The translations under genes were made by a program, and so were the position numbers. Shown here one piece after another: positions 1 to 64,000 of a stretch of DNA of 64,000 bases. This stretch comes from Methylobacter luteus IMV-B-3098 (GTDB taxonomy: Bacteria > Pseudomonadota > Gammaproteobacteria > Methylococcales > Methylomonadaceae): assembly GCF_000427625.1 (NCBI RefSeq), contig NZ_KE386569.1, positions 1,976,591-2,040,590 on the forward strand, given 5' to 3'. Below the pieces are notes generated by a model. It was not told the origin of the DNA, did no database searches, and saw only the letters and a list, made by a program, of their open reading frames with translations. Every line of letters begins with the position of its first letter. Position 1 is the stretch's first letter.

Positions 1-1
1 C

Positions 2-1477
2 CAAAAGCACTGCGAGCAACTGATCGAACACATCGCCAGAACGGCCGGCTGCTTCTTTGAGGAAACCTATCGCAGCGATACCGGCAAAAACGGCCTGCTC
101 GATCGGGAAAGCTACATAGAGCTTATTCTGGGGCTCAAGAACAATATCGGCGGCAAATTTTCGCTGGCTTCGAGCAACCAGGACTGTATTACCGTGACCA
201 GTTCCAGCTGCCCTTTCGGCGACCGCGTGACCAATTTTCCTGAATTATGCGGCATGACCTCGAGCGTGTTTGGCGGCATCGCGGCCAGAAACTTCGGTTA
301 CGCCAAGGTTGAAATCAAAAAGAGCATCGCCCGCAATCACGGCAGCTGCGAAGTTTGCGTCTACACCAACCACGATGCCGGCAAGGACCGTTCCGGCATT
401 GAATACACCGATACGACGCCGATCAAGGAAAAACAGGACATCGACAACCTGCAGGAGCGCATCGAGGAAAGCATGCAGCAAATCTGGCGCAAGCAGGCCA
501 AGGCGCCCGCCAAAAAGCACCAGCCGCCGGCCATCATCGCGAAATCGCCGGCCATGCAGAAAGTCCTGCAATCCATCGAAGTGATTGCGCCGACGCTGGC
601 CACGGTATTGATCGAGGGTCAGACCGGCGTCGGCAAGGAACTGGTCGCGCGCGCCATTCATGCCATGAGCGAGCGCTGCCAGAAACCGTTCATTCCGATC
701 AACTGCGGCGCCATCCCTGAAAGCCTGATCGAAAGCGCCCTGTTCGGGCATGAAAAAGGCGCCTTTACTGGCGCCGTGGAAGTGCATCAAGGCTATTTTG
801 AGCGCGCCGAAGGCGGCACGCTGTTTCTCGACGAAGTCGATTCCCTGTCGCCGGCCGCGCAAACCCGTCTGTTGCGCGTGCTTCAGGAAGGAGAACTGGA
901 ACGGGTCGGCGGCAAGCAAACCCTGTCGGTCGACCTGCGCATCATCTCCGCAACCAACCAGGACCTGGAAGAACTGGTCAGGCAGGGTCGGTTCCGCCAT
1001 GACCTGTACTACCGCATCAACGTGGTCCGGCTCGGCATTCCGCCTCTGGCCGAACGCCCCGAAGACCTGCCCTATCTGGTGCAACTGATCATTCAGCGTC
1101 TGAACAAGAAGTACAACAGACAGATTGAATCGGTCAGCCGCGAAGTCATGCAGAAGATACGCGCCTATCCCTGGCCCGGCAACGTCCGCGAACTGGAAAA
1201 CATCCTCGAACGCAGTCTATTGTTCGCCCGGGGCACGGAAATCACCGAACTGGATCTGGCGCTTCCGGCTTCGGCAAACTCCGGCAACGACTGGAAAGAT
1301 ATCAAGGAAAGCGCCCTGGCCAGAGTCGAGCAAGCCTATCTGGAAACGGCGCTAAAAGCCCATCAGGGCGACGTCAACAGAATCGCCGAGAGCATGGGCA
1401 TCACTTCACGCGCCGTCTACGGCAAACTGAAGAAATATGAGATTAATCTGGCTGAGTACCGGAGTCTGAAAACTTAA
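2..1477 (+). CDS. Sigma-54-dependent activator with N-terminal methanogen-output-type (MetOD1) domain, 5' partial
   Basis: The reading frame is open from base 2, so the gene begins before the window; the GTG at 194 is internal. The visible 491 residues start with a cysteine-rich region (CPFGDRV, PELCGM, GSCEVCVY, about 190-365) resembling the methanogen output domain found in some bacterial regulators. A sigma-54 AAA+ domain follows: Walker A GQTGVGKE (about 616-639), the sigma-54-contacting loop GAFTGA (759-776) and Walker B TLFLDEVD (about 817-840). A Fis-type helix-turn-helix lies at the C-terminus (DVNRIAESMGITSRAVYGKL). It should drive RpoN promoters, with the cysteine domain as possible sensor. 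Targets cannot be told; the convergent cus operon is only a neighbour. The AAA+ call is firm, the N-terminal domain call moderate. Confidence 0.88.
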   Translation, partial: QKHCEQLIEHIARTAGCFFEETYRSDTGKNGLLDRESYIELILGLKNNIGGKFSLASSNQDCITVTSSSCPFGDRVTNFPELCGMTSSVFGGIAARNFGYAKVEIKKSIARNHGSCEVCVYTNHDAGKDRSGIEYTDTTPIKEKQDIDNLQERIEESMQQIWRKQAKAPAKKHQPPAIIAKSPAMQKVLQSIEVIAPTLATVLIEGQTGVGKELVARAIHAMSERCQKPFIPINCGAIPESLIESALFGHEKGAFTGAVEVHQGYFERAEGGTLFLDEVDSLSPAAQTRLLRVLQEGELERVGGKQTLSVDLRIISATNQDLEELVRQGRFRHDLYYRINVVRLGIPPLAERPEDLPYLVQLIIQRLNKKYNRQIESVSREVMQKIRAYPWPGNVRELENILERSLLFARGTEITELDLALPASANSGNDWKDIKESALARVEQAYLETALKAHQGDVNRIAESMGITSRAVYGKLKKYEINLAEYRSLKT

Positions 1478-1498
1478 CCGTTGTTAGACTCTGAATTT

Positions 1499-1530
1499 TT
1501 CACCACGAAGATCACGAAGAACACGAAGTT
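1499..1530. repeat. CACGAAG short tandem motif
   Basis: Three CACGAAG units spaced 9-10 bases apart sit between the activator stop and the 76-bp palindromic repeat. A degenerate relative occurs near 48276-48300. This is a known style of intergenic filler repeat in proteobacteria; no coding capacity. Confidence 0.6.
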
Positions 1531-1537
1531 GTAGCGC

Positions 1538-1613
1538 TGTAGGCTGGGTTGATAAACCCAGCTTTGGGCGCCGCCCATGCCGGGTTTCCGCTAAAGCTCC
1601 AACCCAGCCTACA
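1538..1613 (+). repeat. 76-bp palindromic repeat, copy 1
   Basis: The element begins TGTAGGCTGGGTTGATAAAC and ends CCAACCCAGCCTACA, so its ends are inverted repeats of each other and the RNA would fold into a long hairpin. It lies between the convergent activator and cusA. By direct comparison it is identical over all 76 bases to the reverse complement of 6076-6151, and a near copy lies at 46930-47004. It may also act as a transcription end for either neighbour. Confidence 0.85.
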
Positions 1614-1628
1614 CATATTTCGTGGTTT

Positions 1629-4600
1629 TTATGCGGCGCGCCTTTCCTGATACTGCAACACCAGACTGTACAGCACCGGAAACACCAGAAGACTCAGCAT
1701 CAGCACGCTCAGCATGCCGCCCAGCACCGGCGCGGCGATGCGTTGCGTGACATCGGCGCCGCTGCCCGTCGCCCACATGATGGGAATCAGGCCGACGATA
1801 TTACAGATCGCGGTAATGGCCACGGGCCGCACGCGCAAAGCTGTCGCGGCTTCGGCGGCATTCTTGATTTCTTCGGCCGTCAGCGGGGCTTTTTTCAGCG
1901 CGCGCAGGCGCTCCATTTCCATGTCGATAAAACTCAGCACCATGATGCCGGTTTCGGCGGCCGTGCCGGCCAACGCGATAAAACCGACATAGACGGCAAC
2001 GGATAGATTGAACCCGTAAGCGTAAATCAGCCAGATGCCGCCGATCAGGCCGAACGGGATAGTCAACATGACCAGCAGGGGCTCGACAAAATTACGGAAC
2101 GTGAAATACAGCAACAGGAAAATCAGCAGCAGCGTGACCGGCACGACAACCCGCAGACGCTCCGCGGCGCGCTCCATATACTCGAACTGGCCGGACCAGG
2201 TGACGGTATAGCCGGCCGGGATCTCCAGATTTTCGGCCAGCGTCTGCCTGGCGCGACTGACGAAGCCGCCGATATCGGACGTCGTGATATCGACATAAAC
2301 CCAGGCATTGGGCCTTGAACCCTCGCTTTTAATGACATCGGTGCCGCGCCTGAGTGTCAGATCGGCCACCAGCGTCAGCGGTATCTGGGCGCCCGTAGGC
2401 GTCGGCACCAGCACGCGCCGCAAGGCGCCGATGTTATCGCGCAGATCGCGCGGATAGCGCAGGTTGACCGGATAGCGCTCCAAGCCCTCCACGGTTTCGG
2501 TGATGTTCATGCCGCCGATCGCGCTCTGGATGACATCCTGCACATCGCCGACAGTCAGGCCGTAACGGGCCGCCGCCTCGCGATTGATATCGAAATCCAG
2601 GAAATAGCCGCCGACCACGCGATCGCCATAGGCCGACAAGGTTTCAGGCAGCGTCTTCATGATCTGCTCGATCTGCTGGGACAGGGATTGCAGAACATTC
2701 AGGTCAGGCCCCGACACCTTGATGCCGACCGGCGTCTTGATACCGGTCGACAGCATGTCGATGCGGTTCTTGATCGGCATGGTCCAGGCATTGGCCATGC
2801 CCGGAAACGTGATCGCCCCGTTCATCTCGTCCATCAGCTGTCTGGATGTTTTGTCGGGATCAGGCCACTGGTTTTTGGGCTTCAACTGGATCGTCGTCTC
2901 GATCATCATGAGCGGCGCCGCATCGGTAGCGGTCTCGGCGCGCCCGACCTTGCCGAACACCCGTTCGACTTCGGGAAAGGTTTTCAGAATCTTGTCGGTC
3001 TGTTGCAGCAGTTCACGCGCCTTGGTGATCGAAATGCCCGGAAAGGTGGTCGGCATGTACAGGATGTCGCCTTCATCGAGCGGCGGCATGAACTCGCTGC
3101 CGATCCGTGACAACGGGTACAGCGTCGTCGCCATCAACAGCACGGCCAGCAGTATGGTCAGACCGCGCCAGCGCATCGCCACTCTCAAAACCGGCCCGTG
3201 CAGAAAATGCAGAAAGCGGTTGGCCGGGTTCCGGTGCTCGGGGATGATCCGGCCGCGAATGAAATAGCCCATCAGCACCGGCACGACCGTGACGGTCAGA
3301 ATGGCTGCCGCAGCCATCGCATAGGATTTGGTAAAGGCCAGCGGACTGAACAGCCGCCCTTCCTGCGCCTCCATCGCGAAAATCGGTATGAACGAGACGG
3401 TAATGATCAGCAGCGAGAAAAACAGCGCCGGGCCGACCTCGCGCGAGGCGTTGCCGATAGCCTGCCAGCGCTCGCGAGCGGTCAGTTCGGCCTGTTTCCT
3501 GTGGGCCGCGTCGGCCAGATGCTTATGCGCATTTTCGACCATGACAATCGCGCCGTCGACCATATCGCCTATCGCGATCGCGATGCCGCCCAGCGACATG
3601 ATATTGGCATTCAGGCCCTGCCAGCGCATGATGATGAACGCGGCCAGAATCCCGAGCGGCAGGCTGACAATGATGACCAGCGACGAACGCAGGTGCAGCA
3701 GGAACAGCGCGATCACGAGGCAGACGATGATCAACTCCTGGGTCAAGGCTTCATTGAGCGTATCGACGGCCCGTTCGATCAGGTTGCCGCGATCGTAAAC
3801 GGTCACGATTTCCACGCCTTCGGGCAGGCCTTTCTTGAGTTCCTCGAGCTTGGCGCGCACGCCTTCAATGGTTGCCAGCGCGTTCTCGCCGAAACGCATG
3901 ATGACGACGCCGGCCGCGACTTCGCCCTCGCCGTTCAGTTCCACGAGGCCGCGCCGCAATTCCGGGCCGATCTGGACGCGCGCGACATCCTGCAGGCGCA
4001 CGGGCGTGCCGTTGGCGTCGACGCCGACCGGGATGGTTTTCAGGTCGGCGATCGATTTGATGTAGCCCAGTCCCCTGACCATGTATTCGGTCTCGCCCAT
4101 CTCCAGCAGACGGCCGCCGACGTCGTTGTTGGAACGCTTGATGGCCGTAATGACGGTCGACAGCGGAATTTCATAAGCCTGCAGCGCGTTCGGGTCGACT
4201 TCGACCTGATACTGCTTGACGAAGCCGCCGACCGACGCCACCTCGGCGACGCCGGGCACGGTCTGCAGCGGATAGCGCAGATACCAGTCCTGAATCGAGC
4301 GCAGTTGCGCCAGGTCATGGCGGCCGCTCCTGTCGACCAGCGCGTATTCGTAAATCCAGCCGACGCCAGTGGCATCAGGACCTAATGTGGGCGTCACGCC
4401 CTGCGGCAGCCGCTCCCGTACGTAATTCAGGTATTCCAGCACGCGCGACCTTGCCCAGTAAATGTCCGTGCCATCCTCGAAAATGATATAGACGAACGAC
4501 AGACCGAAGAAGGAATAGCCGCGCACGACCTTGGCATGCGGTACGGCCAGCATGGCCGTCGTCAGCGGGTACGTGACCTGGTCCTCGACGACCTGCGGCG

Positions 4601-4769
4601 CCTGATCGGCGTAATCCGTGAACACGATGACCTGGACATCGGATAAATCAGGGATCGCATCGAGCGGCATGCGCTGATACGACCAGATCCCCGCAACAGC
4701 CAGGATCAGAGCCGCTATCAGCACCATGAAGCGGTTGGCCAGCGACAGGCTGATAATGCGACTAATCAT
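1629..4769 (-). CDS. cusA: CusA-type copper/silver RND efflux permease
   Basis: This 1046-residue inner-membrane proton antiporter is the pump of a tripartite Cu(I)/Ag(I) exporter. Length matches E. coli CusA. The three metal-site methionines have counterparts in ILYMPTT, APLMMIETT and RIDMLSTG, which favours Cu/Ag over the Zn/Co/Cd type CzcA. The transmembrane acidic motif IGDMVDGAIVMVENA and the later GTAAETGIMV are present. The position matching the proton-relay lysine of E. coli CusA (RVRPK) reads RVRPV, as in Czc-type pumps. The start overlaps the end of cusB by 8 bases, implying translational coupling in an operon cusC-cusB-cusA. Family is sure; metal choice is inferred. Confidence 0.93.
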   Translation of the reverse strand: MISRIISLSLANRFMVLIAALILAVAGIWSYQRMPLDAIPDLSDVQVIVFTDYADQAPQVVEDQVTYPLTTAMLAVPHAKVVRGYSFFGLSFVYIIFEDGTDIYWARSRVLEYLNYVRERLPQGVTPTLGPDATGVGWIYEYALVDRSGRHDLAQLRSIQDWYLRYPLQTVPGVAEVASVGGFVKQYQVEVDPNALQAYEIPLSTVITAIKRSNNDVGGRLLEMGETEYMVRGLGYIKSIADLKTIPVGVDANGTPVRLQDVARVQIGPELRRGLVELNGEGEVAAGVVIMRFGENALATIEGVRAKLEELKKGLPEGVEIVTVYDRGNLIERAVDTLNEALTQELIIVCLVIALFLLHLRSSLVIIVSLPLGILAAFIIMRWQGLNANIMSLGGIAIAIGDMVDGAIVMVENAHKHLADAAHRKQAELTARERWQAIGNASREVGPALFFSLLIITVSFIPIFAMEAQEGRLFSPLAFTKSYAMAAAAILTVTVVPVLMGYFIRGRIIPEHRNPANRFLHFLHGPVLRVAMRWRGLTILLAVLLMATTLYPLSRIGSEFMPPLDEGDILYMPTTFPGISITKARELLQQTDKILKTFPEVERVFGKVGRAETATDAAPLMMIETTIQLKPKNQWPDPDKTSRQLMDEMNGAITFPGMANAWTMPIKNRIDMLSTGIKTPVGIKVSGPDLNVLQSLSQQIEQIMKTLPETLSAYGDRVVGGYFLDFDINREAAARYGLTVGDVQDVIQSAIGGMNITETVEGLERYPVNLRYPRDLRDNIGALRRVLVPTPTGAQIPLTLVADLTLRRGTDVIKSEGSRPNAWVYVDITTSDIGGFVSRARQTLAENLEIPAGYTVTWSGQFEYMERAAERLRVVVPVTLLLIFLLLYFTFRNFVEPLLVMLTIPFGLIGGIWLIYAYGFNLSVAVYVGFIALAGTAAETGIMVLSFIDMEMERLRALKKAPLTAEEIKNAAEAATALRVRPVAITAICNIVGLIPIMWATGSGADVTQRIAAPVLGGMLSVLMLSLLVFPVLYSLVLQYQERRAA

Positions 4770-6060
4770 GCTGATGCGGCTCAGGCGCCATCATTTTTTT
4801 TGTCGCTTCGCGCAGATTGGACTCGGAATCGATCAGGAACTGCGCCGATGTCACGACTTCCTCGCCCTCGGCCAGGCCCTCGCGTATTTCGATGTGACCA
4901 TTGGAAGCCAGCCCCAGCCTGACCGTGCGAGGCTCAAACCGGCCATCGCCCTGCACGACGAAAACCCGGTCGCCGGCGCTGGAACGAACCACGGCCTCGG
5001 CCGGAATCACCAAGGCTTCCTGCCGCCTGCCGGCCTGAATCGTGACTTCGGCGAACATGTCAGGCTTCAACAGCAGCTCGGTATTATCAAAGACCAGCCG
5101 CACCTTGATCGTGCGCGTTTTGGCCTCGGCATACGGATAGATGAACGCCAGATGCCCCTTGAAAACCTTGCCGGGCACGCCGGCCAGCCGCATTTCCACC
5201 GGATCGCCCTCCCTGACCCAGGGCAGTTCATACTCGTAAATATCGGCGTATACCCAGACCTTGCTGAGGTCGGCGATCATATACAATTGCGTGGCCGGCG
5301 TGACGTACTGCCCTTCACGTGCGCCAATCTCGATCACGATGCCGGCCGCCGGCGTGTGAATGTGCAGGCTCTTCTTGATTTCATGCGTATGGGTCAGGTC
5401 ATGCAGCTGATGCTCCGGCACGTCCAGCAGTTTCAGGCGTTCGCGCGAGCTGTTGACCAGTTCCTCGGCGCCGCGCCGGATCTCCTCTATCGGGCTTTTC
5501 TTGAGTACTTCGAGATTCTTCAGGGCCAGCACGTATTCCTGCTGGCTGGCCACCAGTTGCGGCGAATAAACGCTCAGCAAATCGGTGTTCTTCTTGACCC
5601 ACTGGCCGGTTTTGTCGACCGACATCGCCTCGATCCAGCCTTCCGTTTTCGGATGCAGGCGCACGATGCGCTCCTCGTCGTAAGCCACGCGCCCTACCGC
5701 GCGGATTCCCTGCGACAGCGTTTGCCGGCTCGCCCTGGCGGTGCGCACGCCGATATTCTGCGTCGTCATCGGGTCGATTTTGACGGTGCCGGCTTTTTCT
5801 TCGGCCTGCTCTTCGTCGGCATAGACCGGAATATAGTCCATGCCCATGCTGTCCTTGGCCGGCACCGGCGAGGTCACGTCCGGATTCATCGGGTTGCGGT
5901 AAAACAGCGGTTTTCTGGGTTCTGCCGGTGTACTGACCGGCTGTTCATGAACCATTTGCCGGCTTGCCAGCCAGTAGCCGGCACCTAATCCCAATGCCAG
6001 CATTAAAATAGCTATTATTGCTTGTTTAGTCACTGATGCTACGCGGTTAGTTGAATCCAT
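4762..6060 (-). CDS. cusB: CusB-type periplasmic adaptor (membrane fusion protein)
   Basis: At 432 residues it links the CusA pump to the outer-membrane channel and can pass metal to the pump. The N-terminus has a membrane anchor or uncleaved signal (about residues 12-32, IIAILMLALGLGAGYWL). A short heavy-metal-binding segment follows, with NPMNP and SMGMDYIPVY, the methionine-rich motif seen in CusB proteins. Then come the HlyD-like hairpin, the barrel-sandwich region (HIHTPAAGIVIEIGAREGQY) and the beta-barrel. It lies 110 bases downstream of cusC; that gap is filled by a palindromic repeat, which could lower expression of cusBA relative to cusC. It overlaps cusA by 8 bases. Confidence 0.92.
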   Translation of the reverse strand: MDSTNRVASVTKQAIIAILMLALGLGAGYWLASRQMVHEQPVSTPAEPRKPLFYRNPMNPDVTSPVPAKDSMGMDYIPVYADEEQAEEKAGTVKIDPMTTQNIGVRTARASRQTLSQGIRAVGRVAYDEERIVRLHPKTEGWIEAMSVDKTGQWVKKNTDLLSVYSPQLVASQQEYVLALKNLEVLKKSPIEEIRRGAEELVNSSRERLKLLDVPEHQLHDLTHTHEIKKSLHIHTPAAGIVIEIGAREGQYVTPATQLYMIADLSKVWVYADIYEYELPWVREGDPVEMRLAGVPGKVFKGHLAFIYPYAEAKTRTIKVRLVFDNTELLLKPDMFAEVTIQAGRRQEALVIPAEAVVRSSAGDRVFVVQGDGRFEPRTVRLGLASNGHIEIREGLAEGEEVVTSAQFLIDSESNLREATKKMMAPEPHQHD

Positions 6061-6075
6061 ATTGGCTTAAGCCTG

Positions 6076-6151
6076 TGTAGGCTGGGTTGGAGCTTTAGCG
6101 GAAACCCGGCATGGGCGGCGCCCAAAGCTGGGTTTATCAACCCAGCCTACA
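6076..6151 (-). repeat. 76-bp palindromic repeat, copy 2 (inverted)
   Basis: Reverse complement of the element at 1538-1613 with no mismatch over 76 bases. It occupies nearly all of the cusC-cusB gap, so it lies inside the presumed operon transcript and would fold as a strong hairpin there. Confidence 0.85.
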
Positions 6152-6169
6152 CTGCCCCTATAAACCCGA

Positions 6170-7456
6170 TTATTCATAAATCTCATCGCTGCCGACGGCG
6201 GCGCTTAATTGCGCCAATGACTGATTAGCCTCAGTGAAAGCCTTCCAGTATTGGGTTTCATAATCGAACAGCGTGATCTGGCTGCGCACCAGGTTGAGAA
6301 AATCGACCTTGTTGACCTGATAGCCGCTCAGCATCGAAGCGACGGTCTGCTGCGCCTGCGGCACGATGCCGGTTTCAAACAGCACAAACTGCTCCCTGGC
6401 GCGCCGGTAATCGCTGTAGCTTTGCGAAATCTGCGAGCGGACATTGTTCCATTGATCCTGCAATGCATATTTCTGCTGCATCAGTTCGCTGGTACGCTGA
6501 TCTACCGCCCTGGCCTGTTTCTGGCCCGCGAAAATCGGCACGTTCACGCGCACGCCCAGACTCAGCAGATCCGAGCGCCTGTCACCCGTTGGCATATCGT
6601 CGCGCGCACCATAAGAAGCATCGACCATAAAGTCGGGCAGATAGTCTTTTTTCGCCAACTCCAGCCGCGACTGCGCGGCATTGATATCCTGGCGTCCGCC
6701 CTCCAGCACAGCCCTCGACGCTTCAGCCTGCTCATAAAGCCGGTCTTCCGGCAGCACGGCCGGCAGTTGCATCGATGCATCGGCCGGCAGTTTAAGTTCG
6801 CTATTGGCCGGCCTGTCCAGTAACGCATTCAGCCTGGCGGCGGCATTGCGCCGCAATGCGGTCAGGTTTATTTTCTGATCGAGCAGCTTTGATAATTCAA
6901 GCTGGGCCAATAGCACGTCCTGCTGCAGGCCTTCGCCGACTTCGTATTTGGTCCGGGCGATATCGACGAACTGATGCAGCAGAGACTGGTTGTTATCGAC
7001 AATGCCAAGCGCGCGGTCCAGATAAAAGATCAGCCACCAGGTGGTCTTGACGTCGCTGAGCAGACGCCGGCGCACTTCCTGCGCGTTGTGCGTTGCCGCG
7101 GCCGCTTCATAGGCGGCCGCCTGCTCGCGCAGAGCCAGCTTGCCCGGAAAAGGAATCGCCTGCGTAATGCCGACCAGAAGCTGGGTCATATCCTCCTGGC
7201 GGGTATCGAAGTTGTCCACGGGCAGGCTCATGGCGCTAAAGCTGATTTCGGGGTCCGGCAAGGTGCCGGCCTGCGAGGGAATATCCGCCATCGCCTTGGC
7301 CCGGGCCAGCATCTGCGCCAGATCGGGGTTATCCTGGACGGCCAGTTCGGCTGCGGCTTGCAGCGTCAAAACGGTCGGCTCTTCCGCACAGACAGTTCCG
7401 CCGGCCAATAAAAGCGAGGCTAAGGCAATATGCTTGAATAGAGTGGGCGGCGGCAT
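6170..7456 (-). CDS. cusC: TolC-family outer-membrane efflux channel (CusC-like)
   Basis: This 428-residue protein would form the outer-membrane and periplasmic tunnel of the CusCBA system. It has a cleavable signal peptide (FKHIALASLLLAGGTVCAEE) without a lipobox, so unlike E. coli CusC it is probably not lipid-anchored. Two repeated OEP helical regions are visible, with typical heptad-like patterns such as RAKAMADIPSQAGTLPDPE near the N-terminus and YRRAREQFVLFETGIVPQA in the C-terminal half. It is the first gene of the operon on this strand, followed by cusB and cusA. The subfamily name rests on context. Confidence 0.85.
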   Translation of the reverse strand: MPPPTLFKHIALASLLLAGGTVCAEEPTVLTLQAAAELAVQDNPDLAQMLARAKAMADIPSQAGTLPDPEISFSAMSLPVDNFDTRQEDMTQLLVGITQAIPFPGKLALREQAAAYEAAAATHNAQEVRRRLLSDVKTTWWLIFYLDRALGIVDNNQSLLHQFVDIARTKYEVGEGLQQDVLLAQLELSKLLDQKINLTALRRNAAARLNALLDRPANSELKLPADASMQLPAVLPEDRLYEQAEASRAVLEGGRQDINAAQSRLELAKKDYLPDFMVDASYGARDDMPTGDRRSDLLSLGVRVNVPIFAGQKQARAVDQRTSELMQQKYALQDQWNNVRSQISQSYSDYRRAREQFVLFETGIVPQAQQTVASMLSGYQVNKVDFLNLVRSQITLFDYETQYWKAFTEANQSLAQLSAAVGSDEIYE

Positions 7457-7519
7457 GATATCCTCATAGTAAATCCGTTAAGCCAATGTACCTAGTTTAA
7501 CTGATGTTACGCAAGCGCT

Positions 7520-7598
7520 TGTAGGCCGGGTTGAAGCTTTAGCGCAAATCCGGCATGAGCAGCTTCGAAATGCCGGGTTTACCAGCCGCCGCCAGCCT
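7520..7598 (+). repeat. Diverged palindromic repeat, copy 4
   Basis: Starts TGTAGGCCGGGTTGAAGC and ends near GCCAGCCT. It keeps the outline of the 76-bp element (TTTAGCGCAAATCCGGCATG in place of TTTAGCGGAAACCCGGCATG) but the arms have diverged. A string ACTGATGTTACGCA lies just upstream (about 7500-7513) and recurs before copy 3 at about 46872. It sits in the divergent gap between cusC and the ATPase gene. Confidence 0.65.
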
Positions 7599-7701
7599 GA
7601 TGCAACTCCCGGCACGGCTTGGAAACGTTTCGCGGAAAGCCATCATCCAATTTAATATTGCTTAAAAATCACCTTTACCAAAAAGAACAACAAGGGTCTG
7701 A

Positions 7702-10524
7702 ATGATCACAACTGATAAATTAATGTTCTTGCTCAGCGATGTGTTGAGTCAACCGATGCCGGCCTGGGCCATGGCGGCCGCCTTACTTATACTGATCGCC
7801 GGAATTTTATTCATTTACAGTCGGCGGCGTCATCGGGCCGTGGCACCTGCTTCGATCGAGAGCGAAGCAGCCGCCTGGCACGGCATGAGTGCCGAACAGG
7901 TGCTACAGGAACTGGCTTCCATTCAATCCGAAGGTCTCAGTCAGACAGAGGCGACGGAACGACTGAAGCGTTACGGACCCAACAAGCTGGCCGAGAAACC
8001 GCCCAAACCCGCCTGGCTGCTGCTGTTGTCGCAGTTCAAGAGCTTTCTGATCATCGTGCTGATCGCCGCCGCGCTGCTGGCTGCAGCCATCGGCGATGTC
8101 AAGGATGGCGCCGTGATTCTGGTGGTCGTGATCATCAATGCCTTACTGGGCTTTTATCAGGAATTTCAGGCCGAGCAATCGCTGGCGGCGCTGAAAAAAA
8201 TGCTGGCACTATATGCCGAAGTCCGCCGCGACGGCCATAACCGGAATCTGCCGGTTGAGCAGCTCGTGCCGGGCGATATCGTGATTCTCGATGCCGGCGA
8301 TAAAATCCCGGCCGATGGCCGCATCATCGCCGCGCACGCGCTGGAGATCGATGAATCATCACTGACCGGCGAATCGATACCGGTCGCCAAACAGATTCAG
8401 ACGTTGCCCCGGAAATCGTCGCTCGCCGATCGCAACAACATGGTTTACATGAACAATGCCGTCACGCGCGGCCGTGCTGAAATGGTCGTGACCGCGACCG
8501 GCATGGACACCGAAATCGGCCGGCTGGCGGGACTGCTCGCGCAGGCCGAAGACGGCGAGACGCCGCTGCAAATACAGCTCGACAGTCTAGGCAAACGACT
8601 GGCGCTGATCGCTTTGATCGTGATTATCGGCCTGTTCATGAGCTCGCTATGGCGCGGCGAACCGCTGATAGAGACCGCATTCACGGCCATTGCACTGGCC
8701 GTGGCCGCCATACCGGAAGGCCTGCCGGCTGTCGTCACGGTCACGCTGGCGCTAGGCATGCACCGCCTGGCCCGGCAGCGCGCGATCGTCAAGCGCCTGG
8801 CCGCCGTCGAAACGCTGGGCTGCACGACCGTCATCTGCACCGATAAAACCGGCACGCTGACCGTCAACCAGATGACGGCGCGGTCGGTCTTTTATCAGGG
8901 CCGAAATTATCATATTAGCGGCGAAGGCTATGACCTTGCCGGCGCTATTTCGGCCGAATCCGGCGATAACGGGAATTTGTCGGACCTGCTGCTGCCGCTG
9001 GCGCTGTGCAATAACAGCCACCTGCATGACGGTCAGGTCGTCGGCGATCCGATGGAAGGCGCCCTGCTGGTGCTGGCCGCCAAGGGCGGCATCGACAAAA
9101 ACGAGGCGCTCGCGCAATTGCCGCGTCTGGCCGAACTGCCTTTCGACGCCGAGCATAAATTCATGGCGACATTTCATCGCGACGGCGACCACGTCAAGGT
9201 GTTTGTTAAAGGCGCTCCCGAAGTCATCCTGAACCGCTGCACCACGATACTCGATACCGAAGGCAAGCCCGCCCCGCTCCATAAAGACGAACTGCTGGCT
9301 GCCAACAAAGCGATGGCCGGCACCGGTTTGCGCATACTGGCCGTGGCCGAAAGAACGGTGCCGGCCGACCAGTTTGCGGCGGACAGCGATCTGTTCCAGT
9401 ACATGGCGGAACTGACCTTTGTGGCGCTGATCGGCCTGATGGACCCGCCCCGGCCCGAAGCCCGCGACGCGATCGAACTGTGCCGGCTGGCCGGCATCGA
9501 AGTCAAGATGATCACAGGCGACCAGAAAGTGACGGCCAATGCCATCGCGCGGGAACTGGGCCTGACAGGCGATGTGGTCGAGGGCCGGGAACTGGCCGAT
9601 ATGGAGGATGAAGCGCTGGCCGGCCGCATCAATAATATCGCCGTTTTCGCGCGCACGGCGCCGGAACAGAAAGTCCGCATCGTCAAGGCTTTGAAAACCG
9701 ACGGCCATATCGTCGCGATGACCGGCGACGGCGTCAACGATACGCCGGCCCTGAAAAGCGCCGATATCGGCATCGCCATGGGCATCACCGGCACCGATGT
9801 CGCCAAGGAAGCGGCCACGATGGTGCTGACCGATGACAATTTCGCGACCATCGTCAGGGCGGTCAAGGAAGGACGCGGCATTTACGACAACATGATCAAA
9901 TTCATCCGCTTCCAGCTTTCGACCAATATCGGCGCCATTCTGGCCGTGGCCAGCGCCCCGCTGCTGGGCCTGCCGGCTCCGTTCACGGCCGTGCAACTGC
10001 TGTGGATCAATATCATCATGGACGGGCCGCCGGCCATGGCCCTCGGCGTCGATCCCGCGCGGCCGGGCAGCATGTCGGAGCCGCCGCGCGATCCCAAGGC
10101 GCGCATCCTCTCCTGGCGGCGCCTGGGCAATTTGTTCACGTATGGACTGACCATGGCGGTCGGCACGCTGGCCGTTCTTTATTACGACTGGCAAAACGGC
10201 CAGGCGGAACGCGCGGCTACGCTGGCTTTTACGACGTTTGTGCTGTTCCAGGCGTTCAATGTGTTCAACGCGCGCGCCGAACGAGTCACAGCATTCAACC
10301 GGCATTTCTTCTCCAACCGCATGCTCTGGCTCGCCATTTCCAGCGTCGTGCTGCTGCAGATACTGGCCGTGCACTGGCCGCCGGCTCAAGCTGTCTTCCA
10401 CACCACGGCGCTGACGCCAACGGACTGGTTTATTGCGGTCGGTGTTGCCTCGTCCGTGCTGGTGCTTGAGGAATTACGCAAACTTTTGCAGTCTATAGGT
10501 AAATGGCTCAAACACCGAATGTAG
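7702..10524 (+). CDS. P2-type cation-transporting ATPase
   Basis: This 940-residue inner-membrane pump has all P-type hallmarks: phosphorylation motif DKTGTLT (Asp about residue 381), LTGES in the actuator domain, and MTGDGVND in the hinge. The M4 motif AAIPEGLP and M6 NIIMDGPPA match the P2 group (Ca2+-ATPase/PacL-like; related forms move Ca2+, Mn2+, Na+/K+ or H+), so the ion is not settled. It carries an extra N-terminal transmembrane segment (about residues 18-38, ending FIYSRRRHR) before the usual cation-ATPase N-terminal domain. It starts at ATG behind AAGGG, and hpnN follows 42 bases downstream on the same strand, possibly co-transcribed. Confidence 0.92.
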   Translation: MITTDKLMFLLSDVLSQPMPAWAMAAALLILIAGILFIYSRRRHRAVAPASIESEAAAWHGMSAEQVLQELASIQSEGLSQTEATERLKRYGPNKLAEKPPKPAWLLLLSQFKSFLIIVLIAAALLAAAIGDVKDGAVILVVVIINALLGFYQEFQAEQSLAALKKMLALYAEVRRDGHNRNLPVEQLVPGDIVILDAGDKIPADGRIIAAHALEIDESSLTGESIPVAKQIQTLPRKSSLADRNNMVYMNNAVTRGRAEMVVTATGMDTEIGRLAGLLAQAEDGETPLQIQLDSLGKRLALIALIVIIGLFMSSLWRGEPLIETAFTAIALAVAAIPEGLPAVVTVTLALGMHRLARQRAIVKRLAAVETLGCTTVICTDKTGTLTVNQMTARSVFYQGRNYHISGEGYDLAGAISAESGDNGNLSDLLLPLALCNNSHLHDGQVVGDPMEGALLVLAAKGGIDKNEALAQLPRLAELPFDAEHKFMATFHRDGDHVKVFVKGAPEVILNRCTTILDTEGKPAPLHKDELLAANKAMAGTGLRILAVAERTVPADQFAADSDLFQYMAELTFVALIGLMDPPRPEARDAIELCRLAGIEVKMITGDQKVTANAIARELGLTGDVVEGRELADMEDEALAGRINNIAVFARTAPEQKVRIVKALKTDGHIVAMTGDGVNDTPALKSADIGIAMGITGTDVAKEAATMVLTDDNFATIVRAVKEGRGIYDNMIKFIRFQLSTNIGAILAVASAPLLGLPAPFTAVQLLWINIIMDGPPAMALGVDPARPGSMSEPPRDPKARILSWRRLGNLFTYGLTMAVGTLAVLYYDWQNGQAERAATLAFTTFVLFQAFNVFNARAERVTAFNRHFFSNRMLWLAISSVVLLQILAVHWPPAQAVFHTTALTPTDWFIAVGVASSVLVLEELRKLLQSIGKWLKHRM

Positions 10525-10566
10525 TCTCTTGATTCTGCCCGGCCAACAAAAAAACAAAGGTGCCGT

Positions 10567-13194
10567 ATGAAAAAAGTTACCGAAGTTTACGGTCAATTCA
10601 TCGCCAAGTTGGACAACAGACTGTTACGTTATCCGAAGACACTGATTCTGCTGACCCTGCTGGCCTGCGGACTCAGTCTGTATTATACGGCCGGGCATCT
10701 GGGCATTGACGCCGACACGACCAAGATATTGTCGGAGGACCTGCCTTTCCAAAAGGATCGGGAGCGCTTCATCGAGGCCTTTCCACAGGATGACCAGGCG
10801 ATCCTGGTTGTCGTCGACGGCCGGACGCCGGAACAGGCCGCGCACGCGCTGGATTATCTCGGCGCACGGTTCAGCCGTGAAAAACAGCAGATACAATCGG
10901 TCTACATCCCCGGCGCGGGGGATTTTTTCGAGCGGCACGGCCTGCTCTACCCCGATCTTGACGACGTTGAGGAACTGGCCGCCAAACTGGCGGAGGCCCA
11001 GCCCTTTATCGGCACGCTGTCTCGGGACAACAGCCTGAAAAGTCTGCTGTCCATTCTCGGACAGGCCATAACCACGGACGAGCATGAACTGCCGGTCGAT
11101 CTGAACCCCCTGCTGGATAAAATACGCACGGCGATCCGGGCCGTGCTGGACGGCAAAAGCTATCAGTTGTCCTGGCAGCAGATGATGATGGGAGAAGACC
11201 ATGATCTGTTGAGTACCCGGCGTTTTATACTGCTCAAGCCGCATCTGGACTATAACGAACTGATGCCGGCCGAGAAACCGCTGGCGGCAGTAAGGGCTAC
11301 TGTGGCAGAGGCCGAGCGAACGTTTCCCGGCCTCAACATCCGGCTGACCGGCGAAGTCGTGCTGGAACACGACGAACTGGCCACGGTGACTTACAGCGCC
11401 GAGATGGCTTCGGCGTTTTCGTTTATCCTGGTCTTCCTGTCCTTGCTGATCGGCTTCAGGTCGTTCAGACTGACGCTGGCCACGCTAGGCGTCCTGACTA
11501 TGGGCCTGCTGCTGACTTTCGGCTTCGCCTCACTTGCCATCGGGCATCTGAACATTATTTCCGTGTCATTCGCGGCATTGTATATCGGTATCGGCGATGA
11601 CTACGCGGTTCAGGTTTGCATGCGCTATCGGGAACTGTCGCGGAAAAACATGTCCCGGTGGCAGGCGCTGATCGAGGCCGTGCGAAAAGTCGCGCCCCCC
11701 ATTACCCTGTGCGCGATCACAGGGGCGACGGGCTTTTTTGCTTTCGTCCCGACCAAGTATACCGGCGTTTCCGAGCTGGGCCTCATCGCCGGCGCGGGCA
11801 TTTTCATCTCGTTGCTGATCACATTGACGGTGCTGCCGGCGCTGTTGAGACTGTTCCCGCTGAATTCGGGGCCGGCAGAAAAATCCGACCACTTGTTCCC
11901 GGACTGGGTTTACCTCTTTCCGATCCGGCATGCGACGCTGGTCAAGTGGACGACTGCCGCGCTGATACTGGTGGGGCTGGGCTTGCTGACCCAGGCCCGG
12001 TTCGATATCAACCCGCTCAATTTGCGCAACCCCGACAGCGAGTCCGTCGCCACGTTCAGGGAATTGCTGAAAACCAAGGATACGTCGCCCATGACGCTAA
12101 CCGTGCTGGCGAAAAGTAAAGACGAAGCGCTGGCCGCCGCACAAAAGCTGAAAAAGCTGGAATCGGTCGAAAACGCGATCACGATTTATGACTATATTCC
12201 CGCGGACCAGGAAGCCAAGCTGTCCATCATCGAAGACTTGTCCCTGGTCATGGGGCTCCAGTTGACGACGTTCCCGGCCCCGCATCAGGATAGCGTCGAG
12301 AACAACATGGCGGCGCTGGAAAAATTCAGACAAGCCATCAACCGGCATTTGACGGAAAAGCCGGACAACGAATTATCGGCCACCCTGCGCCTGTTGCTCC
12401 AGGAAGTGGAGTCGCTTATTGCCCTGTTGCAATCCGAATCCGAACCGGAAAAAAAGGCCAGGCTGGACAAATTGCAAGCCAGCCTGCTGGACACGCTGCC
12501 GGACACCATGAACACCTTGCTGAAAGGACTGAACCCGGACCCGGTCACGATCGATACGCTACCCCGCGACCTGGCCGAACGCTGGCTCAGTAAAGACGGC
12601 ATTTACCGGATCATGGCATCGCCGAGCAAGGACCTCAACGATGAAAAAAATCTGAAGGAGTTCATCACCGAAGTCCGTCGGGTGGCGCCCAATGCCACGG
12701 ATTTGCCGGTCATTTATCTGGAATCGGGCAACGCGATAGTGCGTGCCTTTCAACAGGCGCTGGCCAGCGCGGTAGCGGCTATCATCCTGGTTTTGCTGTT
12801 GACGCAGCGCAATGCCAAGGATGCGCTGCTGATTCTGCTGCCGCTGACGATGACGGCCATCCTGACCGGCGCTTCAACGGTGCTCATGGACAATCCGTTC
12901 AATTTCGCCAATATCATCGTCATTCCGATACTGTTCGGACTGGGCGTCGATGCCGGCATCAATATCATGAATCGCCTGCGCAATCCCGACCAGGAGGACA
13001 GCGTACTGAGAACCAGCACCGCAAGAGGTGTGGTCTTCAGCGAACTGACCACAATGTGCAGCCTGGTCAGCATGGCGTTCACGCCGCATCTGGGCCTTGC
13101 GAGCATGGGGCAACTGCTGTCCATCGGATTGTTCCTGACGATTATCTGCACACTGCTTGTATTGCCGGCGTTTGCTTATAGGGCACATGGCTGA
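10567..13194 (+). CDS. hpnN: Hopanoid-associated RND (MMPL) transporter, HpnN-like
   Basis: This is an 875-residue RND-superfamily membrane protein of the length and layout of HpnN, which moves hopanoids to the outer membrane. Transmembrane helix 1 (RYPKTLILLTLLACGLSL) is followed by a large periplasmic loop, a five-helix block (about residues 280-420, with FAALYIGIGDDYAVQVCMRY), a second loop, and a second five-helix block with FGLGVDAGINIMNRL. These are the paired RND GxxxD motifs. No other hopanoid gene is in the window, so the name rests on protein resemblance; a generic MMPL exporter is the alternative. It may share a transcript with the upstream ATPase. Confidence 0.82.
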   Translation: MKKVTEVYGQFIAKLDNRLLRYPKTLILLTLLACGLSLYYTAGHLGIDADTTKILSEDLPFQKDRERFIEAFPQDDQAILVVVDGRTPEQAAHALDYLGARFSREKQQIQSVYIPGAGDFFERHGLLYPDLDDVEELAAKLAEAQPFIGTLSRDNSLKSLLSILGQAITTDEHELPVDLNPLLDKIRTAIRAVLDGKSYQLSWQQMMMGEDHDLLSTRRFILLKPHLDYNELMPAEKPLAAVRATVAEAERTFPGLNIRLTGEVVLEHDELATVTYSAEMASAFSFILVFLSLLIGFRSFRLTLATLGVLTMGLLLTFGFASLAIGHLNIISVSFAALYIGIGDDYAVQVCMRYRELSRKNMSRWQALIEAVRKVAPPITLCAITGATGFFAFVPTKYTGVSELGLIAGAGIFISLLITLTVLPALLRLFPLNSGPAEKSDHLFPDWVYLFPIRHATLVKWTTAALILVGLGLLTQARFDINPLNLRNPDSESVATFRELLKTKDTSPMTLTVLAKSKDEALAAAQKLKKLESVENAITIYDYIPADQEAKLSIIEDLSLVMGLQLTTFPAPHQDSVENNMAALEKFRQAINRHLTEKPDNELSATLRLLLQEVESLIALLQSESEPEKKARLDKLQASLLDTLPDTMNTLLKGLNPDPVTIDTLPRDLAERWLSKDGIYRIMASPSKDLNDEKNLKEFITEVRRVAPNATDLPVIYLESGNAIVRAFQQALASAVAAIILVLLLTQRNAKDALLILLPLTMTAILTGASTVLMDNPFNFANIIVIPILFGLGVDAGINIMNRLRNPDQEDSVLRTSTARGVVFSELTTMCSLVSMAFTPHLGLASMGQLLSIGLFLTIICTLLVLPAFAYRAHG

Positions 13195-13430
13195 GTGACC
13201 CACCGATACGGCGATAACCGAACCATGAGCTAAGGTATGCCGGACTCTGGATCAGCTGCAAAAACCTGCTCCAACACAACGAAACATAGCCTGTATCGGC
13301 AAATTTATTCAATTCGCCGCCAGGAATTCCGGCTCAAAACTTCTAAGTTTTAATGCAGAAGCTATGCGATAATTGACTGATAAATACATAACAAATGCCT
13401 TATGGCTTTTAAAAAGTAGGAACAAAATAC

Positions 13431-14060
13431 ATGTTTTCATTGCAAACCATCTTCGGCAAAGGTGATAAATTCTATGGCCTTCTCGAAGCCAGTGCGGAAT
13501 CCGCGCTTTTGTCGACCAGGGCGTTGATCGAGCTTCTGAGTACGCCGGCGTCGCAACAGTCTTTGGAAAAGTTTAAACAGGCTCGCCGCCGCGAAAAGGA
13601 TTTGTTCGCGCAAATCAGCGAAGAACTGGTCAATACTTTTGTGACCGTGCTCGATCGTGAAGATATTGAAGCCCTTAACGGCGCACTTTACAAAATCCCT
13701 AAAGTCGTGGAAAAGTTCGCGGAGCGCTATACATTAGCCTTGGCTCGTATTGGCGATGTGGATTTCACTACCCGCGCCGTCATGCTGGAACAAGCCTGCG
13801 AAGTCCTGGAACAAATGGTCAGACGGTTGCGTAGCGGAATGGATCTGGATCAAACCAAAAAATTAAATGATAAGCTGCAAGCCATTGAAGCTGAAGCCGA
13901 CCGCCAAATCCTTGATTTGTATCGGGATATTTATACCAATGAATCTGACCCGATCCGTTATCTGGTAAAAAAGGATTTGTTTCAAATCCTGGAAAAAGCG
14001 ATTGACCGCTGCCGGGACGCCGGCAATGTCATCTATCACATCGTCCTGAAAAATTCATAA
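13431..14060 (+). CDS. DUF47/PhoU-like Pit accessory protein
   Basis: This is a 209-residue soluble all-helical protein of the DUF47 (TIGR00153, YkaA) family, related to PhoU. Such proteins usually accompany Pit permeases and are thought to gate them. Helical blocks rich in charged residues run throughout (ALLSTRALIELLSTPASQQS, QACEVLEQMVRRL, DPIRYLVKKDLFQILEKAID). The pit gene starts 10 bases after its stop, so the two should be one operon. The 236 bases upstream hold no gene; TTGACT at 13373-13378 is a possible -35 but I see no well-spaced -10. Confidence 0.9.
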   Translation: MFSLQTIFGKGDKFYGLLEASAESALLSTRALIELLSTPASQQSLEKFKQARRREKDLFAQISEELVNTFVTVLDREDIEALNGALYKIPKVVEKFAERYTLALARIGDVDFTTRAVMLEQACEVLEQMVRRLRSGMDLDQTKKLNDKLQAIEAEADRQILDLYRDIYTNESDPIRYLVKKDLFQILEKAIDRCRDAGNVIYHIVLKNS

Positions 14061-14070
14061 AAAGGTTGCT

Positions 14071-15183
14071 ATGCTGACTCTGCTCTTGCTTGTCATCCTG
14101 GCAGCGCTTGTTTTTGAATTCATCAACGGGTTCCACGACACCGCGAACTCGATTGCCACGGTTGTTGCCACCAAAGTATTGACGCCGACACAAGCGGTCA
14201 TCCTCGCCGCCGCCACCAATCTGGTCGGTGCGTTTTCAGGTACGGCGGTGGCCAAAACCATTTCATCAGGATTAGTGGATACCGGTATGGTGAATATCAC
14301 CTCCGAAGTCCTGATCTGCGCGCTGACCGGCGCGATCATCTGGAACCTGATCACCTGGGCACTGGGATTGCCCTCCTCCTCCAGCCATGCCTTGATCGGC
14401 GGCTTATGCGGTGCGGCGGTTGCGGCAGGACACAATAACTTCGATGTGTTGATCTGGTCAAAAACCGCGGCGGTCTGGACAGAAAACAAAGGCTTGCTTT
14501 GGAAAGTCGTGGTCCCCATGATCAGTTCGCCGATTGCCGGTTTTGGTTTGGGCGTCATCATCATGGGCGGCCTGATGGCCATCATCAGCGGCATGAGTTC
14601 CGTGGGAGGGGTCATGGCGCGCATGGTGCGTCCGAAATGGATTAATGTTGTGTTCGGCAAAGCCCAGCTTCTGTCAGCCGGTTACATGGGATTCGCCCAC
14701 GGTACCAATGACGCCCAGAAAACCATGGGCATTATCGCCCTCGCGATTTTGGCCGCCAATAACGCCGGTACGCTCGATCAATTGCCCGCCTGGGCTGAAT
14801 TCCTGCGGCCGGATGGGGGAGAAAAAGACATCGATACCTGGATTATTTTTACCTGTGCGCTGATCATGGCGCTGGGCACCGCAGTCGGCGGCTGGCGTAT
14901 CATTAAAACGCTCGGCCATAAAATGGTGAAATTGCACCCGATAAACGGTTTCGCGGCGGAAACCAGCTCGGCGACAATTCTGGTAGCCGCAGCCCACTTC
15001 GGTATGCCGGTTTCCACCACGCACAGCATTTCAACCGCGATTATGGGCGTAGGTTTCGCCAAAAATCCTCATGCGCTTAAGCTTACCGTCATTGAACGGA
15101 TTGTCTGGGCCTGGGTTTTGACGATTCCGGCAGCGGGCGGTTTGGCCTGGGGCATGGTTAGCTTGTTGTCCATGCTGCATTAG
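14071..15183 (+). CDS. pit: Pit-family inorganic phosphate permease
   Basis: This 370-residue inner-membrane carrier takes up (metal-)phosphate by proton symport. Both copies of the PiT signature appear: GFHDTANSIATVVATKVL near the N-terminus and FAHGTNDAQKTMGIIALA in the middle. About ten hydrophobic segments fit the family topology. It is shorter than E. coli PitA (about 500 residues), which matches the compact bacterial form coupled to DUF47 proteins. It lies 10 bases downstream of its DUF47 partner. Confidence 0.94.
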   Translation: MLTLLLLVILAALVFEFINGFHDTANSIATVVATKVLTPTQAVILAAATNLVGAFSGTAVAKTISSGLVDTGMVNITSEVLICALTGAIIWNLITWALGLPSSSSHALIGGLCGAAVAAGHNNFDVLIWSKTAAVWTENKGLLWKVVVPMISSPIAGFGLGVIIMGGLMAIISGMSSVGGVMARMVRPKWINVVFGKAQLLSAGYMGFAHGTNDAQKTMGIIALAILAANNAGTLDQLPAWAEFLRPDGGEKDIDTWIIFTCALIMALGTAVGGWRIIKTLGHKMVKLHPINGFAAETSSATILVAAAHFGMPVSTTHSISTAIMGVGFAKNPHALKLTVIERIVWAWVLTIPAAGGLAWGMVSLLSMLH

Positions 15184-15230
15184 CAGCGGGAATCCGCGCG
15201 CTCTGTCAGGAACAGCTATTTAAAATCCCC

Positions 15231-15346
15231 TATAATGATAGCGTCGCCAAAGCGCCTTAACTAACTTTGCGACAGATCCATACCGTGTTCGACATCCTGT
15301 GTTGGCAATAAAAAACCGCCCTTGCTTTTGCAGGAGGCGGTTTTTT
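15231..15346 (+). ncRNA. Possible small RNA or pit 3' leader with intrinsic terminator
   Basis: A consensus -10 TATAAT (15231-15236) lies 47 bases past the pit stop. About 65 bases further on, near 15310, begins an intrinsic terminator. The interval contains the imperfect inverted pair GTCGCCAAAG / CTTTGCGAC (15243-15273) and no open frame of note. I see no good -35 at 16-18 bases, so the promoter is weak evidence; the segment may simply be the pit 3' untranslated region. I do not recognise a known RNA family. Confidence 0.3.
15311..15346 (+). terminator. Rho-independent terminator
   Basis: AAAACCGCC pairs with GGCGGTTTT across a 14-base loop, followed by a T run (TTTTTT ending 15346). It lies between convergent pit and the NlpE-like gene. 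The A run on the other side makes it usable from both strands. Confidence 0.85.
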
Positions 15347-15395
15347 GTTAAGCAGGTTAGCGGGATGCGCTTTAGGTTTTCGAGCTTGTCATGCG

Positions 15396-15929
15396 TTAGT
15401 GAATATGTACTTCCCGCGATTTTACCGTATCGCTTCTTCGCAAGGCATAGCGATCCGCCTCATCGGTTATCCTCGTGCCATCGTCATTAAGCTGAATGAG
15501 CGTCCCTTCATCTTCAATATGATAGCGCCGTGTTTTCGTTCCGCCCTTTTTGGGAGTTAAAACAACGGTCTGATTTTCATCATCCCAGCTATATTTTCCT
15601 TTTTCATAAAACTCCCTTGAAGACTCTCTTGCGGGCTGAGTCACCAACAGATAATTGTTCTTTTGTTTCAAAGACAGCGTCGTTTTAACCCCTGCGCAAT
15701 CGTTGCAAGGGAGATAGCCGTAAAAAACGCCGCGAAACTCCTGGCTTTTATCGGCGTGGTTTTCATGTGCCGAATGATCTGTTTCCTCCTGGTGGATTTT
15801 CGCACGGGCCCTGGCGAAACCTTCCTGAGCTTCGAGGTCCGTTACCGCCATGGCAGGAACAGCGGAAAGCAGACTGCTAAAAAGAAACAAGGCCAGATTG
15901 TGTTTTAATTGTATTTTTAATGGTTGCAT
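15396..15929 (-). CDS. NlpE-like copper-resistance/envelope protein
   Basis: This 177-residue exported protein has the NlpE N-terminal fold signature: GVFYGYLPCNDCAGVKTTL, with the CxxC pair typical of the family, then a beta-rich stretch ending YHIEDEGTLIQLNDDG. NlpE senses envelope and surface stress and protects against copper. The start at 15929 is chosen because GGGAGG lies at the right distance; an upstream in-frame ATG has none. The signal peptide ends LSAVPAMA-VTD with no cysteine, so it is predicted to be soluble periplasmic rather than a lipoprotein. The copper theme agrees with cusCBA 8 kb away, but no direct link is visible. Confidence 0.75.
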   Translation of the reverse strand: MQPLKIQLKHNLALFLFSSLLSAVPAMAVTDLEAQEGFARARAKIHQEETDHSAHENHADKSQEFRGVFYGYLPCNDCAGVKTTLSLKQKNNYLLVTQPARESSREFYEKGKYSWDDENQTVVLTPKKGGTKTRRYHIEDEGTLIQLNDDGTRITDEADRYALRRSDTVKSREVHIH

Positions 15930-16067
15930 GATGACCTCCCGGAAAAGTAACAAGTGGAAAATTTACCAGATTTACCCCAAAAGAGCTTCTAAATTTGTCA
16001 GCAAACCGGCCCTGGAAAAGTATTACGAATGGTTTAGCTATACAATGCGGCTATAACGTCTTTTCCC

Positions 16068-17951
16068 TTAAAGTTCAATCCGGATGCCCAACTCAATGAC
16101 CTGATCGACAGGAATTTTAAAAAATTCTATCGCGCTGGATGAGTTATGGAATAAAAAGCTGAACAGAGGCCGGCGCCATTGAGGCATCGGGCTTTTTCGC
16201 CGAAAAGAAACCCGCTCTCTGCCGATGAAAAATGAAACCTGTTTGGGATCAATCGCCAAACCCTGCTGTACGCATAATTCCAGAGCACGGCGCACATCGG
16301 GCCTTTGCTGAAAACCGAAGTAAAGCTTCACGCGGTGGAAATTACGGTCTTGCCCAAAGGTCCGAAGTTTGACGCGGTGCGCTTCATCCACGTAAGGCTC
16401 TTCCTTGGTCACGACCGTCAACACGATGATTTGCTCGTGCAGAACGTGGTTATGCTCAAGATTGTGCGCCATGACCTGCGGCACGCCATGCAGGTTCTTG
16501 GCTAAATACATGGCCGAACCTGGCACCGTCGCCAGGGACTGATCCTGTATTTTCTCTTCCAGTTCTTCGAACAATACCCGCTTTTCATCCATATAAGCCG
16601 CCAATAGCTCGCGCCCTTTGATCCAGGTGGTCATCGTCAGAAACAATACGGCGCCAACGATCAACGGCAACCAGCCGCCGGTCGGAATTTTCAGGCTGTT
16701 GGACGAGAGGAACAGGAAATCGATAATAAGAAAAACCGATAAAAAGGTGATGCTGGTGGATTTTTGCCACTGCCACAATTTTGAAATCACGATGAATGCC
16801 AGGACGGTATCAACAATCATGGTGCCCGTGACGGCAATGCCATAGGCCGAAGCCAGCGCCGATGAAGACTGAAAGCTCAGTACCAGCACGAATACCGAGA
16901 TCATCAGCAGCCAGTTGACGACTGAAATATAGACTTGCCCCATCTCCTCGCCCGAGGTGTGCCGGATCTGCATGCGCGGGCAGTAACCCAGCTGTATGGC
17001 CTGCCGGGTCACCGAAAAGGCGCCGGAAATGACCGCCTGCGAGGCGATGACGGTGGCCAGCGTCGAAAGCAGCAACAGCGGATACAACGCCCAGGTCGGT
17101 GCGAGCAGATAGAATGGATTTTGTATCGCCTCGGGATGACCGATCAGCAGCGCGCCCTGGCCGAAATAATTGAGCAGCAAGGCCGGAAATACAAAACTGA
17201 ACCAGGCATAACGTATCGGTTTCAGGCCGAAATGCCCCATGTCGGCATACAGCGCTTCGGCGCCCGTGATCGTCAGGACAATGGCCCCCATGATCAGAAA
17301 GCCATGCCAGCCCAGTTCCATCAGCAAGTGCACCGCAAAATAAGGATTAATCGCAACCAGCACGCTGGGCACATGAACGATATTGATGACGCCCAAAACC
17401 GCCAGTGTCGCAAACCAGAAACACATGATCGGCGCAAACAGCTTGCCGACCTGGCCGGTGCCTTTGGCCTGTATGACAAACAGCCCGCCCAGCACGGCAA
17501 TGGCGATCGGCACCACGTACTGCGCTAATGGCGGAGCAACAATACTCAGTCCTTCGACCGCACTGAGCACGGAAATGGCCGGCGTGATCATGCCGTCGCC
17601 GTAAAATAGCGCCGCGCCAAGCAAGCCGATGGGGACGATGAAGCGCGCACTGCCCGGATTATCCCGGGAGCCGTGCAACGCCAGCGCCATCAGCGCCATG
17701 ATGCCGCCTTCGCCTTTGTTGTCGGCACGCATGATGAAGATCGCGTATTTGGTCGTGACTATCAGCGTCAAGGACCAGAAAACCAGCGACAGCACGCCGA
17801 GCACATGGATCTTATCGATCGGCACGCCGCCGTGGAAGACTTCCTTGAGCGCATACAAAGGACTGGTGCCGATGTCGCCGAACACCACGCCTATCGCGCC
17901 TAATGCCAAGCCGGCCAGTTGCTGTTTGGAATGACTTTGTTGCTGGGACAT
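16068..17951 (-). CDS. kup: Kup potassium uptake permease
   Basis: This is a 627-residue low-affinity K+/H+ symporter (E. coli Kup, 622). The N-terminal motif GVVFGDIGTSPLYALKEVF is the family signature, followed by twelve hydrophobic segments and a cytosolic C-terminal tail. The start is MSQQQSHSK at 17951; the frame is open upstream to 18173, but that extension reads antisense-like sequence from the nhaD remnant and is not part of the protein. The start lies 26 bases after the nhaD remnant stop, so the two were once one Na+/K+ transport unit. Confidence 0.94.
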   Translation of the reverse strand: MSQQQSHSKQQLAGLALGAIGVVFGDIGTSPLYALKEVFHGGVPIDKIHVLGVLSLVFWSLTLIVTTKYAIFIMRADNKGEGGIMALMALALHGSRDNPGSARFIVPIGLLGAALFYGDGMITPAISVLSAVEGLSIVAPPLAQYVVPIAIAVLGGLFVIQAKGTGQVGKLFAPIMCFWFATLAVLGVINIVHVPSVLVAINPYFAVHLLMELGWHGFLIMGAIVLTITGAEALYADMGHFGLKPIRYAWFSFVFPALLLNYFGQGALLIGHPEAIQNPFYLLAPTWALYPLLLLSTLATVIASQAVISGAFSVTRQAIQLGYCPRMQIRHTSGEEMGQVYISVVNWLLMISVFVLVLSFQSSSALASAYGIAVTGTMIVDTVLAFIVISKLWQWQKSTSITFLSVFLIIDFLFLSSNSLKIPTGGWLPLIVGAVLFLTMTTWIKGRELLAAYMDEKRVLFEELEEKIQDQSLATVPGSAMYLAKNLHGVPQVMAHNLEHNHVLHEQIIVLTVVTKEEPYVDEAHRVKLRTFGQDRNFHRVKLYFGFQQRPDVRRALELCVQQGLAIDPKQVSFFIGRERVSFRRKSPMPQWRRPLFSFLFHNSSSAIEFFKIPVDQVIELGIRIEL

Positions 17952-17977
17952 GGATGGATTCCAGGATTTGGATAAAA

Positions 17978-18874
17978 TTAAAAGGAATCGGCATTGACCA
18001 GAAAATGCACGCCGACAGCTGCAAAGTACCCCAGCAAAATCGCCGGAAACCACTTCATATGGCTCAGGAAAGTATATTGGCCTTTGGCTTGCCCCATCAA
18101 GCCTATGCCCGGCGCCGAGCCAATCGCCAGCAAACTGCCGCCCACGCCCAGCGTCAAAGTCGGCAGCAGCCATTGGCCTTGGGGAATGTCGGGGTTCATG
18201 GTGAGAACGGCAAACATTAAAGTGCCATTATCAACGAATGCCGAGCACAGGCCAATCAGGATATTGGCCGGGGCTTAATTGGCCGTACAGCATGTGAGAA
18301 ACGGCATCCAGATAACCAATATAGCCCAGGCCGCCAATGCCCATCATCGCGCCATAGAAAAACAGCAGCGTATCCCATTCCAGACGGCCGACTTTTTCAA
18401 ACACATCGAGTTTTCTGGCCTGCGCGCTGGCAATGTCGATGTCGCTCACATCGGCGCCCGAAAACAAGTCAAAATCCAACTGTTTTAAGCCACGCGACTT
18501 CGAGGTTTTGTGCAGATAGAAATAGAAAAACTGCAGCAATGACAAGCCTGCCATCATGCCTGCCGCCGCCGGCAAATGAAGCTTCATGTCAAAAACCACA
18601 GCCAGGCCGATGGTCGTCCCGAACAGAAAAATGATGCGTTTTGCACCGTACGGCAAATTCACTCGATCGTTTTCGACAACCGGTTTGTCTTTGGGCAAAG
18701 CAAAATACATTGCCATGGCGGGAACTAAAAAATTCACCAGACAAGGCGCGAATAGCTTGAAAAACTGAAGAAACTCCAGCATGCCGTGTTGCCAGACGAA
18801 CAGAGTCGATATGCCGCCCAACGGGCTGAAAGATCCGCCGGCATTAGTGGCAATAACGATATTGATGCAGCGAC
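17978..18874 (-). pseudogene. nhaD: nhaD Na+/H+ antiporter remnant, 5'-truncated and frameshifted
   Basis: Two frames together match the C-terminal part of NhaD. The first (from about 18874 to 18280) includes CINIVIATNAGGSFSPLGG and VGRLEWDTLLFFYGAMMGIG. The second resumes as ANILIGLCSAFVDNGTLMF and runs to a stop at 17978 (about 18277-17978). The break coincides with a four-C run near 18277-18280; removing one C restores a continuous frame. The N-terminal part (roughly the first 170 residues of a protein usually near 470) is absent: homology stops exactly where a 29-base palindromic repeat begins at 18875. It is certainly non-functional unless the frameshift is a sequencing error, and the truncation would remain. 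Confidence 0.85.
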
Positions 18875-18903
18875 GTAGGGCGGTTTCGCGCCAGCAAACC
18901 GCC
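18875..18903 (+). repeat. 29-base REP-like element, left copy
   Basis: GTAGGGCGGTTTCGCGCCAG followed by CAAACCGCC. Its arms GGCGGTTT/AAACCGCC are palindromic. An inverted copy lies at 18995-19023, 91 bases away. It abuts the truncated 5' end of the nhaD remnant. Confidence 0.7.
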
Positions 18904-18994
18904 ATTGCCGCCCGAACAAAGCAACGATCCGAAAGCCGGAAAAGCATCTGTTCGGAAAGATTCGAGAGAAATTCGGATTAACCGCTTCGATAGT

Positions 18995-19023
18995 GGCGGA
19001 TTGCTGGCGCGAATCCGCCTTAC
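18995..19023 (-). repeat. 29-base REP-like element, right copy (inverted)
   Basis: On the minus strand it reads GTAAGGCGGATTCGCGCCAG then CAATCCGCC, matching the left copy at all but three positions. The pair brackets a 91-base spacer with no homology that I recognise, and the arrangement resembles a REP doublet (REPIN). Confidence 0.7.
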
Positions 19024-19147
19024 GAATTGAACGGTTTGTTATTTACTTGCAATCAGCGTTCAGCCGTTTTTCGGTTCGGCTGTCAAGCACCTCGGCCTGC
19101 ATCGCATGGCACCCCGTGCGGTTTCCTTAACAAAATGCAACGATGCT

Positions 19148-19663
19148 TCATTCGCTGCCTGGGACATTGACTTGCCCCCGGATCTCGCCGCCCGGGTGCT
19201 TGTCTGTGTGGACATTCGCATAGGTGACGCCACTCATCATGGCTGCGATGATCTCGGCGAATTCGCCGGGCTCGATGCCCTGTCCCGCAGGCCCGACGAC
19301 ATCAGCGGCGACTACCGTACCGGTCACTGTACCCTGCGTTTCAGGGCATGCCGGTTTGCCGCCCCCACCGCAAAGGAAGAAGCTGACTCCACCATTCACG
19401 TCTCTCTGGCCGAGGTGAACGTGGGCGACAGTAGTTGTGCCTTCGATCCCCGAATACTCGAGCTCATACGTCAGTGTCGTTTCCGCATCATCGAGTTGCG
19501 CGCTGAACTCGCCTGTTCCGGTAGTGGAATTGGCAGGGACTTCCTCAAACCCGCTTAGGGTCGCCTCAAAGCTTCTCTCGCCCGATAATTCCGTCGCCGG
19601 CGTATCAAGGATGGGCAAGAACAAAACGACTATCAGAGATACTTTCATATAGATCTTTTTCAT
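19148..19663 (-). CDS. CHRD-domain secreted protein
   Basis: This 171-residue protein has a signal peptide (KVSLIVVLFLPILDTPATE) and one CHRD domain. Signs are the start FEATLSGFEEVPANSTTGTG, the central VAHVHLG and the end VHTDKHPGGEIRGQVN. CHRD domains are found in extracellular and cell-surface proteins of bacteria and in animal chordin; their biochemical role in bacteria is not known. GGAGG 10-14 bases upstream of the ATG supports the start. An IS5-family element sits 82 bases upstream, so its native promoter has probably been displaced or replaced. Confidence 0.88.
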   Translation of the reverse strand: MKKIYMKVSLIVVLFLPILDTPATELSGERSFEATLSGFEEVPANSTTGTGEFSAQLDDAETTLTYELEYSGIEGTTTVAHVHLGQRDVNGGVSFFLCGGGGKPACPETQGTVTGTVVAADVVGPAGQGIEPGEFAEIIAAMMSGVTYANVHTDKHPGGEIRGQVNVPGSE

Positions 19664-19745
19664 CTTTAAGTTCCTCCTGACATGCGTTGCAATATGTGGA
19701 ATGGAAAAAACCCCCTGAATTTTGTGATTGAATATTAAGGCCTAA

Positions 19746-20585
19746 GAGCTTGTTCAATATCTCCGTAGCAACAGCGCCAGGAAGGCCAGATTAACGAACT
19801 GTAAGCTGGTATTGAGCAAGCGCTCAGTGTTCTTCCATAATCTTCGGCACTTCTCCAGCCAGGCAAACGAACGCTCTACTACCCAGCGTTGCGGAATGAC
19901 AGCGAAGGTATGAAGCTCATGGCGTTTGGCCACCTGCACCGAAGCGCCAAGCAGACTCTGAACAGCTTCGGCGAAGGGTTGGCCACTATAGCCGCCATCG
20001 ACCAGCAGCGAAGTGACCTCAGTTAAGTCTTTCCAGTTCTGTTCAATGGTTTTTAGCGCCCCTTGGCGATCACTGACGTCCGCCGTGGTGATGGCAATTG
20101 CATGGGGTAACCCTTGCGTGTCGACAAAAATATGTCGCTTGATACCTGAAACCTTTTTGCCGGCATCATAACCTTTGCTGCGTGCGCAGTCGGTGTTTTT
20201 GACACTCTGTGCATCAACGATGCAGAAACTCGTCCTGGCGTTGCGCCCCTGTCTGGTACGGGCCTCGCCAACCTGATTTTTTTAATGCCTGCTCCAGCAG
20301 GCTGGTTCCACCTTCAGGTTTCTCGCTCCATAACGAAAAATAATGATGGACCGTGCGCCATTTCGGAAAGTCGCTCGGCAGCATGCGCCACTGGCAGCCG
20401 CTCTTCAGCAAGTACAGAATGGCACAGAACACTTCATACAAGTCCACTGTACGAGGTCGGGTTTTCTTGCGAGCATTTTCTAGCAGAGCTCTGATCGGTT
20501 CAAATTGTTCGCGACTGATGTCGCTGGGGTACACTTTTCTCATGCCCTCATTATCTATCATACTCAGCAGATATTGAACAGGCTC
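19746..20585 (-). mobile_element. IS5-family insertion sequence (IS427-like), complete
   Basis: An 840-bp element with terminal inverted repeats GAGCTTGTTCAATATCT (left) and, inverted, GAGCCTGTTCAATATCT (right; one mismatch). The target duplication TAA flanks it at 19743-19745 and 20586-20588, the usual kind for this family. It separates the CHRD gene from what lay upstream and lies near the 3' end of the NAD-glutamate dehydrogenase gene. Confidence 0.88.
19754..20561 (-). CDS. IS5-family transposase in two overlapping frames
   Basis: The first frame (start about 20561, MIDNEGMRKVYPSDIS) encodes the N-terminal DUF4096-type half with SGCQWRMLPSDFPKWRTVHH. A run of seven A residues on the coding strand (about 20277-20283) marks the change to the second frame. 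That frame continues with CIVDAQSVKNTD, IKRHIFVDTQG, LLVDGGYSGQPF and ends at 19754 after RWVVERSFAWLEKCRRL. The catalytic D-D-E residues are all in the second frame (IVDAQS, LVDGGY, VVERSF). Programmed frameshifting on an A run is usual in this group, so the enzyme may be active rather than broken. Confidence 0.85.
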
Positions 20586-20715
20586 TAAGTTCCTCCCGAC
20601 GCGCCGCACTCAGGGCTTCTTGCCGGGTTTGGAAGTTAATCGCTTAAACTGTTTTTATGGCAAGCCGCATCCATCTGTCGAGCTAAAATTGGCAGTAACG
20701 AGCATCGTTGTCATG

Positions 20716-23700
20716 TCATGATGAGCCATTCTGGTTGACCAAACCTTCCAGTTCCCTGTTCAAGGCGATATAAGGCAATAAACTGGTCGGTAAGGTCATA
20801 TCGATGTCCTTATAAATGCGCCGGTAGCGGTTGAGCTTTTGCTTTTCGCGGGATTGCTCAAAATAGGCGGCGCAGGTTTCGGCATTTTTGAGCGCCATCG
20901 TCTTGATCAGCCTGCCTACCGTCTGCTTCATGCCCTCCTGCAAATCATTGGCGACTCTTCTTTCCCAATGATCATGCAGCGGCATGGCCGCCAATTGTTC
21001 ATAGATGGCATAGAGGCCCAAATAAGCGCTGGTGTCGTTGAACAGTTTCAGGACACCGATAAAGTCCTTTGCCGTTTCGGCAGCCAATGACACGATCTGA
21101 GGGAAATCCTGAAGGCTGGTGATAAATACGATTCGGCGAGCCAGCGCATCGGGAACGCCCTGCTGCCGGCAGGCGTCGAACCGCGCCTGAAACGGCTCGG
21201 TTTCGGTGAGGCCGGTTTCGTCGAAATGCGCTTTGTATGCCGCTAGATAACGCTGGTAGCCGCTGACGGTCTGCTCGTTCGGGCGGATTTTTCGGCCATG
21301 AATCAAAGCCCACCGGCAGAAACCGGCCAGGATGCTTTCAAGCTCAAGCAATAGCGAGTACTGCCTGTCGGCGGCCAGCCGGTTGTCCAGCGCGTAAACG
21401 GTCTGCCTGAAGGTATCGCCATCCAGCACCTGGTCAAAGGTCAGATAGCAGGTGACGTTATCCATGGTATTGATGTTTTGCCTGTCGATGTCCAGGCTTA
21501 GAAAACCGCAGCCGGCCTGATTGATGATCTTGTTGCTGACGACGGTGGCTCTGATTTCATTGGACAGCGCATGGCCGGGCAGGTAATCCTTGTAGCGCTC
21601 ATTGACCTGCCCGGGAAAATAGGCTTGCAGATAACGCTCGCAACAGCCCTCCTCCAGCAAGGCGATCTGCTCCTGTATCTGCTGGGTCAGCTGCATTTTG
21701 GCGGCCGCCATCAATACGGCCAGTTCCGGCCGGGTCAAGGTTTGCCCCGGTCTGGCCAGCACCTGCTTGGTCAGCGGAAAGGATTCGACCACGCGGTCGA
21801 AAATGCCGGCGGCCTCCAGGCGCTCGGCCAGATGCAGGAAGACCTCCGGGTTGTCGGCGCAACGCCGGACATCGAGCGACAGGCAAAGGCTCTGGGCGTA
21901 ATTATCGGCCAGCACCAATTGGCAGACTTCATCAGTCATGCTGACGAAGAGCTGCTGATAGTCACTGATGACGTTTTTCTTTTGCAGGCCGGTCAGCAGG
22001 ATTTTCAGATTGACTTCATGGTCGGAGGTATCAACGCCTGCCGAATTGTCGACCGCATCGGTGTTGATGCGGCCGCCTTTCAGGCTGTATTCAACGCGCG
22101 CCTTCTGCGTGAAGCCCAGATTGGCGCCCTCGCCGACCACTCGCGCACCGAGCTCGACCGCGTTCACGCGCACGGAGTCATTACTGCGGTCGCCGACCTC
22201 TTCGTGCTTTTCCATGGCGGCTTTCACGTAAGTGCCGATACCGCCCAGCCACAACAGCTCGACCGGCGCGGCCAGCAGATAGCGGATCAGTGATTCACCA
22301 TCCAGGGTCTGGTAGCGCACGCCCAGCCATTTCCTGAGTTTGGCCGAAACCGGGATATCCTTGGCCGATCGAAGATAGACGCCGCCGCCTTCGGAAATGA
22401 GACTGCGGTCGTAGTCGTCCCAGCTCGATCCGGGCAATTCAAACAGGCGCTTGCGCTCGTTGAACGGCGCGTCGCCCGGCATCGGATCGGGATCGATAAA
22501 GATATGCTGCCCGCTGAAGGTGGCCAGCAGGCGGATGCACGGCGACAGCAGCATGCCGTTGCCGAACACGTCGCCATCCATGCTGCCGATGCCGACGACC
22601 GTGAACGGCTCTTTCTGGATATCCTTGCCCAGCTCGCGGAAATGGCGTTTTACGCATTCCCAGGCGCCGCGGGCGGTAATGCCCAAAGCCTTGTGGTTAT
22701 AGCCTCTGGAGCCGCCGCTCGCGAATGCATCGCCCAGCCAGAACCGGTAATCTTCCGAGATCGCATTGGCGATATCCGAAAACTGGGCCGTGCCCTTGTC
22801 GGCGGCCACGACCAGATACGGGTCCGCATCATCATAAGTCACGAGGCCTTCGGGCTTCACGACCTGATCCCCATCATAATTGTCGGTCAGATCAAGCAGC
22901 CCCTTTATCAGCGTGATGTAGGCTTTTTTGCCGGCCGCTTTTAGATCAAGCGGGACGCCATTTTTTTTGAGGACAAAACCGCCTTTCGCGCCGGTAGGAA
23001 TGATCAGCGCGTTTTTGCTGATCTGGGTTTGCATGAGGCCCAGAATCTCGGTCCTGAAATCGTCGGGGCGGTCGGACCAGCGTATGCCGCCGCGTGAAAT
23101 CCTGCCGGCGCGCAGATGGATGCCTTCCATATCGTACGCATGCACATAAATCTCATGCTGCGGCCTGGGAGGCTGCAGATCGATGATGCCGAGGCTGTTG
23201 ATCTTGAAGGCGATAAAATAATCAGGCTGGCTGCGGCGCCGATGAAAATTGCTGCGCATGGTGGCATCGATCAGATTGAACAGCGTGCGCAGGATCCGGT
23301 CGCTGTTGATATCGGTCACTGATGCAAAGCTTTCGAGCAGCTGCAGGCGCAGCGGAAACAACACCTGGTCTTCCCTGACCATGAAATCTTGCCAGGCCGG
23401 GTCCGGCCTGAAGCGGGCTTCAAAATACTTAAACAAAAAATGCGCGACGTGCGGATTATTCAGCAAGGCGCGATGCAAGCTGGCGAGCGTAGTCTGATAG
23501 CCCAGTTGCAGATAGTAATTGCGGTAAGCCCTGAGCACGTCGATATCCTGCCAGCTCATGCCGGTGGTGATAAGCAGGCTGTTGAGCGCATCATTTTCGG
23601 CCTTGCCGTCCAGTATGGCCTGAGCCATCTCCAGCATGCAGCATTTCAGGCGATTGAAACTGGCGTATTGGCTTTTGGCCGCCTTGATGGTGAAGCTTTT

Positions 23701-25458
23701 GATAAACAGCGTGGTGCCGTCAAGCGTGACGCAAAACTGCATCTGGTCGATGACTCTCAGGCTCATGTTTTCCAGCATTGGAATATATTCATCGAGAAAA
23801 CGTTCCTGCCGGCTGTAAAAATGCAGCCGGTAGTGCTCGATTTCCCGATAAGGGCTCAGCAGATTGACGCGTTGAGCGCCTGACGCCAGCACCTGCTTCA
23901 GTTCCACGATATCCTTGATCGCATAACGCGGCGACACCCGGGCCTGATATTCGGCCGAAAACAGCGACGGGTATTTCTGCCACAACCGGCTGTCGATTTT
24001 GCGTCCGAAGGCTCTTTCCGCCAGTTGCATGAAGGACACGGACCAGGGCCGGGCCAGACGGTTCAGCTGGCTATCCAGTCTTTCGACATTGATCGTGGTC
24101 CGTTCCCGTTCGGGAACCAGCACCACTTGCAGGCCGACATAACTGCCGCCCGGAATGGTTTTACGGCTGTTTTCCACGGTGCAGGCCAGTTCCCGGCACA
24201 ACAAGTCAAACAGAACCGCCTCTATGCCTTCCCTGTCAAGCGCGATCGGCACGATGATCAGGGCTGAAATCCTGTTCGGGCTGGCGCTGGCCAGTATCAG
24301 CAGCTTAATGACTTCAGGACGGTAAAGATAGCGTTTCAGCGACTGCGCGATCAGGTGCAGCTGAATATCATCGGACAGAAACACTTCGATTTTGGGAAAC
24401 AGGTTGAAGATTTCCTTGAGCTGGAAATATTCATGGCTGTCGCGGTAGACCTTTATGGCATGCAGCATATGGTCGATTTTTTCGTTCAGCGCCGGAATTG
24501 TGCTGGGAGTTCCGTTCAGTTCCACTTCGTCGAACAGGCCGAAAAAGCTGTGCTCGACCCATGCGCCGTCCGGCCCGGTCTGCCTGAAGCCCAGATAGAC
24601 CAGCGGACGGGCCTGGATAATCGGGCTGATGACCGGAATGGTTTCAACGATGACTTCGGTTTGCCGGGCCAGTATGTTTTTCAGACCGCATGGGAAATCC
24701 GCGTCATAGCAGGCGTAAGACGCGATATCGGTTAAGGCGTCCTCAGCCAGACTTATCATTTGCTGTGCCGATAAATCGGAAGAAAACCGCTGCCAGGCGA
24801 CAAAGACGAACGCATCATTCCTGAGCCAGTCGATAAAGGCGGCAAACTTTTCCAGGCTGGCGATTTGTTTCAGTCCGTTCAGCTTGCCGTGAATCTCGGC
24901 GCGGCTGCGGTCGACCTTTAACGCGGCGGCAATGGCTCTGGTAATGCCCTGTAAAAGCAGGGCATCACTGTATTCATCCCTATAATCCAGCCGGATCACA
25001 ATTAACAGTTCAGTACCGCCCGACAGCACGTCGGTCTCCAGATAAACCACCTGCCCTTCGCGGCGCCTGACGCTTAAAACCGGATGCGCCAGCAACTCGA
25101 CGGCAATGTCCAGCTTGGTCTGCAAAGCCATGATCGAGTCCACGATATGCGGGACATTCGGACAACTGACCAGCAGCAGCCGATTGTCGCTGTTATCCAG
25201 CGGGACGATTTTTAGCGCGACGGCTTCGGACTTCGTTTCGATAAAGTCCAGCGTCTGATCTATCAGCCAGGCCAGCAGCGGAGCCGGAAGGGAGATCAAA
25301 TAGCCGTCGGGGAACAGCAGATAATCGGCCAGCTTTCTTAAAAACCGGCGACTTTGATGGTCTTGATGGGAGTCAAGAAGACACTGGACGGCTACCAATT
25401 GCTGGCGTTGTCGCGTCCCTTTAACCGCACGTTCATCACGGGTCAGCAATATATCCAA
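20716..25458 (-). CDS. NAD-specific glutamate dehydrogenase, large (about 180 kDa) type
   Basis: This 1580-residue cytosolic enzyme oxidatively deaminates glutamate to 2-oxoglutarate and ammonia with NAD+. Length and content match the bacterial GDH-180 class (gdhB of Pseudomonas). A long N-terminal ACT-like regulatory region comes first. The catalytic core is in the middle, with RISRGGIRWSDRPDDFRTEI, IPTGAKGGFVLKK (active-site lysine region) and VVGIGSMDGDVFGNGML (nucleotide-binding region). A helical C-terminal domain follows. The start is TTG at 25458, since no in-frame ATG fits. It begins 10 bases after the RsbW-like gene, so it is likely the third gene of an operon with a partner-switching pair, and it is divergent from putA. 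Confidence 0.93.
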   Translation of the reverse strand: MDILLTRDERAVKGTRQRQQLVAVQCLLDSHQDHQSRRFLRKLADYLLFPDGYLISLPAPLLAWLIDQTLDFIETKSEAVALKIVPLDNSDNRLLLVSCPNVPHIVDSIMALQTKLDIAVELLAHPVLSVRRREGQVVYLETDVLSGGTELLIVIRLDYRDEYSDALLLQGITRAIAAALKVDRSRAEIHGKLNGLKQIASLEKFAAFIDWLRNDAFVFVAWQRFSSDLSAQQMISLAEDALTDIASYACYDADFPCGLKNILARQTEVIVETIPVISPIIQARPLVYLGFRQTGPDGAWVEHSFFGLFDEVELNGTPSTIPALNEKIDHMLHAIKVYRDSHEYFQLKEIFNLFPKIEVFLSDDIQLHLIAQSLKRYLYRPEVIKLLILASASPNRISALIIVPIALDREGIEAVLFDLLCRELACTVENSRKTIPGGSYVGLQVVLVPERERTTINVERLDSQLNRLARPWSVSFMQLAERAFGRKIDSRLWQKYPSLFSAEYQARVSPRYAIKDIVELKQVLASGAQRVNLLSPYREIEHYRLHFYSRQERFLDEYIPMLENMSLRVIDQMQFCVTLDGTTLFIKSFTIKAAKSQYASFNRLKCCMLEMAQAILDGKAENDALNSLLITTGMSWQDIDVLRAYRNYYLQLGYQTTLASLHRALLNNPHVAHFLFKYFEARFRPDPAWQDFMVREDQVLFPLRLQLLESFASVTDINSDRILRTLFNLIDATMRSNFHRRRSQPDYFIAFKINSLGIIDLQPPRPQHEIYVHAYDMEGIHLRAGRISRGGIRWSDRPDDFRTEILGLMQTQISKNALIIPTGAKGGFVLKKNGVPLDLKAAGKKAYITLIKGLLDLTDNYDGDQVVKPEGLVTYDDADPYLVVAADKGTAQFSDIANAISEDYRFWLGDAFASGGSRGYNHKALGITARGAWECVKRHFRELGKDIQKEPFTVVGIGSMDGDVFGNGMLLSPCIRLLATFSGQHIFIDPDPMPGDAPFNERKRLFELPGSSWDDYDRSLISEGGGVYLRSAKDIPVSAKLRKWLGVRYQTLDGESLIRYLLAAPVELLWLGGIGTYVKAAMEKHEEVGDRSNDSVRVNAVELGARVVGEGANLGFTQKARVEYSLKGGRINTDAVDNSAGVDTSDHEVNLKILLTGLQKKNVISDYQQLFVSMTDEVCQLVLADNYAQSLCLSLDVRRCADNPEVFLHLAERLEAAGIFDRVVESFPLTKQVLARPGQTLTRPELAVLMAAAKMQLTQQIQEQIALLEEGCCERYLQAYFPGQVNERYKDYLPGHALSNEIRATVVSNKIINQAGCGFLSLDIDRQNINTMDNVTCYLTFDQVLDGDTFRQTVYALDNRLAADRQYSLLLELESILAGFCRWALIHGRKIRPNEQTVSGYQRYLAAYKAHFDETGLTETEPFQARFDACRQQGVPDALARRIVFITSLQDFPQIVSLAAETAKDFIGVLKLFNDTSAYLGLYAIYEQLAAMPLHDHWERRVANDLQEGMKQTVGRLIKTMALKNAETCAAYFEQSREKQKLNRYRRIYKDIDMTLPTSLLPYIALNRELEGLVNQNGSS

Positions 25459-25468
25459 AGGTTCACTC

Positions 25469-25894
25469 TCATTTCAGGTATTTAATAATCTCTAGCACGT
25501 TGCAACCATTTTGCCTGGTGTAGGTCACCGAATCCATCAAGGACTTGATAAAAAAGAGGCCCATGCCGTTTTCCTTGAGGTGCTCAAAGTCCGGCAACGG
25601 AACGGATTCGAGATCAAACCCCTGGCCGTGATCGTAAACCTTGATAATGACGGCGTTTTCCTGAATTTGAATCACTATGCGGACAGTATCTTCAGGATTA
25701 TCGTAATTGGCATGCTTGATCGCATTGATGGTCGCCTCTGTCAGCACCAGGTTCAAGTGGTAGGCCAGCGCCTCTCGGTCACCGGTAAAAGTTTCCAGAT
25801 CCTTGCCTATACGCTCGCCTATACTGCCGATCAAATCCAGATATTTGGTCTTTGTCGGAATGATTAAGTCAACCTGAATATCCGAACTGCACAT
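25469..25894 (-). CDS. RsbW/SpoIIAB-like anti-sigma-factor-type serine kinase
   Basis: This 141-residue GHKL ATPase-fold protein has the N box LTEATINAIKHANYDN, G1 box DHGQGFD and G2 box NGMGLFFIKSLMDSVTY. In partner-switching systems such a kinase phosphorylates a STAS protein and, when free, binds an effector (often a sigma factor). The STAS partner is encoded 8 bases upstream (25903-26241) and NAD-glutamate dehydrogenase 10 bases downstream. No sigma factor or PP2C phosphatase gene is nearby, so the effector is unknown; the enzyme itself is an attractive but untested candidate. Confidence 0.87.
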   Translation of the reverse strand: MCSSDIQVDLIIPTKTKYLDLIGSIGERIGKDLETFTGDREALAYHLNLVLTEATINAIKHANYDNPEDTVRIVIQIQENAVIIKVYDHGQGFDLESVPLPDFEHLKENGMGLFFIKSLMDSVTYTRQNGCNVLEIIKYLK

Positions 25895-25902
25895 ACGGCC
25901 CT

Positions 25903-26241
25903 CTACGACTCACTTGCAAATGCCTCATCTAAATCGGCATAAATTTCAAAAACCCGGTTTAAGCGGGTCAGTTCAAACATCGACAGCACTTGCGGCTGCA
26001 AATTGGACAAAGCCAGCTTGCCGGACCGGGCGGCCGTGTTTTTATAGCCGGACAATAAGGCGCCCAGACCGGAGCTGTCGATAAAGCGCACGCGCTCCAG
26101 CTGAACGATAATATTTACCTCTCCCTGCTCTATCATATCCAGAATATATTCCTTCAGGTCCCCTGAGTTATGCGCATCTATCCTTTCAACTTGAATGAAC
26201 AGCACGCTATAGCCATTTAGTTTTTCCAGATTCAATTTCAT
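25903..26241 (-). CDS. STAS-domain anti-sigma-factor antagonist (RsbV/SpoIIAA-like)
   Basis: A 112-residue single STAS domain with the phospho-acceptor motif FIDSSGLGALLSGYK; Ser57 corresponds to the serine phosphorylated in SpoIIAA. When unphosphorylated, such proteins hold the cognate kinase and free its target. It is the first gene of the stav-kinase-dehydrogenase run on this strand, with tight spacing throughout. A promoter must lie in the 200-base gap shared with divergent putA, but I cannot point to a convincing one. Confidence 0.9.
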   Translation of the reverse strand: MKLNLEKLNGYSVLFIQVERIDAHNSGDLKEYILDMIEQGEVNIIVQLERVRFIDSSGLGALLSGYKNTAARSGKLALSNLQPQVLSMFELTRLNRVFEIYADLDEAFASES

Positions 26242-26447
26242 CAGTTTTTCTTTTAGTTTGGTTTAATCAGCGGATTTGCCGGCTCATAAGCCCGGCACTG
26301 TCAACAACGCCGTCTCTGTTCCTGCCCTGTTATCAGGATAATTGATTTAGCTGTCGAAAACCTTTCATTCAATATATTTTGAAATATCACTTATGTATTT
26401 AGTCTAAAATTCGGCAAAAAGTTCATGATTTTATGGGTGGAACCCGC

Positions 26448-29400
26448 ATGGCAGAAACATCAACAACTACCTTACGCACGGCGATCAGTCAGGCTTATCT
26501 GACCGATGAGAAAGACATCATCGCGGCGCTGTCGACCGATCTTTTGACCTATGATGCAGCTGCCGCCGGCGCATCCGCCGAAACACTGGTGACCGCGGTC
26601 AGGACCCGGGCGCAGCGGCACAGCGCGATCGAAGCCTTCCTGCACGAATACCAGCTCAACTCCCAGGAAGGCATTGTGCTGATGGGCATCGCCGAAGCCC
26701 TGCTGCGCATTCCTGACCGCCAGACGCAGGACCTGTTTTTGCAGGAAAAGCTGACCGTAGCCGATTGGCAGCGCCATGTCCAGCACAGCGACTCTTTCTG
26801 GGTCAATCTATCGACGCGCGCCTTGCTGCTTACGCGGCAATTTGAAGAATTGGCGGCGCCATCGCCGCAGCACTGGTTTCCGGTCTTCGAACAATTGCTG
26901 TCCAGAATGGGCGCGCCGCTCATTCGCAGCGCGCTGAATCAGGCCATGCAGTATATGGCCCTGCAATTCGTGATTGCCGATTCGATCGAACAAGCCGTTG
27001 TGCGCGGCGAGCAGCAGCCCGCCTACCGCTATTCGTTCGACATGCTGGGCGAGGCGGCGCTGACGGCGGCCGATGCCGAGCGTTATTTCCAGTCATACGC
27101 CAAGGCTATCGCCACGCTGGCCGGGCATGCCCATAATGATGATATTTATGCCAATCCGGGCATTTCGGTCAAATTATCGGCGCTGTGCCCGCGCTATGAG
27201 CCGCTGCAACAGGTGCGCGCCGTCAAGGAGCTCACGGACAGGCTGCTGCATCTGGCCAATCATGCGCGCGCGGCCAATATTTCTCTGACCGTGGATGCCG
27301 AGGAATCCGAGCGCCTGGATATGTCCCTGACGATCTTTGCCGCCGTGCTGGCGCAACTGAACGGCTGGCCGGGCCTGGGTCTGGCCGTGCAGGCGTACCA
27401 AAAACGCGCTCTGCCCGTCATCCGCTGGCTGGCTGCGCTGGCCGAATCCCGGCAGTGCAAGATTCCGTTGCGGCTCGTCAAAGGCGCCTACTGGGACAGT
27501 GAGATCAAACGGGCTCAGGAAAACGGCCTCAGCGATTACCCCGTGTTCACCCATAAATCGGCGACCGACGTCTCTTATCTGGCCTGCGCGCAATTCATGC
27601 TGTCGCGGCCCGAGGCGTTTTATCCTCAGTTCGCCAGCCATAACGCGCACACGCTCGCCGCCGTCCATCAGATGGGCAGGCAACATCCGGGCTATGAATT
27701 CCAGCGCCTGCACGGCATGGGCGAGGCGCTTTATGACGAAATCATGGAACATCAGGGCTGGCAAATCCCCTGCCGCATCTATGCGCCGGTCGGGCATTAT
27801 CATGAACTGCTGCCTTATCTGGTCAGACGCCTGCTGGAGAACGGCGCCAATACCTCTTTCGTCAACCAGATCGATCACCCCGACATCAGCGTGACGGAAT
27901 TGATCTGTGATCCCGTGGCAACGGTAAAGGCGACTGAACTGAAATCACCGATAGTCCTGCCGCGCGATATTTATGGCGAAAAACGGCTTAATTCGAGCGG
28001 CGTCAATCTGGCCGATCCCGAGGTGTTGAATCAATTGCAGCAGGATCTGAACGCCCTGGCCGACCGGCAATGGACAGCCGTGCCGCTGGTCGACGGCCAG
28101 CCTTGCCCGGGCCAGGAACAGATCATCGTCAATCCGTGGGACAATCGGCAGGCGGTAGGCACGGTCAGCCATGCCGGGCAGGAGACGATCGAACAGGCCC
28201 TGGCAGGCGCCGCCGAAGCCTTTAATGATTGGCGTCTTTGTCCTGTCGAAACGCGCGCCGCCTGCCTGAAGCGGGCCGCCGATCTGTTCGAACAGCACCG
28301 CCTGGAACTGGTTTCGCTGTGTATCCGCGAAGGCGGCCGCACGATCAGGGATGCCCTGTCAGAAGTCAGGGAGGCGGTCGATTTCTGCCGCTATTATGCG
28401 CAATCGGCGCTCGAATTATTTGGCGAACCTATCCGCCTGCCCGGCCCTGTCGGCGAAGACAACCGGCTTCATTACTATGGCCGAGGCGTTTATGTCTGCA
28501 TCAGCCCGTGGAATTTTCCGATTGCTATTTTTACCGGCCAGGTCGTTGCCGCGCTCGCGGCCGGCAATACCGTCATCGCCAAACCGGCCAGCCAGACCGC
28601 ACTGACGGCCATGCACTGCGTGCGCCTGCTGCATCAGGCCGGCGTTCCCGAATCGGTACTGCAATTCCTGCCGGCCGATGGGCGCACGACCGGCCAACAT
28701 GTCCTGCCCAATCCGCAGGTGGCCGGCATCGCCTTCACGGGCTCGACGGCCACGGCGCGGTTTATCAACCAGCAGTTGGCCGAGCACCATCAGGCCATCG
28801 TGCCGATTATCGCCGAAACCGGCGGCCAGAATGTCCTGATCGCCGACAGCTCGGCCCTGCCGGAGCAATTGGTGCAGGACGCCATGCTGTCTGCATTCAA
28901 CAGCGCCGGCCAGCGCTGCTCGGCCCTGCGCGCGCTGTTTGTGCAAGAGGAAATTGCCGATAAAACCATCGCCATGCTAACCGGCGCCATGCAGGAATTG
29001 TCGCTGGGCAACCCCGGTCTGACCTCGACCGACATCGGCCCCGTGATCGACCATGCCGCGCTGGCGCCGCTGACGGCGCATCTTGAAATGATGAAGCAAC
29101 AGGCGAAACTGCTCTATCAACTGCCCATGAATGATGAGTTAAAGCACGGCAGCTTTTTCGCGCCCAGCCTGTTTGAGATCGAATCGCTGTCGCAGCTGAC
29201 CCAGGAGGTCTTCGGCCCGATCCTGCACCTGATCCGTTACCGGGCCGCCGATCTCGACCAGGTGATCGCCGCCGTCAATGCCACCGGTTACGGCCTGACG
29301 CTGGGCATACACAGCCGGATTGAAACGACGGCCGAAAAAATCCGGCAAGGCGTTAAGGTCGGCAATATTTATGTCAACCGCAACATGATCGGCGCGGTTG

Positions 29401-29558
29401 TCGGCGTGCAGCCTTTCGGCGGCATGCGCCTTTCCGGCACAGGTCCCAAGGCCGGCGGCCCCGATTATTTGCGCCGCTTTGTTGTGGAACAGACCGTGAC
29501 GACCAATACCGCCGCGATCGGCGGCAACGCGACTTTGCTGACTCAGGATTTGCGGTAG
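26448..29558 (+). CDS. putA: Bifunctional proline dehydrogenase / P5C dehydrogenase
   Basis: This 1036-residue enzyme oxidises proline to glutamate in two steps, using FAD then NAD+. The N-terminal half is the proline dehydrogenase barrel (RLVKGAYWDSEIKRAQ, FQRLHGMGEALY). The C-terminal half is the aldehyde dehydrogenase (SPWNFPIAIFTGQ, IAETGGQN, catalytic Cys in NSAGQRCSALR). The ribbon-helix-helix repressor domain of E. coli PutA is absent, so it should not regulate its own gene. ATG 26448 is preferred over ATG 26433 because GGGTGGA lies six bases ahead of it. Its product glutamate is the substrate of the divergently encoded dehydrogenase. The stop codon TAG lies within a palindromic repeat. 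Confidence 0.94.
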   Translation: MAETSTTTLRTAISQAYLTDEKDIIAALSTDLLTYDAAAAGASAETLVTAVRTRAQRHSAIEAFLHEYQLNSQEGIVLMGIAEALLRIPDRQTQDLFLQEKLTVADWQRHVQHSDSFWVNLSTRALLLTRQFEELAAPSPQHWFPVFEQLLSRMGAPLIRSALNQAMQYMALQFVIADSIEQAVVRGEQQPAYRYSFDMLGEAALTAADAERYFQSYAKAIATLAGHAHNDDIYANPGISVKLSALCPRYEPLQQVRAVKELTDRLLHLANHARAANISLTVDAEESERLDMSLTIFAAVLAQLNGWPGLGLAVQAYQKRALPVIRWLAALAESRQCKIPLRLVKGAYWDSEIKRAQENGLSDYPVFTHKSATDVSYLACAQFMLSRPEAFYPQFASHNAHTLAAVHQMGRQHPGYEFQRLHGMGEALYDEIMEHQGWQIPCRIYAPVGHYHELLPYLVRRLLENGANTSFVNQIDHPDISVTELICDPVATVKATELKSPIVLPRDIYGEKRLNSSGVNLADPEVLNQLQQDLNALADRQWTAVPLVDGQPCPGQEQIIVNPWDNRQAVGTVSHAGQETIEQALAGAAEAFNDWRLCPVETRAACLKRAADLFEQHRLELVSLCIREGGRTIRDALSEVREAVDFCRYYAQSALELFGEPIRLPGPVGEDNRLHYYGRGVYVCISPWNFPIAIFTGQVVAALAAGNTVIAKPASQTALTAMHCVRLLHQAGVPESVLQFLPADGRTTGQHVLPNPQVAGIAFTGSTATARFINQQLAEHHQAIVPIIAETGGQNVLIADSSALPEQLVQDAMLSAFNSAGQRCSALRALFVQEEIADKTIAMLTGAMQELSLGNPGLTSTDIGPVIDHAALAPLTAHLEMMKQQAKLLYQLPMNDELKHGSFFAPSLFEIESLSQLTQEVFGPILHLIRYRAADLDQVIAAVNATGYGLTLGIHSRIETTAEKIRQGVKVGNIYVNRNMIGAVVGVQPFGGMRLSGTGPKAGGPDYLRRFVVEQTVTTNTAAIGGNATLLTQDLR

Positions 29559-29596
29559 GCCGGGTTGATAAACCCGGCATGAGGAGCTTCGAAACT
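29555..29596 (+). repeat. Partial palindromic repeat, copy 5
   Basis: GTAGGCCGGGTTGATAAACC then CGGCATGAGGAGCTTCGAAAC. This is a left-end fragment of the same family as 1538-1613 and closest to the copy at 7520 (shared GAGCTTCGAAA-like string). It supplies the putA stop codon. Confidence 0.65.
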
Positions 29597-29648
29597 GCAG
29601 ACGAAAACGGCCTTACGAATAATTATTGCAAAAACTGCTTTATGTTTC

Positions 29649-29670
29649 AAATGAGAATTGTTATCATTTG
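29649..29670. promoter_or_regulatory. Fur box upstream of bfd-bfr
   Basis: AATGAGAATTGTTATCATTT is a close match to the 19-base Fur consensus of inverted GATAAT-type arms. It lies 30 bases before the bfd start, so iron-loaded Fur should repress this operon. In E. coli bfd is Fur-repressed too. Confidence 0.8.
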
Positions 29671-29699
29671 CAAAAGATTACTCTACAGGAGATCCCTTT

Positions 29700-29915
29700 A
29701 TGTACGTATGTGTTTGCAAAGCAGTTACTGATTCCCAGATAAAAAACGCGATTGATAATGGCGTTTGCACGCGCAAACAGATATTCGATTGCCTCGGTGT
29801 CGGCAGAAATTGCGGAAAATGCAATAAACAGATCAAGGAACTGCTTGACGGAAACCGTCGGCAGCAATCTATAATGCAAGCAGCATCAAACGAACCCATT
29901 CTTAACGCGTATTAG
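29700..29915 (+). CDS. bfd: Bacterioferritin-associated ferredoxin
   Basis: This 71-residue [2Fe-2S] protein reduces the bacterioferritin core to release iron. The four cluster cysteines are visible as MYVCVCKAV near the start and GRNCGKCNKQI further on, the Bfd pattern. The start at 29700 is set by CAGGAGA eight bases upstream; the frame is open further up but without a ribosome site. bfr follows after 18 bases, and a Fur box precedes the pair, so release and storage genes share one iron-controlled transcript. Confidence 0.93.
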   Translation: MYVCVCKAVTDSQIKNAIDNGVCTRKQIFDCLGVGRNCGKCNKQIKELLDGNRRQQSIMQAASNEPILNAY

Positions 29916-29933
29916 AAAAACCAGAGGTGTAGC

Positions 29934-30398
29934 ATGCAAGGAGATAGCCAGGTTATCGAGTTTCTCAATAAGGCATTGACTAATGAGCTGACCGCCATTA
30001 ATCAGTATTTTTTACATGCCCGCATGTATAAAAACTGGGGTTTTCAAAAACTGAACGAGAAGGTCTATCACGAGTCCATCGACGAAATGAAGCACGCCGA
30101 CCGATTGATCGAACGCATCCTGTTTCTGGAAGGCCTGCCCAACCTGCAAAGTCTCGACAAGATATTGATCGGCGAGAATCCCCAGGAAATGCTTGAATGC
30201 GACTTGAAACTGGAACACAACGCCATACCCTTGCTCCGGGAAGCAATTGCCTACTGCGAAAGCGTTAAAGACTATATCTCCAGGGAAATTTTCGAACACA
30301 TCCTCGAAAGCGAGGAAGAGCATGTCGACTGGCTGGAAACCCAGCTTGAACTGATCGGCAAGGTCGGGTTGCAGAATTACCTGCAATCGCAAATGTAA
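29934..30398 (+). CDS. bfr: Bacterioferritin
   Basis: This 154-residue four-helix subunit belongs to the 24-mer iron-storage cage. The ferroxidase ligands are present: Glu18 (TNELTA), Glu51 and His54 (SIDEMKHAD), and the later EHN and SEEEHVDW segments. Met52, the axial haem ligand that separates bacterioferritin from plain ferritin, is in place. Its length is close to the family norm of about 158. It is co-transcribed with bfd. Confidence 0.95.
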
Positions 30399-30458
30399 AA
30401 CGGCTCTCCCCGATCGTCTAATACTGAAGCGTTCTTATGCCGCAAACCCTGGCGGCAG

Positions 30459-30464
30459 TATAAT
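30459..30464 (+). promoter_or_regulatory. Possible -10 element before the redoxin gene
   Basis: TATAAT 80 bases before the redoxin start in the 145-base gap after bfr. No matching -35 is seen at normal spacing, so support is slight. Confidence 0.25.
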
Positions 30465-30492
30465 ATTTCATTTACTCCAGCTTCATGTATGA

Positions 30493-30510
30493 GGGCGACT
30501 AAAATCGCCC
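30493..30510. repeat. Short palindrome GGGCGACTAAAATCGCCC
   Basis: A six-base-pair inverted repeat (GGGCGA/TCGCCC) in the leader of the redoxin gene. It looks like one of several small dispersed palindromes of this genome and could form a hairpin in the 5' untranslated region. Confidence 0.5.
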
Positions 30511-30543
30511 CTACAAACTATTCAGTTTTACGGGAGAGCGAAA

Positions 30544-31206
30544 ATGACCGCACAAATAGGCCAGCCAGCGCCGCTGTTATCGGTTTCCGACTGGGTTCAG
30601 GGCGAGCCGGCCAATTTCGATCTGTTACCGGGCCGGGTCGTGCTGGTGGAAGTCTTTCAGGTCAACTGTCCGGGCTGTTTTTTATATGCCCTGCCGCAAG
30701 CTATCTCCCTGCATCAACGCTATGCGGACCAAGGGTTGTCGGTCCTGGGCGTGGCGACGGCGTTTGAGGACTTCGATAAAAACAATCTGAACAATCTGGT
30801 TCGGTTGGCCGAAAAAGGCGAAGTTGTCGGCGAGACGCTGCTCGCGCTAAGCCAGCGCGGCGAGCTGATCGACGGTCGCCTGCCCTATCGCATCCCTTTC
30901 CCGCTGGCCATGGATCGTCTGAACAAGCGCGGGGACAATATGACCGACGATGACATCCTGTCCTTTATCAGGGCGCGCGTGCCCGACTTCGATCAGCAGC
31001 CGGAAGCGCATCAACAGCAAATCCGCAAGCGAGCACAGCACTATTTTCAATCCCTGACCTACCGGGCGGAGACGTTTGAGCGTTTCGACCTGAAAGGCAC
31101 GCCCTCGCATATTCTGGTCGACAAACACGGCGTGTTAAGGGATTGCGCCTTTGGCGCCTATCCGGAGCTGGAAGTGCTATTGAAAGCCTTATTATCAGAG
31201 GAATAA
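30544..31206 (+). CDS. Redoxin/thioredoxin-fold protein with CPGC site
   Basis: A 220-residue protein of the AhpC-TSA/TlpA-like superfamily. The redox site is QVNCPGCFLYALPQ, placed as in thioredoxins after a beta strand, and the cis-proline region is KGTPSHILVDKHG near the C-terminus. There is no signal peptide, so it should act in the cytosol. An insertion of about 90 residues between these parts (around EFVDFDKNNLNNL-type and PLAMDRLNKRGDNM segments) sets it apart from small thioredoxins. The substrate is unknown. It lies downstream of bfr, but a 145-base gap argues for its own promoter. Confidence 0.8.
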   Translation: MTAQIGQPAPLLSVSDWVQGEPANFDLLPGRVVLVEVFQVNCPGCFLYALPQAISLHQRYADQGLSVLGVATAFEDFDKNNLNNLVRLAEKGEVVGETLLALSQRGELIDGRLPYRIPFPLAMDRLNKRGDNMTDDDILSFIRARVPDFDQQPEAHQQQIRKRAQHYFQSLTYRAETFERFDLKGTPSHILVDKHGVLRDCAFGAYPELEVLLKALLSEE

Positions 31207-31448
31207 AAAAATAATAATTAAAAGTTACTGTAAAACTTACTGCATTTTTCTGTTGTGGCTCTGCTTTTCTTGATCCCCATACACAAAAAAGGCCACCATA
31301 TAGCCAGCCTTGATTGATCGTGTGTTTATAGTTTAAAAACTAAGGCGAAAAGTAGTTATATAATTTTAAGTTTCGATTGCTTGATTTTGTCTGGCTGCCG
31401 CTTCACTATGCACCTAAATTTACGCCCATCATTACTAATAATAAGAAC

Positions 31449-31922
31449 ATGAATTCTACGATCATTTCTCTCGTTCCGATTTCTGCCATACATAGCTTCC
31501 GTCAGCAGCAACAGTCAATCGTATCAGTTGGAACAATAAGCATGGATGTAAAATTAAATGACGATGTTCTTACCCACAGCAATGAAAGCCTAAAAAAATC
31601 AAAATGGGAAGTTTGCTTTTATCATACTGAGTCCTACAACGAAAACGCTGTTCAGCAAGGAGCCATTGGATTTCTCAAATATTATCAAGAATCTGAGTAT
31701 AGAGAAGAGACTTGCATTGCATCAGTAGCTTTGAAAACAGAAGTTTTTAACCAACTGCTAGTAAATTTGCAATCAAAACGGCTACCTAGTCAAATGCTTT
31801 TTACGGTTAAGGAATTAGAATATGGCGCGCTGCCTGATGGGGATCAAATAATATGGAACGTACAAGACATGTCGAACGCTCCGATATTAGAAGTGGAGTT
31901 TCAATTTCATTTTTATTTCTAA
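31449..31922 (+). CDS. Unrecognised AT-rich orphan protein
   Basis: About 157 residues from MNSTIISLVP; an in-frame start at 31377 would add 24 unlikely residues. I recognise no domain. The sequence is rich in aromatic and charged residues with alternating beta-like stretches (WEVCFYHTESY, QMLFTVKELEYGALPDGDQI, LEVEFQFHFYF), has no signal peptide and no clear membrane helix. Base composition is markedly more AT-rich than neighbours, and an IS982 element follows about 110 bases later. This suggests acquired DNA. The 242 bases before it are also AT-rich and hold no gene I can support. Confidence 0.55.
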   Translation: MNSTIISLVPISAIHSFRQQQQSIVSVGTISMDVKLNDDVLTHSNESLKKSKWEVCFYHTESYNENAVQQGAIGFLKYYQESEYREETCIASVALKTEVFNQLLVNLQSKRLPSQMLFTVKELEYGALPDGDQIIWNVQDMSNAPILEVEFQFHFYF

Positions 31923-32031
31923 ACAAAGATGATCTAAAAAAGTTATTTAATCACTAGTTGGGCAGCAAAATGAAAACATCAGATCAAGTTCAAAATTTTA
32001 CATTTCAACGTTGCTATAGATCACTATATCT

Positions 32032-33025
32032 AACCTCAGTTCGGTTTAAGCATTCGAAATAAAAGGCAACCAATCGACATCGCGCAAATTGAGAGCCGGC
32101 TTTTTCTCCTGATAGGTATAGGCCACCAGACAAGCGATGATATTGGACAAATAGTTGCTCAAAGAACGATGCCGCGAGTGTTCAAGATCGCCAATATTCT
32201 TGAGTTGATCATTGATCGTTTCAATGATGCTACGCTTGCGCAGCAAACATTTGTCAAACACATCCATCACTTGCGGCTTCATGTTTTTCTTCAGCGTAGT
32301 AATCAGCGTGACATTCTGATGGGCCAATAAGTCAGTTAACTTCCTGGAAATATAGCCCCGGTCGCCAAACAGCTTTCCCGTCAATGATTTCACCAGATCG
32401 GGGACTGGTTTGCGATCATCGACATTGCCCGGTGTGATGCAAAATGACAGAATCTCGCCCTGGTCATTGACGATCAGATGCAATTTGAAGCCATAAAACC
32501 AGCCGGTCGACGATTTGCCGCGCCCGGCTTCCTGGGTGAAGGTTTTGTGCCGGGGAATACGGATATTCTCGCACACGCCCAGCGGTGTTGAATCAATAAA
32601 GGCAATACCTGCCGAAGCGCCTCGGCGACTGGCCATAAAGGCGGTGAGCGGCGCCAACAGTTTTGGCATCAGCTCGATAAAGCGATTATAGCTTAGCAGA
32701 TTAGGAAACTCAGCTCGCCAATAGCGCTGCACATGCCTCAGATAAAACCATTTGAAGGTTCGAAAACCGGCTTGATGGTAAGCCACTAAAATCGTGATCA
32801 TCTCGCTATCACTCATCCGATGGAGACGATGGCGTTTCTTCTTACCTTGGGTTAATTGATTTTTTTGCCAGTCCGCTATAAAGGTTTGGCAAAAATCGTC
32901 CACATCGCAGAATAAGTGTGTTAATTTCATAAAGGCAGGTTTTTGTTCGGAGAAAGTTAGCGTCGAAAACTTATTTTCTCTTTTATAACAAGAACCTGCT
33001 CCCTTTTTTATCCCGAACTCAGGTT
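32032..33025 (-). mobile_element. IS982-family insertion sequence, complete
   Basis: A 994-bp element. The left end AACCTCAGTTCGG and the inverted right end AACCTGAGTTCGG differ at one base. Target duplication ATATCT flanks it at 32026-32031 and 33026-33031. It landed in the 3' end of a helix-turn-helix regulator gene. Confidence 0.87.
32046..32930 (-). CDS. IS982-family transposase
   Basis: This 294-residue DDE transposase has intact length. Family traits are the N-terminal CDVDDFCQTFIADW, the DDE region beginning FIDSTPLGVCENIRI, the second acidic site LFGDRGYISRKL and the glutamate in KRSIIETINDQLKNIGD, followed by the usual HSRHRS. The frame has no break, so it may be active. The element supplies its only gene. 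Confidence 0.92.
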   Translation of the reverse strand: MKLTHLFCDVDDFCQTFIADWQKNQLTQGKKKRHRLHRMSDSEMITILVAYHQAGFRTFKWFYLRHVQRYWRAEFPNLLSYNRFIELMPKLLAPLTAFMASRRGASAGIAFIDSTPLGVCENIRIPRHKTFTQEAGRGKSSTGWFYGFKLHLIVNDQGEILSFCITPGNVDDRKPVPDLVKSLTGKLFGDRGYISRKLTDLLAHQNVTLITTLKKNMKPQVMDVFDKCLLRKRSIIETINDQLKNIGDLEHSRHRSLSNYLSNIIACLVAYTYQEKKPALNLRDVDWLPFISNA

Positions 33026-33227
33026 ATATCTAGCTTCCATTTCAGCTATACGCTTGATATTCTCTCGCCCTTCTTCTACAGATTTTGTATAACACTTGAT
33101 AATCTGTTCAATCTTGTTATCCAGCAATTCTTCAATAGGCATATTAGGGATCAGCAAACGGTAGGGTTCGATTTTAAAATAGGCGGCTATTTTTTCAATT
33201 GTCTCAGTAGTTATGCTATCCACGCTT
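33008..33227 (-). pseudogene. XRE-type regulator remnant, cut at both ends by IS elements
   Basis: The surviving frame reads VDSITTETIEKIAAYFKIEP then YRLLIPNMPIEELL and a helical tail. This is the end of an XRE (Cro/C1) helix-turn-helix domain plus a C-terminal extension. The DNA-recognition helices are gone where the IS21 element begins at 33228. At the 3' side the last four codons (LSSG plus stop) come from the IS982 end, and the ATATCT duplication lies inside the codons before. It cannot bind DNA as it stands. Confidence 0.75.
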
Positions 33228-33339
33228 GTTAAAAAGCGTGCAAAACTTTCCAGGGCCCTGGGGAAAAGAGCGTTGAAAAGTTTCCACCCCAGGTTATTTA
33301 ATGACCGGTTTTTGACCGGAGCATCCTGGAGTGTTAGAA

Positions 33340-34854
33340 ATGGACCTTATTGCCGAACTCAGACGGCGTCATCATGTAGGTAAAGAAAGCATCAGTTCTC
33401 TGGCGAAGACCTTTAAGCTCTCCCGCCCCACCATCCGCAAGCATCTCAAGACGCTTGAAGCGCCGGTTTATCAGCGCCAACATCAGCCTTATCCCAAGCT
33501 GGGCTCATTCCATGACCAACTGGACACCTGGTTGGAGCAGGAAGCGGTTTTGCCGCGTAAACAGAGACGGACTGCCCGCCGACTGTATGAGTGTCTCCAG
33601 GTTGAGGGGTACCGCGGCTCTTATACGGCCGTACAACGCCATGTAAGGCGTTGGAAGAAACAGCAAGTCAGCAGTCCCGCCGTCAAACAAGCCTTTGTAC
33701 CGTTAGCCTTTCCGGCGGGCGAGACCTGCCAGTTTGATTGGAGCCAGGAAACCGTCGAGCTCGGCGGTGTGACGCAGACCATTAAAGTGGCTCACTTTCG
33801 CCTGGCCTACAGCCGGCAGATGTTCGTGGTCGCCTATCCGCGAGAAACCCAGGAGATGGTGCTGGATGCACACCGCCAGGCGTTCGCTTACTTCGGTGGC
33901 GTACCAAAACGCATGATCTACGATAATCTGAAGGCTGTTGTTGACGCGATCTTTGTCGGCAAGGAGCGTCGCTTTAATCGCCGTTTTCTGGCCTTGGCCA
34001 ATCACTATCTGTTTGAGCCGGTGGCCTGCACGCCGGCATCGGGCTGGGAAAAAGGCCAAGTGGAAAATCAGGTGGGTAATATCCGGGAGTGGCTGTTTAC
34101 GCCCTTGGCCAAATTCGCCGATTTTACCAGCCTGAATGCCTGGCTGGCGCTACGCTGTCGGGAATTGGCGGGACGGCCCCATCCCGAACAACCTTCACGC
34201 ACTATCGCCGATTGCTTTGCCGAAGAACAGCCGCTGTTAATGCCAGTCAAGGCCAGCTTTGATGGCTACGTGGAAGAGGTACGGCGGGTCTCACAGTTGT
34301 GCCTGATACGTATTGACCGTAATCGCTACAGCGTGCCGGCCCAATGGGCTAATGCGGTGGTGTCAGTGCGCTTAACGGCCGATCGTGTGCGCCTGGTGGC
34401 CGAAGGTCAGGTCATTGCCGAACATATCCGTCGTTTTGGCCGTGATCAGCTGGTCTGTGATCCCTGGCATTACCTGCCGGTATTAGAGAAAAAGCCGGGA
34501 GCACTGCGGCATGGTGCGCCGTTTCAGGCCTGGGATCTGCCGGCACCGGTTAAAGTGGTCCGGGACCGCATTCTCAAACAAGACCAAGGTGATCGCGCGT
34601 TTGTCGATCTGTTGCTGATGGCCAGGTCATTAGGCGATGATGGCCTGGAGACACTGGAAGTGGCGTGCGACCTGACCTTGCAAACCGGGATCATCAGCGC
34701 CGCGATTGTGCTCAATGAAATGCGCCGGTTAACTGATGCAGCTAGGCCTAAACCGTTGACTGACACATCGCCATCCACGCCGACATTGGCCCTGGAGCCG
34801 GTAGCTGATTGCAGCCGCTACGATACCTTGCGGAGTTCACGCCATGTCCATTGA
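33340..34854 (+). CDS. istA: IS21-family transposase IstA
   Basis: A 504-residue transposase. It starts with a helix-turn-helix ([20 protein letters not shown]) and carries an integrase-type catalytic core with [17 protein letters not shown] and [10 protein letters not shown] supplying the D-D-E residues, then a beta-barrel region. ATG 33340 is chosen over GTG 33331 because GGAG lies nine bases before it. Its end overlaps istB by 11 bases, normal for the family. The frame is intact. Confidence 0.93.
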
Positions 34855-35593
34855 TCGTGCAATGCGCCTAAAGGATCTTCATCTCTATGGCATGGCTGCG
34901 GCCTGGAGCGAGTGGCAAGCCGAATACAGTGGTCAGCAAAAGCCCGTCATGCCGGAAGTTTGGCTGGATCGCCTGATTGAAGCGGAACAGGCTGACCGAC
35001 AGGCCCGCAGCCTAAGTTATCAGCTTAAAGCCGCGCGCTTTCCTCATCACCGTGATCTGATGAGCTTTGATTGGCAGGAAACGCCTTTGGAGCAAGCGCG
35101 GATTGAGCAGTTGGCAACGGCCGGCTTCATGGAGCAGGTCACCAACCTGATACTGGTGGGCGGAACCGGCACCGGTAAAACCCATCTGGCGACCGCCCTG
35201 GGCGTAGCAGCCATTCACCAGGGCAAACGCGTGCGTTTTTACAACGCTGTCGATCTGGTCAATCAACTGGACAAGGAAAAGCAGTTGGGCAAGGCCGGCA
35301 CTCTGGCCAAGCGGTTAACGCATAGTGATGCAGTCATTCTCGATGAACTGGGCTATCTGCCGTTCCCGGCATCGGGTGGCGCTTTGCTGTTTCATCTGAT
35401 CAGTCAGCTGTACGAGAAAACCTCGCTGATCATCACCACTAATCTGAACTTCGCCGAATGGGTGCAGGTGTTCGGTGATGCCAAGATGACCACGGCCCTG
35501 TTGGATCGAATTACTCATCACTGCGATATTCTGGAAACAGGTAATGATTCCTATCGGTTCAAGCAGCGAAAAAAGGCGGCTGAAGGCCGATAA
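34844..35593 (+). CDS. istB: IS21-family helper ATPase IstB
   Basis: A 249-residue DnaC/DnaA-like AAA+ ATPase that partners IstA in target selection. Walker A is [15 protein letters not shown] and Walker B is [12 protein letters not shown], followed by sensor residues in [13 protein letters not shown]. Length is typical for the family. It overlaps istA, implying coupled translation. Confidence 0.94.
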
Positions 35594-35595
35594 CC

Positions 35596-36774
35596 CTACA
35601 ACACGACTGGAAACTTTTCGACGCTCTTTACTGGAAAATTTTCAACGCTCTTTGACAAACCACCAATCGCACTGAAAACCATCTGGTCGATGGGTCTTCC
35701 CAGAATATCCTTCATGCCGCGCATATTTTCTCCTTCGCCGGCCGGGTTCGCTGCATGAAACACCCGCGTCCCGTCCATCGTCCAGACAAAGAAATAGGTA
35801 TTATCATGGAACCACTTCGATCCCTGCTTGCGGAACTCGGGATAAGCCTGCTCGCCCTGCTTTTCGAAGACGGCCGCTCCGTCCCGGACCAGTGTCATCA
35901 GTTCCGGCGCGGTCATGGTATTGGCGGCCGGGGCTGCCTTGGGCGCATCGGCCAAATAGACGCCGCTGCCTACCAGCAGCCATCGATCGCCCATCTTTGC
36001 CTTGGTTACATAAGCCGACTTTTGCATAGAGACGCTTTCCCCCGGCTTGGGCCACATATAATCAACCCAGCCGGAACCACTGGTTTGTATCACCTCGAGC
36101 ATCTCGCGGATCAACTGCTTGCCCTGGGTATCCTTCAGGTCCAGAAGGTCGCGCCCTTCCAGGTTCGGAAATGCCGGGAGGACGATATTGAACCCATTCA
36201 TGTCGTACACAAAAATATACTCGTCCTTGGCGATGAAAGGACCGGTCGGATCATAGAAGAGCGGAAAAGCCGCGGTGCCATGCTGCTCGATCTGTCCGAC
36301 GGCGTTTTTCACCGCATCCACGACAAAGGGCCGTTCCATACGGTCGTTGTACATGCCGCTGCCGACCACATAGTCTTTACCGTACGGCGCCGTCACCAGC
36401 CGCACGTAAGTGCTTTTCCAGCGGGGCAGAATCCCGCCCGGCACCGGCCATTGGTAGTGATACCAGCCTGTTGGTTTGTCGGGAACCATCATTGCCGCAT
36501 CGATAAGTCCGCGGATGATCGGCTTTCCATTAATATCCTTCAATTCCAGCACGTTCTTGCCTTCCAACTCTGGATCGGGATGAACCAACATGTTCCCTTC
36601 AGGATCCAGCACAAAGATGTAGATTTCTTCCTGTCGCCAGCGGCTGCCGGAGACGCTGAAATCGCTAAACGCCGTTTCACCTTTGCTGCGGACCAACTCT
36701 GCCGCGTCAGTCACCAGTGCGACAAGTTCGCGTGTCTCCTCATATTCGTAAGACTGTTCGGAGTGTGTGAACAT
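35596..36774 (-). CDS. Soluble triple-cache-domain protein, 3' end replaced by IS21 sequence
   Basis: A 392-residue frame with three copies of a small-molecule-binding cache-type module. Repeats show as YIFVLDPEGNMLVHPDPELEG, YIFVYDMNGFNIVLPAFPNL and YFFVWTMDGTRVFHAANPAG. After the first two come GWYHYQWPVPG and GWVDYMWPKPG with VGSG(M/V)Y endings. The third module lacks that second half: at about 35658 the frame enters the IS21 end and the last 17 or so residues (SVENFPVKSVEKFPVVL) are IS-derived. No signal peptide or membrane helix is seen at the N-terminus, unusual for cache sensors. It is probably a disabled or altered sensor protein. Confidence 0.72.
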   Translation of the reverse strand: MFTHSEQSYEYEETRELVALVTDAAELVRSKGETAFSDFSVSGSRWRQEEIYIFVLDPEGNMLVHPDPELEGKNVLELKDINGKPIIRGLIDAAMMVPDKPTGWYHYQWPVPGGILPRWKSTYVRLVTAPYGKDYVVGSGMYNDRMERPFVVDAVKNAVGQIEQHGTAAFPLFYDPTGPFIAKDEYIFVYDMNGFNIVLPAFPNLEGRDLLDLKDTQGKQLIREMLEVIQTSGSGWVDYMWPKPGESVSMQKSAYVTKAKMGDRWLLVGSGVYLADAPKAAPAANTMTAPELMTLVRDGAAVFEKQGEQAYPEFRKQGSKWFHDNTYFFVWTMDGTRVFHAANPAGEGENMRGMKDILGRPIDQMVFSAIGGLSKSVENFPVKSVEKFPVVL

Positions 36775-37276
36775 TTGAAAATCCTCTGCTTTTAATGACG
36801 CGTTCGCACCGCCATTTCTTGTTATTTTGGAACTTCTCTGTCGCTAAAAGGTTTCAACAAAAATTGGTGGCGTATTGTTACCTGCGGTGGATCATGTTCT
36901 ATGGATTTGACGGCTTGGTTTTCCAGGCAGAGACCAGGCCCGGCAATATAGATATTTTCAACTGCCTGAATCTCGGGACAAAGGTCTGCTTATGCCAGGG
37001 CGTATTCTGTCCGGATTCCTATGAAAGGTCAGGAAAGCAACGGGCGCGGGGACATGGGTTCACTTGTTGCTTTCCTCTGAAAGGAATTCTGGGGCGAGAC
37101 AATGACAGGTTTGTTTCAGCAGGACCCGGAGCGGCTGAAACATTGATGGTGCGCAGGCTCACCCAACCGCGCCCGACGGGAGCCTGAAAAAACCGAGCAA
37201 TCTTGCAGGCGCGGATAGGATGGAGCGCTGGATTAGCCAGTCGGAATGGAAACTGATCCCACACCGTATGCTTGCC
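36775..37276. other. 502-base gene-free stretch with hairpins
   Basis: No convincing gene lies here; the frames present have no recognisable content. It holds three inverted repeats in 160 bases: an 11-base stem AGGAAAGCAAC/GTTGCTTTCCT (37031-37076), a 9-base stem TGTTTCAGC/GCTGAAACA (37112-37142), and CAGGCTC/GAGCCTG (37154-37186). The last falls in a diverged repeat that recurs at about 37608. Confidence 0.6.
37148..37240 (+). repeat. About 90-base dispersed repeat, copy A
   Basis: It aligns by eye with 37608-37700. Matched islands are CCGACGGGAGCC/CCGACAGAAAGCC, then CTTGCA...GGATGGAGCGC/CTTGCA...GGGTGGAGCGC, and TTAGCCA/TTGACCA. It lies just downstream of the GYD gene, with copy B just upstream. 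Confidence 0.55.
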
Positions 37277-37570
37277 CTATCCCAGCTTTGCGATTATTCC
37301 ATTCATGTCTTCTTCGGTAAAAGCCCGTAATGTCAGGGTTCGAACATTGCCCAAAGTGCCGAGGCTTGCCAGAAGAGCCGCCATGGATGTATCGTCGGGC
37401 GCTTCGAATACGTTAACGACATCGTAACTCCCTAACGTCCAGTAGAAATCCTTCGCAGTGATTCCAAACTTCTTCGCCATTTCTCTTACGGAATCAGCCC
37501 GCTTGGTAGTGTCTTTGATGTTGTGAATGCCCTGCTCGGTGAAATTAAGGAGAACAATGTAAGTAGCCAT
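37277..37570 (-). CDS. GYD-domain protein
   Basis: A 97-residue protein of the GYD family (named after a Gly-Tyr-Asp motif; here LGSYDVVNVFEAPDD). It begins MATYIVLLNFTEQGIHNIKD, standard for the family, which has a ferredoxin-like fold and no settled biochemical role. GGAGG nine bases before the ATG supports the start. It stands alone between two diverged copies of a repeat, in a region of IS elements. Confidence 0.87.
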   Translation of the reverse strand: MATYIVLLNFTEQGIHNIKDTTKRADSVREMAKKFGITAKDFYWTLGSYDVVNVFEAPDDTSMAALLASLGTLGNVRTLTLRAFTEEDMNGIIAKLG

Positions 37571-37607
37571 GATGAACCTCCAGAGAATGATTGCATTCAG
37601 GATAACA

Positions 37608-37700
37608 ACTTAACGCACAAACTAACTTGACCGTGTCCGACAGAAAGCCAGAAGAAGTCAACGAACTTACTTGCATGGATCGGGTGGAGCGCAGAGTTGA
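37608..37700 (+). repeat. About 90-base dispersed repeat, copy B
   Basis: A diverged partner of 37148-37240 in the same orientation. With copy A it brackets the GYD gene, which could reflect insertion or duplication through these repeats. Confidence 0.5.
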
Positions 37701-37823
37701 CCAATGTTGAAATGTGAGCGCTTGCTCTATTCCGCGCGTTATTCAGCAAAGTCAGCATCATTTTCGCTACATCATTTCGTGTTGCGTCCGCGAAGCACGG
37801 ATAGATCACAAAAACAGATGCCA

Positions 37824-38211
37824 TTATTTGCTGCTGGTGCGGTGCCAAACTGACTTTGGAGCAGATGGATCATTGGACTCCTCTTCCGTTACAGTGCCGT
37901 CTGAATTTAGGGTAAAAGTGAAAAGCGGCTCAGCCACGGTCTTGCCGGTTTCAAAACAGGTACCGGTGAAATCATCCACTGTTAAAGTCCCCTCTGCCGC
38001 CATTACATACAGTGAAGTAGGTGGCATACTGGAGCACTTTGAATGTGCCGTCGCTATTATCCGTAATCGAAAGTATATCGTGAGACCCGTCAGTGGTTTC
38101 GACCCTCTCCCATAGACCAACGAAGCTATTGGCTTCTCCCGCCCGTGCCCGACCGGCCATGGAGGCTGCGAGCATGAGCAACATCAGTACATTAAGAAGT
38201 ATGTTTTTCAT
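37824..38211 (-). pseudogene. Small secreted protein, array member 1, frameshifted by internal deletion
   Basis: It begins MKNILLNVLMLLMLAASMAG (signal peptide) and follows its paralogues through FVGLWERVETTDGSHDILSI to VCNGGRG near 37998. It then shifts frame and resumes as AEGTLTVDDFTGTCFETGKT, ending at 37824 after VWHRTSSK. Compared with the member at 39057-39470 it lacks 35 bases between CAGAG and GGGACTT, which removes the VQGTGKVS-coding part and breaks the frame. The frame immediately stops without the family C-terminus unless reading shifts. Confidence 0.8.
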
Positions 38212-38286
38212 AGCCTGTTCTCCTGAGTGAGATTGTTGCCAGCACTGCATCCATGGAGCGCTGGCAGGTACAAGACTACAGCGACA

Positions 38287-38757
38287 TTAACTGCTGGTTT
38301 TATGAAAAATTATCGACGGAGGAGGCGGTGCGGGCTCTGCAGAGCGATCCCATGTTAAAGTGCCATCTGGATTTAGGGTAAAAGTGGCGGGAAGTGTCTC
38401 TGTCTTGTCGGTTTCAAAACAGGTAACGACAAATTCATCCACTTTTAATCCTCCTTCTGCCGAAACATTGCCCGTGCCTTGGGTAATGCCTCTGCCGCCA
38501 TTACATATAGTGATGTATGTGGCATAAAGGAGCAGTTTTACTGCGCCGCCATTATTGTTTGTAATCGAAATCATAATGTGAGCCCCGTCCTCGGGATCAA
38601 CCCCTTCCCATAAGCCAATGAAGCTATTGGTAGTTCCCGATGTTGAGGTATCGGTACTTCCTGACCCTGAGGTACTGGTATCTTCTATCTCGGCCCGACT
38701 GATTACGGAGGTAGCAAGCATGAATAAGGTTGTCGCTATAAGAAGTATGTTTTTCAT
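38287..38757 (-). CDS. Small secreted protein, array member 2, unknown family
   Basis: 156 residues from ATG 38757 (GGAGA upstream; an earlier in-frame ATG has no ribosome site). A signal peptide (KNILLIATTLFMLATSVISRA) precedes a Ser/Thr/Gly-rich linker, TSTSGSGSTDTSTSGTT, unique to this copy. The shared domain follows: SFIGLWEGVDPEDGAHIMIS, then TICNGGRGITQGTGNVSAEG, VTCFETDKTE and FTLNPDGTLTWDR. Two conserved cysteines could form a disulphide. I do not recognise the family. It is probably transcribed with member 1 from the duplicated upstream region at 38825-38922. Confidence 0.75.
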   Translation of the reverse strand: MKNILLIATTLFMLATSVISRAEIEDTSTSGSGSTDTSTSGTTNSFIGLWEGVDPEDGAHIMISITNNNGGAVKLLLYATYITICNGGRGITQGTGNVSAEGGLKVDEFVVTCFETDKTETLPATFTLNPDGTLTWDRSAEPAPPPPSIIFHKTSS

Positions 38758-38824
38758 AGACTGTTCTCCTGATTGAAACTGATGATTGAACAGCGCTCCA
38801 ATAGCGCTGCATGATTTCAACGAC

Positions 38825-38922
38825 AGACACGATCCTGTATGTCTCAAACAGATAAAAAACAACCTTGCAATTGAAAATATTTACATTTTTTAAAGACAAT
38901 TACTATTCGTACGACGGCTTAT
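38825..38922 (-). repeat. Duplicated upstream region of array, copy A
   Basis: It aligns with 40054-40152 upstream of member 4. Both carry ACATTTTTTAAAGAC and CTATTCGTACGA in the same order and spacing. It likely contains the promoter for members 2 and 1. The 130 or so bases beyond, up to the stop of member 3 at 39057, hold no gene. Confidence 0.65.
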
Positions 38923-39056
38923 TCAACTTGCTGAAATTCAACAGAAAACAGCAATTTCGGGTTCTGTTTTTATAGTGAAGCGCTAATGAGAGAGACACAT
39001 CATTACTTATCTGTACTGCGTTTATATAGCTTGGAGAATTCCGACTATAGAGGCTG

Positions 39057-39470
39057 TCACTTACTGGTTTGATGATAAATCTTCAAAGGAAAGAATGACG
39101 CTGTGCTGGTCCGCGTTAAAGTGCCGTCTGAATTTCTGGAAAAAATGACGGATGCTGTCTCGGTATCCTCGTTTTCAAAACAGGTAATGGTGAAATCATC
39201 CGATTTTAAAGTCCCTTCAGCCGAAACTTTACCTGTGCCTTGAACAAGACCTCTGCCACCATTACACGAATTGAAGTATGTGTCATAAATGAGCAGTTTG
39301 AATGCGCCGTCACCGTTGTGCGTAATCGAGAGAACCTGATGAGAGCCATCATCGGGATCAATTGTCTCCCATAAGCCGACGAAGTTACTGGCATCTCCCG
39401 CCTGCGCCCGACTGATGATGGAGGCTGCGAGCATGAATAAAGCAACAGCCATAACGATTATGTTTTTCAT
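39057..39470 (-). CDS. Small secreted protein, array member 3, unknown family
   Basis: 137 residues: a signal peptide (KNIIVMAVALFMLAASIISRA, cut near AQA-GD) and the array's domain with NFVGLWETIDPDDGSHQVLS, SCNGGRGLVQGTGKVSAEG, ITCFENEDTE, SRNSDGTLTR and the ending IYHQTSK. Both conserved cysteines are present. It lies 79 bases downstream of member 4 on the same strand and matches member 1 in position within the duplicated pair. The predicted location is the periplasm or outside the cell; function is unknown. Confidence 0.77.
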   Translation of the reverse strand: MKNIIVMAVALFMLAASIISRAQAGDASNFVGLWETIDPDDGSHQVLSITHNGDGAFKLLIYDTYFNSCNGGRGLVQGTGKVSAEGTLKSDDFTITCFENEDTETASVIFSRNSDGTLTRTSTASFFPLKIYHQTSK

Positions 39471-39548
39471 AGCTAGCCCTCCTGAGACAGACTAATCCCC
39501 ATGCCTCATATACATGAAGCATGGGCGAGTACCAAATTACGGATAATG

Positions 39549-39986
39549 TTATTTGCTGGTTCGATGATAAATAATCAGCGGAGTCAGTGGCGCAGGGCCA
39601 ACCCGTGCTAAAGTGCCGTCTGAATTTCTGGTTAAAGCGATGGGCACGACCGTGGTATCGCCAGTTTCAAAACAGGTAATGGCGTAATCATCAGATTTTA
39701 AAGATTGCTCTGCCGAAACTTCACTCGTGCCCTGGGCAATCCCTCTGTCCCCATTACACAAAGTCCAGAACGTATCATAAACAAGCAGTTTGACTGTGCC
39801 GTCATCATTGCTCGTAATCGAAAGGATCAGATGAGACCCGTCCCGGGGATCAACCGCCTCCCATAAGCCAATGAAGCTATTGCCATTTCCCGGCTCTGAG
39901 CCATTGGTATTTTCCGAGTCTGCAGGACTGGTCGTGGCGGCCGAGAGCATGAGCAAAGCAACTGCCATAATGAGCATGTTTTTCAT
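39549..39986 (-). CDS. Small secreted protein, array member 4, unknown family
   Basis: 145 residues: a signal peptide (KNMLIMAVALLMLSAATTS), a short linker ENTNGSEPGNG, then SFIGLWEAVDPRDGSHLILS, TLCNGDRGIAQGTSEVSAEQ, ITCFETGDTT, TRNSDGTLAR and IYHRTSK. GGAGG lies eight bases before the ATG. It is the first gene of the array in transcription order, with the upstream region at 40054-40152 that is duplicated before member 2. No similarity to a named family comes to mind. Confidence 0.77.
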   Translation of the reverse strand: MKNMLIMAVALLMLSAATTSPADSENTNGSEPGNGNSFIGLWEAVDPRDGSHLILSITSNDDGTVKLLVYDTFWTLCNGDRGIAQGTSEVSAEQSLKSDDYAITCFETGDTTVVPIALTRNSDGTLARVGPAPLTPLIIYHRTSK

Positions 39987-40053
39987 AGACTGTCCTCCTA
40001 AGTGAAACTGATGATTGGCCGGCGCAGATAGCCGCCGGATAGTTCAAGGAGAG

Positions 40054-40152
40054 AAACAACCCTGTCTGCCGCAAAACAGAAAAAAAACAATCTTGTAATT
40101 CAAAATGTTCACATTTTTTAAAGACGATGGCTATTCGTACGATGGCTTAGCC
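40054..40152 (-). repeat. Duplicated upstream region of array, copy B
   Basis: Partner of 38825-38922; see that entry for the shared strings. It lies between member 4 and the 3' end of sbcC and probably holds the first promoter of the array. Confidence 0.65.
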
Positions 40153-40193
40153 GATCTGCCGCCTTAAACCCTGAGATCGTGCCTTCCGCACGT

Positions 40194-43100
40194 TCAACCA
40201 TTTCCTTCAACAGAAACACGGCTCTTTCCCCCGCCCTGCTTTTCAACCACGACCCTGGCGCCGATCCTTTCGACCAGTATCGGCACATGCGAGATGACGC
40301 CGACTTTCCGGCCCAGGGCTTGCAGCGTGTCCAGACTGGCGATGGCGATGTCCAGGGTTTCCGGGTCCAGGCTGCCGAAGCCTTCGTCGATGAACAGCGA
40401 TTCAACCTGGGTCTTGTTCGATGACAGCGAGGCCAGGCCCAACGCCAGCGCCAGCGAGACCAGGAAGCTTTCGCCGCCGGACAGGCTGTGCACGCTGCGC
40501 ACGTCGTCGGCCATGTCGCGGTCTATGATCTGCAGTTCCAGTTCGCTGCCCGGCACGCGCTGCAACCGATAACGCCTGGCGAAGTCTTCGAGGTGGCGGT
40601 TGCTGTGCGCCAGCAGGGCTTCCAGAGTCAGGCTCTGGGCGAAGCTGCGGAATTTGGCGCCGGATTTCGAGCCGATCAGTTCGTTCAGGCTTTCCCACTG
40701 CTGCCAGCGCGCCTGCTGCTTGTCCAGCTCCGTTTTCAGATGGCTGCCGGCGACGATTTTTTTGTCGTCCTCGCGCAGCAGTATCAGTTTTTCTTCCTTC
40801 TGCGAATTCAGGATCTGCCGCTTTTGCCGCAATTCCTGGGCGATCTGACTGGCGAGTTCCTCGGTCTCCAGCGGCGCATGGGTTTCATGCCGCTGTCTGT
40901 CGTCCGCTTTGACTTTCAATAGTGCGGCCGCTTCGCGCAGCGCGTGCTCCAGCGCCGCCCGGCTGGCTTTCTGCTCGCTCAGCCAGGCTTCGTCCTTTTC
41001 GAGCAGTTGTTTCAGGCCGTCCAGATCAATGCCCTGTTTGGTCAGCGCCTCGTTCAGCATGGCCTGGGCCTTGTCCAGATTACCTGAGCGACGGTCGGTC
41101 TCGGCCTGCCAGTGCCGCCGGTTTTGTTGCTGGGCTGCCAGATCGGTTTCGGCCTGACCGGCAACGTTGACTGCCTGTTCATAAGCGGCTCTGGCGTCCT
41201 GCACCTTGCGGTTCAGCGCCTGCTCGTAGCTGTCGGCTGTTCCCCCATTGGCTTCGGGAAGCAGGGCGTTGCGTTCTTCCGACAGCTTCTGCTTTTCCCC
41301 CGTCTTCTGTGTGATGTCGTTCTGCTTGTCTTGGCAATATTGCCGGCATTGGTCGAGGGTCTGGGCAGCGAGTTTTTCTTTGTAGTTGATATCGGCCAGG
41401 ACCTGGGTGATGGCCTGTACATCCTGTTCCGCCTGCTGCCATTGGCTTACCTTGGCTGTCAGGTTTTGTTTGAACTGTTCCGCATCGCGCGCCATATCAG
41501 ACTGCCAATTGCTGATTTGGCCGAACGGCATTCGCAACAGTCCGGCCAGTGCGTTCAGTTGAGTTTCCAGCTCCTGAAGCTGGTCGGAAAGATGGTTCAG
41601 GTTGGCTTTGCTTTCGGCCAGTCGGCTGTCGAGCGCGGACTGCTGGTGTACCAGACTTTCCAGCTTCTGCCTGGCAGCATCGTACAGATCTTGGGCCGCC
41701 TTGATCTGCTTTTGCAGGTCTATGGCCTGTTTTTCCTGCTGTTTGACGCGCTCCCACTCGGCCGTAAGTTGTTCGGACTGCCGTTCCAGCAACGGTGAAA
41801 GCCCTTCATCGGTAAGCGTCAGATCGGGCTTGCCTGGCAGAGCCAAAGCGCGCCATTCGGCATGACAGTCTGCCAGTTTCTCTTGGACCTGAGCAATATG
41901 TTGTTCCAGCGCGGCCTTTTGTTCCTGTTTCTGGTCGATCAATTTTTGCAGCCCTGCGACCGATTTGATCAGGGCCACTTTTTCGCTTTCCAGCTCCTTG
42001 ACTCTGGCCTGCTGCGCGCCCTCCAGCGGCGTACCGACGCCATCGTGATCGCGCCAGGGATGCTCGAGCGCGCCGCAAACGGGACAGGGCTGATCCGGCT
42101 GCAGCAGATCGCGGAACTCCTGGGCGTTTTTATGCGTAATGGCCTGGATCAGGGCCAGGGATTTTCTGGCCTCTTCGAGCGCGGTGCCGTTGGTTGCCTG
42201 TTGGCGGGTTGCCGTTTCTAGTTGCCCGGCCGCATCGGTCAGCGCCTGCCCGGTGGCGGCCAGTTTGTCGCTGTCCTGCGTCAGGGCCTGTTGCAAAGTC
42301 AGCGCGTCCTGGGCCAGCTTCAGGGCGGCATTGACTTGCCCGCGCTTGATTTCCAGATCGTCTTTAACGCGATTCAGGCTCTCAAGCGAGTATTGGCCGG
42401 CCTGCTGTTTGAGCGGCTCCAGTGTTGCCAGCTGTTTGTCCTGTTCCTGCCGGCTTTCGATGATGGTTTTCCTGATCCCGGCCATCAGGCATTCATCGCC
42501 ATCGACTAAGTCTTTGCAGACCTTGAGCTTGTTCTCGCTTTCGGCCTTGCGCGCTGTTAGCACCTGATAGCGTTCCAGTTCGCCTTGCCAGCGGCTCCAC
42601 TCGACCGCGACGGGTTTCAGCGCCTGATTTTCATCCAGCCAGGTGTTGAGCTGTTGCAGCCGGTCTGTTTTCTCGGCCTGCTGCGCCAGCAAGTCCTGAT
42701 GATGCGCTTGCGCGTCAGCCAGCTGCTCTCGCAGCCGGGTTTGTTCGGAATTTAGGGCATTAATGTCGTCCTGCATGACCTCGATGCGCGTGTCCAGATC
42801 GCGGGCTTTGGTTAACAACGGTTGCGCATCCTGCTGGCTTTTCTCGGCAGCCAGCAGGATACCGGAGGCAACCGTCACCCGTTGCCTGGCCGTGTTCAGC
42901 CTAAGCTCGGCGGCTTCCTGCAATTCCCCGCTGGTTTTCAGCTTTTGCTCTGCGTCTCGGACTTCGGCCGTGGCCGCCTTATACTGCGTAAGCAGTGGTT
43001 TAAGCGGTTGCGCAGCCTCGACTTTTTCGATCAACTGGCGCTCGGGTTCGGCGTCGTGCCAGGCCTGCTGATTTGTTTCGAAGGTGGCGCCGGCTGCCTG

Positions 43101-43931
43101 CTCGGCCGCTTTTAGGTTGTTCAGCGCCGTGTACCAGTCGAGGGTTTGCTGATTGGTATTGATGGCTTTTTCGAGGTCAGCCAGCAGCGCGATACATTGA
43201 TCGCGTTCCTGTTCCAGTGCTTGACGGTCGGGCTCGGCCAGCGGTATTTGATCCTGCAGCTGCTCTTCGATGCGCTTGAGTGCCTCCTTTTCCTGCTTGG
43301 CGCGCTCGAAAGCCGCGATCGACAGTTCGGAATAAATATCGGTGCCGGTGATGCGCTCGAGCAGATTGGAACGGTCGTCTTTTTTGGCTTTCAGGAAGGC
43401 TGCGAAATCGCCCTGCGCCAGCAGGACCGAGCGCCGGAACTGGTCGAAATTAAGGTCGATTTTTTCGCTGATCGCTTCCAGTGTGCTCTTTTTGCCCTGG
43501 CCTATGCGCTGGCCGCTGGCGATATGGGTCAGCGTGATGTCCTGCGCCTGTAGCCGACCGGTCGCCTTGCCGCGCGCCTTGCTGACTTCCCAGCGCGCCC
43601 GGTAGGCCTGTTTGTCCTTGCCGATAAAATCGACTTCGGCAAACCCCGAGGCCGTGCCGCGCCGCAGGATCGAGCGCACGTCGTTGCTGGTCACGCGCAG
43701 GTTTTCATCCTCGTCCCTGTGCCCGACCGCAAACCCGTGCCCGTCCGGCAGGCGCGGTATTTTGTCATACAACGCCAGGCACAAGGCATCGAGTATCGTG
43801 CTTTTGCCGGCGCCGGTCTGACCGGTAATGGCGAACAGGCCGACCGGCGCGAGCGGGCCGCCGTCCAGTGAAATTTCAAACTCGTCGGCCAGGCTGGCCA
43901 GATTTTTGCCGCGAATCGCCAGAATACGCAT
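40194..43931 (-). CDS. sbcC: SbcC nuclease subunit (Rad50-like ATPase)
   Basis: This 1245-residue SMC-like ATPase acts with SbcD to cut hairpins and process DNA ends. It has an N-terminal Walker A (AITGQTGAGKSTILDALCLA), very long coiled coils, and a central zinc hook CPVCG (near 42090) that dimerises the coils. The C-terminal signature and Walker B are SLSGGESFLVSLALALGLA and FIDEGFGSLD. Its length exceeds E. coli SbcC (1048), mainly in the coiled coil. Its start overlaps the sbcD stop by one base. Confidence 0.94.
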   Translation of the reverse strand: MRILAIRGKNLASLADEFEISLDGGPLAPVGLFAITGQTGAGKSTILDALCLALYDKIPRLPDGHGFAVGHRDEDENLRVTSNDVRSILRRGTASGFAEVDFIGKDKQAYRARWEVSKARGKATGRLQAQDITLTHIASGQRIGQGKKSTLEAISEKIDLNFDQFRRSVLLAQGDFAAFLKAKKDDRSNLLERITGTDIYSELSIAAFERAKQEKEALKRIEEQLQDQIPLAEPDRQALEQERDQCIALLADLEKAINTNQQTLDWYTALNNLKAAEQAAGATFETNQQAWHDAEPERQLIEKVEAAQPLKPLLTQYKAATAEVRDAEQKLKTSGELQEAAELRLNTARQRVTVASGILLAAEKSQQDAQPLLTKARDLDTRIEVMQDDINALNSEQTRLREQLADAQAHHQDLLAQQAEKTDRLQQLNTWLDENQALKPVAVEWSRWQGELERYQVLTARKAESENKLKVCKDLVDGDECLMAGIRKTIIESRQEQDKQLATLEPLKQQAGQYSLESLNRVKDDLEIKRGQVNAALKLAQDALTLQQALTQDSDKLAATGQALTDAAGQLETATRQQATNGTALEEARKSLALIQAITHKNAQEFRDLLQPDQPCPVCGALEHPWRDHDGVGTPLEGAQQARVKELESEKVALIKSVAGLQKLIDQKQEQKAALEQHIAQVQEKLADCHAEWRALALPGKPDLTLTDEGLSPLLERQSEQLTAEWERVKQQEKQAIDLQKQIKAAQDLYDAARQKLESLVHQQSALDSRLAESKANLNHLSDQLQELETQLNALAGLLRMPFGQISNWQSDMARDAEQFKQNLTAKVSQWQQAEQDVQAITQVLADINYKEKLAAQTLDQCRQYCQDKQNDITQKTGEKQKLSEERNALLPEANGGTADSYEQALNRKVQDARAAYEQAVNVAGQAETDLAAQQQNRRHWQAETDRRSGNLDKAQAMLNEALTKQGIDLDGLKQLLEKDEAWLSEQKASRAALEHALREAAALLKVKADDRQRHETHAPLETEELASQIAQELRQKRQILNSQKEEKLILLREDDKKIVAGSHLKTELDKQQARWQQWESLNELIGSKSGAKFRSFAQSLTLEALLAHSNRHLEDFARRYRLQRVPGSELELQIIDRDMADDVRSVHSLSGGESFLVSLALALGLASLSSNKTQVESLFIDEGFGSLDPETLDIAIASLDTLQALGRKVGVISHVPILVERIGARVVVEKQGGGKSRVSVEGNG

Positions 43932-45172
43932 CAGTCGCCTCCCTGCACGCTTTCGACCAGTTCGTTGAACAGAGCCGTCATGGCTTCCGGCGCATCCTGG
44001 TCGTAGCGGGTCTGATAGCAGCGCTGAAAAACGTCGAGCGGTTGCAGTTCTTCCAGTCGCTGTTCGATGTCGATATCGGCCAGGCTTTGCTGGCTGCCTC
44101 GGTAGGCGGTCGATATTTTCAGCAGACGCAACGGCAATCCGGCGATGGCTTCCTCAATCTGCTGACGCAGGCCCGGTTCCGGTCTGTCGAGCCGGATTCT
44201 GAGCTCCACGAACGGGGTTTGTTCAACCGGCAGATTGTGGTCGAGATCCAGATTTTTCAGTTGCGCGATCACGTCGGTCAGCGCTGCGAAGTCGTTGCCG
44301 TCGGGAATCCGGATCATCTCGACGCTGCGCGGAATTTGAATGGCGCTCGTTTCAACTTGACCGGCCTCGATCTCGATCTGCAACACTTGATGCCGATAAC
44401 CGGCTTCGTCGAAGGACAGCGGTATCGGCGAGCCGCTGTAGCGGATATGCTCGTTCTGGCCGACTTTTTGCGCCAGATGCAGATGACCCAGGGCGACATA
44501 GGCGATGTCGCCGGGGAATATATCGGCCGGCAGCGCGTGCTGGTTGCCGCCCAGGATCTTGCGCTCGCTCAGTTCCGACACGCAGCCGTTGACCATATAG
44601 CAATGCCCGGTCAGGATCAGGCTCTCGCCATTGCCGGCCTTTTGCTGAATCTTTTCGGATAATTGGTTATACAGGTTTTTAACGCCGGCAATCAACGGAT
44701 CACCGGCCTCGTCATTGCCTGGCAGATCGGCATTGCGCAGAAACGGCATGGCGCCGCACCAGGCTTTGACAGCGCCATGGACATCGGTCAGCGGCACGAT
44801 CAGGCGCTCCCAATCGATTTTGCCGTCTTGCTTGCGCACCAGACCGCCGACAACATGCACGCCCAGCGCTTTCAGTATCGGTGAAGGCGCATCGAGCCGG
44901 CTGGCCGAGTCGTGATTGCCGCCGATCAGCACGATATCCAGACGGGGCTGTTGCGTTCTGGCTTTGACCAGGAATTCATAAAGCTGCGCCTGTGCGGCTG
45001 CCGAGGGATTGGCCGTATCGAAGATGTCGCCGGCGACGATCAGCGCGTCGGCCTGTCTGTCCTGCAGGGTCTGCAGCAGCCAGGTCAGGAACTGCTGATG
45101 TTCGAAGTGCCGCGATACGCCGTGCAGATGGTGGCCGAGATGCCAGTCCGCCGTGTGGAAGAGTCTTAACAT
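43931..45172 (-). CDS. sbcD: SbcD nuclease subunit (Mre11-like)
   Basis: A 413-residue Mn-dependent calcineurin-type phosphoesterase, the catalytic half of SbcCD. Metal motifs in order: FHTADWHLGHHLHG, IVAGDIFDTANPS, LIGGNHDSASRLD, LTGHCYM and ALGHLHLAQKV. The N-terminal start is in line with the family (MLRLFHTADWHLG). It is coupled to sbcC by a one-base overlap and lies 22 bases after yfbR, so all three may be one transcript. Confidence 0.95.
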   Translation of the reverse strand: MLRLFHTADWHLGHHLHGVSRHFEHQQFLTWLLQTLQDRQADALIVAGDIFDTANPSAAAQAQLYEFLVKARTQQPRLDIVLIGGNHDSASRLDAPSPILKALGVHVVGGLVRKQDGKIDWERLIVPLTDVHGAVKAWCGAMPFLRNADLPGNDEAGDPLIAGVKNLYNQLSEKIQQKAGNGESLILTGHCYMVNGCVSELSERKILGGNQHALPADIFPGDIAYVALGHLHLAQKVGQNEHIRYSGSPIPLSFDEAGYRHQVLQIEIEAGQVETSAIQIPRSVEMIRIPDGNDFAALTDVIAQLKNLDLDHNLPVEQTPFVELRIRLDRPEPGLRQQIEEAIAGLPLRLLKISTAYRGSQQSLADIDIEQRLEELQPLDVFQRCYQTRYDQDAPEAMTALFNELVESVQGGD

Positions 45173-45194
45173 ATATGTCCCTGATAGTGCCGGC

Positions 45195-45845
45195 TCAGTA
45201 GGTTTTCATGAGCCCGTCCAGCGTCAGGCCGCAACTGGGCACGAACGCCTGCATAAAAAACGCGACTTCGGGCTGCTCGGATTCGCCGATCGTTTTGGCC
45301 AACTGCTCGGCGGCCATCTCGAATTCGGCATTGCCGGCTTTCAGTTCGGCCTGGCATTTGAGGTAGGCCGAGATCTTGTCCGCCGCCTTGATGATGCGCA
45401 CATGCTCTTCCGGCATGTGGTCGTGATGAATCAACGCCTGAAAATCGGCCTGCAGCTCTGCCGGCAACAGATTCAGCAGTTCCTTCTCGGCCTGTTTTTC
45501 AATCTGCTTGTAAGCCGTGCTGATTTCCTCGGAATGATATTTGATCGGTGTCGGCAGATCGCCCGTGATCACTTCGGTGATATCGTGGTACAGGGCCGCG
45601 GCAGCGACGGCATTGGCATCGATTTGGCCGCCGTAATAGCGGTTTTTGATCAAGGCCAGCGTATGCGCGATGACGGAGACTTCCCAGCTGTGCTCCATGA
45701 CGTTCTCATCATGCGCGTTGCGTTTGAGCCCCCAGCGCTTGATCCAGCGCAGCCTTGATAGATAGGCGTAAAAACTGCTTGTTATCGTTGTTTCTTTTAT
45801 TGTTTTCATACGGATGGTCATAGCAATCGGTGTTTTGTCACACAT
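45195..45845 (-). CDS. yfbR: HD-domain 5'-deoxynucleotidase, YfbR-like
   Basis: About 200-216 residues. It matches YfbR, which dephosphorylates deoxynucleoside monophosphates. The motifs AYLSRLRWIKRWGLKRNAHD, ENVMEHSWEVSVIAH (His ligand), ALYHDITEVITGDLPTPIKY (HD pair) and AADKISAYLKCQAELKAG line up with it. The first 12 residues are doubtful; a start at ATG 45809 (MKTIKETT) is equally possible, and neither has a clear ribosome site. It is first in a likely yfbR-sbcD-sbcC run, divergent from rbgA. Confidence 0.88.
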   Translation of the reverse strand: MCDKTPIAMTIRMKTIKETTITSSFYAYLSRLRWIKRWGLKRNAHDENVMEHSWEVSVIAHTLALIKNRYYGGQIDANAVAAAALYHDITEVITGDLPTPIKYHSEEISTAYKQIEKQAEKELLNLLPAELQADFQALIHHDHMPEEHVRIIKAADKISAYLKCQAELKAGNAEFEMAAEQLAKTIGESEQPEVAFFMQAFVPSCGLTLDGLMKTY

Positions 45846-45903
45846 GATACTGAATATGAGCTACTTTTGCTGCACTGTCATCGGGGCGGCGCCACTCGAT
45901 AAC

Positions 45904-45912
45904 TGCTATAAT
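45904..45912 (+). promoter_or_regulatory. Extended -10 promoter of rbgA
   Basis: TGCTATAAT (extended -10) lies 38 bases before the rbgA start in the divergent gap. No -35 is needed for such promoters and none is obvious. Confidence 0.5.
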
Positions 45913-45949
45913 GCCGCCTGACCCGCATTCTAACTATTTGAAAAACATC

Positions 45950-46870
45950 ATGCTTATTCAGTGGTATCCCGGCCATATGCACAAGGCCAGCAAAGAGATC
46001 AAGCACATCCTGCCACAGGTTGACCTGATCATTGAAATTCTGGATGCGCGCATTCCGTTCAGCAGCGAGAATCCGATGCTGAAAACGCTGCGAGGCGACA
46101 AGCCCTGCATCAAGGTGCTCAGCAAAAGCGACCTCGCCGACCCGGACATGACGCAGCACTGGCAAACCTATCTGGAGCAGGAAAAAGGTGTCAAGACTCT
46201 GGCGTTGACCATCGAACAGCCCGAAAAAATGCGCCAGATCGCCGACCTGTGCCACAAAATGCTGCCCGGCAAGGAGAGCAGCGGCCGGCTGATACAGGCC
46301 CTGATCGTAGGCATACCGAATGTCGGCAAGTCCACGCTGATCAATATACTGGCCGGCCGAATCATAGCCAAGACCGGCAACGAACCGGCCATCACCAAAA
46401 CGCAGCAACGCATCAACATCGGCAACGGTATCGTCCTGTGGGACACGCCCGGCGTGCTCTGGCCGAATGTCGAAAACAGAAACAGCGGCTACCGGCTGGC
46501 GACCACGGGCGCGATCAAGGATACGGCCATCAATCACGAGCATATCGCCTTCTTTGCGGCCGATTATCTGTTAAGGCATTATCCCGATTTGCTGAAGGCC
46601 CGTTTTCAGATCGAGCAACTGCCGGACAGCGAACAGGAACTTATGGAAACTATCGGCAGAAATCGCGGCTGTCTGCGTTCGGGCGGACGCGTGGACATGG
46701 ATAAGGTCTCTAAACTGCTATTGTCCGAACTGCGCGCCGGCACGATCGGCCGGATCAGCCTGGAAACGCCGGCCATGATGGAACAGGAGCTGGCCGAACT
46801 GGCTGTGATCCGTGAACAGAAAGCGGCAAAGAAACTGTCCAGGATGCAGAAGTGGAAAGATTCGAAGTAG
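45950..46870 (+). CDS. rbgA: Circularly permuted ribosome-assembly GTPase RbgA/YlqF
   Basis: A 306-residue GTPase of the YlqF/YawG family that assists late 50S subunit assembly. The motifs come in permuted order: G4-like LSKSDLADPD first, then G1 GIPNVGKSTLINIL (about residue 120) and G3 WDTPGVLWP. It starts MLIQWYPGHMHKA, the usual family N-terminus, so ATG 45950 is chosen rather than the in-frame ATG at 45911. It is a lone gene facing nadA. Confidence 0.92.
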   Translation: MLIQWYPGHMHKASKEIKHILPQVDLIIEILDARIPFSSENPMLKTLRGDKPCIKVLSKSDLADPDMTQHWQTYLEQEKGVKTLALTIEQPEKMRQIADLCHKMLPGKESSGRLIQALIVGIPNVGKSTLINILAGRIIAKTGNEPAITKTQQRINIGNGIVLWDTPGVLWPNVENRNSGYRLATTGAIKDTAINHEHIAFFAADYLLRHYPDLLKARFQIEQLPDSEQELMETIGRNRGCLRSGGRVDMDKVSKLLLSELRAGTIGRISLETPAMMEQELAELAVIREQKAAKKLSRMQKWKDSK

Positions 46871-46929
46871 TTACTGATGTTACGCACTGACAGATTTTTT
46901 TGCCGTTTGCCGGACGCTGTTAACCAGGG

Positions 46930-47004
46930 TAGGCTGGGTTGATAAACCCAGCATTCGAGGCCGCCCGTGCCGGGTTTCCGCTAAAGCTCCAACCCAGCCT
47001 ACAC
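46930..47004 (+). repeat. Palindromic repeat, copy 3
   Basis: GTAGGCTGGGTTGATAAACC to CCAACCCAGCCTACA. It differs from 1538-1613 only in the centre (CATTCGAGGCCGCCCGTG in place of CTTTGGGCGCCGCCCATG). It lies between convergent rbgA and nadA. Confidence 0.8.
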
Positions 47005-47028
47005 TTGCTGCACGTTTCTGTACGTAGG

Positions 47029-47046
47029 TGCGAATTAATTCGCACT
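47029..47046. repeat. Perfect 18-base palindrome
   Basis: GTGCGAATTAATTCGCAC reads the same on both strands. It sits between a 75-base repeat and a terminator and is probably another small dispersed element rather than an operator, since no start site is near. Confidence 0.6.
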
Positions 47047-47087
47047 CAACAAAACGAAGTCTCCTCTCCCCCACACACAGACGCAAA

Positions 47088-47124
47088 AAGGCCGATAAAC
47101 GCGAAACGTTTATCGGCTTTTTTT
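47088..47124. terminator. Bidirectional Rho-independent terminator
   Basis: GCCGATAAACG pairs with CGTTTATCGGC around a CGAAA loop, with an A run before and TTTTTTT after. It can end both rbgA (+) and nadA (-). Confidence 0.9.
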
Positions 47125-47140
47125 GTTGATCAGAGAACGG

Positions 47141-48238
47141 TTATTTTATAGCCAGCATGTCATCCAGCGCCTTCTTGGCCGATCTGGCGATGTCGGCCGG
47201 CACGGAGATCTGGTTGACGACATGGCCGGCCACCAGATTTTCCAGGACCCAGGCCAAATGCTGCGGATCGGTTCTGAACATGGTTGAGCACATGCACAGC
47301 ATGGGCGACATGAAATGCACGTTTTTACCCTGCGCTTTGCATTCCTCCTGCAGGCGATTGACCAGGTTCAATTCCGTCGCCACCAGCCAGCGCGTGTTCG
47401 GCTCGGCCTCGCGCACGGTCTTGAGGATGTATTCGGTAGAGCCGATGTAATCGGATTTCTGGCAGACCTCGAAGCAGGCTTCCGGATGCGAGATCACCTT
47501 CGTTTCGGGATAACGCTGCAGGAAGTTATCGATATGTTCAGGCTGAAATGCCTGGTGCACGGAGCAATAGCCCTTCCACAGAATCATTTTGGCGTTGCGG
47601 ATTTGCTCAACCGTCAGCCCGCCCATGGGCTTGGTGAAATCCCAGACGACCATTTCCTCCAGCGGAATGCCCATCCGGTAGCCGGTATTGCGGCCTAGAT
47701 GCTGATCGGGGAAAAACAGGATTTTCTCGCGACGCGCAAAACTCCATTCCAGGATTTTCTGGGCATTCGAGGACGTGCAGACAATACCGCCATGCTGGCC
47801 GCAGAAGGCTTTCAGATCGGCTGCCGAATTGATGTAGGTCACGGGCGTAACTTGGGATTCCACATCCAGAATTTCCGCCAGCTCTTTCCAGCATTTCTGC
47901 ACCTTGACCAGATTGGCCATATCGGCCATGGAACAGCCTGCCGCCATATCCGGCAGGATGGCGATCTGCTCGGGCCTGGACAGAATATCGGCGACTTCGG
48001 CCATGAAATGCACGCCGCAGAAAACGATGTATTCGGCATCGGACTGGGCCGCTTCCTTGGACAGCTTCAATGAGTCGCCGGTCAGATCGGCATGCTTGAA
48101 GACTTCATCGCGCTGATAATGATGGCCGAGAATAACGCAGCGTTTGCCTAGCTTTGCCTTGGCCGCGACAATGCGCGCATCACATTCCTCGTCGCTGAGC
48201 AATGCATAATCTTGAATCGGTAATGCGGTATCGGTCAT
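47141..48238 (-). CDS. nadA: Quinolinate synthase A
   Basis: This 365-residue [4Fe-4S] enzyme joins iminoaspartate with dihydroxyacetone phosphate to make quinolinate in NAD synthesis. It has the family motifs LGHHYQRDEVFKHAD and FCGVHFMAEVADIL (first cluster cysteine), later ATELNLVNRL, and the C-terminal CMCSTMFR with further cysteines. Length is typical. No nadB or nadC lies next to it. The start is clear. Confidence 0.95.
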   Translation of the reverse strand: MTDTALPIQDYALLSDEECDARIVAAKAKLGKRCVILGHHYQRDEVFKHADLTGDSLKLSKEAAQSDAEYIVFCGVHFMAEVADILSRPEQIAILPDMAAGCSMADMANLVKVQKCWKELAEILDVESQVTPVTYINSAADLKAFCGQHGGIVCTSSNAQKILEWSFARREKILFFPDQHLGRNTGYRMGIPLEEMVVWDFTKPMGGLTVEQIRNAKMILWKGYCSVHQAFQPEHIDNFLQRYPETKVISHPEACFEVCQKSDYIGSTEYILKTVREAEPNTRWLVATELNLVNRLQEECKAQGKNVHFMSPMLCMCSTMFRTDPQHLAWVLENLVAGHVVNQISVPADIARSAKKALDDMLAIK

Positions 48239-48275
48239 TAAAAGATAACCCTTAATAGAGAATAACTTGGTAATT

Positions 48276-48300
48276 CACCACGAACACGAGGGAACGAAGT
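48276..48300. repeat. Degenerate CACGAAG repeat
   Basis: CACCACGAACACGAGGGAAC then GAAGT, similar to the run at 1499-1530. It lies in the 148-base gap between aspS and nadA. Confidence 0.4.
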
Positions 48301-48342
48301 GTTCAATTATATAAGACCCTTCTTTCCCGCTATAAGTTTTGA

Positions 48343-48368
48343 CTCCGCCGCATTATTTTGCGGCGGAG
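48343..48368. terminator. GC-rich hairpin downstream of aspS
   Basis: CTCCGCCGCA pairs with TGCGGCGGAG across a six-base loop, 18 bases past the aspS stop. No T run follows on the minus strand, so it is a probable but not classical terminator. Confidence 0.5.
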
Positions 48369-48386
48369 CAAACAGGATAAGGCTGG

Positions 48387-50165
48387 TTATGATGCCTTGG
48401 TAGGTTTCAGCAATCGGATGCCCAATTCGCGCAACTGCGCATCATCAACGGGAGCCGGTGCACTGACTAAAGGACAGGCCGCTGATTGCGTTTTAGGAAA
48501 GGCAATCACATCGCGGATCGAGTGCGATCCGGTCATCAGCATGACCAGGCGATCGAGTCCGAACGCCATACCGCCGTGCGGCGGCGCGCCGTATTTCAGA
48601 GCCTCGAGCAGGAATCCGAATTTTTCCTTGGCTTCATCCTCTTCAATACCTAAAATCTTTAGTACGGTTTGCTGCATCGATGAGCGGTTGATACGAATCG
48701 AGCCGCCGCCGACTTCAGTGCCGTTCAACACCAGGTCATAGGCGCGAGATAACGCCGCGCCGGGGTTGGCCAGCAAGTCTTCGACCGAGCAGCTCGGCGC
48801 CGTAAACGGATGGTGAATGGCATTCCAGCGCTGACTCTTGTCGTCCCAGTCGAACATCGGGAAATCGACAACCCAAACCGGCTTCCAGTCGCCTTCCAGC
48901 AGATTAAGGTCGTGCCCAAGCTTGACGCGCAACGCGCCCATCGCTTCGTTGACGACGTGCGCCTTGTCGGCGCCGAAGAAAATCAGGTCGCCGGTCTGGG
49001 CTTCAGTTTTGGTCAGCACTTTTTCCCAGACTTCGGCCGGTGCGAACTTAACGATCGGCGACTGCAAGCCGTCGATGCCGCCATTGCGGTCATTGACTTT
49101 GATATAAGCCAAGCCTTTGGCGCCATAGATGCCGACGAATTTGGTCAGGTCCTCGATATCCTTGCGGCTTAGGTCACCGCCGTTAGGCAGGCGCATGGCC
49201 ACGACGCGGCCATTAGGATCATTGGCAGGACCCGAGAAGACTTTGAAATCGACAGCTTTCATTTCATCGGCGATATCGACCAGTTCCAGCGGGATCCGCA
49301 GATCGGGACGGTCAACGCCGAACCGGGACATCGCTTCCTGATAGGTCATGCGCGAGAAAGTGGCATCGAGCTGCACATTGATGATTTCCGCGAACAGCTG
49401 ACGAATCATCTCTTCCATGATCTCCATGATCTCGTTTTCATCCATGAAAGACGTTTCGATATCGAGCTGCGTAAATTCGGGCTGTCTATCGGCGCGCAGA
49501 TCCTCGTCGCGGAAACAGCGCACGACCTGATAATAGCGGTCCATGCCGGAGACCATCAGAATTTGTTTGTAAAGCTGGGGCGACTGCGGCAAGGCAAAGA
49601 AGGCGTTTTCATGCGTGCGGCTGGGCACGATGTAATCACGCGCGCCTTCCGGCGTGGCTTTGGTCAGATAAGGCGTTTCGATCTCGAAAAACTCGTGATC
49701 ATCGAGGAAATTGCGCAGCGTGCGGGTGACATCGCGGCGCACGCGCATTTTTTCCTGCATGGACGTACGGCGCAAATCGATGTAGCGATAACGCAGGCGC
49801 ATTTCCTCGTTGACTTCAATGTCGCTTTCGATCGGGAAAGGCGGCGTTTCGGATTCGTTCAACACTTCCACATTGCTGACCAGTACCTCTACTTCACCGG
49901 TTTGCATGTTTGGATTAATCGTGCCTTCGGGACGATCGCGCACGATCCCTTCGACTTTTAAAACATATTCGCTGCGTACACTTTCGGCTACCGCGAAGGT
50001 TTCGGGAGAATCAGGATCAAATACGACTTGCACCAGACCGGCACGGTCTCTCAGATCAATGAAAATGACCCCGCCATGGTCCCGGCGACGGTGAACCCAG
50101 CCGCATAATTCAACCGCTTCGCCTAAATGTTCTTTGTTTAATTCTCCACACTTGTGGGTACGCAT
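48387..50165 (-). CDS. aspS: Aspartyl-tRNA synthetase
   Basis: A 592-residue class II synthetase of bacterial type. The N-terminal anticodon-binding OB fold carries [18 protein letters not shown]. Motif 2 is in [20 protein letters not shown], the bacterial GAD insertion follows, and motif 3 is [13 protein letters not shown]. His30 in RRRDHGG (Leu in E. coli) matches the Pseudomonas enzyme that charges both tRNA-Asp and tRNA-Asn, so this one may be non-discriminating and would need GatCAB; that is inference. The gap to fmdB upstream is 68 bases and they may share a transcript. Confidence 0.96.
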
Positions 50166-50233
50166 AAGTTTTCTCTGTTAATCCAAAAAATTTGTCGATA
50201 TTACGTGCTTAAACCAGCCGTTGCAAGTCAGTC

Positions 50234-50512
50234 CTAATGGCTGCTCTTGCAGCCTCCGCCGCAGCAACTCGCTGGACTTGGAGCGCTGGAACTGGAACTG
50301 CTGCTCTCGCCTGCTACGTTTTTCTTGGCGCCGCTTTTAAAATCGGTTTCATACCAGCCGCCGCCTTTTAATCTGAATCCTGCCGCCGAAATCTTTTTAA
50401 TCAGCTCCGGCTGGCTGCAGGCCGGACAGTGGATTAATGGCGCGTCGCTGAGTTTTTGCAAAGCTTCATGTTCATGACCGCATGCTTGACATTGGTATTC
50501 GTAAATTGGCAT
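50234..50512 (-). CDS. FmdB-type zinc-ribbon regulatory protein
   Basis: A 92-residue protein with an N-terminal zinc ribbon (MPIYEYQCQACGHEHEALQ, then IHCPACSQPEL), a glycine-rich link and a Ser-rich tail ending CCGGGCKSSH. The family (FmdB/CxxC_CXXC_SSSS) is widespread beside aspS in gammaproteobacteria, with poorly known function. The start at 50512 is fixed by GGAGGGG; the open frame above it is not used. It stands divergent from pyrC and just upstream of aspS. Confidence 0.9.
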   Translation of the reverse strand: MPIYEYQCQACGHEHEALQKLSDAPLIHCPACSQPELIKKISAAGFRLKGGGWYETDFKSGAKKNVAGESSSSSSSAPSPASCCGGGCKSSH

Positions 50513-50621
50513 TAGCCCCTCCGATAACAAAAAAATAATACCCAAAATAGGGGACTGTATTAGTTTTTCAAGGTCCTTCCTATAAAATAGTCATCTATTT
50601 TACAGAAGATTACCCTGCATA

Positions 50622-51656
50622 ATGAAAAAATTAACCATCACACGCCCCGATGACTGGCATTTGCATGTCAGAACCGGCGCGATTTTAAAAACCGTCATGC
50701 CTCATACCACACGGCAATTCGCTCGCGCCATCATCATGCCCAATCTGAGGCCACCCGTGACGACCGTGGCACAGGCCCTGTCCTACCGCGAGGAAATTCT
50801 GCAGGCTGTTCCTGCGGGCCTGGATTTCACGCCGCTAATGACGCTTTACCTGACCGGCTCGACGACGGTGGATGAAATCAGGAAAGCCGCGGAATGCGAA
50901 CATATTCAGGCATTCAAACTTTATCCGGCCGGCGCTACTACCCATTCCGATTCCGGAATTAGCGATATCAGAGCCGCTTACCCGCTGCTCGCGGCCATGG
51001 AAAAGCACGACATACCTTTGCTGATCCATGGCGAAGTCACCGACGAGTCTTGCGATATTTTTGACCGGGAACGGGTATTCGTCGATACCAGCCTGACCGA
51101 CATCGCCAGAAACTTCCCGGCACTGCGCATCGTGGTCGAACACGTGACAACGACGGAAGCCGTGCAGTTTGTCCAGTCCGCCGGCGCGCGCATTGCCGCC
51201 ACCATTACGCCGCAGCACCTGATGTTCAACCGCAATGCCATCCTGGCCGGCGGCATACGCCCGCATCATTACTGTCTGCCGATCATCAAGCGCGAACACC
51301 ATCGCCAGGCTTTGGTTACCGCCGCCACCAGCGGCAATCCGAAATTCTTTCTGGGCACGGACAGCGCCCCGCACCTGACTTCATTGAAGGAAGCCGCCTG
51401 CGGATGCGCCGGTTGTTACAGCGCCCATGCAGCGCTAGAACTGTACGCGGAAGTCTTCGAGCGGGCTGGCGCGCTGGACAAGCTGGAAGGGTTCGCGAGT
51501 TTCCACGGCTCCGACTTTTACCGTTTACCAAGAAACTCGGGTACGGTCACTCTGGAAAAAACTACCTGGAGAGTACCGGCCGCTTACGGTGAGGACTCGC
51601 TCTCGATCACCCCGCTGAAAGCCAGTGAAGAGTTGACTTGGCAGCTACAGCAATAG
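50622..51656 (+). CDS. pyrC: Dihydroorotase
   Basis: A 344-residue zinc amidohydrolase that closes carbamoyl-aspartate to dihydroorotate in pyrimidine synthesis. It is of the E. coli (class II) type. Metal motifs are DDWHLHVRTG at the N-terminus, the carboxylated lysine region FKLYPAGATTHSDSG, LIHGEV, VVEHVTT and FFLGTDSAPH. The length equals the E. coli enzyme within a few residues. It is a single gene with a terminator-like hairpin after it. Confidence 0.96.
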   Translation: MKKLTITRPDDWHLHVRTGAILKTVMPHTTRQFARAIIMPNLRPPVTTVAQALSYREEILQAVPAGLDFTPLMTLYLTGSTTVDEIRKAAECEHIQAFKLYPAGATTHSDSGISDIRAAYPLLAAMEKHDIPLLIHGEVTDESCDIFDRERVFVDTSLTDIARNFPALRIVVEHVTTTEAVQFVQSAGARIAATITPQHLMFNRNAILAGGIRPHHYCLPIIKREHHRQALVTAATSGNPKFFLGTDSAPHLTSLKEAACGCAGCYSAHAALELYAEVFERAGALDKLEGFASFHGSDFYRLPRNSGTVTLEKTTWRVPAAYGEDSLSITPLKASEELTWQLQQ

Positions 51657-51665
51657 ACTCAATCA

Positions 51666-51703
51666 CACTGTAGACAGGCGGTATCTCCCGCCTGTCTGCA
51701 GTG
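51666..51703. terminator. Bidirectional hairpin between pyrC and mlaA
   Basis: CACTGTAGACAGGCGG pairs with CCGCCTGTCTGCAGTG with one mismatch. It fills the gap between convergent pyrC and mlaA; T runs are lacking. Confidence 0.6.
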
Positions 51704-51713
51704 CAAATGCGGA

Positions 51714-52475
51714 TTAATAAGGATTAACGGGCGATAGACTATCTTCATCAAGCTCTAAATCCAGATCCAGTTCCTCCTCTCCTTCCGGCACATTACCGTC
51801 ATTAACCAGATAATTGCGCCGTTGTAAATACGAATCCCTAAGAAACTCATACCGATCCAGAGCAGCTTCAGTCGCCACTTTTTCGGTGCCTAAATTGTCC
51901 GCGCGCAAATCGGTCGCATTCGTTGCGAATAACGAGCCGGTAATGATGCCGCTGTCAAGATAGCTGATAGGGTTCATGGCTGCATCGCCGATCAGGCCGC
52001 CTACGCCGCGTGGAGAACTGGGTCCGAAAAACGGCAATACCAGATAAGGTCCTGCCGGCACGCCCCAAACGCCTAGCGTCTGGTCAAAATCCTCGTTGTG
52101 CTTGGGCAGATTAATCATCTCCGCGACATCGATGAATCCTCCAATGCCAGCCACCGTGTTGACGATGAAACGAGATCCATCCATGCCGGTCTGCGATAAC
52201 TTGAACTGCAACAAATCGTTTATCGTGACACCGATATCATCAATATTGCTGAAAAAATTAGTTACACCACGGTCGGCAAATGAAGGCATGATCCACTGAT
52301 AGCCTGTGGCGACGGGCTTCATCACATAATCGTCAAGACTGTCATTGAATGACTGCACACCTCTGTTCCAGTTTTCCAATGGATCCCTGGCATCTTTTGT
52401 ACTGGTTGCGCATCCTGCCATCATGCCCAATAATATAAGACCTGCCAATTGCGTTATTGATCTGTTCTTGTGCAT
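51714..52475 (-). CDS. mlaA: MlaA (VacJ) outer-membrane lipoprotein
   Basis: A 253-residue lipoprotein that removes misplaced phospholipids from the outer leaflet through the Mla pathway. The signal ends in lipobox LLGMMAGCATS with the cysteine to be acylated. The MlaA core is clear: DPLENWNRGVQSFNDSLDDY, VTNFFSNIDDIGVTINDLLQ, ETLGVWG-like FDQTLGVWGVPAGPYLVLPF and RGVGGLIGD. It has an acidic C-terminal tail. The mlaFEDCB genes are elsewhere. Confidence 0.94.
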   Translation of the reverse strand: MHKNRSITQLAGLILLGMMAGCATSTKDARDPLENWNRGVQSFNDSLDDYVMKPVATGYQWIMPSFADRGVTNFFSNIDDIGVTINDLLQFKLSQTGMDGSRFIVNTVAGIGGFIDVAEMINLPKHNEDFDQTLGVWGVPAGPYLVLPFFGPSSPRGVGGLIGDAAMNPISYLDSGIITGSLFATNATDLRADNLGTEKVATEAALDRYEFLRDSYLQRRNYLVNDGNVPEGEEELDLDLELDEDSLSPVNPY

Positions 52476-52612
52476 TGATTTGCCTTTAATTTCGCTATTA
52501 TTTTTTATAATGCATTAAATTTCGCGTAACATAGCATAAAAGGCCATAACCATCGACATCCGCCATTAGGCTCCCTAATTCTTTCCATGGCCCCTGATTC
52601 CACTCAAAATTA

Positions 52613-53239
52613 ATGGATATACCTGCAACTACTCCTTTAGACAAACGTTTTAGAGGCTATCTTCCTGTCATTATCGACATAGAAACAACCGGCTTTAACC
52701 CTAAAAAGCATGCCCTGCTGGAAATCGCCGCCGTGATTGTCGAACTTAACAGCAAGCACGACCTGGAAATCACCGAGCGCTACTCAACGCATGTGATTCC
52801 GTTTAAAAATGCCGAATTCGATGAAGCCGCCCTCAAATTCAACGGCATTGACCCCCATCACCCTTTCCGGATGGCTGTGGATGAGAAAGAAGCGCTTGAC
52901 ATGCTGTTCAAGCCCATTAAGGAAGCAGTAAAGCGCAACAACTGCACGCGGGCGATTCTGGTCGGCCATAATCCGGCTTTCGACATCAATTTTCTGAACG
53001 CGGCCATTCATCGTACGCAAATAAAAAGAAGCCCGTTTCATCCGTTCAGCACATTTGACACGGCTACGCTGGGTGGACTGGCCTATCAACAAACCGTGCT
53101 GGCAAAAATCGCCAAGACGGCTGGCCTGGAATGGGATAATGAAAAAGCGCATTCCGCGCTATATGATGCCGAGAAAACAGCCGAGCTGTTCTGCAAGATA
53201 GTCAACCGCTGGAAACGGCTTGAATCACTTGATGCATAA
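52613..53239 (+). CDS. rnt: Ribonuclease T
   Basis: A 208-residue DEDDh 3'-5' exonuclease that trims tRNA and other stable RNA 3' ends. Exo I is VIIDIETTGFNPKKHALLEI, Exo II is LVGHNPAFDINFLNAAI and Exo III includes the histidine in EKAHSALYDAEKTAEL. Length fits E. coli RNase T (215). It converges on grxD, a frequent neighbour in gammaproteobacteria. Confidence 0.95.
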   Translation: MDIPATTPLDKRFRGYLPVIIDIETTGFNPKKHALLEIAAVIVELNSKHDLEITERYSTHVIPFKNAEFDEAALKFNGIDPHHPFRMAVDEKEALDMLFKPIKEAVKRNNCTRAILVGHNPAFDINFLNAAIHRTQIKRSPFHPFSTFDTATLGGLAYQQTVLAKIAKTAGLEWDNEKAHSALYDAEKTAELFCKIVNRWKRLESLDA

Positions 53240-53249
53240 CACAAACGCT

Positions 53250-53274
53250 ATCATACCCGCATTGCGGGTATGAT
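53250..53274. terminator. Hairpin between rnt and grxD
   Basis: ATCATACCCG pairs perfectly with CGGGTATGAT around CATTG. It is the only structure in the 47-base gap of two convergent genes and probably ends both, though T runs are missing. Confidence 0.6.
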
Positions 53275-53286
53275 AATCACAGCAAA

Positions 53287-53610
53287 TTATTCTGCTATGG
53301 CGTCGACCGCTGCCAGCATCCTGCTCAACTCGCCCTTGTTATACAAGTCAATCATGATGTCGCAGCCGCCTACGAGTTCACCGCCGATGTAAAGCTGCGG
53401 ATAAGTCGGCCAATTTGAATAGTCCTTCAACGCCTCGCGAATCTCAGGATCTTCGAAAATATTGACATACATGTATTTCGCATGACAGGCATCCAATACC
53501 TGAACAGCCTGGCCTGAAAAGCCGCATTGAGGGAAATCGGGCGTGCCTTTCATGTATAAAACCACCGGATTATTTTCAATCTGGTCTTTGATTCTTTCGA
53601 TAACATTCAT
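53287..53610 (-). CDS. grxD: Monothiol glutaredoxin GrxD
   Basis: A 107-residue Grx4-type glutaredoxin with the CGFS active site (PQCGFSGQAVQVLDA) that carries [2Fe-2S] clusters. It has KGTPDFP before it and the glutathione-binding WPTYPQLYIGGELVGGCDI after it. Full length, single domain, cytosolic. Confidence 0.96.
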   Translation of the reverse strand: MNVIERIKDQIENNPVVLYMKGTPDFPQCGFSGQAVQVLDACHAKYMYVNIFEDPEIREALKDYSNWPTYPQLYIGGELVGGCDIMIDLYNKGELSRMLAAVDAIAE

Positions 53611-53783
53611 AGTAGCAGTTACTCACTGAAGAAATAAAACCGACTAATTTTATCAACATTTATGGCGTTAAAAAAGCAAATCTTGCAAGCCCGCGCTTGC
53701 CTGAGAGCTGTTTGAAAACTATAATCGAACATTTTTCCAACGGGCGACCGACTTTCCGCTACTTTTGTTTACAGGCAGAATCA

Positions 53784-54965
53784 ATGACCAGCCATATTAT
53801 GCCAACCTACGGACGCTTACCCGTGACTTTCGAGCGCGGCGCCGGTGCATGGTTGTGGGACACTAACAATAAACGTTATCTGGATGCCCTGTCAGGCATA
53901 GCCGTATGCAATCTGGGTCACGCGCACCCGGCAGTGCACAGGGCCATCTGCAAACAAAGCGAAGCCTTGCTGCATACGTCAAACGTATACGGCGTCGCCG
54001 CCCAGGAACGTCTGGCCGACAGATTGATTGAAAAAAGCGGCATGGACAACGTTTTTTTCTGCAATTCCGGGGCTGAGGCCAATGAAGCCGCCATCAAACT
54101 GGCTCGTCTATATGCCCATCAGCGGAATATAAAAAATCCGGCCATCATCGTCATGGAAAAGAGCTTTCACGGCCGTACACTCGCCACATTAAGCGCCACC
54201 GGCAACACGAAAGTACAGCAGGGCTTTGCGCCGCTGGTCGAGGGCTTTGTGCGCGTGCCTTACAATGACGTCAGCGCCATCGAACAGGCGATCAAACATC
54301 ATGACAATATCGTTGCCGTATTGGTTGAACCGATTCAGGGTGAAGGCGGCGTCAACATTCCGGCTAGCGATTATCTGAACCGGATCCGCAGCCTCTGCGA
54401 CCAATACGACCTGCTGATGATGCTGGACGAAATCCAGACTGGCATAGGCCGCACCGGAAAATTTCTTGCCTATCAGCACAATGCAATCATGCCCGATGTT
54501 TGCACGCTGGCCAAAGCGTTGGGCAACGGCGTGCCGATAGGAGCCTGTCTTGCCCGCGGCAAAGCAGCCCAACTGTTTACCACAGGCTCGCACGGTTCTA
54601 CATTTGGCGGCAATCCTCTGGCGTGCAGCGCGGCATTGGCTGTATTAGAAGCACTGGACAGTGAAAACCTGATCGAGCAAGCCGAACAAAAAGGCTCAGC
54701 TATCAGCGACGGCTTCAGCAAGCAATTGGCTGGCAATCCGCATGTTGTCGACGTTCGCCACAAAGGGCTCATGATCGGCATCGAACTCGACGCGCCTTGC
54801 GCGGAACTTGTTCAATCGGCCTTGGAGCAAGGTTTACTGATCAATGTCACCAGCGAGAAAACCATCCGTCTGCTGCCGCCTTTGATCATTGATGACCAGC
54901 AAATCAATCAACTCGTAGAAACCTTATCCGCTCTTATCCAAGAGCACACAAGACAATGCCTATGA
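53784..54965 (+). CDS. argD: Acetylornithine aminotransferase
   Basis: A 393-residue PLP enzyme of class III that makes acetylornithine in arginine synthesis (often also succinyl-diaminopimelate). Motifs: [20 protein letters not shown], the acidic PLP contact [14 protein letters not shown], and the Schiff-base lysine in [14 protein letters not shown]. The start [19 protein letters not shown] at 53784 fits the family; the 29 codons upstream do not. Its stop overlaps the argF start as ATGA, so argD and argF are coupled. Confidence 0.94.
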
Positions 54966-55864
54966 ATCCCAGACACTTTATCAGCCTGTTTGACTTATCA
55001 AGCGAAGAATTTCGTCGTTTGATCAGCAGAGCCATAGAGCTGAAAAATCACCGCGATCCTGATTACCAGCCTTTGAAAGGCCAAGTGCTGGCAATGATTT
55101 TCGAAAAATCGTCGACGCGCACGCGTATTTCATTTGAAGCGGGCATGAGCCATTTTGGCGGCAGCGCATTGTTTCTGTCACCCAGAGATACACAACTAGG
55201 ACGCGGCGAGCCGTTGCAGGATAGCGCCAAGGTTATCTCCAGCATGGTTGACTGCATCATGCTCAGAACCAACAAGCATGAAACGGTAAGCACATTCGCC
55301 GAGCATTCGCGAGTACCCGTGATCAACGGCTTAACCGATCTGCAGCACCCGTGCCAATTACTGGCGGACATGCAGACTTATTTTGAGCATCGCGGCGACA
55401 TTCAGGACAAGACAGTCACCTGGATAGGCGATGGCAATAACATGTGCCATTCCTATATTGATGCTGCAACCCTATTGGACTTTAAGTTAAATATTGCCTG
55501 TCCGCCCGGTTATGAACCTGTGAAATCCATTGTCGAGGCGGCTGGCGAACGTGTCCGTTTTTTCTCCACGCCACTGGATGCAGCCAAAGGCGCGGATTTG
55601 CTCGTCACCGACGTCTGGGCCAGCATGGGCCAGGAAGAAGAACAGAAACAACGCGAAATGGCCTTTCAAGATTATCAGATCAACTCGGATATCATGAAAG
55701 CAGCAAATCATGATGCCCTGTTTATGCATTGCCTGCCCGCGCATCGCGGCGAAGAAGTCTCTGCCGAGGTTATAGATGGTCCGCAGAGCGTTATCTTCGA
55801 TGAAGCCGAAAACCGTCTGCATGCTCAAAAAGCACTGCTCGAATTTCTCATGTGTCGTAAATAA
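54962..55864 (+). CDS. argF: Ornithine carbamoyltransferase
   Basis: A 300-residue trimeric enzyme that makes citrulline from ornithine and carbamoyl phosphate. Carbamoyl-phosphate loop [23 protein letters not shown] and the ornithine-loop [12 protein letters not shown] are intact. ATG 54962 forms an ATGA overlap with the argD stop; an in-frame ATG six bases earlier is possible. It follows argD in an arginine operon; argA lies 2.6 kb downstream on the same strand. Confidence 0.96.
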
Positions 55865-55907
55865 CGCTAAAATTTATCTTTTCGGACGATCAAAAGCAGA
55901 GATTCAA

Positions 55908-56579
55908 GTGAAAAAAATATTAAGTTCGTTTTTTATCTTAATGCTAACTTTCGGTTCAGCACAGGCCACAACAGTTTATGTAACCGACAATCTGGATCTG
56001 GCATTCAGAAGTGAAGAAAACACGCGCGGTAAAATTATAAAATTACTCCACCCGGGCACACCTCTGACGGTGATCAGTCAAAACAAAGAAACCGGCTTCA
56101 TCCATGCGCGTCTCGATAACGGCACGGAAGGCTATATTCTGGCCCGCTACACTATGAAAGAGCCGTCCAGCCATTTTCAACTGGACACCAGCAATAAAAA
56201 GCTGACGTTATTGGAAAAAGAAAACACGACACTTAAAGCCGAACTTGATTCACTGAAAACCTCACTAACACCTGGAACATCTCTCGAGCAGTCTCTGGCA
56301 ACGGAACGCGATCATTTGGCCCGGGAACTCAGCGAGCTTAAACAAACCGCTTCCAGCGCCGTGGCATTAAGAAACCAACGCGATGAACTTCAGGAACGCG
56401 TGGTTAATGTTGAACGAGAACTGGAACAGCTTAAACTGGAAAATAAGGCGCTGGGAGACAGCAGCAGACAGGACTGGTTTTTATACGGCGGCATGCTGTC
56501 CCTGATCGGAGTCATACTGGGATTCATCCTGCCCAAATTAGGCTGGCGCCGCAGAAGCAGTAGTTGGGATACTTACTGA
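55908..56579 (+). CDS. SH3-domain membrane-anchored protein, YgiM/TIGR04211 type
   Basis: A 223-residue periplasmic protein held by a C-terminal helix. It starts at GTG 55908 with the signal peptide KKILSSFFILMLTFGSAQA. A bacterial SH3 domain follows (YVTDNLDLAFRSEENTRGKI to GTEGYILARYTM). Next is a coiled coil of about 90 residues (LTLLEKENTTLKAELDSLKT, LEQLKLENKALG), then the membrane helix GGMLSLIGVILGFILPKLGW and a basic tail. Its role is unknown; such proteins are linked to envelope upkeep. The frame is open upstream into argF but that part is not translated for this protein. Confidence 0.86.
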   Translation: MKKILSSFFILMLTFGSAQATTVYVTDNLDLAFRSEENTRGKIIKLLHPGTPLTVISQNKETGFIHARLDNGTEGYILARYTMKEPSSHFQLDTSNKKLTLLEKENTTLKAELDSLKTSLTPGTSLEQSLATERDHLARELSELKQTASSAVALRNQRDELQERVVNVERELEQLKLENKALGDSSRQDWFLYGGMLSLIGVILGFILPKLGWRRRSSSWDTY

Positions 56580-56645
56580 GACCAGACAGGCCCTTGCCTT
56601 TTCGTATCCTACATTTTAAACACATAACTTTCGGGAATCGCTTAC

Positions 56646-58343
56646 ATGGCTAATTCAGGTGACAAAAAAACCCGCACCTACTCTTCTCAAGTTGTTGATG
56701 GCATGGAACGCGCGCCAAGCCGCGCAATGCTGCATGCCGTTGGCTTTAAGAACGAAGATTTCAGCAAACCGCAAATTGGTATCGCGTCGACCTGGAGCAT
56801 GGTGACGCCTTGCAACATGCACATCAACAGACTGGCCGATGATGCCGCACGCGGCGTGGACAATGCCAACGGAAAAGCCGTTATCTTCAATACCATCACG
56901 ATCTCAGACGGCATATCCATGGGCACGGAAGGCATGAAATATTCGCTGGTATCGCGCGAAGTCATTGCCGATTCCATTGAAACCGTGGTCGGTTGCCAGG
57001 GCTTCGACGGCGTTGTTGCCATCGGCGGCTGTGACAAGAACATGCCCGGTTGCATGATCGCCCTGGCCCGTTTGAACCGTCCGGCCATCTTCGTTTACGG
57101 AGGCACCATTCTGCCAGGCTGCCACAAAGATAAAAAACTCGATGTCGTGTCCGTGTTCGAGGCTGTCGGTGCCAGAGCCAACAATAAAATCGATGATGCC
57201 GAGCTTGCCGAGATTGAAGCCAAGGCCATCCCCGGCGCCGGCTCATGCGGCGGTATGTATACGGCCAACACCATGGCATCGGCTATTGAAGCCTTGGGTA
57301 TGAGTCTGCCCAACAGTTCCGCGCAGGCTGCCGTCTCCGAAGACAAACGCCTGGATTGCGAACGCGCAGGCGCTGCCGTACTGGAATTGCTGAAAAAAGA
57401 CATCAAGCCGCGCGACATCATGACTAAGGAAGCATTCGAGAATGCGATTACGGTCGTCATTGCTCTCGGCGGCTCGACCAATGCGGTATTGCATATTCTG
57501 GCCATGGCCAATGCTGTGGGCGTTGACATTACTCTGGATGATTTTACGCGCATCGGCAAACATGTGCCCATGGTCGCCGATCTGAAACCTAGCGGCCACT
57601 ACCAAATGGCCGAACTGATCGAGATAGGCGGCATTCAACCGCTGATGAAAGAACTGCTGGACCGGGGCTTATTGCACGGCGACTGCCTGACCGTAACCGG
57701 AAAAACCCTGGCTGAAAACCTGACTGACGTCAAATCCTATCCGGAAGGTCAGGATATGATCCGTCCGCTGGATAATCCGATCAAAAAAGACAGCCATCTG
57801 GTAGTTTTATACGGCAACCTGGCTTCTGAAGGCGCAGTCGCCAAGATTACCGGCAAGGAAGGCCTCTGCTTTACCGGCCAGGCCAAGGTATTCGAGGCCG
57901 AAGAACAGGCACTGCAAAGCATCCTGAACGGCGACATCGTCAAAGGCGATGTAATCGTTATCCGCTACGAAGGCCCTAAAGGAGGTCCCGGCATGCGCGA
58001 AATGCTGTCCCCTACTTCCGCCGTCATGGGCAAAGGCCTGGGTAAAGACGTGGCATTGATTACCGACGGCCGGTTCTCCGGCGGCACGCATGGTTTCGTA
58101 GTCGGCCATATCACGCCGGAAGCCTATGTCGGCGGCGCGTTGGCGATTGTTGAAAATGGCGACACGATCACAATCGATGCGGAAAACAACAAACTGACAT
58201 TGCATGTCGATGAACACGAAATTGCGCGTCGTTTCGACAAATGGAAACAGCCCGCTCCGCGTTATACGCGCGGCGTGCTGGCAAAATATGCCAAATTGGT
58301 CAGCTCGGCTTCGTTGGGCGCCGTTACCGACAATTTGGATTAA
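56646..58343 (+). CDS. ilvD: Dihydroxyacid dehydratase
   Basis: A 565-residue Fe-S enzyme for the third common step of valine, leucine and isoleucine synthesis. Cluster cysteines occur in [28 protein letters not shown] and [35 protein letters not shown] is a strong signature, and [17 protein letters not shown] is near the C-terminus. The length is that of the shorter bacterial type (E. coli 616). It is followed by a hairpin and then argA. Confidence 0.96.
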
Positions 58344-58358
58344 TTTCCATCCCCATGG

Positions 58359-58380
58359 CCTGGGTGTTCCGGCACCCAGG
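58359..58380 (+). terminator. Hairpin after ilvD
   Basis: CCTGGGTG pairs with CACCCAGG across six bases, 16 bases beyond the stop, with only a mixed pyrimidine tract after it. It may attenuate rather than stop transcription into argA. Confidence 0.45.
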
Positions 58381-58422
58381 CTCTCCGCTCTTTCATGAGC
58401 AAGAAATTCTATAAACGCTATT

Positions 58423-59739
58423 ATGGAATCGCATCACTCATTTGTCAGCTGGTTCAGAAACTCATCACCGTATATACACGCTCATCGCAACAAGACGTTT
58501 GTGATTTCGTTCGGCGGCGAAGCGGTTCTTGACGATGACTTCGCCAGTCACGTTCATGATTTTGCGTTACTGAACAGCTTAGGGATACGTCTGGTACTGG
58601 TTCACGGCATACGTCCGCAGGTGGACCAGCGCCTGAACAACACCACGCCGCCGCCCCGCTTTCACAAACACTTACGCATTACCGACGATCTGGCGCTTCA
58701 GTGCGTGAAAGAGGCAGCCGGCCTGGTACGCGTGGAAATTGAAGCGCTCCTGTCGATGGGCCTTGCCAACTCGCCGATGGCCGGCGCTAAAATCAAGGTG
58801 GCTTCCGGCAATTTTGTGACCGCCAAACCGATAGGCGTCATTGATGGCATCGATTACTGCCATACCGGAGAAGTCCGGCGCATCGACAGCGCGGCAATTC
58901 ACCAGCAGCTGGACCAGGACAATGTCGTGCTGATTTCGCCTATCGGCTACTCGCCGAGCGGGGAAATTTTCAATCTGTCCGCCGAGCAAGTCGCGACGGC
59001 CGTCTCGATCGCATTGAAAGCCGAAAAGCTCATTCTATTGACCGAGCAAGACTGCTGCCGTCCCAATAATGGCGCGCAAATTCAGCAAATGACTACCACT
59101 GAAGCCACAACTTTTCTGGAACAGCACCCTGACCTTGCCGACACGGTCAGCCTACCTCTGAAAGCGGCTATCCAAAGCTGTCAGTCGGGCATTGAGCGCG
59201 TTCATCTGATCAACCGCAACCATAATGGCGCCCTGCTGCTTGAGCTTTTTACCCGAGACGGCATCGGCACATTGATCAGCTCGACGCCGTTTGAAGAATT
59301 GCGTCCCGCCACGCTAAACGACATAGGCGGCATACTGGAACTGATAAAGCCTCTGGAGCAACAAGGTAAATTGACCAAGCGTTCCAGGGAAAAAGTTGAG
59401 ATGGAAATCGCCGACTACATTGTGATTGAGAGAGACGGTTTGATCATAGGCTGCACAGCATTGCACCCGGATGTGCAGGAGAAATCCGGTGTCATCGCCT
59501 GCATGGCCGTGCATGTGGACTATCAAGGTTCCGCCCGGGGCAATCGCATGCTGGAATATGCCTACCGCAGAGCAAGTGGGCTGGGTCTGAAAAAATTATT
59601 CGTGCTGTCGACGCAAACCATGCACTGGTTTATCGAGCGGGGCTTCTTGCCGTCGGATATCAATAGCCTTCCCGACCCGCTCAAGGCGTTATACAATCCG
59701 CAGAGGAACTCCAAAATTCTGAGCAAGAATATCGAGTGA
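58423..59739 (+). CDS. argA: N-acetylglutamate synthase
   Basis: A 438-residue first enzyme of arginine synthesis with the classical two-domain form. The N-terminal amino-acid-kinase-like domain (residues about 20-285, VISFGGEAVLDDDFASHVHD, LVLVHGIRPQVDQRL) binds arginine for feedback inhibition. The C-terminal GNAT acetyltransferase domain includes GVIACMAVHVDYQGSARGNR, the acetyl-CoA site. Length and order match E. coli ArgA (443). The cpdA start lies directly at its end. Confidence 0.95.
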   Translation: MESHHSFVSWFRNSSPYIHAHRNKTFVISFGGEAVLDDDFASHVHDFALLNSLGIRLVLVHGIRPQVDQRLNNTTPPPRFHKHLRITDDLALQCVKEAAGLVRVEIEALLSMGLANSPMAGAKIKVASGNFVTAKPIGVIDGIDYCHTGEVRRIDSAAIHQQLDQDNVVLISPIGYSPSGEIFNLSAEQVATAVSIALKAEKLILLTEQDCCRPNNGAQIQQMTTTEATTFLEQHPDLADTVSLPLKAAIQSCQSGIERVHLINRNHNGALLLELFTRDGIGTLISSTPFEELRPATLNDIGGILELIKPLEQQGKLTKRSREKVEMEIADYIVIERDGLIIGCTALHPDVQEKSGVIACMAVHVDYQGSARGNRMLEYAYRRASGLGLKKLFVLSTQTMHWFIERGFLPSDINSLPDPLKALYNPQRNSKILSKNIE

Positions 59740-59743
59740 GGTG

Positions 59744-60553
59744 ATGGTCATGGCGCATAACTCCAGTTGTCTATCCATACTGCAAATATCCGATTCGCAT
59801 ATTCTTCCTGAACCCGGAGAGACATTGCTGGGAATTGACACAGATTACTATTTCCAGGCCGTTCTTGAGCAGGCTTTTGCATCGCACTCGCCTTTTGATT
59901 TAATTCTATTCACAGGAGATCTGGGCCAGCATCCCGGTCGATCAAATTACCAACGCATTCTGAACACACTTGAAGCATATAAAACTCCGTGCATCTGCCT
60001 GCCCGGCAATCACGATGATTATAAGCTGATGCAGGAGATATTGAACACGGAGCTAGTCAGCTGCCGCAAGCAGGTTTTTTTAGGCAACTGGCAAATCATC
60101 AGTTTGAACAGCCAGGTTCCCGGCACGCCCGAAGGTCGCCTGTCAGACCAGGAACTGGCATTTCTTGAACAGTGCCTGAGCAGTCATCCGAACCACTATG
60201 CGTTGATTGCCATGCATCACCATTGCCTGTCCGTCAACAGCCCCTGGATGGACACTATGATGGTAGAAAACGCGCAGGAACTGTTTGCGCTAATCAACCA
60301 ACATCCAAAGGTTAAAGCCGTCACGTTCGGCCATATTCATCAGGCCGCAGCGCTTGAAGCGGGCTCGGTTCGCGTATGGGGAGCTCCTTCAACCTGTTTC
60401 CAGTTTCAGCCTGAAAGCAAACAACTCACTGTCGTAGATACGCCTCCGGGTTATCGCTTGATTCAACTGTTTGCTGACGGCTCGCTCGAATCAGAGGTTC
60501 ACCGCTTGCCCAAGCCGCTAACCGGACTGCAAACAGATACGCAGGGCTATTGA
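59744..60553 (+). CDS. cpdA: CpdA-like 3',5'-cyclic AMP phosphodiesterase
   Basis: About 269 residues; a dinuclear-metal calcineurin-type phosphoesterase. Motifs in order: [37 protein letters not shown] and [12 protein letters not shown], which match CpdA/Icc and suggest turnover of cAMP. Three starts compete within ten bases (GTG 59741, ATG 59744, ATG 59750) behind GAGTGAGG. It immediately follows argA and its 3' end overlaps convergent rppH by 7 bases. Confidence 0.9.
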
Positions 60554-61089
60554 TGCTTAGCTCCATTGTATCTTTTTTCTTTCGATAGATACCCTTCCGC
60601 ATTAACAGGAACGGAATCAACAGTCAGAAGCGCGCCCAACTCGGTCATCGCTTTCTGATACACTTTGCGCTTGAAATATACGACGTCTTTAAGCGGATCC
60701 CAATAATCAACCCAGCGCCAACCATCAAACTCCGGCTTGGCACAACGATCAAAACGCACATTGGACTCCTGCGTTATCAACCGCAAAATAAACCAAATCT
60801 GCTTTTGCCCTATGCAGACAGGCAGTGAGTTCTTGCGTATATAGCGCTCAGGCAGCTGATACCTCAGCCAATAGCGCGTACGCCCAAGTACCTGTACATG
60901 CTGTTGTTGCAGCCCCGTTTCTTCCCACAATTCTCGATACATCGCTGTTTCAGGATCTTCATTCTGATGAATTCCGCCTTGCGGGAACTGCCATGAGTTC
61001 ACGCCCATCCGTTTTGCCCAAAACACGCGACCCTCGTCATTGCAAAGGATGATTCCGACATTGGGCCGATATCCTTTAGAGTCAATCAT
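60547..61089 (-). CDS. rppH: RNA pyrophosphohydrolase RppH
   Basis: A 180-residue Nudix hydrolase that removes pyrophosphate from mRNA 5' ends and starts their decay. It begins [20 protein letters not shown]. The Nudix box is [17 protein letters not shown] followed by WEETGL. The tail [20 protein letters not shown] is typical of the family. It is divergent from a HAD hydrolase gene, an arrangement seen in other gammaproteobacteria. Confidence 0.96.
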
Positions 61090-61249
61090 GTTTAAAACCT
61101 GCTGTCTTGCCCTTTCCTATGTTTAATCTTGCATGTGGTAGAATTGCAAAAATAGGTCAGGTAATAAATTAATTGCCTCCATTGTTCCACAAAAAAAGTA
61201 CAGACGCCATAGGGCATGATTTTTTTAATTATTTCAGACAGGTTTAACC

Positions 61250-61936
61250 GTGAGTTTAGCGATTTTTGATTTAGATAATACTTTGATTGCCGATGACAGT
61301 GATTACTTGTGGGGACAGTTTCTTGTCGAACAAGGCATTGTCGATAAAGATCAATATGCAAGCGCTAACGCTAAATTCTATGAAGATTACAAGCAAGGTA
61401 CGCTGGATATAGAGGCATTCCTGCGATTTTCCCTGCGGCCTTTAGCCGATAACCATCCCGAGCAACTTTACCAGTGGCGGGCACAATTTATAGAAGAAAC
61501 CATTAAGCCGTTGTTATTGAAGTCGGCGCAGCAGTTGATTGCCAAACACAGGGATCGGGGCGATACTTTGCTGGTCATTACCGCCACCAACCGTTTCGTT
61601 ACCGAACCGATAGTCAAACTGTATGGCATTGATAACTTGCTGGCGACCACACCGTCGTTTAAAGAGGGCCAATATACTGGCGGCTTTGACGGCATTCCCT
61701 GCTTCCAGGAAGGCAAAGTAAGATTGCTGGAAGCATGGCTAAAAGACTCAACGGAAACCATGCAGGACAGTTGGTTTTATAGCGATTCACATAACGATCT
61801 GCCATTGCTTAAACTGGTCGATAACCCAGTCGCGGTTGATCCGGATGAAAAACTGCGCCAGTTTGCCAAGGCTGCCCAATGGCCGATTATTAGCTTAAGA
61901 AATGGTGAATGCCCGACACATCATTTCCATAAATAG
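61250..61936 (+). CDS. HAD-IB (SerB-like) phosphatase
   Basis: A 228-residue cytosolic hydrolase. Motif I is AIFDLDNTLIADDSD with the nucleophile and acid Asp pair, motif II lies in LLVITATNRFV, and motif IV is FYSDSHNDLPLLKLVDNPVA. The helical cap between motifs I and II places it in subfamily IB, near phosphoserine phosphatase and CicA. The substrate is not fixed. It starts with GTG at 61250. The 160-base gap to divergent rppH is AT-rich. Confidence 0.9.
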   Translation: MSLAIFDLDNTLIADDSDYLWGQFLVEQGIVDKDQYASANAKFYEDYKQGTLDIEAFLRFSLRPLADNHPEQLYQWRAQFIEETIKPLLLKSAQQLIAKHRDRGDTLLVITATNRFVTEPIVKLYGIDNLLATTPSFKEGQYTGGFDGIPCFQEGKVRLLEAWLKDSTETMQDSWFYSDSHNDLPLLKLVDNPVAVDPDEKLRQFAKAAQWPIISLRNGECPTHHFHK

Positions 61937-62489
61937 CCTATCTTCTAGCCGAATACCAAGGTGTATCCTGATAATACTATCTATATGATACGCCTTGGCT
62001 GTTCTCAACCTAAAATTGTCTCCCTCAATGAGAAAGCGCTGAAGTCGTTTAGATCTTTTATAAAATATACCGGAGAAAATCATTAGGTGAAACGGAAGAT
62101 CCCTGAAATAAAAACGTTCAATCCCGGATTTTCAACTCATGGAGACACAGGCAACTTACCCTATTGACTAGAGCCCACGGAAAAAAGAGTAAAAATATTA
62201 ATTGTTGCGCCGTCATGCTCAAACCGGTGAAATAAATGGCGTACCTGATAACGCTTGAGTCACTTCCGCTACCTGTACTGCTAAGCCCAAGCTTGGCATT
62301 TGCATTATTGATACTGACAATATTCAAAGCTTGTGCTAACTTTAAAATAACTCATCCATTGCCATCACTGATCCCATGAAGAACATGATTTGGACGCAAC
62401 TGATGAGCCATTCAGTCGCTGAAGCTGCTATGAATTATGGTCGTTTGATAAGCATTCCCAATAGATAATAAATACCCTAAGAGGGAAAA
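61937..62489. other. 553-base AT-rich gap with no supported gene
   Basis: I see no gene I can defend here. A minus-strand frame at about 62327-62118 (NIVSINNANAKLGLSSTGSG and on) begins at TTG, has a stop just before it and lacks a ribosome site. It could be a decayed gene. A plus-strand frame of 29 codons (62378-62467) is also doubtful. The AAGAGGG at about 62479 is the ribosome site of the next gene. Confidence 0.5.
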
Positions 62490-63455
62490 ATGAATTCTAC
62501 GTCAATAAAGGATTTTAAAATATTTTTTATCATGATCGCCGTCTTGACCTTGCCGGCAACATTAACGCTGCTGACTATTGAAAAAGCTCAAAATGTTGTT
62601 GATCCTGTGACTGGTATTTCCCCATTGGGATATACCTGGAGCCTGTTACTTTTTATTGTTCCGGCACTGACGATCATTACGTGGCTTTTTATTAATCATG
62701 ATGAGAAATTTATCCGTAAATCTTTTTGGCTGGCCTTAACCGTACTCATACCTTTGGGCTTTATTCTGGATATTTTTTTCGGGCTTAGCTTTTTTACTTT
62801 TGCAAACCATGAAGCCACACTCCAGATCTACCTGCCAGGCTTTGATTTCAACCAGATGACATGGCGAGCGGCATTGCCGATCGAAGAATTCGTTTTTTAT
62901 CTCACAGGATTTGTTACGGTTCTATTAATCTATATCTGGTGCGATGAATACTGGCTTGCCGCCTATAATGTGCCTGACTATTCTGCGGAGAGTAAAGAGA
63001 TAGAGAAAATTATGATTTTTCATCCGAAATCGCTCGCCATCGGACTGGTATTGATTCTATGCAGTATTATTTATAAGAATTTTTTTATTCATCCCTATCA
63101 AGGCGGATTTCCAGGCTATTTTATCTTTCTTGTCATCGCCAGTTTTATTCCTTCCGTTGCCTTCTTTAAGACGACTTACCGATTTATCAATTGGCGCGCT
63201 TTCAGTTCCACTTTCTTTTTCATTTTATTAATCAGTCTTCTATGGGAAGCGACATTAGCCTCGCCGTATCAATGGTGGGGATACAATCACGATCAAATGC
63301 TGGGCATAACAATCGGCGCCTGGGCATCTCTGCCCATTGAAGCTGTATTAGTATGGATGGCCGTTACCTTTACAACGGTCATTGTCTATGAGGCGATTAA
63401 AATCTGGTTATCTTCCGGCAAAGGCATTAAGAAAGCCTTCCTGGGAACAGATTGA
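62490..63455 (+). CDS. Lycopene-cyclase-domain integral membrane protein
   Basis: A 321-residue protein with about eight hydrophobic segments. It shows the paired motif of the CrtYc/CrtYd (CarR) family: RAALPIEEFVFYLTGF at about residue 126 and ASLPIEAVLVWMAVT at about residue 279. Each follows a polar loop (FDFNQMTW, YQWWGYNHDQML). The family cyclises lycopene ends, often as two small subunits; here both halves are fused. The second motif lacks the second acidic residue (LPIEA, not LPIEE), so activity is uncertain. No other carotenoid gene is adjacent in the window. Its composition is AT-rich compared with the arginine genes. Confidence 0.75.
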   Translation: MNSTSIKDFKIFFIMIAVLTLPATLTLLTIEKAQNVVDPVTGISPLGYTWSLLLFIVPALTIITWLFINHDEKFIRKSFWLALTVLIPLGFILDIFFGLSFFTFANHEATLQIYLPGFDFNQMTWRAALPIEEFVFYLTGFVTVLLIYIWCDEYWLAAYNVPDYSAESKEIEKIMIFHPKSLAIGLVLILCSIIYKNFFIHPYQGGFPGYFIFLVIASFIPSVAFFKTTYRFINWRAFSSTFFFILLISLLWEATLASPYQWWGYNHDQMLGITIGAWASLPIEAVLVWMAVTFTTVIVYEAIKIWLSSGKGIKKAFLGTD

Positions 63456-63530
63456 CAGCCATTTACATCGCCTGCGCTCGGCAAGGTGCGTACATACCAA
63501 TTTTAACATTGAAGTTGATTAGCCCGGCTT

Positions 63531-64000
63531 TCAAAAGCTCAGGCTTACCTGCCCGAATATGCTGCGCTGTACTTCTATGACGGGCATTCCTATCCCTACG
63601 GCTCGGAACTCGGCATGGCTACTGTCTAACAGATTCCTGCCGGCAAGAGAAAATTCCATATATTTCACAGGCTTCCATCCCAGGCGCACATCCATTTCCA
63701 GATAACTGTCGATTTCCCGCTCAGGAAGATTGTCCACATAACGTAAAAAAGCATCCAGCTGCACATTGTGCGGCAAGTCCATCGATGATCTGAAATTGAA
63801 TTGATGATGCGGCGATTGCCCTTCTTCGACATCTCGCAGCAGTGAAGTCTCGTCAGTATGAAGCTGAATTTGCAAATAAGAGTAACTTGTCTGCAGACGC
63901 CACCATTCTAACGCCTGCCATTGCACTGCCGTCTCCAATCCGTAGGTTTCGCCACGAGCATTGTTTCCAGATGACACGGGAAAAATAAAATGAGGAGCGG
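63531..64000 (-). CDS. TonB-dependent receptor, C-terminal part
   Basis: The frame is open to the window edge, so only the last 156 residues are seen. Beta-barrel strands alternate as in TonB receptors: ARGETYGLETAVQWQALEWW, LQTSYSYLQIQLHTDE, HHQFNFRSSMDLPHNVQLD and EFSLAGRNLLDSSHAEF. The chain ends QVSLSF with the terminal phenylalanine needed for outer-membrane assembly. The ligand (siderophore, vitamin B12, copper chelate or other) cannot be told from this part. Confidence 0.85.
   Translation of the reverse strand, partial: APHFIFPVSSGNNARGETYGLETAVQWQALEWWRLQTSYSYLQIQLHTDETSLLRDVEEGQSPHHQFNFRSSMDLPHNVQLDAFLRYVDNLPEREIDSYLEMDVRLGWKPVKYMEFSLAGRNLLDSSHAEFRAVGIGMPVIEVQRSIFGQVSLSF

Follow-up and report, generated by a model that had tools for sequence, protein, structure and literature searches.

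Identical inverted REPINs around cusBA and an apparently lineage-specific insertion at the cusC–cusB junction of a Methylobacter-like genome

How did two identical palindromic elements come to face each other around exactly two genes of a three-gene cus operon, and what might they do there? We addressed this question in a 64,000-nt window of a 5.0-Mb Methylobacter-like genome (coordinates below refer to the window unless a contig is named) and in related genomes, including three congeners (G001, G002 and G003). Features of the locus are collected in Table 1.

Table 1. Features of the cus locus and of the inserted DNA
Feature	Position	Strand	Evidence
REPIN copy 1: GTAG-tagged REP (1539–1562) plus inverted REP with CTAC (1609–1612)	1538–1615	+	100% inverted repeat; covariance model 99.4 bits; DNA hairpin z −6.0
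cusA-like RND permease, 1046 aa	1629–4769	−	TIGR00914 1254 bits, cut-off 701; dN/dS 0.07
cusB-like periplasmic adaptor, 432 aa; start in inserted DNA, GTG codon 10 an alternative start	4762–6060	−	dN/dS 0.13–0.16 vs G003, G002
End module AACTAACCGCGTAGCATCAGT of a second dispersed repeat; now codes for about CusB residues 3–9	6032–6052	−	24 genome matches
Entire putative lineage-specific insertion (about 138 nt, approximate right edge), made up of 18 nt, the REPIN, a spacer and a second repeat with GCGTAGCATCAGT at its end	6032–6169	−	comparison with G001, G002, G003
36-codon leader ORF, old cusB start through REPIN; stop ends 6 nt before new cusB ATG	6067–6177	−	translation
REPIN copy 2, identical to copy 1; between cusC stop and cusB start	6074–6151	−	RNA hairpin −47.2 kcal/mol, z −6.45; site empty in 3/3 congeners
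cusC-like outer-membrane factor, 428 aa	6170–7456	−	PF02321 140 bits; dN/dS 0.09–0.10
Ancestral octamer ATGAATAA still in place; overlap of the cusC stop and the former cusB start	6170–6177	−	8-nt overlap in 68/77 loci
Older diverged REPIN copy upstream of cusC	7518–7597	−	also at same site in G002, G003

The inverted pair and its repeat family

A repeat search of the window returned the pair as an inverted repeat with two arms of 78 nt, 100% complementary, and 4458 nt between them. Each arm is an imperfect palindrome, and one is the reverse complement of the other. The initial annotation had described identical inverted palindromes of 76 bp, 2 nt short of the exact length, and the elements it saw are real. 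Gene coordinates bore out its further observation that the pair encloses exactly cusB and cusA and leaves cusC outside: the first arm sits 13 nt past the cusA stop, and the second lies 18 nt past the cusC stop and 13 nt ahead of the cusB start. Two stretches diagnostic of the element had 0.00 expected matches when the window was shuffled 100 times with its dinucleotides preserved; thus, the pair is not due to chance. Identity between the arms ended at the element edges. Because there were zero differences over 78 nt, divergence of the pair is at most about 3.8% (95% limit), compared with a dS of 0.38–0.50 for the operon genes against the two nearer congeners.

The element belongs to a known class of bacterial repeats, the REPINs (BIME-type REP doublets). 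Its architecture is GTAG and GCTGGGTT..AACCCAGC, then the inverted partner and CTAC, so that two GTAG-tagged REPs lie in one hairpin; the GTAG...CTAC ends and the predicted folds both agree with this class. Fetched stretches of the genome contained 76 copies, a set drawn from around known copies and therefore one that over-samples close neighbours in the estimate of clustering. The copies were dispersed and mostly extragenic: by a crude calling of ORFs of at least 80 aa, 49 were clear of ORFs, 18 overlapped an ORF end, and nine lay wholly within an ORF (two in ORFs above 1.2 kb, the remainder in ORFs below 0.5 kb). The complete GTAGG...CCTAC core was found in 57 of the 76. A covariance model built from 43 of 50 copies (seven truncated or aberrant copies were omitted) gave 127, 43, 70 and 69 matches in four genomes of the genus, with 150 candidates scored per genome and one copy able to match both strands. 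Rfam yielded no family at gathering score in positions 1–8000.

The initial annotation had also noted that other copies in the window have diverged. This held for the window, where the copy at 46929–47004 was 93% identical and the copy upstream of cusC scored 56.6 bits against 99.4 for the pair, but across the genome the pair is not unique. Identical cores occurred in two pairs among the 76 copies, and the members of the second pair are 1.47 Mb apart in unrelated flanks, a case of dispersal by copying. Among 50 copies, mean identity was 0.856 for those within 5 kb of each other and 0.848 for distant ones (permutation P = 0.35), giving no support for local copying in general. Of the 25 pairs of adjacent copies that this genome has at a spacing of 5 kb or less, eight were in opposite orientation; a dispersed repeat in which opposite-facing close pairs are this common provides the inverted bracketing geometry for free.

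A RAYT gene as candidate mover

The same genome carries a RAYT gene (C1:3391014–3391547) that matched NF047646 at 207 bits against a cut-off of 80. Its product matched PDB 4er8 (TnpArep) with E = 1.7e-48, the sole PDB match at E 0.001, and the alignment placed PEHLHCIW on PEHMHCIW and DYIHYNPVKHG on DYIYINPVKHG. Query residue Y131 fell on Y115 of the 4er8 chain, and Y115F is given as the catalytic mutant of TnpA-REP in PMC8266576. The curated family model, the HUH motif and the catalytic tyrosine aligned to TnpA-REP all identify the gene as a RAYT; Pfam Y1_Tnp scored 21.9 bits, under its cut-off of 23. Three REPIN copies flank the gene at both ends (C1:3390829, 3390930 and 3391593), and the closest relatives of this RAYT, those in G002, G054 and G031, likewise have REPINs next to them.

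Four further RAYT-like matches were present in this genome. For three of them no full-length REPIN was found within about 1.4–1.6 kb on either side, and one of these three had a 21-nt partial match nearby; a further RAYT-like gene of this genome (552411) has a REPIN copy (556827) about 4 kb away, beyond the stretch examined. G003 had its 69 model matches, yet the best counterpart of this RAYT there reached 57% identity and is no close relative, indicating that copies persist without the RAYT or stem from another one. The REPIN, a non-autonomous mobile hairpin, is most likely moved as single-stranded DNA by the RAYT at C1:3391014–3391547. A literature search on Methylobacter and REP-associated tyrosine transposases found nothing; in one on Methylobacter and repetitive extragenic palindromes, which also caught Methylobacterium, no title among the matches listed was on this subject.

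The cusC–cusB junction

We compared the junction from raw strings of the cusC–cusB and cusA-end flanks, as MAFFT alignments were poor with flanks of unlike length. The REPIN site between cusC and cusB was empty in all three congeners (two with about 87–90% nucleotide identity, the third more distant), and there the cusC stop and cusB start overlap as ATGAATAA. This comparison points to the cusC–cusB copy being a lineage-specific insertion. The 8-nt overlap was found in 68 of 77 loci (80 named loci minus three partial ones), 60 of them with the octamer itself; two of the 77 (L039 and L050) are probably the same records as G002:C200 and G001:C1 and are not independent of the congeners.

The DNA absent from the three congeners amounts to about 138 nt, more than the length of one REPIN, so a simple hop of that element would account for only a part of it. 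The end module of the second repeat had 24 genome matches (at most 3 mismatches, own site counted) and 0 in a reversed-pattern control, and flanks diverged right past the motif in the 13 places inspected by eye. The new cusB ATG lies in the inserted DNA. The start of the leader ORF is without the SD-like string found in 62 of the 68 overlapping loci. No intrinsic terminator (a G+C-rich hairpin with a T run downstream) was found at either REPIN, and positions 1450–7750 contained eight terminator-like sites against 5.7 expected from shuffles. A sigma-70-like promoter was sought in the insertion and none was found. The initial annotation had noticed a strong hairpin inside the operon, which stands as a prediction (Table 1); it had recognised neither the element as a REPIN with an accompanying RAYT nor the break that the insertion makes in the conserved cusC/cusB overlap. 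In papers among the matches listed for cusA, cusB or cusC with a REP sequence in an intergenic region, 'rep sequence' was absent.

Origin and consequences of the pair

Taken as a whole, we are confident that the locus is best explained by RAYT-moved REPINs, recent copying, and a junction broken by a mosaic insertion. Two copies of one REPIN variant would have landed, one after cusA and one between cusC and cusB; the latter would have arrived within the mosaic of repeats, after the split from the compared congeners. Most likely one copy came from the other, or both from a common source, recently. The recent copying suggested at the outset gains support from the empty site and from the divergence limit set against dS. 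The identity of the arms, the copy family, the RAYT and the copies around it, the empty sites, the conservation of the overlap, the survival of the octamer and the leader ORF were observed directly; we infer that the RAYT is the mover, which way the copying went and everything that concerns expression.

Gene conversion is a possible but doubtful alternative, by which older REPINs at both sites were lately made identical through recombination. The site after cusA may indeed be older, as G002 has a 30-nt REPIN remnant (93%) there in the same orientation. If two of 2850 pairs are identical, one or both would fall within 5 kb with a probability of about 0.023, and the halt of arm identity at the element edges would also suit conversion. 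However, the empty site in the congeners means that the cusC–cusB copy is new and that an insertion is needed anyway, and the members of the other identical pair are 1.47 Mb apart.

The main effect of the pair is likely local. The insertion breaks the conserved stop-start overlap and is predicted to give the mRNA a stable hairpin. Translation of cusB would begin at the new ATG that the repeat DNA provides, perhaps with ribosomes re-initiating once they have read the leader, and the expected result is less output of cusBA than of cusC, or a looser coupling to it, compared with the unbroken junction. A specific form of this, in which the mosaic insertion rewired coupling so that the old cusB start drives a leader through the hairpin, with re-initiation 6 nt on at a repeat-supplied start, we regard as unlikely, and slightly more so because the leader start is without an SD-like string. 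If true, mobile hairpins could put a once-fused operon junction under the control of a leader.

It is similarly improbable that the hairpins have a selected regulatory role and tune the operon, through 3' end protection after cusA and attenuation before cusB. Both are predicted to be stable, and section 8 of PMC12306157 reports for E. coli that a REP under 16 nt past a stop leads to translational down-regulation, a range that includes the copy after cusA but excludes the copy after cusC. The cusC–cusB copy appears lineage-specific, and both copies resemble dozens of others.

The pair is most likely neither an invertible switch nor a transposon carrying cusBA. The initial annotation had proposed that recombination between the arms could invert 4.5 kb and would then uncouple cusBA from cusC, and 78 nt of perfect inverted identity would provide the geometry, but we rejected this as very improbable. 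The three genes were co-oriented in this genome and all three congeners, and cusA lay on the cusB strand in 77/77 loci with a matched cusA start. None of the five long genes of the stretch (a sigma-54-type regulator, CusA, CusB, CusC and a P-type ATPase) is a recombinase, and opposite-facing close REPIN pairs are common here. Movement of cusBA as a cassette between two REPINs fits the exact bracketing but was rejected as extremely improbable, since the order regulator, cusA, cusB, cusC, ATPase is the same in G003 and G001 (and from cusA to the ATPase in the G002 contig part read) and identity to G003 is similar within the bracket (90.0–90.1%) and for the genes outside it (87.2, 87.9 and 90.2%).

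REPINs are usually seen as passengers between genes. The notable consequence here is that a REPIN breaks a stop-start overlap kept by most relatives. The three proteins of this operon are expected to form one assembly, and their genes are still intact, with dN/dS low across the divergence compared. For the effect of a REPIN on operon stoichiometry, the relatives in which the site is empty offer a natural comparison. The locus also adds a REPIN/RAYT pair from a bacterium that is, by its relatives, methane-oxidising.

The family shares a GTAG end, inverted dimers, repeat-flanked RAYT genes and dispersed copies with the GTAG-tagged REP families of PMC3733652; the likeness is one of description, and that paper, which has 24 consensus sequences, contains neither 'methylo' nor 'nitrosomonas' in its main text. 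With the E. coli BIMEs and TnpA-REP (PMC8266576) it has in common the GTAG tag, imperfect stems and a RAYT matching PDB 4er8. That likeness is judged from tag, stems and RAYT, and cutting by the present RAYT is putative. The REPINs of Pseudomonas fluorescens SBW25 (Bertels and Rainey 2011, PMC3116915) likewise combine inverted REPs and a spacer in one hairpin, extragenic dispersal and a RAYT link. Here the resemblance is judged by architecture, and some copies in the present genome differ in lying within longer mosaics with a second repeat.

The identical REPIN pair and the genes it encloses

A repeat search of the window identified two REPIN copies (mobile hairpins of two inverted REPs), at 1538–1615 and 6074–6151, that were reverse complements with full identity over 78 nt. 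The arms lay 4458 nt apart with cusB-like and cusA-like genes between them, confirming the initial annotation's claim that exactly identical arms bracket these genes. The search could not extend the pair past the element edges and found nothing further common to both flanks. The strong hairpin claimed within the operon was likewise recovered as a predicted fold of each arm, both as RNA (−47.2 kcal/mol, z −6.45) and as DNA (−25.1 kcal/mol, z −6.0). CusA scored above the cut-off of TIGR00914 (CusA/CzcA). With the CusB model NF007303 (cut-off 390), CusB scored 210.7, so 'Cus' serves here as a name for the family and does not settle the metal. The nearest named locus by CusB was Methylobacter sp. 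BlB1 (90% identity), from which the genus was deduced.

Features of the window other than the identical pair
Feature	Window position	Strand	Remark
cusA	1629–4769	−	
cusB	4762–6060	−	
cusC	6170–7456	−	
Diverged third REPIN	7518–7597	−	Upstream of cusC; same place in congeners G002 and G003
Single REP-like half	29556–29578	+	2 mismatches; side observation
Further full REPIN copy	46928–47005	+	93% identical; side observation

Recent copying of the pair, as had been proposed, agreed with the data. Zero differences in 78 nt limit its divergence to at most about 3.8% (95%), roughly a tenth of the operon dS of 0.38–0.50 to the two nearer congeners, assuming that REPINs evolve as fast as silent sites. 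Among 76 copies, 57 of which had a complete core, two of the 2850 possible pairs had identical cores; the second pair (C1:2620525 and C1:4095123; loci L191 and L190) had 74-nt cores, lay 1.47 Mb apart and had unrelated flanks. With two identical pairs, the probability of one or more falling within 5 kb was about 0.023, which hints at local copying. In general, neighbouring copies barely exceeded distant ones in similarity (permutation P 0.35; n = 50 copies). Twenty-five adjacent pairs lay within 5 kb versus about 6 expected if uniform, a count that somewhat over-samples close neighbours because stretches around known copies were the sample. Eight of these 25 were oppositely oriented; thus, opposite-facing REPINs around two genes are not remarkable in themselves.

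The suggested inversion of cusBA between the arms gained no support. A single orientation was present in this genome (G000) and all three congeners (G001, G002 and G003), and cusA lay on the cusB strand in 77/77 loci with a matched cusA start. Nothing among the genomes compared favoured an inverted form, which could still occur at low frequency. After cusA, the element was absent in G003 and G001, and G002 carried a 30-nt remnant (93%) oriented as in G000. The third REPIN is old, and older than the identical pair, because two congeners share its site.

Short CACGAAGATCACGAAGAACACGAAG-like repeats at 1490–1535 adjoin the cusA-end REPIN and also occur near the same place in G002 (L169). Elsewhere, 37824–39986 (minus strand) holds related small genes in repeats at least 60% alike, three of 137–191 aa with a signal-like start and an apparent broken fourth, a tandem family of possibly exported proteins.

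The cusC–cusB junction

The point of interest of the REPIN insertion is the broken cusC/cusB overlap. The element was absent from this junction in all three congeners, where the cusC stop and cusB start overlap as ATGAATAA. Of 80 named CusB loci, 77 were complete enough to count (two are probably the same records as G001 and G002), and in 68 of these a start in an open, matching frame overlapped cusC by 8 nt, counted to the last base of its stop codon. The octamer was ATGAATAA in 60, ATGAGTAA in 7 and ATGACTAA in 1; a same-phase upstream control gave ATG or GTG at 86 of 2541 positions. The remaining nine loci had an overlap of 1–4 nt (four) or a gap of 45–271 nt (five). The gapped loci were L110, L095, L102, L103 and L106; the gap of 271 nt belongs to L110 (Nitrosomonas sp. 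NMNS01). In 62/68 loci the overlapping start was preceded by an SD-like string (AGGA, GGAG or GAGG), which was absent from the matching stretch before the old cusB start in G000.

The octamer is retained in G000 at 6170–6177, separated from the cusB body by ~138 nt: 18 nt, the REPIN, then a spacer ending in AACTAACCGCGTAGCATCAGT. This end piece belongs to a second dispersed repeat with 24 matches at ≤3 mismatches, itself included (control 0); by eye, flanks part directly after the motif at the 13 printed places. The second repeat ends sharply in CTGCGTAACATCAGT, with a variant at window 6032–6052. Exact counts of CTGCGTAACATCAGT were 17 in G000 (contig C1), 11 in G001, 10 in G002 and 8 in G003 (reversed control 0), and some of these places terminate longer mosaics, part of them with a REPIN inside.

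On translation, the old cusB start now opens a 36-codon frame running through the REPIN, whose stop ends 6 nt before the present cusB ATG, itself in inserted DNA. All three cus genes were intact, with dN/dS of 0.07–0.16 versus G002 and G003, values that span the whole divergence to these genomes rather than singling out the time since insertion.

The REPIN family and its candidate transposase

The element reads GTAG-GCTGGGTT-GAT-AAACCCAGC, a spacer, then an inverted second unit with terminal CTAC. Judged by this layout, it is two GTAG-tagged REPs face to face, as in BIMEs or REPINs (defining features from PMC3116915, PMC3733652 and PMC8266576). The window corresponds to C1:1976591–2040590 of a 5.03-Mb genome, in which the stretches sampled around known copies contained 76 copies. 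A covariance model made from 43 copies, in which one palindromic copy may match on both strands, gave 127 matches in G000, 43 in G001, 70 in G002 and 69 in G003 (150 candidates scored per genome). Under a stricter threshold, matches occurred in 17 of the 61 family genomes, and no genome outside the genus had more than 10 (77 candidates scored per genome).

A 178-aa RAYT (REP-associated tyrosine transposase) at C1:3391014–3391547 is flanked by three REPINs, a pair on one side and the third opposite. It scored 207.4 bits against the NF047646 cut-off of 80 and matched PDB 4er8 (TnpArep; E 1.7e-48), with the HUH motif and catalytic tyrosine aligned. Its closest relatives were likewise adjoined by REPINs: in G002 (89%; L213, G002:C176:21500–25500) at least five on one side, opposite a 34-nt remnant; in genome G054 (74%) one per side at 75–76% identity; and in genome G031 (72%, one internal TGA) one at 73% and, opposite, a 36-nt piece. 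No full-length REPIN was present at L159, L160 or L161, three of the genome's four other RAYT-like matches (about 1.4–1.6 kb each side), where a 21-nt partial match at L161 was the sole trace. The RAYT-like gene at 552411 had a REPIN ~4 kb away, and the G003 relative (57%, L216) had none alongside. REPINs at one RAYT type and not at the others examined support, but do not prove, that the RAYT at 3391014 moves this REPIN.

The array at L213 is larger than that beside the G000 RAYT. Past the third REPIN at the G000 RAYT, L023:2255–2305 looks by eye like a repeated fragment of the RAYT 3' end, as though the unit was duplicated in the past.

Effect on the cus operon and known REP systems

The likeliest reading is a passenger REPIN mobilised by its own RAYT, with its effect on cus as a by-product: the overlapping junction would have given way to a new start preceded by a hairpin. 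Translation of cusB may begin by re-initiation after the leader, afresh at 6060, or from the codon-10 GTG. Strong translation of the leader by itself is made less likely by the missing SD-like string ahead of its start. In predicted RNA folds the new ATG is unpaired in the centroid and paired in the minimum-energy structure.

Among the matches listed in the open papers searched, we found no account of this REPIN family, and PMC3733652, PMC8266576, PMC12306157 and PMC6006769 do not contain the term 'methylo' in their main text. REPIN/RAYT is itself an already known kind of element. For E. coli, PMC12306157 describes translational down-regulation when a REP lies <16 nt after the stop; the cusA-end hairpin lies 13 nt from the cusA stop, and by analogy the same distance rule may apply here.
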